NCBI GenBank assembly: GCA_017547205.1
Contig: JAFYQH010000075.1
Location: forward strand, 1-36,614
DNA length: 36,614 nt
Source: Bacteroidaceae bacterium
GTDB lineage: Bacteria; Bacteroidota; Bacteroidia; Bacteroidales; Bacteroidaceae
Reading direction: 5' to 3'
The notes below the pieces were generated by a model. That model did no database searches and had not been told where the DNA came from. It was given only the letters and a program-made list of their open reading frames with translations. Positions 1 to 36,614 of the stretch are shown in pieces. The translations under genes and the position numbers were made by a program. Numbering within the stretch: the stretch's first letter is position 1; each line of letters starts with the position of its first letter.

Positions 1-497
1 CAATGCTTGTTACGCTGCCGGGGATTTCAATGCTCGTAAGGCGGTAGCACTCAAAGAACGCATAAATTCCAATGCTTGTTACGCCATCACCGATTGTCAC
101 GCTCGTAAGGCCGGAGCAATACGCGAACGCACTCCATCCAATGCTTGTTACGCTGCCGGGGATTTCAATGCTCGTAAGGCCGGAGCACCTTTGGAACGCC
201 CAATCTCCAATGCTTGTTACGCTGCCGGGGATTTCAATGCTCGTAAGGCCGGAGCAACGAGAGAACGCATGCTCTCCAATGCTTGTTACGCTGCCGGGGA
301 TTTCAATGCTCGTAAGGCGGGAGCAACGAGAGAACGCATCATCTCCAATACTTGTTACGCTGCCGGGGATTTCAATGCTAGTAAGGCGGTAGCAATCATA
401 GAACGCATCATATCCAATGCTTGTTACGCCATCGCCGATTGTCACGCTCGTAAGGCCGGAGCAATACGCGAACGCACCATTTCCAATGCTTGTTACG
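1..497. repeat. Exact 69-bp tandem repeat inside the LRR gene
   Basis: The motif CAATGCTTGTTACG (once CAATACTTGTTACG) recurs at 1, 70, 139, 208, 277, 346, 415 and 484, always 69 bp apart. This is 23 codons per unit, in frame with the minus-strand LRR gene. Much of each unit is identical at the DNA level, with variation concentrated in the segment encoding the residues around A-F-x-x-C. That suggests recent expansion or homogenisation by recombination, with variation kept at a few exposed positions. Confidence 0.95.
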
Positions 498-724
498 CTG
501 TAAGTCTCACCATTGTACACTATAGTAGATGGAACTGTTACATCGCCGGTGTATTCGTCGTAATATGCATCATAGGAATAACCCTTATAAGTCACCTCAA
601 CGGTTCTTTTCGTACTTGATATAATGTTGTAATAAATACCACCAACCTCAAAGTCGTGGGCTGTTGCTACTGTGCTGCATAGCAAAATGAGGGCTGCAAG
701 CAGGCTCTTGAAAGAAAAGTTCAT
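1..724 (-). CDS. BspA-like leucine-rich-repeat secreted protein, 5' part only
   Basis: The gene runs leftward out of the window, so its C-terminus and stop are missing; about 241 codons are visible. The ATG at 722-724 opens a signal peptide (MNFSFKSLLAALILLCSTVATA). A non-repeat N-terminal segment of about 60 residues follows (with V-P-S-T-I and Y-S-V-T-S-I-G). Then come seven in-frame 23-residue repeats of the pattern xxAFxxCxxLTSIEIPGSVTSIG, the LRR_5 / BspA type, which forms an extracellular solenoid used by Bacteroidales and Treponema surface proteins in adhesion. The first repeat and the sixth carry SVTIGDGV instead of SIEIPGSV. The missing part probably holds more repeats and a surface-anchoring domain. 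A dispersed repeat element begins 33 bp upstream of the start codon, so the promoter may lie at or inside it. Family identity is secure; the ligand is unknown. Confidence 0.9.
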   Translation of the reverse strand, partial: MNFSFKSLLAALILLCSTVATAHDFEVGGIYYNIISSTKRTVEVTYKGYSYDAYYDEYTGDVTVPSTIVYNGETYSVTSIGNGAFAYCSGLTSVTIGDGVTSIGYDAFYDCYRLTSIEIPGSVTSIGDDAFSRCSRLTSIEIPGSVTSIGEHAFSRCSGLTSIEIPGSVTSIGDWAFQRCSGLTSIEIPGSVTSIGWSAFAYCSGLTSVTIGDGVTSIGIYAFFECYRLTSIEIPGSVTSI

Positions 725-756
725 AATAGACTTATATTGAAAATATTAAATTTTCA

Positions 757-937
757 GCAATAATATAAATGTTGACCCAGCAATGTTCATCCGACAGAGC
801 GTAGCGACGAGGGATCTCTAGCAACAATATACGAGATATCTCACGTTCGTTGCCTTTGGCCCCTTTGGGCGGCGAACTCCGTTTCGATATGACATCAACG
901 CGTTTTTAGTATGTGGGGCAACTGCTATATTATTACC
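757..937 (+). repeat. Dispersed inverted-repeat element, copy A (181 bp)
   Basis: It starts GCAATAATATAAATGTTGACC and ends with the near-complement GCAACTGCTATATTATTACC, giving imperfect terminal inverted repeats of about 20 bp. The core holds CCGACAGAGCGTAGCGACGA followed by GGGATCTC, and the inner boundary GATATGACATCAACGCG. Copy B at 4479-4627 is nearly the same but lacks about 32 bp around 863-894 of this copy. No open reading frame is evident, which fits a non-autonomous MITE- or REP-like element. Confidence 0.8.
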
Positions 938-1027
938 AATTTTTTTTTTGCAAATTTAACTTATTGATACAGATTAGTGAAATATAAAAAGGATTTTTTT
1001 ACTCTCCGCAGCAAAACCGGGCTGTCC

Positions 1028-1058
1028 GTTCCGGTGGATGTTATCAATCCACCGGAAC
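1028..1058. terminator. Perfect 11-bp hairpin in the 725-1339 gap
   Basis: Arms GTTCCGGTGGA (1028-1038) and TCCACCGGAAC (1048-1058) flank a 9-nt loop. No clear T-run follows on either strand. It may be a terminator for a gene now lost, or part of the surrounding repeat. Apart from this hairpin and the elements at 757-937 and about 1079-1275, I see nothing else in the 615-bp gap. Confidence 0.4.
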
Positions 1059-1078
1059 AAATCTCCCTTGTAGCCCTG

Positions 1079-1275
1079 TTCATGTCGAGCGAATGCGAGA
1101 CATCTCTTTCATCTTTGCTCTTTGCCTTCGGCGAACTTGCTCTCGCTCGGCATAACCAAAACAAGTTCGGTCCTGCGCTCGCTTACCCGCAACTTTGCTC
1201 TGTACTCTCTTTTGAGATCCCTCGTCGCTACGCTCTGTCGGATGAACATTGCTGGGTCAACATCTATATTATTGC
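1079..1275 (-). repeat. Dispersed inverted-repeat element, copy E (inverted relative to A)
   Basis: The right end (about 1212-1275) is the reverse complement of the first 60 or so bases of copy A, including the dispersed core and GGGTCAACATCTATATTATTGC-type end. The left part starts TTCATGTCGAGCGAATGCGA and resembles the half element near 35946. The left boundary is uncertain because no matching left terminal repeat was found. Copies A and E together form a widely spaced inverted pair. Confidence 0.65.
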
Positions 1276-1339
1276 TTTTTTTTACATTCACCGCAGCAGG
1301 CACTCACGCGAAGCAATGCTCGACCTCAATGGAGAAATC

Positions 1340-2137
1340 TTATATTGAAATAACAGCATTCAGTTTCTTTAGTATGATGCCCACTTCACGGTCCATGGGC
1401 GCAATGGGAACGACACGGTATGAAGGAAGTTCGGGGTGCAGCACCACAAGATTCATGCGGCTGACCTTTATGCCATAGTTCTTTTCAAGCATGTAACGGT
1501 AGAGGTTCTGTTGCAGGCAGTAGTGAATGTATGAGGTGTCTGTGAGGTGTTCAAGCCCGTTCAAGCCGTTTGCCCATCGGTTGGTTTCGGTGGGGTCAAT
1601 CTTGTTGCTGCGTTTCCAGTCATAGATTTCGTATGTACCATCGGGACAGCAGCACACAAAGTCGAGTGTGCCGGCAATACGTGCATCGGCATCATAGATT
1701 CTCCACTCAGTTCGGAATGGTTGGAATGTGGTGTTTCTCTCAAATGATTTGAAATAGCTCCACTCGCGGGAGATATCAATCCTGTCCCTGAGCTTTAAGT
1801 AACAACCCTCGTAGAACACGTCGCACAAAAGGTCGGGAACCAGCTTGCCGTTGAGATAATCCTCTATCTGCTTATGAAGGAATGTACCGGCCTGGCTTGC
1901 GACAGCTCCTTTTGATTCCCACACCTCGCGCAACCTGGCAGCTTCGACAACATTTCCGTTGCACTTCTTGAGACTGATGCCCTCGGCATCGAACTCACGG
2001 AAGAACATCCCTACCACGTTGCTCACTGAACGGAACTCCACCCCGTCTAGCGAATAGCGGTGCTCCTCCTCATTGAAAGAGAGTTTGCCGTCCTGTTCAA
2101 ATGTGATGGCAGAGCCATTGAGATTTGTATTTGTCAT
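1340..2137 (-). CDS. Stand-alone RecB-family PD-(D/E)XK nuclease
   Basis: A 265-residue protein starting at the ATG 2135-2137; an upstream in-frame TTG at 2152 is less likely. It shows the ordered motifs of the RecB/AddB/Cas4 nuclease family: H88 in GTFLHKQIE, D159 in AGTLDF, the D173-W-K175 active-site pair in EIYDWKRS, and Q209-xxx-Y213 in QQNLYRYMLE. In this family the conserved acidic residues and lysine bind a divalent metal and cut DNA. No helicase or iron-sulphur cysteine cluster is visible, so it is neither AddB nor an ordinary Cas4. It lies 40 bp downstream of holA on the same strand and may share its transcript. The family assignment is good; the substrate and pathway are unknown. 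A phage- or repair-type exonuclease role is possible. Confidence 0.75.
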   Translation of the reverse strand: MTNTNLNGSAITFEQDGKLSFNEEEHRYSLDGVEFRSVSNVVGMFFREFDAEGISLKKCNGNVVEAARLREVWESKGAVASQAGTFLHKQIEDYLNGKLVPDLLCDVFYEGCYLKLRDRIDISREWSYFKSFERNTTFQPFRTEWRIYDADARIAGTLDFVCCCPDGTYEIYDWKRSNKIDPTETNRWANGLNGLEHLTDTSYIHYCLQQNLYRYMLEKNYGIKVSRMNLVVLHPELPSYRVVPIAPMDREVGIILKKLNAVISI

Positions 2138-2177
2138 ATACTTTGTTTTCAAATAAAATCAATGTCCGCATATCAAA

Positions 2178-3191
2178 TCAATGCAGAATCTTGTAAAGCA
2201 ATTCGCGCATAATCTCTCCGTCGGGAGTCTGCGCTCCCTCGGCACCCTTTGATTGTGCGTCGGCAAGACGGATGAGATGCAGTATCTCCATCACGTGCAT
2301 GGCACGGTAATTCTTCATGGCCTTGAGATAGTCTCCCACCCCCCATGCATTGCGCAGACCAAGAAACTCGGCAACGCCACGCTCGGTTTTCTCGGGCGCA
2401 TAGTAACTCATCATGACGTTGGAGAAGAAACTGAACAATAATGCAAGTGTCATCTGTATCGGGTTCTTCTTGGGGTTCTGCGCAAAATAGTTCACTATTT
2501 TGTTGGCCTTGTAGATATCCTTGTTAATGATGGCATTCTGCAGTTCAAAGTTATTGTACTCCTTGCTTATACCTATGTGCTCCTCGACAAGATCGGGGGT
2601 GATTGCTGTTGCACCCTGAGGCAAGGCAATCGACAGTTTGTCAATTTCACCGGCTATGCGTGAAAGGTCGGCACCAATCGACTCCCTTATCATGAGCACC
2701 GACTTGTTGTCGGCTGCAAGTCCCTTACCCTGTAGGTAGGAGTTGATGAAGGCAGGCAATTGGTCATCGCGCAGTTTCTTGCTGTCAAGTACCACTCCTT
2801 TACGGTCAAGTTCAGTAGCAACCTTCTTGCGTTTGTCAAGCGAGCCGTTCTTATGGGCAAAAACAAGGACAGTCGTTGGCTGCGGAGCCTGCAGATAATA
2901 GAGCAAAGCATCGCTGTTCTTTATCATCTGGGCCTCCTTCACGACAATGACCTGCCGTTCGGCCATCATGGGAAAACGTTTGGCAGCCGTAACTACTGTC
3001 TCCATAGTCGTTTCCAAACCATAGAAGACCGTGAGGTTAAAATCCCGCTCCATCTCTGTAAGAGCGTTCTCCATTATGTAGTCGGTGATTCTGTCGGTAA
3101 AGTAGCCCTCCTCGCCCATGAGATAATAGACCGGACGGTAAGTACCGCCCTTGAGTTCGGACATTATCGATTCATAAGTATATTTTGCCAT
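2178..3191 (-). CDS. holA: DNA polymerase III subunit delta
   Basis: The delta subunit of the clamp loader, which opens the beta sliding clamp during replication. The start is set at the ATG 3189-3191 (MAKYTYESIMSELKGG), giving 337 residues, the usual length. The open frame extends 56 codons further upstream, but it crosses the promoter palindrome and has no delta-like sequence. The N-terminus has the typical PVYYLMGEEGYFTDRI segment, followed by an AAA+-like fold (RQVIVVKEAQ) and a helical C-terminal clamp-loader domain. Delta normally lacks a working Walker A, as here. It is read divergently from the HsdR_N gene, from a -7 box at 3247-3254 (minus strand). This arrangement is familiar in Bacteroidales. 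Confidence 0.93.
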   Translation of the reverse strand: MAKYTYESIMSELKGGTYRPVYYLMGEEGYFTDRITDYIMENALTEMERDFNLTVFYGLETTMETVVTAAKRFPMMAERQVIVVKEAQMIKNSDALLYYLQAPQPTTVLVFAHKNGSLDKRKKVATELDRKGVVLDSKKLRDDQLPAFINSYLQGKGLAADNKSVLMIRESIGADLSRIAGEIDKLSIALPQGATAITPDLVEEHIGISKEYNNFELQNAIINKDIYKANKIVNYFAQNPKKNPIQMTLALLFSFFSNVMMSYYAPEKTERGVAEFLGLRNAWGVGDYLKAMKNYRAMHVMEILHLIRLADAQSKGAEGAQTPDGEIMRELLYKILH

Positions 3192-3223
3192 ATATCGTTC
3201 TGCCGGGTAGAAATTTAGAATTG

Positions 3224-3260
3224 ATTTCTTATCTTTGCACAAAATGCAAAGATAAGAAAT
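3224..3260. promoter_or_regulatory. Palindromic divergent promoter for holA and the HsdR_N gene
   Basis: The arms 3224-3239 (ATTTCTTATCTTTGCA) and 3245-3260 are exact reverse complements with a 5-nt spacer CAAAA. Each arm holds a Bacteroidota -7 box TATCTTTG: plus strand 3230-3237, minus strand 3247-3254. The start codon of the plus-strand gene (3259-3261) begins inside the right arm, so its leader would be about 15 nt. The two polymerase sites overlap and should compete. Confidence 0.75.
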
Positions 3261-3711
3261 GCCGGCATTAAACCTACCACCATACGACGTAAAAATAACA
3301 GAGAAGGAGGGGAAACGACAAATTTTCGATCCCTTGCGCAAATCATATGTGGCACTCACTCCCGAGGAATGGGTACGCCAGCATTTCGTACATTTCCTGA
3401 CAAATCATAAGGGATACCCGGCAACATTAATGGCAAACGAGGTTGCCATTACACTTAACGGAATGAACCGCCGTTGCGACACAGTTGTGTACGACAAGGC
3501 CCTGCGCCCAAGAATAATCATTGAATACAAGGCTCCTACAGTGAAGATTACAAAAGATGTTTTTGCACAGATTTCGCGTTATAACCTTGTACTTCGTGTG
3601 GACTATCTGATAATAAGCAACGGCATGCAACACTACTGTTGCCGTATGGACTACGACAGGCAAGACTTCACATTCCTCAGCGAAATACCGGGCTACTCTG
3701 AATTAACGTAG
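3259..3711 (+). CDS. Stand-alone HsdR N-terminal-type protein
   Basis: A 150-residue protein resembling the N-terminal domain of type I restriction enzyme R subunits (HsdR_N, PD-(D/E)XK fold). The core is R-R-C-D-T-V-V-Y-D near residue 75, then IIIEYKAPTVKI near residue 95, which supplies the D ... E-x-K catalytic pattern. It lacks the helicase/translocase domains and there is no hsdM or hsdS nearby, so it is not a working type I system. Small proteins of this type sit beside holA in many Bacteroidales, suggesting a housekeeping DNA role. That neighbourhood is from memory; the role is inference. The short leader and shared palindrome imply coupling to holA expression. Confidence 0.8.
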   Translation: MPALNLPPYDVKITEKEGKRQIFDPLRKSYVALTPEEWVRQHFVHFLTNHKGYPATLMANEVAITLNGMNRRCDTVVYDKALRPRIIIEYKAPTVKITKDVFAQISRYNLVLRVDYLIISNGMQHYCCRMDYDRQDFTFLSEIPGYSELT

Positions 3712-3724
3712 CTGAAAGCAACAA

Positions 3725-4462
3725 TCATTTGTTGAGCTGTGCCATAACTCTCGCCTTCATGATCATCTCATCATCAAGTTCGGCAGTAATACTGCACTGC
3801 GTACCCGGGAGACACTCTGCAATTGTCATACCGTAGGGATTGAGTATGACGCTATGCCCTTCGTATGTACCATACTCGTCGGCACCAACACGGTTGCATG
3901 CGGCAACATAGCAGATGTTCTCGATGGCACGCGCACGCACAAGTGTATCCCATGCAAGCAAGCGGCTGTCGGGAAAATTGGCCGCAATGAGAAGAAGGTC
4001 ATACTCGGCCCTATTGTAGAGATAGACCGGGAAACGCAGGTCGTAGCATATTGCGGGACGTATGCGCAATCCGCGCCACTCCCATATAACCTTGCCCTCA
4101 CCGGGAACAAAAACTTTGTCCTCGCCGCTGTATTCAAAAAGGTTGTGTTTGTCATACTGCCCCACTACACCATCGGGCGTGATGAGATACATACGGTTAA
4201 AGTATTTGCCACCCTCGTGTGTCATGACTGGAACAGCCATGGCTGCATCGTATTCTACAGCAAGCCTTTTCATAGCCTGCACCGTCGGACCGTCCACCTC
4301 CTCGGCAACACCTTGAGGCTGCATGCAGAAACCGGTGGAACACATTTCGGGGAAAAGATATATATCGGCACGCCCGGCCGATGCGACAAGCGTTTCCAAC
4401 CTCTCTATATTCAATTGGACATCTTTCCAAGCTATGTCCTGCTGTATGACCGTAACCTTCAT
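3725..4462 (-). CDS. Nitrilase-family amidohydrolase (omega-amidase-like)
   Basis: A 245-residue cytoplasmic enzyme of the nitrilase/carbon-nitrogen hydrolase superfamily, with the full Glu-Lys-Cys triad visible: E39 in LFPEMCSTGF, K105 in YDKHNLFEY, and C139 in RPAICYDLRFP. The sequence and length fit the YafV / omega-amidase group, which hydrolyses alpha-ketoglutaramate or ketosuccinamate in repair of transamination by-products, but other small amides are possible. It converges with the HsdR_N gene (13 bp between stops). The start codon lies 16 bp from repeat element B, so the upstream promoter is either inside that element or was displaced by it. Confidence 0.88.
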   Translation of the reverse strand: MKVTVIQQDIAWKDVQLNIERLETLVASAGRADIYLFPEMCSTGFCMQPQGVAEEVDGPTVQAMKRLAVEYDAAMAVPVMTHEGGKYFNRMYLITPDGVVGQYDKHNLFEYSGEDKVFVPGEGKVIWEWRGLRIRPAICYDLRFPVYLYNRAEYDLLLIAANFPDSRLLAWDTLVRARAIENICYVAACNRVGADEYGTYEGHSVILNPYGMTIAECLPGTQCSITAELDDEMIMKARVMAQLNK

Positions 4463-4478
4463 TATATAATTATTATTA

Positions 4479-4627
4479 GCAATAATATAGATGTTGACCC
4501 AGCAATGTCATTCCCGACAGAGCAAAGCGACGAGGGATCTCTAGCAACAATATACGAGATATCTCACGTTCGTTCGATATGACATCAACGCGTTTTTAGT
4601 ATGTGGGTCAACTGCTATATTATTACC
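4479..4627 (+). repeat. Dispersed inverted-repeat element, copy B (149 bp)
   Basis: The left end GCAATAATATAGATGTTGAC and right end GTCAACTGCTATATTATTAC are imperfect inverted repeats. Inside are the same CAGAGCAAAGCGACGAGGG core and the palindromic ATATACGAGATATCTC as in copy A. It lies directly upstream of the nitrilase gene. The rest of the 342-bp gap holds a hairpin (4751-4793) and no convincing gene. Confidence 0.8.
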
Positions 4628-4750
4628 TTATTATTTTACTTCAAAAAAATGTTATTTGCCTCATGAGAAAGGTTAAATGCATAATCGTGCTTTGAGGAGT
4701 AATGACCAAAGACAACGTTCTGACACCAAAAGAGATTGAACGCAACTTCC

Positions 4751-4793
4751 TATATACAAGCAAATCCGGTTTTGCCGGATTCGCTTGTATATA
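4751..4793 (-). terminator. Hairpin downstream of acyl-CoA ligase paralogue 1
   Basis: Arms 4751-4769 (TATATACAAGCAAATCCGG) and 4775-4793 pair over 19 bp with one mismatch and a 5-nt loop. It starts 12 bp past the minus-strand stop at 4805. The base of the stem is A/T-rich rather than followed by a long T-run, so termination is likely but not certain. Confidence 0.65.
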
Positions 4794-4804
4794 TATGTAT
4801 CAGT

Positions 4805-6484
4805 TTATGAATACATGAAACGCCTGATGCTCTGCTTCGGGGTTTTCTCAAAGGTCTCGCGGCGAATCTCTGTGTAACCAATCTTGCTGTATGCTGCAAG
4901 TTCCGAGTTCAATGCAAGCACATTGGCATCTATGAGTTTGTTGAGTTCTTCCTCACTCATTCCATCCTTCTTGCCGGCATCGTAATCGGCAACAACAAGG
5001 GCTACAATCGCATTCTTTCGGCCGACAACAAGGGATTCGACAACGTAGGGAAGGTTGTTTATCTTGTCCTCAATCTCCTCGGGATAGATATTCTGCCCGC
5101 TGCCTGTCAATATCATGTTCTTGCAACGGCCCTTTATAAAGAGATTCTTCTTGTTGTCGAATATACCCATATCACCGGTCTTGAGCCAACCGTCCTTTGT
5201 AAAGGCAGCCTTTGTAGCCTCCTCGTTGTTATAGTAACCAAGCATTACAGCATCACCCTTAACCTGTATCTCGCCAAGGACACGGCGAGGATTGGCCGAA
5301 TCGATACGTATCTCTATGGGATGAGCATTGGTTCCGCATGAGTACTTCACATATTCGCTCTTGTCGCGATATGATATGAGCGGACCGCACTCTGTCATGC
5401 CGTAGCCCACAGTGTAAGGGAACTTCATTCGTTTCAGAAGATTCTCCACCTCGCGGTTCAGAGCTGCACCGCCAATGATGACACCAACAGTGAAATTGTT
5501 GCCGAAAGCATTCAGGAGAGATTTCTTTATCTTATTCAATACAATTCTGTCAAGTCCCGGAATCTTAAGCAACAGCTTTGCAGGGAACTTGCGTGTTGCA
5601 GGAAAAACCTTTGACTTGAAAATCTTCTCTATAACCAACGGAACAGTCAGGAACATGAAAGGCTTTACTACAGCAAGACCTCCCAAGAGGCGTGCAGGAG
5701 TCGGCTTACCCGGCATAACGAACACATGACATCCGCTCGACAACGGGAAAAGCACATCAAAAGCCTGACCGAACATGTGGGCCATAGGCAATATTGCAAA
5801 TATATGTCCGCCGACAGCAGAAGGCACTACACGGAAACCGAATTCAAGGTTCACCGACAACGAACGCGCAGGTAGAATGACACCCTTTGACGTTGCACTC
5901 GTAGTGCCCGAAGTGAAGCTTATCTCTACAACATCCTCCATCCCGAAGCTCTCATTGTAATAATTCACCATGTCAGGAGTCAAACCATCCGGGTATTCCG
6001 ATGCAAAAAGAGAATCCAACTTGCCTTCGAGCGAAGAGAGTGAAGTGCCATTGGAATATTCTACACCGAAGTTCCTTACATTGACTATCCCGACAAAGCC
6101 CTTTATCTGCTTCAGCAGGGCAAGACTGTCATCATCGGAAGAAAATGCATTTGCTGCAATGTCATCGACAATAAGCAACTTGCACTCAGAAAAAGAACTC
6201 AACTCTGCTACAGTACCAGGAAGGAAGTCCGGTAAAAACGGAACCGTTACTGCGCCATAAGTCAGCGTTGCATAATATGCTATTACCCACTCAGCCGAGT
6301 TACGCGCATAGAGAGCAACCTTGTCGCCTTTCCCTATGCCCAGCTCCTTAAACAGGATATGATACCTGGCAATCCCTTCGGCCAATTGGGAATATTTGTA
6401 TGTCTCTTTACCAAAATTGGTAAGAGCAGGCAAATCCCAATGACTCTTGACCGAATCATTGAAATAACTTACAAAATGTCTCAT
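4805..6484 (-). CDS. Acyl-CoA synthetase-like AMP-binding protein, paralogue 1
   Basis: A 559-residue ANL-superfamily enzyme. Members adenylate a carboxylic acid and transfer it to CoA or a carrier protein. Visible motifs: A3 phosphate loop at about 191-202 (TSGTTSATSKGV, one residue longer than the usual TSGTTGxPKGV); A5 GYGMTECGP at 360-368; A7 WLKTGDMG near 433-440; A8 GRCKNMILTGSGQNIYPEE near 452-470. The C-terminus ends EKTPKQSIRRFMYS; aligned with the usual PKTxxGKIxR motif, the catalytic A10 lysine position is Ser552. There is no signal peptide or obvious membrane anchor. It is one of four paralogues within 10 kb and is closest to paralogue 2, especially after residue 200. Candidate promoter at 6514-6535. 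The substrate is unknown; a long-chain or branched fatty acid is a guess from family. Confidence 0.85.
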   Translation of the reverse strand: MRHFVSYFNDSVKSHWDLPALTNFGKETYKYSQLAEGIARYHILFKELGIGKGDKVALYARNSAEWVIAYYATLTYGAVTVPFLPDFLPGTVAELSSFSECKLLIVDDIAANAFSSDDDSLALLKQIKGFVGIVNVRNFGVEYSNGTSLSSLEGKLDSLFASEYPDGLTPDMVNYYNESFGMEDVVEISFTSGTTSATSKGVILPARSLSVNLEFGFRVVPSAVGGHIFAILPMAHMFGQAFDVLFPLSSGCHVFVMPGKPTPARLLGGLAVVKPFMFLTVPLVIEKIFKSKVFPATRKFPAKLLLKIPGLDRIVLNKIKKSLLNAFGNNFTVGVIIGGAALNREVENLLKRMKFPYTVGYGMTECGPLISYRDKSEYVKYSCGTNAHPIEIRIDSANPRRVLGEIQVKGDAVMLGYYNNEEATKAAFTKDGWLKTGDMGIFDNKKNLFIKGRCKNMILTGSGQNIYPEEIEDKINNLPYVVESLVVGRKNAIVALVVADYDAGKKDGMSEEELNKLIDANVLALNSELAAYSKIGYTEIRRETFEKTPKQSIRRFMYS

Positions 6485-6513
6485 TTATAGATAGTGTGAT
6501 TGATTTTCCGGAT

Positions 6514-6535
6514 GCAAATATCAACTTTTTTTTTT
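6514..6535 (-). promoter_or_regulatory. Candidate promoter of ligase paralogue 1
   Basis: On the minus strand a run of ten A is followed by GTTGATATTTGCA, close to the -7 form (nAnnTTTG). Paralogue 2 has the same arrangement at about 11153-11173 (A-run, GTTGAACTTTGCA). The conserved block suggests the two genes share a promoter type or were duplicated together with it. Confidence 0.5.
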
Positions 6536-6548
6536 AATCCGCAATAGC

Positions 6549-6579
6549 TTTTGCACAAAACAATGCCAATTGTGCAAAA
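6549..6579. repeat. Inverted repeat in the divergent ligase/propeller intergenic region
   Basis: TTTTGCACAA (6549-6558) and TTGTGCAAAA (6570-6579) form a perfect 10-bp inverted repeat with an 11-nt spacer, between two divergently read genes. It could be an operator or a small hairpin in a leader. No repressor gene is adjacent. Confidence 0.4.
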
Positions 6580-6725
6580 AAATCCTCGGTTTTTCACCTC
6601 GTTTCAATCTATATTTAACTTATCTTAATATAAAAGTCCATCCTAAAGATAAAACATAAATGATTAACAAAAGTTGTTCCCAAGAGTTATATCATACATC
6701 TGCAATTAATATATTTTACATCTGT

Positions 6726-6756
6726 TTTGGCATAATGGAAAAAGAACATAACTTTG
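6726..6756 (+). promoter_or_regulatory. Consensus Bacteroidota promoter of the beta-propeller gene
   Basis: TTTG at 6726-6729 and TAACTTTG at 6749-6756 are separated by 19 nt, the textbook spacing. Transcription would start near 6763, 17 nt before the ATG at 6780. This excludes the longer reading from 6660. Confidence 0.8.
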
Positions 6757-6779
6757 CAGAAATCACGAGGCAAGACAAT

Positions 6780-8375
6780 ATGAAAAAAACTATTTCATTC
6801 ATATCAATTCTACTTGCAGCAGTCATTACAGGAGCTAGTTGTTCTGGAAAAAATAAAGCTGAGAACAAACAAGAATCTGATATAATAACAGACAGTACCT
6901 TTGCTACAATTGAAGAGAAAAAGGAGACAATAACAGCTCTACCCGACACGGCATATGCATCAGCATCACTGCTTAAATACAAAGTGGAGATTATTGACAC
7001 TGTAACCGGGCCGGAAATCGTTGATTTTTCTGACCCATACAACGATTCACCCGGCATATTCACATTCAGGGGAAATACAAGGAGGGATGCCAGCTATGAC
7101 GGCCGTGTTGAAGGCAGGCCGGACACAATCATTGTAGACTGGGAATTCAACACATCAATGACCCCGCCAGATACTACGGCTACAGATTGGGGAGGAGGAA
7201 GCGGCTGGACCGGACAGCCGGTATACGTCAACTGGCCTGACAGCATTGTAAAGAGTCTCAAAGCATCAGGAGTTGTAAACGCAAACTTCAAGAATCATGA
7301 AATAATTGTGGGTTCGCTCTGCCACATGCTCTACTTCATTGACTTGGAGACTGGAAAGCCCTCTCGCCAGGCAATAGATGTCCGCAACCCGATTAAGGGC
7401 TCTGTCTCACTCGACCCCAGCTTGAACGGTAACCTTTACGTCGGACAGGGCGTACCGGTAAACAGGCCCTTCGGGCACCTGGTCATTGACCTCAACAAAG
7501 GCAGGATAAGCAAAACTATCCCCGAGGACCACAAGGCACAGCGCCGTTGGGGAGCATTCGATTCTTCCCCCCTCAAAGTTGACAAGTTCCTGTTCTGGCC
7601 GGGAGAAAACGGAACATTATATAAATACGTATGCAGGAAAGGCGAGATATCACTGCATTCGGCATTGCGATACACACGCAACGGTGTTGCACCAGGCATG
7701 GAAGCATCGATATCGGTATATCGCAATTATGGATATACAGCAGACAACCACGGCAATGTGGTATGTACAAACCTGAATACCCTACGCCCGGTGTGGTGTT
7801 TCGCAAACGGAGATGATACCGACGCAACAGTTGTTGTGTGCGAAGAGGAAGGCAAGCCATACGTGTATACTGGAAACGAAGTTGACCGCAAGCCCGACGG
7901 ACCGGCATACTTCAGAAAGCTTAATGCCCTCACAGGAGAACTGATATGGGAGGCATCTTTACCTGGCAAGAGAGCCGATGTGGGAAACAAACATTTCGAC
8001 GGCGGTTACTATGCCTCACCACTTCCCGGAAAAGGGAACTGCTCGGGACTCATATTCAGCAACTGTGTAGCAAACACGAACAAACAGAACGGAGATTTCA
8101 TTGCAATCGACCGCAAGAACGGAAAAATCGTGTACAGGGTCAGCCTCAAGAATTATTCATGGTCCTCACCCGTCGGATTCTTGAACGAAAAAGATGAGAT
8201 GTTCATCTTCACAGGCGACACCTATGGCAACGCCTACCTCATAAACGGCATTGACGGCAAAGTCCTTTGCAAGAAAAAGGTAGGCAACAACTTTGAATCG
8301 TCACCCGTAGTCATCGGCAATCAGGTTGTTGTAGGCTCACGCGGAAACTCAATATACAAAATGACAATAAGATGA
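6780..8375 (+). CDS. PQQ-type beta-propeller lipoprotein
   Basis: A 531-residue exported lipoprotein. The start at 6780 gives MKKTISFISILLAAVITGASC, a type II signal peptide with the lipidated Cys at 21, and it sits just behind a consensus promoter. A low-complexity E/K/T/D linker follows to about residue 65, then repeated blade segments such as NLYVGQGVPV, GNVVCTNLNTLRPVW, ALTGELIWEASL, and the C-terminal AYLINGIDGKVLCKKKVG and QVVVGSRGNSIYKM. These are PQQ/BamB-like propeller blades, which usually act as a protein- or ligand-binding scaffold; no dehydrogenase PQQ site can be recognised. The stop overlaps the next start (ATGA), so it is translationally coupled to a secreted hydrolase. A joint envelope role is likely; the substrate is unknown. 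Confidence 0.82.
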   Translation: MKKTISFISILLAAVITGASCSGKNKAENKQESDIITDSTFATIEEKKETITALPDTAYASASLLKYKVEIIDTVTGPEIVDFSDPYNDSPGIFTFRGNTRRDASYDGRVEGRPDTIIVDWEFNTSMTPPDTTATDWGGGSGWTGQPVYVNWPDSIVKSLKASGVVNANFKNHEIIVGSLCHMLYFIDLETGKPSRQAIDVRNPIKGSVSLDPSLNGNLYVGQGVPVNRPFGHLVIDLNKGRISKTIPEDHKAQRRWGAFDSSPLKVDKFLFWPGENGTLYKYVCRKGEISLHSALRYTRNGVAPGMEASISVYRNYGYTADNHGNVVCTNLNTLRPVWCFANGDDTDATVVVCEEEGKPYVYTGNEVDRKPDGPAYFRKLNALTGELIWEASLPGKRADVGNKHFDGGYYASPLPGKGNCSGLIFSNCVANTNKQNGDFIAIDRKNGKIVYRVSLKNYSWSSPVGFLNEKDEMFIFTGDTYGNAYLINGIDGKVLCKKKVGNNFESSPVVIGNQVVVGSRGNSIYKMTIR

Positions 8376-9184
8376 GAACGGCAAGAATCATAACTCCCCT
8401 TATTACAGTATTGGCATTGGCCATGTTCACAACATCGGCAGCACAATCCATTGTCGCACACAAGAAGAAAGTTAAGGACGGATATAATTTCTGGTTATAC
8501 ACACCTGAAACCACAAGCGCGCCAAAACCTGCAATAATATTCCTTCATGGTGCAAGCCTGTGCGGAACAAACATGAACAAGGTGCGAAAGTACGGTACGA
8601 TAGATGCCATTGAGAAGGGCAGAATGATAGACGCATATGTTATCGCTCCTCAGAACCCTGGAGGTACATGGAATCCTAACAGAATAATGAATATCCTCGA
8701 ATGGGTAAAGCAGAACAACAATGTGGATTCGACACGAGTATATGTACTTGGAATGAGCCTTGGTGGATATGGCAGTATTGACCTTGCAGCAACACACCCC
8801 AACGAGATTGCTGCAGCCATGGCATTCTGCGGAGGAGGTACGCAAACCGATTACAAAGGACTCACAGAAGTTCCGTTATGGATTGTCCATGGCACAGCGG
8901 ACAAAGCTGTCAGCGTGAAATGTAGCGATGCAGTAGTAGCGGCAATGAAGAAATTCAAGAACGGTACGGACAGACTGCATTATGACAGGCTAAAGGGAGT
9001 AAACCATTCTTTACTTGCACGCATATTCTACATGAAGGAATGCTATGAATGGCTACTGGGACATAGCCTTAACGATGAAAAACGGAAGATACAGCCCAAA
9101 TACGAAATATCGAAGAAAACACTTACAAAGGAGGTGTACCGTGGACTTAGTTCACAAAAGAGACCAGGTCTTATACGAGAATAA
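8372..9184 (+). CDS. Secreted alpha/beta hydrolase (esterase-like)
   Basis: A 270-residue protein with a signal peptide ending near AAQS (residue 26). The alpha/beta-hydrolase triad can be read: nucleophile Ser129 in GMSLGGYGS, Asp177 in HGTADKAV, and His212 in GVNHSLL; the oxyanion strand is IIFLHGAS (56-62). The closest families are the predicted phospholipase/carboxylesterase and PHB-depolymerase-like esterases. It overlaps the propeller gene by 4 nt, which makes an exported enzyme plus scaffold pair. The basic tail of about 45 residues after the last catalytic residue (K/R-rich, ending GLIRE) is unusual. A strong hairpin terminator follows at 9192-9244. The substrate is not predictable; an ester in glycan or lipid is likely. 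Confidence 0.85.
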   Translation: MRTARIITPLITVLALAMFTTSAAQSIVAHKKKVKDGYNFWLYTPETTSAPKPAIIFLHGASLCGTNMNKVRKYGTIDAIEKGRMIDAYVIAPQNPGGTWNPNRIMNILEWVKQNNNVDSTRVYVLGMSLGGYGSIDLAATHPNEIAAAMAFCGGGTQTDYKGLTEVPLWIVHGTADKAVSVKCSDAVVAAMKKFKNGTDRLHYDRLKGVNHSLLARIFYMKECYEWLLGHSLNDEKRKIQPKYEISKKTLTKEVYRGLSSQKRPGLIRE

Positions 9185-9191
9185 GAAACCG

Positions 9192-9244
9192 ATATAACAT
9201 AATCCGGACGCAGGACATTATCCTGCGTCCGGATTATGTTATAT
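9192..9244 (+). terminator. 24-bp perfect-stem hairpin after the hydrolase gene
   Basis: Arms 9192-9215 and 9221-9244 are exact complements (for example AATCCGGACGCAGGA with TCCTGCGTCCGGATT) around a CATTA loop. It ends the plus-strand propeller/hydrolase operon 7 bp past the stop codon. It may also stop read-through of the opposite-strand ligase paralogue 2. Confidence 0.8.
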
Positions 9245-9245
9245 T

Positions 9246-9412
9246 TAACGTGAGTTCGATATAAGCTAAATCAAATCGCGAACCTGTCATCCCGACAGAG
9301 CGTAGCGACGAGGGATCTCAAAAATATCGTAAAATAAGAGATCTCTCACGTACGTTCGAGATGACAAAATACGCTAAATTTTAGTATAAATTCTTATATC
9401 GAACTCACGTTA
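9246..9412. repeat. MITE-like element, copy C, with perfect 20-bp terminal inverted repeats
   Basis: The left end TAACGTGAGTTCGATATAAG (9246-9265) is exactly complementary to 9393-9412. The inside has nested TGTCAT ... ATGACA arms and the core CGACAGAGCGTAGCGACGAG. The core is shared with copies A, B, D and E, but these terminal repeats are different. At 167 bp without an ORF, it is a non-autonomous element. It fills the space between the hydrolase terminator and ligase paralogue 2. Confidence 0.85.
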
Positions 9413-9421
9413 TTTACTGCA

Positions 9422-11101
9422 TCATGAATACATGAAACGTCTGATACTCTGCTTCGGGGTTTTTTCAAAAGGCTCACTACGCATCTCCACATAACCTATC
9501 TTGCTGTATGCCGCAAGTTCCGAGTTCAGCGCAAGCACATTGTTATCGACAAGTTTGTTGAGTTCATCCTCATTCATGCCATCCTTTTTGCCGGCCTCGT
9601 AATCGGCAACCACAAGTGCTACAATCGCATTCTTGCGACCGACAACAAGTGATTCCACCACGTAAGGCAGATTGTTTATCTTGTCCTCAATCTCCTCGGG
9701 ATAGATATTCTGTCCGCTACCGGTCAATATCATGTTCTTGCAACGACCCTTGATAAAGAGGTTCTCCTTATTGTCAAGAATACCCATATCACCGGTCTTG
9801 AGCCAACCGTCCTTTGTAAAGGCTGCCTTTGTTGCCTCTTCATTGTTATAGTAGCCAAGCATTACGGCATCACCCTTAACCTGTATCTCGCCAAGAACAC
9901 GGCGAGGATTGGCTGAATCGATACGCAGTTCAATCGGGTGTGCCTTTGTACCGCATGAGTACTTCACATACTCACTCTTGTCACGATATGAGATGAGAGG
10001 GCCGCATTCAGTCATGCCATAACCGACAACATAAGGGAATTTCATACGCTTGAGCAAATCCTCTACCTCACGGTTAAGGGCAGCACCACCGATAATGAGA
10101 CCAACGGAGAAATTATTTCCGAAAGCATTCAGCAATGCGCGCCTGATCTTGTTGAGTACGATCCTGTCAAGACCTGGTACCTTGAGCAGGAACTTTGCCG
10201 GGAACTTTCGTGTTGCAGGGAATACCTTTGACTTGAATATTTTCTCAACTACCATAGGTACAGTAAGGAACATGAAAGGCTTGACAACGGCCAGACCGCC
10301 CAAAAGACGTGCCGGTGTTGGCTTGCCAGGCATGACGAACACATGACAGCCGCTTGACAATGGGAAAAGGACATCAAATGTCTGGCCGAACATATGGGCC
10401 ATAGGCAGAATAGCAAAAATATGACCACCTGCCGCAACGGGAATCTCCCGCTTTGCGAAATCCAGGTTTACCGACAATGAACGTGCCGGCAACACAACAC
10501 CTTTTGATGACGCACTTGTAGTACCGGAAGTAAAGCTTATTTCAACAACGGCCTCGGGATTCCTCTCCTCCTTATAGAAACTTGCATCATCAACCTTCAG
10601 ACCTTCCGGATACAAGGATTTGAAAGTACTGTCGATATTGTCATGAGCCTTCTTCAATGCAACACCTGTTGAATACGCCACTGAAATATCGGCAACGTTT
10701 ATTATTCCGGCAAAACCGTCAGTCTTTTCAAGGCACGCGATATTTTCCTTATCGCCCTGCAAGCCGGCAATCGCAATATCATCTGCAATAAAGAGCTTGC
10801 ACTCCGAGAATGCCCCAAGTTCGGCTACTGCCGACGGTAGGAAGTCCGGAAGAAAAGGAACCGTAACGGCCTCATAAGTCAAAGTTGCAAAATAGGCAAT
10901 TACCCACTCTGCAGAATTGCGCGCATACAGAGCAACCTTGTCACCCTTTGCAACCCCAGCCGCCCTGAAAAGTATATGGTACTTGGCAATACCTTCGGCA
11001 AGCTGGGCATAAGTATATGTCACGCCGCCGAAGTTGGTAACGGCAGGGAGCTCCCAATTGGACTTCAACGATTCGTTGAAAACACTAACAAAATGTCTCA
11101 T
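9422..11101 (-). CDS. Acyl-CoA synthetase-like AMP-binding protein, paralogue 2
   Basis: 559 residues, with the same ANL architecture as paralogue 1: phosphate loop TSGTTSASSKGV with the extra residue, GYGMTECGP, WLKTGDMG, GRCKNMILTGSGQNIYPEE. The C-terminus ends EKTPKQSIRRFMYS, again with Ser at the A10 lysine position. From about residue 200 to the end it is almost the same as paralogue 1, including long identical stretches, while residues about 95-185 differ strongly. That uneven pattern suggests gene conversion over the C-terminal two-thirds, or selection for a changed region before the phosphate loop. Its promoter block matches that of paralogue 1. It is separated from paralogue 3 by a 342-bp AT-rich gap with a terminator. 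Confidence 0.85.
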   Translation of the reverse strand: MRHFVSVFNESLKSNWELPAVTNFGGVTYTYAQLAEGIAKYHILFRAAGVAKGDKVALYARNSAEWVIAYFATLTYEAVTVPFLPDFLPSAVAELGAFSECKLFIADDIAIAGLQGDKENIACLEKTDGFAGIINVADISVAYSTGVALKKAHDNIDSTFKSLYPEGLKVDDASFYKEERNPEAVVEISFTSGTTSASSKGVVLPARSLSVNLDFAKREIPVAAGGHIFAILPMAHMFGQTFDVLFPLSSGCHVFVMPGKPTPARLLGGLAVVKPFMFLTVPMVVEKIFKSKVFPATRKFPAKFLLKVPGLDRIVLNKIRRALLNAFGNNFSVGLIIGGAALNREVEDLLKRMKFPYVVGYGMTECGPLISYRDKSEYVKYSCGTKAHPIELRIDSANPRRVLGEIQVKGDAVMLGYYNNEEATKAAFTKDGWLKTGDMGILDNKENLFIKGRCKNMILTGSGQNIYPEEIEDKINNLPYVVESLVVGRKNAIVALVVADYEAGKKDGMNEDELNKLVDNNVLALNSELAAYSKIGYVEMRSEPFEKTPKQSIRRFMYS

Positions 11102-11152
11102 GGTTGTATTGTTTATTCATTATAATCCAAATACCGGAAAGAATCCGACTTT

Positions 11153-11173
11153 GCAAAGTTCAACTTTTTTTTT
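11153..11173 (-). promoter_or_regulatory. Candidate promoter of ligase paralogue 2
   Basis: The minus strand reads an A-run, then GTTGAACTTTGCA, matching the block upstream of paralogue 1 (GTTGATATTTGCA). The AACTTTG resembles the -7 box. No clear -33 box is visible. The rest of the 11102-11443 gap is AT-rich with one terminator (11385-11412); I see no gene in it. Confidence 0.5.
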
Positions 11174-11384
11174 CTAAAAAGTTAACAATTAGCAGTGATT
11201 AACCACAAACATACATTTTATTGTCAAATTTTGTACATTTAAAACAATATTTTAACACATCTTTACAAATAAAATATAAACTTTTATGATAAGAACTATA
11301 TACTATCATTCTAATAGATACGCAACAAAACTATTGAACACAAAACATTTCCATTACATCATGCAAGAATTTATAGATAAAAAA

Positions 11385-11412
11385 CTTGGACATTCCCAAA
11401 GAGAATGTCCAA
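11385..11412 (-). terminator. Rho-independent terminator of the ligase paralogue 4-3 operon
   Basis: CTTGGACATTC (11385-11395) pairs exactly with GAATGTCCAAG (11402-11412) across a 6-nt loop. On the minus strand it is followed by TTTTTTATC, a good U-tract. It lies about 30 bp past the stop of paralogue 3. Confidence 0.85.
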
Positions 11413-11443
11413 GACCGGAAAATCAATCAACTTCTAAAAGTAT

Positions 11444-13117
11444 TTATTTATACATGAAACGTTTTATGCTCAATTTCGGTGTCTTCTCAAACGGTTCATT
11501 GCGCAATTCACAAATAGTAAGCTTGCTATAGACAGGAAGTTTCTCATTGAGTGCAAACAGGTTCTCTTCCATCACCTTCTGAAGCTCTTCACCATTCAAA
11601 CCAGCAGCCTGTACCTCATCTGGGTTAGGAACCACAAGTGCGGCAAGACCATGCTTGCGTCCCACCACGAGCGACTCGGCAACCATAGGAAGCTGGTTTA
11701 CCAGATCCTCAATTTCCTCGGGATATACATTCTGTCCGTTTGCCGTAAGAATCATATTCTTGCAACGGCCTTTTATATATATATTCTCGTCCTTATCCAT
11801 AAGTCCCATATCGCCGGTTTTGAGCCATCCGTCATCGGTGAATGTTGCTTTTGTAGCTTCTTCGTTTTTGTAGTAACCAACCATCACGGAATCACCCTTT
11901 GCCTGTATCTCACCTGGCACTTTAGCCGGATTTTCTGAATCTATACGTATCTCCACACCTGGATGTGCCACAGCGCCGCATGAACGCATTACGAAATCCT
12001 GCCATCTTCTATAGCTAAGGAGCGGACCACACTCAGTCATTCCATAACCCACAGTATAAGGAAGTTTCATCTTCTTCATAAGAGTCTCAACCTCCTTGTT
12101 CAAAGCTGCACCACCCAGAATAATACCACCTTTTGTTACATTTCCACCAAAAGTAGCCACAAGTTTCGCGCAAACCTTTTTATAAATTACATTCTTTATT
12201 CCAGGTATATACAGCAGTACACGCATCATTGGTTTCTTAAGCTGAGGCATCACCCTTGCACGGAAAATTTTCTCAATCAGCAACGGCACAGTAAGGAACA
12301 TGTACGGTTTAACCTCGGCCAATGCCTTGAGCAGGCGCGCAGGTATAGGCTTCTCTGTAAAAATACTTATATGGCAACCACATGTGAAAGGATATACAAA
12401 ATCAAAAATCTGCCCGAATATGTGTGCCAAAGGAAGGATTGAGAGAATTCTGTCACCAGCAACGGTAGGTATGTGGGTACGGGCATACTCCACATTTGAT
12501 GAAATCGAGCGTGACGTAAGCATTACACCCTTGGGCGAACTGCTTGTGCCTGACGTATAGCTTATAACTCCAAGATTATCGAAATTTGTCTTTGCATAAT
12601 CGACGCGCTTTGCCGTCACACCATTAGGGAAACGTGTGGCAAAAGCCTTTTCAACCTCTTCGCTTATACCATCGAGCTTACCATTGCAATTCTCATGCAC
12701 CTCAAGCCCTACGATATCAACAAGACCGCAGAAATCGGCAAAACCTGAGAATTGAGAAACTATATTGTCTCGCTTGAGAGCTGCAAGAATATTCTTGTCA
12801 AGCAAAAGCAGGCGACTATCGGAAAGCCTTGTCAAATCAGCAATATTCTGCGGAAGGAAATCGGGCAGAAGAGGCACACACACGGCATCATAAGTAACGA
12901 CTGCAAGATAGGCCACACACCACTCCGCACAGTTCTTTGCACAGAGAGCCACCTTTTCACCCTTTGCTATTCCGCATTTTTCGAACAGGACATGCATCCT
13001 CTCAATCTCGGATGCCACAACACCATAAGTCAATGTATTCGCTCCATAGTTGCTCAAAGCAGGACGATTCCAATTGGCTTTGATAGATTCATCAATGTAA
13101 GACAAATAGTGTTTCAT
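11444..13117 (-). CDS. Acyl-CoA synthetase-like AMP-binding protein, paralogue 3
   Basis: 557 residues. The phosphate loop is TSGTSSSPKGV, the normal 11-residue form with P-K-G-V, unlike paralogues 1 and 2. GYGMTECGPLLS, WLKTGDMG and GRCKNMILTANGQNVYPEEIE (A5, A7, A8) are present. The C-terminus ends EKTPKLSIKRFMYK with Ser at the A10 lysine position. It lies 32 bp behind paralogue 4 on the same strand and is closed by a strong terminator, so 4 and 3 form a two-gene operon. Paralogues 3 and 4 share subgroup features (S-S-S-P-K-G-V, I-F-T-E-K-P-x-P-A-R-L-L-K-A-L) that separate them from 1 and 2. Cytoplasmic, with no transmembrane segment evident. Carboxylic acid substrate unknown. Confidence 0.85.
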   Translation of the reverse strand: MKHYLSYIDESIKANWNRPALSNYGANTLTYGVVASEIERMHVLFEKCGIAKGEKVALCAKNCAEWCVAYLAVVTYDAVCVPLLPDFLPQNIADLTRLSDSRLLLLDKNILAALKRDNIVSQFSGFADFCGLVDIVGLEVHENCNGKLDGISEEVEKAFATRFPNGVTAKRVDYAKTNFDNLGVISYTSGTSSSPKGVMLTSRSISSNVEYARTHIPTVAGDRILSILPLAHIFGQIFDFVYPFTCGCHISIFTEKPIPARLLKALAEVKPYMFLTVPLLIEKIFRARVMPQLKKPMMRVLLYIPGIKNVIYKKVCAKLVATFGGNVTKGGIILGGAALNKEVETLMKKMKLPYTVGYGMTECGPLLSYRRWQDFVMRSCGAVAHPGVEIRIDSENPAKVPGEIQAKGDSVMVGYYKNEEATKATFTDDGWLKTGDMGLMDKDENIYIKGRCKNMILTANGQNVYPEEIEDLVNQLPMVAESLVVGRKHGLAALVVPNPDEVQAAGLNGEELQKVMEENLFALNEKLPVYSKLTICELRNEPFEKTPKLSIKRFMYK

Positions 13118-13149
13118 AACTTTATTATAAATAAATAGTATATATACAA

Positions 13150-14829
13150 TTAGTTATACATAAATCTCTTGATACTTAGCTTAGGCGTCTTCTCGAATGG
13201 CTCACGACGTAGTTCACAACGTCCTAACTGGCTATATGAAGGCAGTTTGGCATTAAGCGCGAAGACCTTCTCCTCAATTACAGCTTGAAGTTTAACATCA
13301 TCAATTCCATCTTTTTTTGCTGAATCATAATCAGCTACAATCAAAGCAACCAAGGCATGCTTGCGACCTACGACCAATGACTCAAGTACATAAGGCTGCT
13401 GGTTTATAAGCTCCTCAATCTCTTCGGGATATATATTCTGACCACTGCCTGTCAGAATCATATTCTTGCAGCGACCCTTTATATATACAGTACCATTGCG
13501 GTCCTGTATACCCATATCACCGGTTTTCATCCACCCGTCAGCTGTAAAGGCCGCGTTTGTAGCTTCCTCATTCTTATAATAACCTATTGTAACGACATCA
13601 CCGCGCACCTGTATCTCACCTGGCACTTTGGATGGCTTGTCTGAATCAATGCGCAACTCCAAATTTGGCTTTGCAACACCTCCTATATCATCGATTGAGG
13701 GGTGAGCGGAAGCAACATAGCTTATCAGCGGACCACACTCGGTCATGCCATATCCTACTGCGTATGGAATCCTTATCTTTTTCATTACCTTGTCTACGTC
13801 CTTGCTGATTGCAGCACCACCTATGAAGAAACCAGCCTTGCCCAGGTTACCACCGAACGTTTCAAGAATAGTAGAGCGCACTTTGTTATATATCAGTCTT
13901 CTAACACCCGGTATCTGTGTCAGAAACTTGACTGCCGGCTTACGCAATGCAGGAATTACCTTTGAACGGAAAATCTTCTCTACCAACAAAGGAACTGTAA
14001 GGAATATGAAAGGCTTTACATCGGACAAAGCCTTTAACAGACGTGCCGGAGCCGGTTTCTCTGTAAATATATTTACATGACAACCCGCCGAGAAGAGGAA
14101 AAGAAAGTCAAATGCCAGGCCGAAAATGTGTGCTAAAGGCAATATGGACAACGTAGCCCCGGGATCTGAAACTGCTACCGGAACCAACACTCGAGCCAAC
14201 TCAACATTTCCTGATAATGAACGCGATGACAGCATTACCCCCTTGGGAGAACTGCTTGTACCCGAGGTATAGCTTATAACAGCCAAATCATCAAGAGCAC
14301 CATGGTTCAACTTGAAGTCCTTTGCATTGATACCAGTGGCGAACAATAATGAGTACTTATTATCAATATAATCATTCGCAACTTCATTTAAAGCATCACA
14401 ACCAATTATAACATTACGCTTTACAATATCAATAACACCCAATAAACCATTCATTGAGGCCAATTCATCAAGGAGATTATCCTTTTTTAAAGAATTGAGG
14501 ATATTGCCATCAACAAGCATCAAACGGCTGTCTGACAACTTGGTAAGATTCACAATATTCTCCGGCAGAAAATCAGCCAAGAGGGGGACAGCAACCGCTC
14601 CATATGAAGTTATTGAAATAAATGCAATACACCATTCAGCAGAATTGCGTGCACATATGACTACGTGGTCACCTTTATTTATACCACACTTCTCAAAAAA
14701 CAGATGCCATTTATATATCCCCTCAGCAACTCCGGCATTGGTGTAGGTTTCTGCTCCATAATTTGAAATGGCAGGCCTTGACCAGTTGGCCTTTACAGAC
14801 TCTTCGATGTATTCAATGAAGTGCTTCAT
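13150..14829 (-). CDS. Acyl-CoA synthetase-like AMP-binding protein, paralogue 4
   Basis: 559 residues and first gene of the two-gene operon with paralogue 3. Motifs: TSGTSSSPKGV phosphate loop, GYGMTECGPLIS, WMKTGDMG, GRCKNMILTGSGQNIYPEE, and the C-terminal EKTPKLSIKRFMYN with Ser at the A10 lysine position. After the A5 motif it has the divergent segment YVASAHPSIDDIGGV where the other copies have Y-R-x-W/K-x-x-x, so the region near the substrate or CoA site differs. It is somewhat more A/T-rich and uses more Asn/Lys/Ile in residues 100-165 than its siblings. A weak candidate -7 box (GAAATTTGC) lies at 14892-14900 on the minus strand. Confidence 0.85.
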   Translation of the reverse strand: MKHFIEYIEESVKANWSRPAISNYGAETYTNAGVAEGIYKWHLFFEKCGINKGDHVVICARNSAEWCIAFISITSYGAVAVPLLADFLPENIVNLTKLSDSRLMLVDGNILNSLKKDNLLDELASMNGLLGVIDIVKRNVIIGCDALNEVANDYIDNKYSLLFATGINAKDFKLNHGALDDLAVISYTSGTSSSPKGVMLSSRSLSGNVELARVLVPVAVSDPGATLSILPLAHIFGLAFDFLFLFSAGCHVNIFTEKPAPARLLKALSDVKPFIFLTVPLLVEKIFRSKVIPALRKPAVKFLTQIPGVRRLIYNKVRSTILETFGGNLGKAGFFIGGAAISKDVDKVMKKIRIPYAVGYGMTECGPLISYVASAHPSIDDIGGVAKPNLELRIDSDKPSKVPGEIQVRGDVVTIGYYKNEEATNAAFTADGWMKTGDMGIQDRNGTVYIKGRCKNMILTGSGQNIYPEEIEELINQQPYVLESLVVGRKHALVALIVADYDSAKKDGIDDVKLQAVIEEKVFALNAKLPSYSQLGRCELRREPFEKTPKLSIKRFMYN

Positions 14830-15217
14830 TCGAAATTCAATTTAATAACATTATTTACTATTCCCGGAATTCAATCCGCTTTATTTTTTTTGCAAATTTC
14901 GCAAATCATCCAATACAATCGTTTTTTTGTAGCTATAGAGGGAGTTGTCTTGGTAAAAATCGGATATATGTGGTGTAATTTAAAATATAGTGGCAAACAA
15001 CAATGGTAAAAAAATGACAAATACCACAAAAAACCAATATTTCGCCCCAATGTACACGATGATGTGTATATTTTGAACAAGAAATAAATACACTGAAAAA
15101 GATTTCCTAATAACAGGGAACAAGACAGCGCGCAACAGGTTTTTTTCATAAAAAAACGATAAAAAAGACTCTACTCCAAAAAAAATGGAAAAAAATAGGA
15201 TTTATGGATAAAGTCAT

Positions 15218-15225
15218 TAACTTTG
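15218..15225 (+). promoter_or_regulatory. Candidate promoter (-7 box) of the carboxyltransferase gene
   Basis: TAACTTTG at 15218-15225 matches the Bacteroidota -7 box; a clear TTTG at -33 is missing. The leader would be about 55 nt. The remaining 14830-15210 region is very AT-rich (long A- and T-runs); a 92-codon minus-strand frame there looks spurious, so I see no gene. Confidence 0.5.
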
Positions 15226-15286
15226 CATTTAGAGAAAACCAAACCAACGACACCAGAGGTGCCATAATGTAACAAACATTTGAATT

Positions 15287-17062
15287 ATGGGAAGAGAAAT
15301 TAAATTCAGTCTGGTCTATCGCGACATGTACCAGTCTTCAGGCAAATTCCAGCCACTCGCAGAACAACTCGAGAGGATAGCCCCAACAATAATTGAAATG
15401 GGCTGCTTTGCACGCGTTGAGACAAACGGAGGTGCGTTCGAACAGGTAAACCTGATGGCAGGAGAAAATCCAAACCAAGCAGTAAGGCGTTTTACAAAGG
15501 CATTCAATGAGGCCGGAATACAGACACACATGCTTGACAGGGCGTTAAACGCATTGAGAATGTTCCCAGTGCCGGCAGATGTGAGAAGACTTATGTACAA
15601 GGTAAAGAAAGCCCAGGGTGTAGACATCACACGTATCTTCTGCGGACTTAACGACACGCGCAACATAATACCTTCTATAAAATATGCGCTTGAAGCCGGG
15701 ATGATACCACAGGCAACCCTCTGTATCACATCCTCACCCATACACACAGTAGAGTACTACAGCAACATCGCAGACGAACTCATCGCTGCTGGAGCTACCG
15801 AGATATGCCTCAAGGACATGGCAGGAATAGGACGCCCCGACTTTCTCGGACGCCTCACGAAGAGCATAAAGGAGAAGCATCCCGAAATAATAATCCAATA
15901 CCATGGCCATAGTGGTCCGGGACTATCAATGGCATCCATTCTCGAGGTGTGCAAGAACGGTTGCGACATAATAGACACAGCCATCGAGCCATTGTCATGG
16001 GGAAAGGTACATCCGGATATCATAAGTGTTCAAGCAATGCTTAAGGATGCAGGGTTCAATGTCCCGGAAATCAACATGAACGCATATATGAAAGCGCGAA
16101 GCCTTACTCAAGAGTTCATTGATGATTGGCTTGGTATTTTCATGGACAAGAACAACAAGCTCATGAGCTCATTACTGCTTACCAGCGGACTCCCAGGCGG
16201 AATGATGGGTTCAATGATGTCCGATCTTGCAGGTGTACACAAAGGCATAAACGGAATACTCCAGAGCAAAGGAAAACCGACATACACCCTTGATGAGCTT
16301 ATGGTAGAACTTTTCAATGAAGTAGCATATGTATGGCCGCGCGTAGGCTATCCCCCACTGGTTACTCCGTTCAGCCAATATGTTAAGAACATAGCACTCA
16401 TGAATCTGCTTTCACGTGCACAGGATGAGCCACGCTTCAGCCGCATGGACGAGAGCATGTGGGGCATGATTCTTGGCAAGAGCGGACGTCTGCCGGGCGA
16501 TGTAGCACCCGAAATAAAGGAACTTGCCAAGGAAAAGGGATACGAATTTACCACTGCTGACCCGCAAAGTTTCTACCCCGACGCTCTGGAAGGGTTCCGC
16601 AAGGAGATGCAGGACCTTGGATGGGATACCGGCCAGGACGATGAAGAGTTATGGGAATTTGCAATGCATGAGCGCCAATACCGCGACTACAAGAGTGGTG
16701 TTGCCAAAGAGCGTTTCCTTGCAGACATAGAAAAAGCCAAAGATGCCGAAATGGCAAGCAAAGGCGTGAGCCTTGAAGAAATAAAGGCTATAAAGCATGC
16801 AAAAGCAGACCCGATTATCGCACCCGAAAAAGGGCAGATTGTTTGGGAGGTTGCTGTAGAAGGCGAATCAATGCCACCGGCAATAGGGAGCCATGTCAAT
16901 GCCGACGAGGTGTTCTGCACCATAATCACACCATGGGGACAACTGCAACCCGTTGCCACAGGCCTCGGAGGGCGTGTAATTGAAATATGCGCAAAGCAGG
17001 GTGACAGAGTAAATCGCGGAGAGGTTATAGCATACGTTCAACGCGACGAACTCTTTAATTGA
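15287..17062 (+). CDS. Oxaloacetate decarboxylase / pyruvate carboxylase subunit B-like carboxyltransferase without biotinyl lysine
   Basis: 591 residues. The N-terminal TIM-barrel carboxyltransferase domain keeps its metal and catalytic residues: R12-D13 with Q16-S17, the carbamylatable lysine K176 in EICLKDMAGIG, and the H206-G-H208 pair in QYHGHSGPG. A PYC_OADA-type middle domain follows (GGMMGSMMSDL, near 310-320). The C-terminal 85 residues have the fold pattern of a biotin carrier domain (IAPEKGQIVWEV ... GRVIEICAKQGDRVNRGEVIAYV). However, the hallmark A-M-K-M turn is replaced by I-T-P-W-G at about 547-551, so the biotinylated lysine is absent. It may act with a separate biotin carrier, or have changed function. 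It ends in a 44-bp palindromic terminator. Standing alone, it is not an oadAB operon. Confidence 0.8.
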   Translation: MGREIKFSLVYRDMYQSSGKFQPLAEQLERIAPTIIEMGCFARVETNGGAFEQVNLMAGENPNQAVRRFTKAFNEAGIQTHMLDRALNALRMFPVPADVRRLMYKVKKAQGVDITRIFCGLNDTRNIIPSIKYALEAGMIPQATLCITSSPIHTVEYYSNIADELIAAGATEICLKDMAGIGRPDFLGRLTKSIKEKHPEIIIQYHGHSGPGLSMASILEVCKNGCDIIDTAIEPLSWGKVHPDIISVQAMLKDAGFNVPEINMNAYMKARSLTQEFIDDWLGIFMDKNNKLMSSLLLTSGLPGGMMGSMMSDLAGVHKGINGILQSKGKPTYTLDELMVELFNEVAYVWPRVGYPPLVTPFSQYVKNIALMNLLSRAQDEPRFSRMDESMWGMILGKSGRLPGDVAPEIKELAKEKGYEFTTADPQSFYPDALEGFRKEMQDLGWDTGQDDEELWEFAMHERQYRDYKSGVAKERFLADIEKAKDAEMASKGVSLEEIKAIKHAKADPIIAPEKGQIVWEVAVEGESMPPAIGSHVNADEVFCTIITPWGQLQPVATGLGGRVIEICAKQGDRVNRGEVIAYVQRDELFN

Positions 17063-17076
17063 TAAACCAGCAAGTT

Positions 17077-17120
17077 ATACATCAGAGGCCGAGAGTTTAA
17101 ACTCTCGGCCTCTGATGTAT
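17077..17120. terminator. 44-bp perfect palindrome between convergent genes
   Basis: The halves 17077-17098 and 17099-17120 are exact complements (centre GAGAGTTTAAACTCTC), giving an extrusion-prone or hairpin structure with a minimal loop. It sits 15 bp past the plus-strand carboxyltransferase stop. It can serve as terminator for that gene and, lying beyond the tyrS stop on the other strand, possibly as a bidirectional terminator. Confidence 0.75.
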
Positions 17121-17257
17121 ATGCAGACGAAAACAATCCCATACAACAGAATCTGCAAAAAGCAGATTCAACATAAAAACAGCAGCACTGACTAGAAAAA
17201 AAAATGGCAACACAAGCATAAGACCCGTGTTGCCATACAGAAGCCAAACGAAACTGT

Positions 17258-18553
17258 TTACTTTGCTATTATCAGATAGTAGTTCTTCTTGCCCTTCTGA
17301 ACAAGGATATACTTGTCGTTGAGCAACTGATCTGCATTGATTATTTGGTCAAAAGCGGCAAGCTTCTCCTTATTTACAGAGACTCCACCACCCTGCACGA
17401 GTTTGCGCATCTCACCCTTTGACGGAAATATTGCAGCCATATCAGTTGCAAGATCTACAGCCTTAACACCCTGGGCCAATGCATCGCGTGACACCTCGAA
17501 CTGGGGAACACCGTCGAACACAGCAAGCAGAGTATCCTCATCAAGCGAACGCAAAGTTTCTGTAGACGCGTTTCCGAAGAGGATATTAGATGCCTCTACA
17601 GCCTTGTTGTACTCCTCATCACCATGAACAAGGACGGTCACCTCCATTGCAAGACGCTTCTGTAACAGACGCATATGCGGAGCCTGAGCATGTTCAGCCA
17701 CAAGAGCCTCAATTTCCTCACGGCAAATCGAGGTAAATATCTTTATGTACTTCTCGGCATCCTCGTCGCTTACGTTTAGCCAGAACTGATAGAAACGGTA
17801 AGGAGATGTATAACGTTTGTCAAGCCAGATGTTACCCTGCTCAGTCTTTCCGAACTTCTTGCCGTCGGCCTTTGTTATAAGCGGACATGTAAGAGCAAAC
17901 ACCTCGTTACCCGACATTTTACGTATCATTTCGGTACCAGTAGTGATGTTGCCCCATTGGTCAGCACCGCCGAGCTGCAGTTTACAGCCATGAGTCTCAT
18001 TCAGGTGCACATAGTCATATCCCTGAAGCAACTGATATGTAAACTCGGTGAACGACATACCGTCAGTACCGGCTTCTCCCGAGAGACGGCGTTTCACAGA
18101 ATCCTTTGACATCATGTAGTTCACGGTTATCATCTTGCCCACATTACGGATAAAGTCGAGGAAAGAGAACTCCTTCATCCAGTCGTAGTTGTTTACAAGT
18201 ATTGCTGCGTTAGGTGCATCACTCTCAAAATCAAGGAAGCGTGCAAGCTGCTTCTTGAGAGCCTCCTGATTGTGGCGCAGTTTCTCCTCATCGATGAGCA
18301 CACGCTCCTTTGACTTGCCCGAGGGGTCACCAATCATACCTGTAGCACCACCTATAAGTGCGATGGGCTTGTGTCCGCAAAGCTGGAAATGACGAAGCAT
18401 CATCACACCTACAAGGTGACCAATGTGCAACGAATCTGCAGTAGGGTCAATACCGAGATAAGCACTTGTCAACTCCTTCTGCAACTGTTCTTCTGTACCA
18501 GGGGTCATATCCTGTATCATGCCCCTCCATTTAAGTTCCTGTACGAAATTCAT
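17258..18553 (-). CDS. tyrS: Tyrosyl-tRNA synthetase
   Basis: 431 residues, class I synthetase that charges tRNA-Tyr. The HIGH motif is at 43-46 (SLHIGHLVG); the KMSKS-equivalent loop is KFGKTEQG near residue 231-238, the usual TyrS variation. The C-terminal S4 RNA-binding domain is seen in [20 protein letters not shown]. Length and start (ATG 18551-18553) are normal. It is the last gene of a likely operon tamL - MBL hydrolase - tyrS, 38 bp behind the hydrolase. Confidence 0.97.
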
Positions 18554-18591
18554 AATTCTATATTTTATATATTAGCATTCATTATAATGTT

Positions 18592-19395
18592 TCACAAACG
18601 ATAAAGCTGTGAAGGTGTCGTGCGCTTGAGTACATTAAGCTGCACATCCTTGCCGGCTATTATACCATATTCACTAAATTCCATTGTTACAGCCTTGTAG
18701 GCCAGTTCGGGATGATTATTCTCCTCACTCAAATGGCAAAGCCATATATACTTCAAGTGTTCATTGAAGTGCGAGGCCAGATATTTGGCTGTCACCTGAT
18801 TGCTAAGATGACCGTTGGGGCCCGACACACGCATCTTCAGGAATTCAGGATAGCGCCCCATAGCAAGCATCTGCTCCTCATAGTTCGACTCAATGACAAG
18901 ATAATTGGCACGGTCGACATATGACGAGACCGTCTCCGTAATTTCACCCAAATCGGTAGCTATGCAGAACTTCTTGTCACCGACCTCTATGAAATACCCG
19001 ACATTATCACTGCCGTCATGAGGGACTTCAAATGGGGTTATTTCAAAATCACGGAATATAATCTTCTCCTCTTTCTCGACATACCTTACATACATAGGGT
19101 CTATCGGTTTTGAAACACTATAGTTGTGCGTTATGCCTTTATGCACTTCTTTTGTAGCATAAACCGGTATGTTCGCCTTTGACGAAATTACCCCAAGCGA
19201 CTTTATATGGTCAGCGTGATCGTGCGTTACGAACATGGCACATATACTCTCGAAGGGAATACCCTCTTTCTTGAGCGCATTCCTTATGGTCTTTGACGGT
19301 ATTCCAGCATCTATGAGAATACCATAGTCACCCACCCCCAGGTAGTAACTGTTGCCGCAGCTTCCACTGCCGATACTCATGAAACGAATCTCCAT
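18592..19395 (-). CDS. Metallo-beta-lactamase-fold hydrolase (YycJ/WalJ-like)
   Basis: 267 residues from the ATG at 19393-19395 (MEIRFMSIGSGSCGNSYYL). The longer frame up to 19431 would run into the stop of tamL and lacks a family-like N-terminus. The metal motif H58-x-H60-x-D62-H63 (THDHADH) is intact, with further ligands in EVPHDGSDNVGY, IATDLGEI and ESNYEE. The S-G-S-x-G-N-S start is typical of the YycJ/WalJ group, cytoplasmic nucleases or phosphodiesterases thought to act in DNA repair. It follows tamL by 35 bp and precedes tyrS by 38 bp, so it is probably co-transcribed. Substrate not determined from sequence. Confidence 0.9.
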   Translation of the reverse strand: MEIRFMSIGSGSCGNSYYLGVGDYGILIDAGIPSKTIRNALKKEGIPFESICAMFVTHDHADHIKSLGVISSKANIPVYATKEVHKGITHNYSVSKPIDPMYVRYVEKEEKIIFRDFEITPFEVPHDGSDNVGYFIEVGDKKFCIATDLGEITETVSSYVDRANYLVIESNYEEQMLAMGRYPEFLKMRVSGPNGHLSNQVTAKYLASHFNEHLKYIWLCHLSEENNHPELAYKAVTMEFSEYGIIAGKDVQLNVLKRTTPSQLYRL

Positions 19396-19430
19396 TATAT
19401 ATATTATTTTTATCCAAACAAAAAACTGCA

Positions 19431-21737
19431 TCAGAACGGATAACCGATTGCAAAATGCAGAGCAAAGTCACGCCCGAAATCGGGACGTAGCAACGGGTAC
19501 TTGTCATCGCCCTCAAATGCCGGGTTCACAGCTTTCATGGCACCGTCAAGACGGAAAACGAACATATCAAGCTCAAGCCGCAGGCCAACGCCATAAGAAA
19601 ATGCGATTTCCCTGCAGAAAGTCGACACATCGAATTCACCGCCGGGCTGTTCGTCATACTTGCGCAATGTCCATATATTTCCCGCATCGACAAAAACAGC
19701 CGAGTGCAGTTTCCAGAAGAGCCGTGAGCGCAGTTCCAGATTAATATCAAGCTTGACATCACCAGTCTGGTTTATCAAGTCAATGTTCCTGCCGCTATTC
19801 CTGTATCGTCCGGGCCCCAGAGTCCTCACGCTCCAACCACGCATACCGTTTGCACCTCCAGCAAAATAGCGTTTCTCGAAAGGCAATATACGAGAGTTGC
19901 CATAAGGATACGCTACACCAACACCTGTGTGCACGAGTATAGTATTACGTTCATTAAACCTGTACCTTACGGTAAAGTCAAAATCACCTTTTACATATTG
20001 CGCATATGCAAGGTCCGAAACCACATACTGTCCCTCATCATTCATGGGACCTCCGAACAGAGAATTCATTCCGTAAAGGAGATTTCCCGAGCACTCGAGA
20101 TGCATCCTCAACGAATATGCATACGGATTGAACCTGTTGGACTTCTTGAGAGATGAGTTGTAAGTATATGTATACCCCAGTTTTGTTATGAGCAGATTCT
20201 CATAGTTATATTTGAGAATCGAGTTCCTGTTAGATATACTATCAAGATAATCCTTCTTGAAAGTATCCGATATCCATGGCACATATATGTAGTTAACATC
20301 AAGCAGTTCCAGTGTATTCATAGACTCAAGCTTGCTGCTCCATGAATAGCTCCATGTACCCGAAAGAATATGACGGTCAAATTCAGGACGCTTCTGAGAA
20401 TTGAACTTCAACGATAACATTGTCGAAGAGGAGTACGTTCTGTTCCTGACAGGTATTACCACAGCCGGAAGTCCTCCCATCAATCTCAGACTCGTTTCTG
20501 CTCCATACTCAAGATAATCACCGCCCGAATAGCCGCTTAGCCCCGAAACCGCCTCATATGCAGTAAACACGCGCAGGGAGAGCTGCTCCGAGCCCTTAAA
20601 CAGATTCTTGTCGGCAATAGTTACAGATGCTGCAACACCGAAATCACCCGCAGTGTTCGTTCCATCAAGTTCAAAGTCGACAGACATCCTCTTGTTACGC
20701 TCGAACATTATATAACAGTCCAGCACATCACTTCCAGGAACCTCCATCATCCTGACAGTCGTATATTTCAATGCCGACAAGTTCGCAAACGAATTGTATG
20801 TCCTGTCAACGTCGTACTGCGAATAGAGGCTGCCCGGCTTGACATGGGTACTTGCCATGAGCACCGACGGGCGCACGACCAAATCATCGTTGCTCAATAT
20901 CGAATAGTCGCCGACCTCAATAGTATCACATTTTGCCAACAGCGCATCGTCAAGACGCAGCCCCGCATCGGAAACATAATATATCCTCCCCACCCTGTAT
21001 ATTCTGTGAGGTTCCGGTTCTGCATCACGTTCCTTTATGAATTTGCCCAGCTTCATGGTAAGCCTCACCTTATTCGAATGGTGGGCTGTGTCAGCCACAT
21101 ATGTTATATACTCCTTTTGAAAACGGTAATATCCCCTATTTCTGAGCATCTCGGCAATCCTACGGCGCTCGAATTCCATATTGTCTACACTGAAAGGCAT
21201 GCCCGGACGCAACAAGGAAGATGCCGTATCGGCAAGAACGATGGCCCCCACAACCTCGTCCTTCATGTCGTAGTCAATACTTGCAATATAATACCTTTCA
21301 CGTTCGTGAAGATAGTATACAGCATCAGCACGTTTTCTTTTATCGTTCTTCAGACATTCGAAATCTACCGTCGCATGAAAGTAGCCATCGTTTACAAGCA
21401 TATCCCTTATGTTCTGCCTACTTTTTTCCGACATTGCGCTATCGAATATTACAGGAGCCTCTCCAAGCCTGCGCAACACTTTGTTCCTCCACTGCGCCGT
21501 ATCATGCCCCGACAATGAATATGTATATAAAGGCAACTTTACCAGATTGAACAATTTCGCATTCGGCATCTGTCGCACATAACCCTTGGCCTTTACAGCA
21601 TTTTCGTGATTAGTAGTGGATATAATCTTGACATCATTGAGCAAATATTCACCCTCGGGAACAAACTTGTTCACCGAGCATGACATCTGCAAAATAACGC
21701 AAATCAGAAGATATGTTATATTTCTCAACGACATCAA
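19431..21737 (-). CDS. tamL: TamL-type BamA/TamA-family outer-membrane lipoprotein
   Basis: 768 residues. The N-terminus MMSLRNITYLLICVILQMSC looks like a lipoprotein signal with Cys at 20, which is the hallmark of TamL, the Bacteroidota version of TamA. POTRA-like segments follow (SVDNMEFERRRIAEMLRNRGYY; YSQYDVDRTYNSFANLSALK). The C-terminal half is a 16-stranded Omp85 barrel with the lid-loop motif in GGANGMRGWSVRTLGPGRY and a terminal aromatic residue (AIGYPF). Omp85 proteins insert or move material across the outer membrane; TamL partners TamB, which is not in this window. A -7 box TATATTTG lies at 21762-21769 (minus strand). Two ATG codons in tandem leave the start uncertain by one residue. 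Confidence 0.88.
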   Translation of the reverse strand: MMSLRNITYLLICVILQMSCSVNKFVPEGEYLLNDVKIISTTNHENAVKAKGYVRQMPNAKLFNLVKLPLYTYSLSGHDTAQWRNKVLRRLGEAPVIFDSAMSEKSRQNIRDMLVNDGYFHATVDFECLKNDKRKRADAVYYLHERERYYIASIDYDMKDEVVGAIVLADTASSLLRPGMPFSVDNMEFERRRIAEMLRNRGYYRFQKEYITYVADTAHHSNKVRLTMKLGKFIKERDAEPEPHRIYRVGRIYYVSDAGLRLDDALLAKCDTIEVGDYSILSNDDLVVRPSVLMASTHVKPGSLYSQYDVDRTYNSFANLSALKYTTVRMMEVPGSDVLDCYIMFERNKRMSVDFELDGTNTAGDFGVAASVTIADKNLFKGSEQLSLRVFTAYEAVSGLSGYSGGDYLEYGAETSLRLMGGLPAVVIPVRNRTYSSSTMLSLKFNSQKRPEFDRHILSGTWSYSWSSKLESMNTLELLDVNYIYVPWISDTFKKDYLDSISNRNSILKYNYENLLITKLGYTYTYNSSLKKSNRFNPYAYSLRMHLECSGNLLYGMNSLFGGPMNDEGQYVVSDLAYAQYVKGDFDFTVRYRFNERNTILVHTGVGVAYPYGNSRILPFEKRYFAGGANGMRGWSVRTLGPGRYRNSGRNIDLINQTGDVKLDINLELRSRLFWKLHSAVFVDAGNIWTLRKYDEQPGGEFDVSTFCREIAFSYGVGLRLELDMFVFRLDGAMKAVNPAFEGDDKYPLLRPDFGRDFALHFAIGYPF

Positions 21738-21761
21738 TCATTCCACTTTTAAATATTCTTG

Positions 21762-21769
21762 CAAATATA
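21762..21769 (-). promoter_or_regulatory. -7 box upstream of tamL
   Basis: On the minus strand TATATTTG matches TAnnTTTG and lies about 25 bp before the tamL ATG. A possible TTGG at 21792-21795 is 22 nt upstream, slightly too far for a standard -33. Confidence 0.5.
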
Positions 21770-21945
21770 CGAACAAACGGGCAAAATAATGCCAAGCTAG
21801 CTTAGGTATTTCACAGCCACAGCGCGAAAAAAGCGTTGCTTGCAACAGCTGAACCTTTAGGTTTACAAAGGAGCGCCGCACTCTGCCCCAAAGTTTATGT
21901 TCTAGAATTATCTCAAATATAGCAAAAAAGTAAAAGATTTGAGGT

Positions 21946-21953
21946 AGATTTGC
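21946..21953 (+). promoter_or_regulatory. -7 box upstream of the rRNA/tRNA methyltransferase gene
   Basis: TAGATTTG matches TAnnTTTG. Transcription would begin near 21960, so the in-frame start at 21950 would be outside the mRNA and the ATG at 21983 is preferred. No clear -33 box. Confidence 0.5.
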
Positions 21954-21982
21954 ATCACTTTAACGAACCATGTTCCACTATT

Positions 21983-22759
21983 ATGTTAAGCAAGGCACTA
22001 CTAAAACTGATAACATCACTCGAACTACGGAAATTCCGCAAGGAAAGCGGGCTTTTTGTCGCAGAAGGAGGCAAGACCGTCATGGATATTATAACGGCGG
22101 GAATGTCTGTCGACAGAATTATTGCGACACATGAATGGCTGGCAACCAACACATTGCCGACCAACATACTAACAACAGAAGTTACAGAAGAAGAAATGAA
22201 GCGTGCAAGCTTCCTGCGTGCTCCCCAAGGGGTATTGGGCATATTCAGACAACCAAAGCACGACATAGACATCAAAGCCCCTCAAAAAAGGCTCTGCCTT
22301 GCTCTAGACAACGTGCAGGACCCTGGAAACCTTGGTACAATAATACGCATCGCCGACTGGTTCGGTATTGAAGAAATCTTCTGTTCAACCGGTTCGGCCG
22401 ATGTGTACAACCCCAAGACCATACAAGCCACAATGGGAGCTATTTCAAGAGTAAAGGTACACTACATCGACCTACCTGAATTCATCGCCTCACTTGGCAC
22501 GGACACACCTGTATACGGGACATTCCTTGACGGGGACGACATATACAGCAAGGAACTGACAGCCAACGGACTTGTCGTCATGGGCAACGAAGGCAACGGA
22601 ATAGGAGAAAAATGCGCATCGCTCATCAACAAACGCCTGCTTATACCCAACTACCCGGCAGGGCGAAACACATCGGAATCTCTCAATGTATCTACAGCAA
22701 CAGCAATCATCTGCAGCGAGTTCCGCCGCAGGAACAGGCAACAAACAACAGAACAATAG
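21983..22759 (+). CDS. SpoU/TrmH-family RNA 2'-O-methyltransferase
   Basis: 258 residues from MLSKALLKLI. The N-terminal substrate-binding domain has the usual K-F-R-K-E-S-G-L-F-V-A-E-G pattern. The SPOUT domain follows with its three motifs: LALDNVQDPGNLGTIIRIADW (about 106-126), VVMGNEGNGIGE (near 205), and a final NTSESLNVSTATAI (near 230). These bind S-adenosylmethionine in a trefoil knot; family members methylate a ribose in 23S rRNA or tRNA. The exact target nucleotide cannot be read from the sequence. It reads towards the lspA/DUF4296 operon, separated from the small ORF at 22808 by 48 bp. Confidence 0.93.
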   Translation: MLSKALLKLITSLELRKFRKESGLFVAEGGKTVMDIITAGMSVDRIIATHEWLATNTLPTNILTTEVTEEEMKRASFLRAPQGVLGIFRQPKHDIDIKAPQKRLCLALDNVQDPGNLGTIIRIADWFGIEEIFCSTGSADVYNPKTIQATMGAISRVKVHYIDLPEFIASLGTDTPVYGTFLDGDDIYSKELTANGLVVMGNEGNGIGEKCASLINKRLLIPNYPAGRNTSESLNVSTATAIICSEFRRRNRQQTTEQ

Positions 22760-22807
22760 AGAGCCTGCAAGAAAAGAGCTGAATTACACCAAGAACTTTC
22801 ACCAGAA

Positions 22808-23059
22808 TCAGTCAAGAAGAATCCAGGAGCCACTCATGTCCTGCACGCAGGCATACAAATCGTCACCCATACAGGCGGTGCTTAAACCGCATCCTGCCGG
22901 CAAACTGTCAAAAAGATGAATCTGCGGGACGAAAGTCATGGCATGATTCTCACACGTAAAAGATATGAACGAGACAACAACTCCTTCACAGGTCTCAACA
23001 ACCTGCTGATGCAGGATTTCTCCAGACGGGAGGAACAATTCCGCCGTAGCATACAGCAT
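22808..23059 (-). CDS. Small hypothetical protein coupled to the DUF4296 gene
   Basis: An 83-residue frame with ATG at 23057-23059, only 2 nt after the TGA of the DUF4296 gene (TGATTATG); a TTG start at 23065 is also possible. The close coupling, same strand and full use of the space before the convergent methyltransferase gene favour a real gene. The sequence has a beta-rich start (LYATAELFLPSGEILHQQVV) and several cysteines near the end (CGLSTACMGDDLYACVQDM). The start faintly resembles the first strands of amidohydrolase composite domains, but no catalytic part is present. No function is assigned. The alternative is that this is a chance frame in a 300-bp gap. Confidence 0.5.
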   Translation of the reverse strand: MLYATAELFLPSGEILHQQVVETCEGVVVSFISFTCENHAMTFVPQIHLFDSLPAGCGLSTACMGDDLYACVQDMSGSWILLD

Positions 23060-23061
23060 AA

Positions 23062-23880
23062 TCAATCCCTTTTTAAAGTTTTCCCAGGCTCATTCACGCG
23101 GAATCTTCTCAATGACAAACCCGAAACAACAACCTTTGACGCCAGCGTAGAGTCATCATCGGCATAATACACGAAGCCACTCATCGACTTCAGCTTGCTT
23201 GCCATGTTCCTTACAACCGAAAGCATATATTTACCATTGCCTGTAACATCCAGTCCTGCACCGGCATACGAGCCATCGGCATAATCGAGCACAACGTCAG
23301 CACGCAACCTTTGGCCGACAGAATCCGCACCCGCCGATATGAAACGCGCATGGAACGAAAACTGAATGCTGTCTCCTGGAAGGAAAGTGGTATCATCGGG
23401 AGTTTCAAACGAGAACATCACCCTATTGCAAAATGGTGTCGGCGAAAGAAGCCTTACTTTTGAGCTGGTCCAAAGTTCAGCCGTGTCCGAAGCAAGATAA
23501 GCCACCTCTATCGACACTCCCTCATCAAGCGTGCCACGCGCATTATCAAGAGAGAGCACCTCCTTGTCAAGTCTTTCTTCGAGCCTTGCATATATACGCT
23601 GTATATGCTTTGGGAACCTGTTGTACCACACCATTGAGGTATCAAACTGTTCCTTTGTGATTCCATGCTTTCTGAAAACATAATCATAGAACAACTTCTC
23701 TTTGTTTGTCGACGCCGAAAACTCCCCCGACATTGACTGCACAAGGTGATAGTCATAAAGGAAAGCCTCCATTCTTTCGGGTGAAAGCACGTTTTCCGGC
23801 CGTTTCACCTCACAAGCCACAAAAACAAGCAGAACAAAAAATACCAAAAACCTTATTGCCCTATACATTGTGACAACCAT
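23062..23880 (-). CDS. DUF4296 lipoprotein
   Basis: About 272 residues from ATG 23878-23880, overlapping the lspA stop in TGATG; another ATG four codons later also fits. A hydrophobic N-terminus ends LLVFVACEVKRP, a lipoprotein box with Cys near residue 23. The first 100 residues match the DUF4296 pattern (VLSPERMEAFLYDYHLVQSM ... KHGITKEQFDTSMVWYNRFP). The second half is beta-rich and looks like an envelope-exposed domain. DUF4296 lipoproteins commonly follow lspA in Bacteroidales; function unknown. Gene order suggests an envelope role with a supply of lipoprotein processing upstream. Confidence 0.85.
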   Translation of the reverse strand: MVVTMYRAIRFLVFFVLLVFVACEVKRPENVLSPERMEAFLYDYHLVQSMSGEFSASTNKEKLFYDYVFRKHGITKEQFDTSMVWYNRFPKHIQRIYARLEERLDKEVLSLDNARGTLDEGVSIEVAYLASDTAELWTSSKVRLLSPTPFCNRVMFSFETPDDTTFLPGDSIQFSFHARFISAGADSVGQRLRADVVLDYADGSYAGAGLDVTGNGKYMLSVVRNMASKLKSMSGFVYYADDDSTLASKVVVSGLSLRRFRVNEPGKTLKRD

Positions 23881-24479
23881 CAATTAACCACATATCTGCG
23901 ATAGAAAAGAATTATCGCAACCACACTGCAGCTTATACACGCATCGGCAAAATTGAATACAGGACCGAAGAAAATGTCACCGCCAATTAAAGGCATCCAT
24001 TCGGGCCATGTAAACAACGGAAAATAGAACATGTCCACCACTCGTCCCTCGAACAACGTGCCGTATCCTTCACCCCATGGCACGAACTGCGCAACCCGGC
24101 CGTAGCTGGACGAAAATATTTCACCATAGAAAAGACAATCTATTATATTGCCTAATGCACCGGCAAGTATCATCGCAACAGCAAAGATAAAACCGAAAGG
24201 ATACGTTCCTTTCCTTATAAGCCTGCATAATATATATATGAGGAAAAACACGGCAATGACACGGAAACACGTCAGAAAAAGTTTGTTGAACAATTCCATT
24301 CCGAATGCCATGCCGTTATTCTCCACAAAGTGTATCCTGAACCAATCCCCCAGCACCGGAAAGCCGTCACCAAGAGGCATGCTTGTCTTTACCACAATCT
24401 TTATCGACTGGTCAATAAGGATTGCAAGTATAACCGAGAACACCACTATCAGCGAACGACTCTTTACACTACCGGCCAT
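23880..24479 (-). CDS. lspA: Lipoprotein signal peptidase (signal peptidase II)
   Basis: 199 residues, an inner-membrane aspartyl protease that removes signal peptides from lipidated prolipoproteins. Four hydrophobic helices are visible. The conserved sites are VENNGMAFG (52-60), D114 in GNIIDCL, and D179 in FNFADACI, the catalytic pair. Between the two Asp residues there is a long periplasmic segment (about 120-170), characteristic of Bacteroidota LspA. It is tightly packed, 6 nt behind the DksA-like gene and overlapping DUF4296. Its presence fits the many lipoproteins in the window. Confidence 0.96.
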   Translation of the reverse strand: MAGSVKSRSLIVVFSVILAILIDQSIKIVVKTSMPLGDGFPVLGDWFRIHFVENNGMAFGMELFNKLFLTCFRVIAVFFLIYILCRLIRKGTYPFGFIFAVAMILAGALGNIIDCLFYGEIFSSSYGRVAQFVPWGEGYGTLFEGRVVDMFYFPLFTWPEWMPLIGGDIFFGPVFNFADACISCSVVAIILFYRRYVVN

Positions 24480-24485
24480 CGGAGA

Positions 24486-24860
24486 TCATCTGTTTTTCTT
24501 CGCCTCGATACTGAGGGTAGCGTGTGGAACAGCCATAAGACGTTCCTTGGCAATGAGCTTGCCTGTTTCGCGGCAAATACCATAAGTCTTATTCTCAATG
24601 CGCACAAGGGCTGCCTGAAGCCCCTGAATGAACTTTGCCTGACGGCTTGCAATCTGCATCTGCTCCTCGAGGTATGCAGCATCGCTACCGTCCTCAAGTC
24701 CTTTATATGTAGGCGATGTATCTGCAACATCATTGGAATCCTCATGACGCAACGCTCTCATTATCTGGTCATAATCCCTCTTCGCAAGCTCCAACTTCTG
24801 AAGAATCACCTGACGGAACTCCTCCAGCTCCTCATCTGAATAACGAACTTTCTCTGACAT
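24486..24860 (-). CDS. DksA/TraR-family protein lacking the zinc cysteines
   Basis: 124 residues. The coiled-coil hairpin spans about 8-90, including L-E-D-G-S-D-A-A. The C-terminal globular part follows the DksA zinc-finger register C-x2-C-x17-C-x2-C, but only the first cysteine remains: C96, then T99, S117 and A120. The rest of the finger (YGICRETGKLIAKERLMAVPHATLSIEA) aligns well with DksA/TraR. DksA binds RNA polymerase and modulates rRNA and stress promoters with ppGpp; zinc-less DksA variants that still work are known in other bacteria. It sits between ileS and lspA, a typical Bacteroidales order. Confidence 0.88.
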   Translation of the reverse strand: MSEKVRYSDEELEEFRQVILQKLELAKRDYDQIMRALRHEDSNDVADTSPTYKGLEDGSDAAYLEEQMQIASRQAKFIQGLQAALVRIENKTYGICRETGKLIAKERLMAVPHATLSIEAKKNR

Positions 24861-24900
24861 ATCACAAAATTTTATTATGGTTAGTTATATAAGTTTATTT

Positions 24901-27900
24901 TTACAATCGGGTTACGGCAACCTTTATTGTCGCACCGTCAAATTCAATATCATCACCATCGGTAACAGTTGCATCAACAACAATAGTATCAGCAAGAACC
25001 TGGTTGCAGATATATTCACGGAACTGCTCCACTGCAGCATCACTGACTTCATTGCTTGAAAGTGAAACAGCTATGCGGTCAGTAATGTCAAATCCGCTCT
25101 CCTTGCGTACAGCCTGAATCTTCTTGACAATCTCCCTTGCTATACCCTCACGACGGAGTTCCTCGGTCACCTCGACATCAAGAGCCACTGTAAGCGCACC
25201 CTCATTCGCGACAGTCCATCCTGGCACATCCTCGCTGAAAATCTCCACATCGGCAAGCTCAATAAGAGCATCAGTACCTTCAACCTGCAATGTTATGTTT
25301 CCGTTCTTCTCAAGAGAAGCAATCTGCTCCTGCGACATCTCCGTCACAGCCGCATTGACGCTCTTCATAAGTTTTCCGAACTTCTTTCCGAGTGTACGGA
25401 AGTTACACTTGATCTTCTTGACCAAAATACCGTCACCCTCAACGAACACAAGTTCCTTTACATTCACTTCGCTCAGGATAAGCTGCTTCACAGCCTCGAT
25501 GCGCGACTTCATCACCTCGTCAACTGCAGGTATCGCAATCTTCTGCAAAGGCTGACGCACGATGAGAGCCTCCTTCTTGCGCAATGCAAGAACCATTGAA
25601 GAGATCTGCTGCGCCAGTTCCATGCGGTACTCCAGTTCACTGTCAACCAAAGCCTCGTCACATTCAGGGAATTTGGCAAGGTGAACCGACTTGGCATCTC
25701 CGCGTCCGGTAACGGATGTCAAATCCTGATACAGACGGTCGGCATAAAACGGTGCTATCGGAGCCATAAGACGTGAAACCGTCTCAAGACATGTATACAA
25801 AGTCTGGTAAGCCGATAGCTTGTCGTGGCTCATATCAGAGCCCCAGAAACGCTTACGGCTGAGACGCACGAACCAGTTGCTTACATTATCTATTACGAAT
25901 TCCTGTATTAGGCGGCCTGCCTTGGTAGGCTCATAATCGTCAAGACATGCATTCACATTCTTTACAAGAGTATTGAGTTCCGATATTATCCAACGGTCCA
26001 GTTCGGGACGCTCACTTACAGGAATCTCTGCCTCCTCAAAAGTAAAGCCATCGACATTCGCATACATGGTGAAGAAGCTGTATGTCTGGTACAACTTGCC
26101 GAAGAACGAACGTGTCACCTCCTTCACACCATCCTCATTGAATCGCAGGTTGTCCCATGGAGCCGAGTTCGTAATCATGTACCAGCGCAAAGCATCGCTA
26201 CCGTAGTTCTCTATTGTATTGAAAGGATCCACTGCATTGCCAAGACGCTTCGACATCTTGTCACCGTTCTTGTCAAGGACAAGTCCGTTGGATATTACAG
26301 TCTTGAACGCAACTGTATCGAACACCATTGTAGCAATCGCATGCAAGGTATAGAACCATCCGCGTGTCTGGTCAACACCCTCGGCAATGAAATCGGCAGG
26401 GTAAACCGTACGGTTGTCAAGAATCTCCTTGTTCTCGAAAGGATAGTGAATCTGCGCATAAGGCATGGCACCCGAATCGAACCACACGTCAATGAGGTCA
26501 AGTTCGCGTGTCATCACCTTTCCGGTTGACGATACAAGCTTGATATCATCAACATATGGACGATGCAGGTCTATCCTGTCATAGTTCTCCTTGCTATAGT
26601 CACCAGGGACAAAGCCTTTATCCTTATATGGGTTGCTTGCCATTACACCGGCAGCAACAGCCTTCTCAATCTCGTTATAAAGTTCCTCTACTGAGCCAAT
26701 ACATATTGCCTCACCGTCCTCACTTGTCCAGATAGGCAGTGGAGTACCCCAATAGCGGCTACGGCTCAGGTTCCAGTCGTTAAGGTTCTCGAGCCACTTG
26801 CCGAAGCGTCCTGTACCAGTAGACTCGGGCTTCCATGTAATGGTCTTGTTGAGTTCGCTCATGCGCTCTTTCATTTGCGATGCGCGAACAAACCAGCTGT
26901 CGAGCGGATAGTAGAGCACCGGCTTGTCGGTACGCCAGCAATGCGGATAGTTGTGTACATGCTTCTCTATCTTGAATGCCACACCACCCTGCTTCATGAC
27001 CATGCATAGAGCAATGTCAAGAGTCTCGGCCTTTGCGGCAGCCTTGTCATCGTACCTGCCGTCGACAGTATACTGCGGGTCATATGCGTTCTTCACATAC
27101 GCACCTGCAAACTTCGAATAAACGTCAACATCAACAAAGTTCTTCACGAAATCATCGTCAAGTTCATCAATAGTCCAGAACTTGCCTGTAAAATCAACCA
27201 TCGGGCGCGTCTCACCCTTCCTGTTAACCATGAACAGCGAAGGAATACCGGCAGCCTTCGCAACGAAAGCATCGTCGGCACCAAATGTAGGCGCAATATG
27301 AACTATACCTGTACCATCCTCTGTAGTAACATAGTCACCGGGTATCACGCGGAATGCATCGGCCGACGCATCCACAACATTCTCGCCCTCCTTGGCAACA
27401 GGTTTCACCCATGGGAATAGCTGAGCATAATGCATACCCACGAGGTCAACACCCTTATACTCGGCAATAACACGGTAAGGAACAACCTTGTCACCAGCCT
27501 TGTACTCCTCCATCGGAAGCTCAGCACCTGCAGGATTAAAGTGCGCCGCAAGCAAAGCCTTCGCAAGCACGACAGTGATTGGCTCGCCAGTATAGCCGTT
27601 ATATGTCTGTACGGCAACATAGTCAATCTTGGGGCCTACGCAAAGAGCTGTATTTGAAGGTAGTGTCCATGGAGTCGTTGTCCATGCGATGAAGTACGGA
27701 GTACCCCAACCCGTCATTTCGGGCTTGGGATCAAGCATGCGGAACTGCGCCACAGCCGTCGTATCCTTCACATCGCGGTAGCATCCCGGCTGGTTGAGCT
27801 CGTGCGAGCTGAGTCCTGTGCCTGCAGCCGGAGAATATGGCTGTATGGTATAACCTTTATAGAGCAGTCCCTTATTATAGAGTTGCTTCAACAGCCACCA

Positions 27901-28383
27901 CAAAGACTCGATGTAGCTGTTCTCGTATGTAATGTACGGATTGTCAAGATCGACCCAATACCCCATCTTGCGTGTAAGGTCGGTCCACTCGCGTGTATAC
28001 TTCATCACCTCCTCACGGCAGTTGCGGTTATAGTCATCCACTGATATTTTCTTGCCTATATCCTCCTTTGTAATGTTCAGTTTCTTCTCCACACCCAGCT
28101 CGACAGGCAAACCATGAGTATCCCAACCGGCCTTACGCTTTACCTGAAAGCCCTTCATGGTCTTGAAACGGCAGAACGTATCCTTGATACTACGAGCCAT
28201 AACGTGGTGAATGCCCGGCATGCCGTTCGCCGAAGGGGGACCTTCGAAGAAGACGAACGATGGAGCGCCCTCGCGCTCGGTCATACTCTTTGAGAACAGG
28301 TCATTCTCGTCCCACTCGCCAAGAACCTCCTTGTTTATCTGAGGTAAATTCAACTGATTATATACAGGAAACTTCTTTTTCAT
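24901..28383 (-). CDS. ileS: Isoleucyl-tRNA synthetase
   Basis: 1160 residues, class I synthetase with an editing domain. HIGH-type motif G57-I-H-H60 in SANGMPGIHHVMA; the KMSKR loop (GDKMSKRLGNAVDP) is near residue 705; the editing domain holds TTTPWTLPSNTALCV near 230. The length and the C-terminal extension are of the long, eukaryote-like IleS type, which in other species can be mupirocin-tolerant (family knowledge, not tested here). It heads a minus-strand operon running through the DksA-like gene (40 bp downstream), lspA, DUF4296 and the small ORF. The promoter lies at 28429-28458. Confidence 0.97.
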   Translation of the reverse strand: MKKKFPVYNQLNLPQINKEVLGEWDENDLFSKSMTEREGAPSFVFFEGPPSANGMPGIHHVMARSIKDTFCRFKTMKGFQVKRKAGWDTHGLPVELGVEKKLNITKEDIGKKISVDDYNRNCREEVMKYTREWTDLTRKMGYWVDLDNPYITYENSYIESLWWLLKQLYNKGLLYKGYTIQPYSPAAGTGLSSHELNQPGCYRDVKDTTAVAQFRMLDPKPEMTGWGTPYFIAWTTTPWTLPSNTALCVGPKIDYVAVQTYNGYTGEPITVVLAKALLAAHFNPAGAELPMEEYKAGDKVVPYRVIAEYKGVDLVGMHYAQLFPWVKPVAKEGENVVDASADAFRVIPGDYVTTEDGTGIVHIAPTFGADDAFVAKAAGIPSLFMVNRKGETRPMVDFTGKFWTIDELDDDFVKNFVDVDVYSKFAGAYVKNAYDPQYTVDGRYDDKAAAKAETLDIALCMVMKQGGVAFKIEKHVHNYPHCWRTDKPVLYYPLDSWFVRASQMKERMSELNKTITWKPESTGTGRFGKWLENLNDWNLSRSRYWGTPLPIWTSEDGEAICIGSVEELYNEIEKAVAAGVMASNPYKDKGFVPGDYSKENYDRIDLHRPYVDDIKLVSSTGKVMTRELDLIDVWFDSGAMPYAQIHYPFENKEILDNRTVYPADFIAEGVDQTRGWFYTLHAIATMVFDTVAFKTVISNGLVLDKNGDKMSKRLGNAVDPFNTIENYGSDALRWYMITNSAPWDNLRFNEDGVKEVTRSFFGKLYQTYSFFTMYANVDGFTFEEAEIPVSERPELDRWIISELNTLVKNVNACLDDYEPTKAGRLIQEFVIDNVSNWFVRLSRKRFWGSDMSHDKLSAYQTLYTCLETVSRLMAPIAPFYADRLYQDLTSVTGRGDAKSVHLAKFPECDEALVDSELEYRMELAQQISSMVLALRKKEALIVRQPLQKIAIPAVDEVMKSRIEAVKQLILSEVNVKELVFVEGDGILVKKIKCNFRTLGKKFGKLMKSVNAAVTEMSQEQIASLEKNGNITLQVEGTDALIELADVEIFSEDVPGWTVANEGALTVALDVEVTEELRREGIAREIVKKIQAVRKESGFDITDRIAVSLSSNEVSDAAVEQFREYICNQVLADTIVVDATVTDGDDIEFDGATIKVAVTRL

Positions 28384-28428
28384 TGTATCTAATTATATCA
28401 ATCCTATACCAACTTTTATTTAATCTCG

Positions 28429-28458
28429 CAAAGATACCAAAAAATCCGTAAAAACAAA
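28429..28458 (-). promoter_or_regulatory. Promoter of ileS
   Basis: On the minus strand TTTG (28455-28458) is followed after 18 nt by TATCTTTG (28429-28436), close to the consensus Bacteroidota promoter. The leader would be about 38-40 nt. Confidence 0.7.
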
Positions 28459-28524
28459 AGATACGGCAGCAGAATGCTCCTCTCCCGCATAAAAGCCGAT
28501 CACCAACAAACCCTTAACCGGCCG

Positions 28525-28562
28525 AAAAAAACGCGCACCCCCAGTTAAACCAAGAATACGCG
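28525..28562 (-). terminator. Weak terminator after the DUF4252-like gene
   Basis: On the minus strand CGCGTA (28557-28562) can pair with TGCGCG (28532-28537), including one wobble pair, and is followed by seven T (28525-28531). The loop is long (19 nt), so the structure is marginal. Confidence 0.45.
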
Positions 28563-28603
28563 AAGCAGACTGAAACATATCCCCAGCCAAAGAAGATACC
28601 GAT

Positions 28604-29068
28604 TCACTCCAACACCTTCTTCACATCCGATTCCCCGAATTTTCCCTTTAGAAGCGTCAACGCCACCTCCGTTCTGTCATTCATGGCAGCAATTACAATT
28701 TCTACGCAAGCCTTCTTCTTTTCGTCAAACCTGAGAAAGACCCGGGTCACTGCACCGCCGTCATCATGAAGTTCTGCCAGATAACCATCTGGTGAGAGAG
28801 CTGCAATCTCCGAGTAGAACCTCTGCCTAATCTCAGGAACACACTTCGTCAGTTCAAGCGTGACCATCACATCCACAAGCTTGAAGAACCCCCTCTGCTG
28901 TTCTGGCATCATAAACCGCAAGGCCGAGAGCTCCTTGCCCGAAACCCAGTGAACGACAGCACTGTCCTCACTTGCATACTCCTTTGCCATCGCATCAAAA
29001 GTTTGCGCATTGCCGACAGCCGCAAAAAACAGGACAAAAAACAAAGAAAAAATAAACCTGCACATCAT
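28604..29068 (-). CDS. Small secreted protein, DUF4252-like
   Basis: 154 residues from ATG 29066-29068; the frame opens further to a GTG at 29098, but the second or third Met gives the better signal peptide (MCRFIFSLFFVLFFAAVGNAQ). The mature part starts TFDAMAKEYASEDSAVVHWVSGKEL and runs through an alpha/beta pattern ending KFGESDVKKVLE. The opening resembles Bacteroidales DUF4252 proteins (Q-x-x-F-D-x-F-A-K-E-Y), which have no known function. It lies some 30 bp behind the kinase-RapZ gene on the same strand and is probably co-transcribed. A weak terminator follows. Confidence 0.7.
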   Translation of the reverse strand: MMCRFIFSLFFVLFFAAVGNAQTFDAMAKEYASEDSAVVHWVSGKELSALRFMMPEQQRGFFKLVDVMVTLELTKCVPEIRQRFYSEIAALSPDGYLAELHDDGGAVTRVFLRFDEKKKACVEIVIAAMNDRTEVALTLLKGKFGESDVKKVLE

Positions 29069-29101
29069 ACCGAACTTTTTGCACACAACAAACCGCACGC
29101 A

Positions 29102-30526
29102 TTACGTGCGTGATTCAATTACATAACGCACATTCTGCATCCTATGCTCCACCACCACCCTGACGCCAAACTTTTTGGCCACATGATGCGCGATATGCTC
29201 CGCGCTATATACCGAACGGTGCCGGCCACCCGTACAGCCGCAGCACACCTGTATATGCGTAAAGCCACGCTTCATGTACGTATCGACCATATTGTCGACC
29301 ATTGCATAGGCATGTTCCAGAAATTCCGCGATATTGCTTTCACTCTCTAAAAACCTTATTACCGGCTCATCCATACCGGTAAGTTTCTTATACGGCTCAT
29401 ACCGCCCGGGATTGTGAATGGCACGACAATCAAATACAAAGCCGCCCCCATTGCCCGATATATCGTCGGGAATACCCCGTTTATAGGAGAAACTCATTAC
29501 ATCAACAGTAAGCTCCTTAGACTCGGAACGAACAAACATCGGCAACGCAGCAATCTCCTCAACAAGCGAGCTTATATATTCAAAGCCACCGGCCTCGGCC
29601 AGCAACTGCCGTAACAGTTCCAACGCCGCAGGTATACTCTCAACAAATGCCTTCTTGCGTTCGAAAAGACCACGAAAGCCATATGTGCCGAGGTTCTGCA
29701 GCAAACGGAACACCCTGAACAGAGAAAGCATCTGCATAAAATGCCCCCTATCAACACACTTGTATTGCGAAAGAGACCGAAGATAAGCATCAACCATCCT
29801 TTCCACAACTTCAGGTGTATACTTCGCACGCGACTGTCCCACAAACGAAGCCACATCATAATAAATAGGCCCCTTGCGGCCACCTTGAAAATCTATAAAA
29901 TAAGGAATCCCGTCCTTAAGCATCACATTGCGCGACTGAAAATCGCGATAAAGGAAAGTATTGTCATTCTCCCGAAGCAACAGCGCGGAAAGTTTCACGA
30001 ACTCATCCTCGAGACGACTCTCATTGAATTCAACACCCACGCCCTTGAGGAAGCAGTACTTGAAATAGTTCAAGTCCCACATCACCGTGCGCTCATTGAA
30101 CTCGCTCACCGGATAGCACAACGAAAAATCGAAGTACTGCGGCACCCCGAACTGTATATGAGGAAGCCACGACATCACCTTGCACAGGAGTTCCGTATCC
30201 TCACCACCGAAACAATCATTCTCACGCGCCTCTTTCATCGCCATAAAAAGCGACGTATCACCCAGATCCTCCTGAAGATAGCACATATTGTCGGCAGACA
30301 CCGCCAACACGCGCGGAGCCGGCACTCCACTCTTTTCAAAGGCATCGGCAAGAGCTATAAAAGCAAGGTTCTCCTCAACCGAAGTACCCACAGCGGCAAT
30401 CACCGTACCCTCATCGCCCGACAGGCGATAATAAGCCCGGTTCGAGCCGTCACCAGTCAGTTTCACCACCGCAGCAGGACTGCAACCAAAGTATTCTTTA
30501 TATAGTTCGTTAATTTCCCCTGTCAT
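29102..30526 (-). CDS. Sugar kinase (APH/AmgK-like) fused to a RapZ C-terminal domain
   Basis: 474 residues with two parts. Residues 1-325 are an aminoglycoside-phosphotransferase-fold kinase like AmgK, which phosphorylates MurNAc or GlcNAc at the anomeric position. The glycine-rich loop is G25-D-G-S-N-R30, the catalytic loop is Y193-R-D195-F-Q-S-R-N200 (Y where H is usual), and the metal Asp is D212 in FIDFQGG. Residues about 338-470 match the RapZ C-terminal domain: SFSYKRGIPDD, FDCRAIHNPGRYEPYKKLTG and the CGCTGGRHRSV signature. In E. coli this domain binds GlcN6P and small RNAs to control glmS. The RapZ N-terminal P-loop kinase is absent. A candidate -7 box TATCTTCG lies at 30559-30566 (minus strand). 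Confidence 0.85.
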   Translation of the reverse strand: MTGEINELYKEYFGCSPAAVVKLTGDGSNRAYYRLSGDEGTVIAAVGTSVEENLAFIALADAFEKSGVPAPRVLAVSADNMCYLQEDLGDTSLFMAMKEARENDCFGGEDTELLCKVMSWLPHIQFGVPQYFDFSLCYPVSEFNERTVMWDLNYFKYCFLKGVGVEFNESRLEDEFVKLSALLLRENDNTFLYRDFQSRNVMLKDGIPYFIDFQGGRKGPIYYDVASFVGQSRAKYTPEVVERMVDAYLRSLSQYKCVDRGHFMQMLSLFRVFRLLQNLGTYGFRGLFERKKAFVESIPAALELLRQLLAEAGGFEYISSLVEEIAALPMFVRSESKELTVDVMSFSYKRGIPDDISGNGGGFVFDCRAIHNPGRYEPYKKLTGMDEPVIRFLESESNIAEFLEHAYAMVDNMVDTYMKRGFTHIQVCCGCTGGRHRSVYSAEHIAHHVAKKFGVRVVVEHRMQNVRYVIESRT

Positions 30527-30769
30527 CGCCTACAACATCTAAACAAATGTATCAACTGCGAAGATAACACAACTCCCGGGATTTCAAAAGAGATATATGG
30601 CAATAAAAACGACCGACTAGACGGTGACAGCCCCGGCGACAACAATACATTTTGTCTACAAATACACGCTTTTTACAAAAAATAACAATAATAACGCCAA
30701 GTTATGAAACATTTTTCTTGTTTTTTCAAAAAAACACTTACAATTCTTCATTTTTACAAAACTATGTAT

Positions 30770-30777
30770 TACTTTTG
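30770..30777 (+). promoter_or_regulatory. -7 box of gdhA
   Basis: TACTTTTG matches TAnnTTTG; the leader to the ATG at 30843 is about 60 nt. No clear -33 box. The rest of the 316-bp gap between the kinase-RapZ gene and gdhA holds nothing else I can identify. Confidence 0.5.
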
Positions 30778-30842
30778 CATTGAGAACTACCGGTAAAACA
30801 CCGGCAAGTAAAGAAGCGTTATCACATAAATACATTCATACA

Positions 30843-32177
30843 ATGAAAGTAGAAGCCACATTAGAGAGTCTCAAGAAGAAATTTCCCAATGAACCGGAAT
30901 ATTTCCAGGCAGTAGAAGAGGTATTGCATTCTATCGAAGAGGAGTACAACAAGCACCCCGAATTCGAAGCCAACAATCTCATAGAAAGACTCTGTATCCC
31001 CGACCGCATACTAACGTTCCGCGTAACATGGGTCGACGACAACGGCAAAGTGCACACAAACACCGGTTACCGCGTACAGCACAACAACGCCATAGGCCCC
31101 TACAAGGGCGGCATACGTTTCCACCCGTCGGTAAATGTAGGCATTCTCAAGTACCTCGCCTTTGAGCAGACATTCAAGAACTCGCTCACCACCCTTCCCA
31201 TGGGAGGTGCCAAGGGCGGTTCCGATTTCGACCCCAAGGGCAAGAGCGACAACGAAGTGATGCGTTTTTGCCAGGCATTCATAACCGAGCTATGGCGCAA
31301 CATAGGCCCCGAGATGGACGTTCCCGCCGGCGACATCGGTGTCGGAGGCCGCGAAGTAGGCTACATGTTCGGTATGTACAAGAAACTCACCCGCGAGTTC
31401 AACGGAGTGTTCACCGGCAAAGGGCTTGAATTCGGTGGCTCGCTCATACGTCCCGAGGCAACAGGCTACGGAAACATATACTTCCTGCAGGAGATGCTTG
31501 CAACACGCGGCGAGAGCATCGAAGGCAAGACATGTCTCGTATCAGGATCGGGCAACGTGGCACAATACACCGTAGAAAAAGTCATCCAGTTAGGTGGCAA
31601 GGTAGTGACCATGAGCGACTCCAACGGCTATATATTCGACCCTGACGGCATTGACCGCGAAAAGCTCGACTTCATAATGGAACTGAAGAACGTACGCCGC
31701 GGACGCATCAAGGAATATGCCGAGAAATATGGCTGCAAGTATGTCGAGAACGCACGTCCGTGGGGCGAAAAGGGCGATATAGCACTGCCGTCAGCCACAC
31801 AGAACGAAATAAACGGCGAAGAGGCAAAGGCACTGGTTGCCAACGGAGTAATCGCCGTATCGGAAGGCGCGAACATGCCGTCTACACCCGAAGCGATACA
31901 CACATTCCAGGCAGCAAAGATATTGTACGCTCCAGGAAAAGCATCGAATGCCGGCGGCGTATCAGTATCGGGCCTTGAGATGAGCCAGAACTCAGGCAAG
32001 ATAAACTGGAGCAGCGCAAAAGTCGACGAGATGCTGCACGAGATAATGCACAACATCCACAGCGCATGCGTGAAGTACGGCACATGCGAGGACGGCTACA
32101 TCGACTACGTAAAGGGCGCGAACGTAGCCGGCTTCCTCAAGGTTGCCAAAGCCATGATGGCGCAGGGAATTGTGTAA
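30843..32177 (+). CDS. gdhA: NADP-type glutamate dehydrogenase
   Basis: 444 residues from MKVEATLESLKKKFP, the standard length; the frame upstream from a TTG at 30780 falls in the leader. It interconverts 2-oxoglutarate plus ammonia and glutamate, the main ammonia-assimilating step in many Bacteroidales. Signature segments: GGIRFHPSVN, LPMGGAKGGSDFDPKG with the catalytic lysine, PAGDIGVGGREVGYMFG, the Rossmann G-S-G-N-V-A-Q, and EGANMPSTPEA. The length and K-G-G-S-D-F-D pattern favour NADP use. It is monocistronic, ending in a terminator at 32246-32268. The codon use appears rich in G/C third positions, as expected for a highly expressed gene. Confidence 0.96.
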   Translation: MKVEATLESLKKKFPNEPEYFQAVEEVLHSIEEEYNKHPEFEANNLIERLCIPDRILTFRVTWVDDNGKVHTNTGYRVQHNNAIGPYKGGIRFHPSVNVGILKYLAFEQTFKNSLTTLPMGGAKGGSDFDPKGKSDNEVMRFCQAFITELWRNIGPEMDVPAGDIGVGGREVGYMFGMYKKLTREFNGVFTGKGLEFGGSLIRPEATGYGNIYFLQEMLATRGESIEGKTCLVSGSGNVAQYTVEKVIQLGGKVVTMSDSNGYIFDPDGIDREKLDFIMELKNVRRGRIKEYAEKYGCKYVENARPWGEKGDIALPSATQNEINGEEAKALVANGVIAVSEGANMPSTPEAIHTFQAAKILYAPGKASNAGGVSVSGLEMSQNSGKINWSSAKVDEMLHEIMHNIHSACVKYGTCEDGYIDYVKGANVAGFLKVAKAMMAQGIV

Positions 32178-32245
32178 ACAAACAAGCTCGACAAGGCCGG
32201 CAGCAAAAAGCAAGAACAACCAAGAGTCAAAATATAAACCACAGG

Positions 32246-32268
32246 AGCAAACCTCACAAGGGTTTGCT
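32246..32268 (+). terminator. Rho-independent terminator of gdhA
   Basis: AGCAAACC (32246-32253) pairs with GGTTTGCT (32261-32268) around TCACAAG, followed by TTTGTTT. Confidence 0.75.
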
Positions 32269-32389
32269 TTTGTTTATGTACAATTTTAAGTATCTTCGCA
32301 AGCCGAACAGGACGTTCATTCCAAAGACGTTCAAATTCCCGATTTTACGCAACTTTGACATTTTTATAAGAAATCAACATCCTAATTAT

Positions 32390-33655
32390 ATGCTAAAGAA
32401 AACCAACGCCTGGCTATGGATTCCCACGCTCTATTTTGCATCGGGACTGCCCTATCATGCCATAACATCGATATCGGACATCATGTACAAAGATATGGGC
32501 ATCGACAATGCCAGCATAGCCATGTACACAAGTTTTCTGCTCATCCCATGGACAATCAAGCCCTTATGGAGCCCCTTTGTAGAGATTTTGGGGACACGCC
32601 GTAACTGGACCCTCTACTCGCAGATTGCACTGGCAATATGCTTCGCAGCCGTAGCCCTGGCCATACCGTCAGGCAGTTTTCTCGCGCTCACCCTCATCGC
32701 ATTCATGGCAGGAGCATTCGTGTCGGCAACACACGACATAGCCCTCGACGGGTTCTACATACTTGCACTTCCCCAGGAAAAACAGTCATTCTTCTCGGGC
32801 ATACGCAACACATTCTACCGCATAGCCACCGTGTTCAGTTCGGGCATACTGGTAATGCTCGCCAACTGGATAGGCAAACATTTCGGTAGCGACACCACAG
32901 CATGGAGTGCCACATTCGCCACCACAGCGATAATAATGGCAGCACTGTTCATCTACCACAAGCGAGCCATGCCCAGTCCCGACAACGACACATCACTCAA
33001 CACAACCGGAATCAAAGACGTATTCAAAAGTTTCGGGGAGATAATAAGAACATACTTCGCCAAGCCCGGCATTCTGTCATCAATCCTGTTCCTGCTGCTG
33101 TTCCGTTTCCCCGAGGCTCAATTGGGAAAGATAGGCAAGCTGTTCCTCATGGACAACATCGAAGCCGGCGGACTTGGGCTTGATAAGGGCGAAATAGGAT
33201 TTCTCAACGGTGTCATAGGCGTCATCGGGCTCATTGCAGGCGGAATAGCCGGCGGAATATGCATTTCGCGCAATGGGCTCAAATACTGGCTATGGCCGAT
33301 GGTTATAGCCATATCCCTGCCCGACGCCGTATACGTATACATGAGCATGGCCATGACAGAAAACCTTGCAGCCATAGGCAGCTGCATCTTCATCGAGCAA
33401 CTGGGCTACGGCTTCGGTTTCACCGCATACACGCTTTACATGATATACATGGCCAGCGGAAAGTACCCCACAGCCCATTTTGCAATATCCACCGCATTCA
33501 TGTCACTGGGAATGATGCTCCCCGGCATGGTATCGGGAAAGATACAGGAGTGGCTCGGGTACGAGAACTTCTTCATTTGGGTCATGGCATGCACAAGCAT
33601 AACATTCCTTGTATCGGCATTGATAAAAATAGACCCCAAATTTGGCAGGAAATAG
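32390..33655 (+). CDS. MFS permease, AmpG-like
   Basis: 421 residues from MLKKTNAWLWIPTLYFASGL; the open frame begins 324 nt earlier, inside gdhA, and is not real there. Roughly ten to twelve hydrophobic segments are visible. The N-terminal half has YFASGLPYHAITSISDIMYKD and ISDIAL-type loop DIALDGFYI, as in AmpG / PAT-family importers that bring anhydro-muropeptides or other solutes across the inner membrane. It is followed after 42 bp by a BadF-type kinase, which fits import plus phosphorylation of a cell-wall amino sugar. The exact substrate cannot be read. A weak -7 box (AACTTTG) lies near 32351-32357. Confidence 0.82.
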   Translation: MLKKTNAWLWIPTLYFASGLPYHAITSISDIMYKDMGIDNASIAMYTSFLLIPWTIKPLWSPFVEILGTRRNWTLYSQIALAICFAAVALAIPSGSFLALTLIAFMAGAFVSATHDIALDGFYILALPQEKQSFFSGIRNTFYRIATVFSSGILVMLANWIGKHFGSDTTAWSATFATTAIIMAALFIYHKRAMPSPDNDTSLNTTGIKDVFKSFGEIIRTYFAKPGILSSILFLLLFRFPEAQLGKIGKLFLMDNIEAGGLGLDKGEIGFLNGVIGVIGLIAGGIAGGICISRNGLKYWLWPMVIAISLPDAVYVYMSMAMTENLAAIGSCIFIEQLGYGFGFTAYTLYMIYMASGKYPTAHFAISTAFMSLGMMLPGMVSGKIQEWLGYENFFIWVMACTSITFLVSALIKIDPKFGRK

Positions 33656-33697
33656 TTTTTTGAACTATATTTACAAAATATTTGAGCGAAAGAATTT

Positions 33698-34537
33698 ATG
33701 ATACTTATTGCCGACAGCGGATCAACGAAGACCGATTGGGTTCTATGCGACAAGGGAGAGATTGTCACACGCATAAAGACACAAGGCCTGAACCCCACAA
33801 TACAGAGCGCCGAGGACATCCTTGCAGTGCTCACTAGCGAGCTTGCCGGGAAGATTGACGCCGACATGCCCGAAAGCATCCACTTCTATGGGGCGGGATG
33901 TGCATACGACAATGCGAACAGAAGAATGCAGACAGCCCTCGAAGCCACATTCACCACAAAGGACATACACATAAACAGCGACCTGCTTGCTGCGGCCCGC
34001 GCCCTATGCGGCCACGAGGAAGGCATAGCATGCATTCTGGGTACCGGGTCAAACTCATGTCTCTTCGACGGCAGCAACATCATAGACAACACCCCGTCGC
34101 TCGGTTTCATCCTCGGTGACGAAGGAAGCGGTGCACACCTCGGACGCCAACTGGTAAGCGACTGCATAAAAAAGCAGTTGTCGAAAGAACTGCGCGAAAA
34201 GTTCTTCAGCCGCTACCAGCTCGACAAGGCAACCATACTCGAACGGGTATACCGCACCCCGCTCCCCAACCGCTGGCTTGCAAGCTTCACACCGTTCCTC
34301 AGCGAGAACAAGAAGAACGCTGAGATACAGGCACTGCTGAAGCATTGTTTCACACAGTTCTTCCAGCGCAACACCATGGTCTACCGCAAGTCATGGCTGC
34401 CAATACACATAATAGGAGGCGTAGGTGTAAACTTCGTACAGGAGATAAAAGAGACTGCCGAGAGCCTTGGACTATCAATAGGAAAAATTGTAGAAAGCCC
34501 CATGGAGGGACTGATTGAATTCCATAAAACCAATTAA
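33698..34537 (+). CDS. BadF/BadG/BcrA/BcrD-family amino-sugar kinase
   Basis: 279 residues of the ASKHA fold. Phosphate-1 loop D6-S-G-S-T-K-T-D-W14, phosphate-2 loop ILGTGSNSCLF (near 110-120), GDEGSGAHLG (near 135-145) and adenosine motif IIGGVGVN (near 247-254). This group includes N-acetylglucosamine kinases, so phosphorylation of GlcNAc or a related amino sugar with ATP in the cytoplasm is likely. It stands between an AmpG-like permease and an FKBP lipoprotein, all on the plus strand with short gaps (42 and 10 bp). That context points to peptidoglycan-sugar recovery. The leader carries no promoter of its own that I can recognise. Confidence 0.88.
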   Translation: MILIADSGSTKTDWVLCDKGEIVTRIKTQGLNPTIQSAEDILAVLTSELAGKIDADMPESIHFYGAGCAYDNANRRMQTALEATFTTKDIHINSDLLAAARALCGHEEGIACILGTGSNSCLFDGSNIIDNTPSLGFILGDEGSGAHLGRQLVSDCIKKQLSKELREKFFSRYQLDKATILERVYRTPLPNRWLASFTPFLSENKKNAEIQALLKHCFTQFFQRNTMVYRKSWLPIHIIGGVGVNFVQEIKETAESLGLSIGKIVESPMEGLIEFHKTN

Positions 34538-34547
34538 TAAACAAACC

Positions 34548-35639
34548 ATGAAGAAAATCATTTCATTTGCAGCATGTGCCACAGCATTGTTCATGGCATC
34601 ATGCGGTTCAGGTGACTACCTGGAGAAGAAGGAGTTGCTTACAAAGGGCGACAGCTCTACACTCGACACATTGTCATACGTTATAGGTATGAACATCGGT
34701 AACCAGATAGTAAACGGCGTAATGCCACAGTTGAAGGCCGATTACAACGCACTCGTAGGAACAATAGAGAAAGCGGCGCTCACACCCGACAAGACCATCG
34801 AGGTCGCAGGCGTGAAGATCTGCAAGGACAGCATGAACGTTCTTGGCATGAAGTACCTTGGTCCCGAGTTCAACGGCAAGGTAATGGCAGCACTGAGAGA
34901 CTCCACAGGCAACACACAAATCTTCGCCGACGACAACGAGAAGTTGCTCGTTTCAACGCTCATCGGTGCCAACATCGGTTACAGCCTTACAACGGCCAAC
35001 ATGCCAATACAGACAACATGGATTCTCAACGCCATCAACGACGTAAACGACAAGGCTCAGAAGATTGACGACAACGCAGCCGAGGCATTCATGCGCAACT
35101 ATCACCTGGTTACACTCCCAGAGGCAGCCAAGAAGGAAGCTGCAGACTGGCTCGCTACAATTGAGAAGAAGAGCGGTGTACAGAAGACCGAGTCAGGCAT
35201 CCTTTATATCATAGAGGATGAGGGTGACATCAACGCAAAAGCAACAAGTGACGACGACAAGGTAAAGGTTCTCTACACCGGCCGCAACTGCTATGGTGAG
35301 GTATTCGACTCAAACCGTTGGAGTGACATGCCCAAGGAGCGTCAGGAGATGATGAAGCAGTACCGTCCCGACGAGGCCGGCAAGGACAACCCCATCGAAT
35401 TCCCGCTCAGCGGAGTAATCAAGGGCTGGACCGAGGGCATGAAGCTCATCGGCAAGGGCGGCAAGATCACACTTTGGATTCCGTCAGAACTCGCATACGG
35501 CGAGAGAGGTGCAGGCCCACAGATAGGCCCCCACTCAGCACTCCGCTTCGATGTTGAATTGCTCGATGTAATTCCCGCAGCTCCCGTAGCACCTGCAGCT
35601 CCGGCAGCAGAGGAAACTCCCGCAGCACCTGCTGAGTAA
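34548..35639 (+). CDS. FKBP-type peptidyl-prolyl isomerase lipoprotein
   Basis: 363 residues from MKKIISFAACATALFMASC (lipidated Cys19); the upstream in-frame ATG at 34515 lies inside the preceding kinase gene. The N-terminal FKBP_N dimerisation region spans about 25-200. The FKBP_C catalytic domain follows, with KVLYTGRNCYGEVFDSNRW, FPLSGVIKGWTEGMKLIGKG, LWIPSELAYGERGAG and a final RFDVELLDV. The tail is Ala/Pro-rich (AAPVAPAAPAAEETPAAPAE), a low-complexity end. It is an envelope folding catalyst, with Cys19 suggesting membrane attachment. It lies 10 bp behind the kinase and closes the operon with a terminator at 35684-35717. Confidence 0.93.
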   Translation: MKKIISFAACATALFMASCGSGDYLEKKELLTKGDSSTLDTLSYVIGMNIGNQIVNGVMPQLKADYNALVGTIEKAALTPDKTIEVAGVKICKDSMNVLGMKYLGPEFNGKVMAALRDSTGNTQIFADDNEKLLVSTLIGANIGYSLTTANMPIQTTWILNAINDVNDKAQKIDDNAAEAFMRNYHLVTLPEAAKKEAADWLATIEKKSGVQKTESGILYIIEDEGDINAKATSDDDKVKVLYTGRNCYGEVFDSNRWSDMPKERQEMMKQYRPDEAGKDNPIEFPLSGVIKGWTEGMKLIGKGGKITLWIPSELAYGERGAGPQIGPHSALRFDVELLDVIPAAPVAPAAPAAEETPAAPAE

Positions 35640-35683
35640 TAAAGAATCGAGTGAGGGTGACCAAAGCCCTATTCCTGAACAAG

Positions 35684-35717
35684 CAATCCTCATCAGAGCA
35701 TATTTTGATGAGGATTG
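35684..35717 (+). terminator. Terminator of the permease/kinase/FKBP operon
   Basis: CAATCCTCATCA (35684-35695) pairs exactly with TGATGAGGATTG (35706-35717) around a 10-nt loop, followed by TCTTCTTT. Confidence 0.8.
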
Positions 35718-35789
35718 TCTTCTTTATACAATGACTTTAGAGTTACCCTCCATTTTTTATCTACCTAGCATACTGTGTTTATTTAAATA

Positions 35790-35910
35790 GGTAATAATAT
35801 AGCAGTTGACCCTCATACTAAAAACGCGTTGATGTCATATCGAACGAACGTGAGATATCTCGTATATTGTTGCTAGAAATCCCTCGTCGCTTTGTTCTGT
35901 CGGGATGAAC
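35790..35910 (-). repeat. Dispersed inverted-repeat element, copy D
   Basis: It begins GGTAATAATATAGCAGTTGA, the reverse complement of the right end of copies A and B, and runs through AACGCGTTGATGTCATATCG and AGATATCTCGTATATTGTTG to CCCTCGTCGCTTTGTTCTGT. The far terminal repeat is degenerate (GATGAACTGTGTTATAAAC). A related half element, GTCATGTCGACCGAAGCGGA followed by GACATCTC, lies at about 35947-35974. Confidence 0.75.
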
Positions 35911-36048
35911 TGTGTTATAAACAGCAAAGAGCACAATCCCCATCCATGTCATGTCGACCGAAGCGGAGACATCTCTGTTTTGCGTGTTACAGAGGTCCAC
36001 CTGACAGTCATACTGTTATCTTTTATTTATTTTAACGTCATTCTATCC

Positions 36049-36595
36049 TTACTTTTTGACGCAAAAAGTAACAAAAACTTCGGCACACGGGCGCAACAGT
36101 CGCTCGTTCCTCCTGCTCATGAATTGCCTTGCAGGCAATATAACTCGTCCGTCACTCGCTTGTCGCTTCAAGACTTTCTGCCGTCAGCAGGGTGCTGCGG
36201 AAAAATGTTGCCAGCGAGCGTAACGCAAGCTCGTTTGCAAGTTACACCGCGAGCGCAGCACATTTAAGCCATAGGCAGCGCACTGCGTACGGCAATTTAC
36301 AAGGAATATAATTGCCGTACTACGTTTGGACGGTCCTCGCACAATGGCCTGCTGCCGGCAGGTCTTTCCGCGGTGTTGCTTACGGTGCCGGATATTCAGG
36401 AATTAGAATCATGACGCGGAGAAAGGTAATCTTAAAAGAAAAACCGGCACCGTTAAAAATCACAACTTGAACTCTTTTGATTTACGGAATCAAGCGAGGA
36501 CTGTTTGACCGAAAGTTAACAATGCTTGCTTTCCGCAACCCGCGAGGCGCAACCGTTGCCTGCGCATCTCGCGACCTATTGCTGCAAGCATTGTT
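36049..36595. other. Gene-free region with five or more strong hairpins
   Basis: Perfect inverted repeats: TTACTTTTTG/CAAAAAGTAA (36049-36058, 36062-36071); ATTGCC/GGCAAT (36123-36128, 36134-36139); GTACGGCAATT/AATTGCCGTAC (36287-36297, 36310-36320); ACGGTGCCGG/CCGGCACCGT (36382-36391, 36444-36453). AACAATGCTTGC/GCAAGCATTGTT (36518-36529, 36584-36595) encloses CGCGAG/CTCGCG (36541-36546, 36568-36573). No convincing coding frame exists on either strand up to the window end. It may be a structured RNA, an untranslated leader of a gene beyond the edge, or the end of a mobile element. The 35719-36614 stretch otherwise holds only the repeats already listed. Confidence 0.5.
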
Positions 36596-36614
36596 GATTA
36601 AACAAGTTTAATTC

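Follow-up and report, generated by a model that had tools for sequence, protein, structure and literature searches.

Introduction

In enzymes of the ANL type, a lysine in motif A10 was invariant among 374 sequences from nine groups, according to Clark et al. (2018, PMC6122825). Replacement of this lysine by Ala decreased the activity of FadD13 by 96% and the kcat/Km of CBL by 500-fold (Clark et al. 2018, PMC6122825), and it is also the residue acetylated by cells to switch such enzymes off, as described in PMC11255334. Two enzymes of Alistipes finegoldii, AfAas1 and AfAas2, load fatty acids onto ACP (PMC10522932) and are encoded by Alfi_2635 and Alfi_0371, respectively (PMC9386255). Acyl-ACP synthetases (AasS/Aas) are a class recognised by assay and not by sequence (PMC10522932).

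Results

Ligase genes in the window

The window, meaning the whole 36,614-nucleotide stretch of DNA that was analysed, includes four ligase genes. A sequence-only reading of this DNA had found Ser in place of the A10 lysine in all four, and translation and alignment, which revealed no indel, confirm this. The genes and codons concerned are listed below, with positions numbered as in copy 1.

4805-6484, minus strand: ligase copy 1, AMP-binding (ANL), 559 aa; ORF with PF00501 and PF23562, Ser at the A10 position and a lengthened A3 loop
4829-4837, minus strand: copy 1 codons for K550 (4835-4837), the putative shifted lysine, Q551 and S552 (4829-4831); from translation and alignment to the Lys552 sister clade
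6660-9184, plus strand: two inverted genes inside the array, for a beta-propeller/PQQ-like protein and an alpha/beta hydrolase; from Pfam
9422-11101, minus strand: ligase copy 2, 559 aa, lengthened A3 loop; from ORF, Pfam, tail and alignment
9446-9454, minus strand: copy 2 codons K550 to S552; from translation, in copy 1 numbering
11444-13117, minus strand: ligase copy 3, 557 aa, A3 loop of normal length; from ORF, Pfam and alignment
11468-11476, minus strand: copy 3 codons K548 to S550, equivalent to alignment positions 550 to 552; from translation and alignment
13150-14829, minus strand: ligase copy 4, 559 aa, A3 loop of normal length; from ORF, Pfam and alignment
13174-13182, minus strand: copy 4 codons K550 to S552; from translation

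All four copies exceed the curated Pfam cut-offs for both PF00501 (AMP-binding) and PF23562 (AMP-binding_C_3). Copies 1 and 2 form a pair that is 81% identical, and the C-terminal tails read EKTPKQSIRRFMY in two copies and EKTPKLSIKRFMY in the other two. Motifs A3, A5, A7 and A8 had been described as kept in all four, and each of them is present, with A5 (YGMTE), A7 (KTGD) and A8 (GRCK...GQN.YPEEIE) intact. The A3 loop, however, has one extra residue in the copies at 4805-6484 and 9422-11101 (TSGTTSATSKG and TSGTTSASSKG), a feature absent from the earlier description. A Ser before the Lys-Gly of this loop was seen in 60 of the 148 related clade sequences that lack the insertion.

Among the best 25 matches for each copy, none of the named acyl-CoA ligase families of NCBIfam reached its cut-off; the top match, PRK06187, scored 196.5-228.8 bits where 476 would be required. 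The nearest solved chains in the PDB are 4-coumarate:CoA ligases. A fifth AMP-binding protein of the genome, of the ACSL type and encoded by a separate gene (L001), keeps the A10 lysine in the tail STMKVVR, and further AMP-binding genes may be missing because the assembly is 83% complete. The four window copies do not group with the FadD15/ACSL type, in which A10 takes the form TxKxKR, as they fall in another clade of the tree.

Conservation of positions 550 and 552

Relatives were fetched from chosen matches, at 39 places of a list from an order sample plus one more, and at 20 and 15 places from other lists. Of 266 ANL ORFs, 245 distinct proteins were kept for the counts; the sequences left out were duplicates (16), open-ended (3) or short (2). 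In a clade that includes the window copies, here referred to as the K550 clade, Lys is found at 550 in 177 of 177 rows, and 552 is either Ser (173) or Asn (4). In the other 68 ANL rows, including the sister clade with Lys552 (K-type), Lys is always at 552 and never at 550. No row among the 245 has Lys at both positions or at neither.

Distinct rows fetched later agree with this pattern, comprising 16 more with K/S and 14 more with K552; in one of the later fetches, 11 of 19 K/S rows had already been counted among the 245, and a K552 row occurred twice and is not counted again. Only a fragment and a clade ORF (L248) that stops at EKTS before K550 depart from the pattern. Another frame continues with KRSIKRYLY, and the early end of L248 is due to a frameshift, either real or a draft error.

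A single gap pattern covers the tail in 237 of the 245 rows, which therefore have no indel relative to one another. The K550 clade and its Lys552 relatives also share the flanks of the tail, namely F-x-K-T before and I-K/R-R after, and K550 in the window copies and in the clade aligns two residues before the A10 position. As both the gap pattern and the flanks are shared, the Ser at the A10 position does not result from misalignment, and its conservation across relatives excludes chance.

Phylogeny, codon usage and selection

A tree was calculated with the tail columns excluded from 128 rows, consisting of representatives below 72% identity (71 in the K550 clade, 37 in the sister clade) and the window rows. 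The loss of Lys552 maps to one change, and the clade of 71 has an SH-aLRT value of 100. K550 is present in 71/71 representatives of the clade versus 0/37 in the sister clade, and K552 in 0/71 versus 37/37. Over the 71 representatives, K550 did not change, position 551 changed 19 times, and K554 changed 7 times, to Arg. Position 552 changed 4 times by exchange of Ser and Asn, though only one of these changes is forced by well-supported branches. As the exchange between 550 and 552 is one event, the match between the two positions is unreplicated, and the later invariance alone supplies replication.

Lysines conserved in at least 90% of both clades are K200 (69/71 in the K550 clade; 37/37 in the sister clade), K287 (71; 37), K455 (71; 36) and K547 (70; 35). 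Lysines 322 and 554 reach 90% in the sister clade, but are present in only 38/71 and 61/71 representatives of the K550 clade. R555, like K547, is invariant or near-invariant in the K550 clade. T364 and E365 (A5), D438 (A7), and R453 and K455 (A8) did not change over the 71 clade rows, and K200 (A3) changed once, with Arg in 2/71 rows. Fixed differences between the clades, judged at cut-offs of 90% and 85%, are confined to five columns: 239, 366, 372, 550 and 552. Given the lower conservation of lysines 322 and 554 and the changes in columns 239, 366 and 372, the active site may also differ in further respects.

Ser552 is encoded by AGY in 60 of 67 rows, whereas AGY makes up 37% of all Ser codons, and TCN codons prevail in the five remaining columns that have Ser in 60 or more rows. 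Asn occurs at 552 in 4/71 representatives. Codon usage at this position is consistent with a path from Lys via Asn to Ser (AAR-AAY-AGY). Rough dN/dS estimates of 0.04-0.11 (dS 0.73-2.2) were obtained for the three window copies with a close counterpart in locus L006 that passed the filter. As judged from these sequence data, purifying selection acts on the genes, and the change dates far back. The earlier suggestion of one ancestral change and not decay is supported far beyond the window.

Distribution and gene neighbourhood

Tails of the K550 clade type were seen in Bacteroides, Parabacteroides, Alistipes, Butyricimonas, Prevotella and other gut genera. In the order sample of 198 genomes, the best match reaches E<=1e-170 in 92, and 25 more have only weaker matches, of a kind that proved to be K-type where the sequence was read. 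No match at 1e-120 was found in 81 of the 198 genomes, and a K550 clade member is hence not universal. In the Alistipes-like genus, 166 of 180 genomes have a best match at E<=1e-200. The K-type occurs in Bacteroidales and elsewhere in the phylum, and several genomes hold members of both clades.

Gene context was uninformative: the 81 loci compared mostly have single ligase genes with changing neighbours; arrays of three or four copies were found at 19 of them, including the window. The most frequent neighbour family is OadA/PycB-like, found at 17 of the 81 loci, i.e. in the window, at 15 others close to it, and at L060, where it is non-adjacent. Among the loci compared, the beta-propeller/PQQ-like and alpha/beta hydrolase genes adjoin the ligase genes only in the window and at L006, and they probably lie outside the ligase system. 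Beta-oxidation was also considered, and one acyl-CoA dehydrogenase match was present in the source genome, which is not decisive.

Eight genomes of the Alistipes genus, chosen from the 180 mostly for size, each carry one K550 clade member and one K-type gene, and six of the eight also have a FadD15-type ligase. As each of these genomes carries a clade member, one such protein may already have been assayed, and plausibly one of AfAas1 and AfAas2 belongs to the K550 clade. In G834, a genome of the Alistipes genus, positions relative to dnaA are about +0.49 Mb for the K-type gene and about -0.79 Mb for the K550 clade gene. If numbering of the Alfi locus tags begins at dnaA and runs to about 3300, as we presume, Alfi_0371 would be expected at about +0.42 Mb and Alfi_2635 at about -0.75 Mb. 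A putative SulA/Kbl pair in G834 is in the other order than expected and the positions in G746 fit less well, and the match of these genes to the AfAas1 and AfAas2 tags is suggestive only.

Discussion

The four genes in the window probably encode working ANL fatty-acid ligases. Their clade is centred on Bacteroidales, and in it the catalytic lysine of A10 would have moved two residues towards the N-terminus. The sequences show a single replacement of Lys552 by Asn or Ser, in the clade where Thr550 gave way to a Lys that never varies. Such enzymes would convert fatty acid and ATP to acyl-AMP and then to acyl-CoA or acyl-ACP. In the adenylation conformation, K550, which is in the same C-terminal loop, would reach into the active site and take over the binding of the carboxylate and alpha-phosphate, and the small polar Ser or Asn at 552 would make room for it. 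In the cell, the enzymes are predicted to activate or recycle fatty acids, either exogenous or released, that then enter membrane lipid synthesis; the acceptor may be CoA or ACP. A nearby lysine is expected if the enzymes adenylate, because the A10 Lys was invariant and the Ala mutants were crippled in the data of PMC6122825. No PDB chain was found inside the K550 clade: the best reached 187 bits with a profile on which clade members exceed 570. No report of a shifted A10 lysine was found in the listed titles and abstracts of open-licence papers, which makes for a weak absence.

Of the three options raised in the sequence-only reading, use of the neighbouring K550 is the best supported, K550 being present exactly where K552 was lost and invariant there; conservation of the ATP-handling residues makes both thioester chemistry alone and a role as an acyl sensor less likely. 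The same reading took four maintained copies to suggest distinct acids, although two of the four are the 81% identical pair. More broadly, adenylation could have been lost, leaving proteins that bind acyl-AMP, or ATP and acyl chains, and perform only the thioester half-reaction, hydrolyse acyl-AMP or sense acyl groups or ATP. In favour of such a loss, lysine is absent from the A10 position in every clade row. However, the residues of A5, A7 and A8 that are unchanged in the 71 rows, and K200 with its one change, would not all be needed without adenylation, and the same loop has gained a new invariant lysine. In addition, one of the two active A. finegoldii acyl-ACP synthetases described in PMC10522932 may be a K550 clade member. 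A loss of adenylation is therefore improbable.

If adenylation is kept, K550 might still be incidental, with the part of the A10 lysine played by K547, K554, R555 or some N-terminal-domain residue, or by an active site remodelled at G239, C366 and Y372. The fixed differences at 239, 366 and 372 indicate that the protein is altered beyond the lysine pair, and K547 and R555 are near-invariant or invariant in the K550 clade. But the latter two are about as conserved in the K552 sister clade (35/37 and 37/37) and thus already have another role there, K554 was replaced by Arg 7 times, and only K550 is both new and invariant, which makes this alternative unlikely. Far less probable is a misalignment, in which an indel has shifted the loop and K550 is the normal A10 lysine of ordinary enzymes. 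The lysine is only two residues away and loops shift easily, but with the common gap pattern and shared flanks two compensating events would be needed, and functionally the explanation merges with that of a moved lysine.

A lysine at 550 with Ser or Asn at 552 distinguishes one family from the many other gut Bacteroidales genes annotated as 'AMP-binding protein', and the finding cautions against labelling members of the K550 clade as dead enzymes. If K550 does the work, nature has here carried out an experiment in relocating a catalytic residue, and the codons still show the probable path (Thr to Lys; Lys to Asn to Ser).

Comparison with known systems

In WNK kinases, the catalytic lysine lies elsewhere than in other kinases and activity is kept; their fold and chemistry are unrelated to those of ANL enzymes, and they provide a precedent by analogy only. 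A WNK-like relocation of the lysine, fixed across the clade in active acyl-ACP or acyl-CoA synthetases with a rebuilt site (K550, S/N552, G239, C366 and Y372) that perhaps escapes or changes acetyltransferase control, is a tentative proposal that we regard as possible, though not as the likelier outcome.

The ANL acyl-CoA ligases, such as the long-chain acyl-CoA synthetases and 4-coumarate:CoA ligase, resemble the window proteins in their two domains (PF00501 and PF23562) and in the A3, A5, A7 and A8 residues. They differ at A10, where ANL enzymes have a lysine and the K550 clade has Ser or Asn with an invariant lysine two residues earlier. AfAas1 and AfAas2 come from the same order as the source of the window, whereas the window copies belong to another subgroup and form a tandem array. 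Closest on the tree is the K-type sister clade (tail EKTPTQKIKRYLY and the like), which is of similar length and has the same tail flanks. It is distinguished by a normal K552, by Thr at 550 in 37/37 representatives (Ser in two rows fetched later), and by mostly Glu239, Thr366 and Gly372, where the K550 clade has Gly, Cys and Tyr.

Ligase array and neighbouring genes

The following features of the window are referred to below.

4805-6484, minus strand, ORF, ligase copy 1
6660-9184, plus strand, inverted pair inside the array, beta-propeller/PQQ-like protein and alpha/beta hydrolase
9422-11101, minus strand, ORF, ligase copy 2
11444-13117, minus strand, ORF, ligase copy 3
13150-14829, minus strand, ORF, ligase copy 4
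15287-17062, plus strand, OadA/PycB-like carboxyltransferase (591 aa, PF02436 and PF00682)

The four ligase ORFs comprise 557-559 codons, and all four products matched AMP-binding (PF00501) and AMP-binding_C_3 (PF23562) over the Pfam cut-off. Identity to copy 1 is 81% for copy 2, 52% for copy 3 and 51% for copy 4. In the source genome (83% complete, 83 contigs) five AMP-binding matches were found, namely copies 1-4 and one FadD15/ACSL-type protein, which retains the A10 lysine (STMKVVR).

Clade genes, i.e. those for Bacteroidales-centred ligases with Lys550 and Ser or Asn at 552 (K/S or K/N; copy 1 numbering), were counted in 5-kb steps at 81 loci, giving 130 genes (129 K/S, 1 K/N). There was one gene at 55 loci, two at 7, three at 15 and four at 4, each count being a minimum as contig ends and the 8-kb flanks may hide more. 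Arrays of three or four copies thus occur at 19 of the 81 loci, the window being one, and these loci are all related to its subgroup. The inverted pair lies within the array in the window and L006 but in none of the other loci compared. The OadA/PycB-like family was present in 17 of the compared loci, adjoining the array in most; genes beside the three- and four-copy arrays were otherwise not conserved. AMKM, the biotinylation motif, was absent by eye from the C-terminal biotinyl-like domain of the OadA/PycB-like protein. Downstream of the clade gene in 8 loci (L166 and L290 among them), mostly Bacteroides or Phocaeicola records, lies a gene for a hypothetical protein of about 382-416 aa, the one tested member of which had no Pfam match.

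Residues at positions 550 and 552

The window ligases end in EKTPKQSIRRFMY or EKTPKLSIKRFMY, and in these tails Ser occupies the expected place of the A10 lysine (position 552). Of 266 ANL ORFs gathered, 245 rows were compared after removal of 16 duplicates, 3 open-ended and 2 short ORFs; a single gap pattern across the tail accommodated 237 of them. The residues at 550/552 were K/S in 173 rows, K/N in 4, T/K in 64, S/K in 2, and L/K and V/K in one each. All 177 rows scoring >570 bits to the clade profile were K/S or K/N, and the remaining 68 all had Lys552; no row among the 245 had lysine at both positions or at neither. Loss of the A10 lysine in all four copies, as claimed from the sequence alone, was therefore confirmed and extends to 177/177 clade rows.

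Rows added later showed the same split (8 K/S and 6 K552 in one set; 8 K/S and 8 T/K in a second, from the Alistipes genus group), the exceptions being one fragment and L248, a Bacteroides reticulotermitis contig. The clade ORF of L248 (150-1883, minus strand) ends at EKTS and the usual tail, KRSIKRYLY, continues in another frame, so that the early stop looks like a frameshift, real or due to assembly error.

Other residues

When 71 clade representatives were set against 37 of the sister clade with Lys552 (K-type), fixed differences (cut-offs 90% and 85%) appeared in five columns, namely 550, 552 and the following three.

Column 239, Gly in the clade, Glu in K-type, A4 region
Column 366, Cys in the clade, Thr in K-type, after YGMTE
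Column 372, Tyr in the clade, Gly in K-type

Lysines 200, 287, 455 and 547 were present in at least 90% of both groups, and lysines 322 and 554 reached that level in K-type only. Within the 71 clade rows, K550 did not change and no clade row examined had Arg there, while 7 changes (to Arg) were counted at K554, 19 at 551 and 4 at 552. Thus, one lysine of the C-terminal loop is fixed. No changes were found at T364, E365, D438, R453 and K455, and one at K200; with its residues nearly unchanged, the ATP site is conserved in the clade and ATP handling therefore looks kept. The A3 loop is longer by one residue in copies 1 and 2 (about residues 191-201, TSGTTSATSKG or TSGTTSASSKG). In all, 29 of 177 clade rows have this extra residue, and they come from 22 sources, the window being one.

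Evolutionary history of the exchange

In a maximum-likelihood tree of 128 representatives (tail columns excluded, short search), all 71 K550 rows fell on one side of one branch (SH-aLRT 100). Loss of K552 required one change on this tree, in keeping with the single ancestral event proposed earlier, and the 550/552 exchange has a single origin on it. Ser/Asn exchanges at 552 needed four changes, one of them forced by well-supported branches; the Asn552 rows lie near the clade base, where branch support is modest.

In 60 of 67 rows the Ser552 codon is AGY, against an AGY share of 37% (837/2274) among all Ser codons in clade genes, and the five further columns in which 60 or more rows have Ser use mostly TCN. 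From Lys (AAR), Ser (AGY) can be reached through Asn (AAY) by changing a single base at a time; at 550, one base change turns Thr (ACR) into Lys (AAR). K550 probably arose before, or roughly together with, the loss of K552; a Lys-Lys intermediate was not seen among the rows compared.

For three of the four window copies, those with close L006 counterparts passing the filter, dN/dS was 0.04-0.11, rough values given dS of 0.73-2.2. These copies are therefore kept by selection, which bears out the earlier view that the loss is not decay.

Distribution

As far as titles tell, the best 77 of 578 relatives in a scan of public genomes were from Bacteroidales or Bacteroidetes. Matches were found in 60/61 genomes sampled from the window's own family (E<=1e-50), 117/198 of the order sample (E<=1e-120), 7/198 of the class sample (1e-90; 6 of the 7 from the window's own order) and 133/247 of the phylum sample (E<=1e-60). 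In the order sample, 92 genomes had a best match at E<=1e-170 and 25 only weaker matches; the places read were clade members in the former range and K-type in the latter. Both can coexist in one genome (G319, G403). The Bacteroides and Parabacteroides records of a plasmid collection had the K/S tail in 5/5 read. Two clade members with Asn552 come from elsewhere, L116 from a genome belonging to a different class and L163 from Persicobacter (Cytophagales), so the clade is not wholly confined to the window's order.

Proposed role of K550

In the structures described in PMC6122825, the A10 lysine coordinates the alpha-phosphate (a luciferase) or lies near the carboxylate (CBL); its replacement by Ala lowered FadD13 activity by 96% and the kcat/Km of CBL 500-fold, and it was invariant across the 374 sequences of nine groups considered there. 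The simplest account of the 550/552 pattern is that K550 would take over the job of this lysine, while 552 holds a residue that is small and polar. K550 would then reach the active site, and the clade enzymes are probably active. The initial reading of the A10 loss is partly supported overall, with a single old change and K550 as the probable stand-in.

Comparison with the Alistipes acyl-ACP synthetases

Alistipes finegoldii is described as having two acyl-ACP synthetases active in vitro, AfAas1 (C12) and AfAas2 (C18:1), and an acyl-AMP mimic blocks them (PMC10522932). The corresponding locus tags are Alfi_2635 and Alfi_0371, respectively (PMC9386255). Eight genomes were picked by hand from the genus group of L046 (titled Alistipes). 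Each encodes a single clade member along with a single K-type ligase, and six additionally a FadD15-type ligase. Two of these three kinds would correspond to Aas1 and Aas2, the clade member plausibly being one of them. Gene positions in G834 fit Aas2 as the K-type and Aas1 as the clade member, but those in G746 fit less well, and the assignment is tentative.
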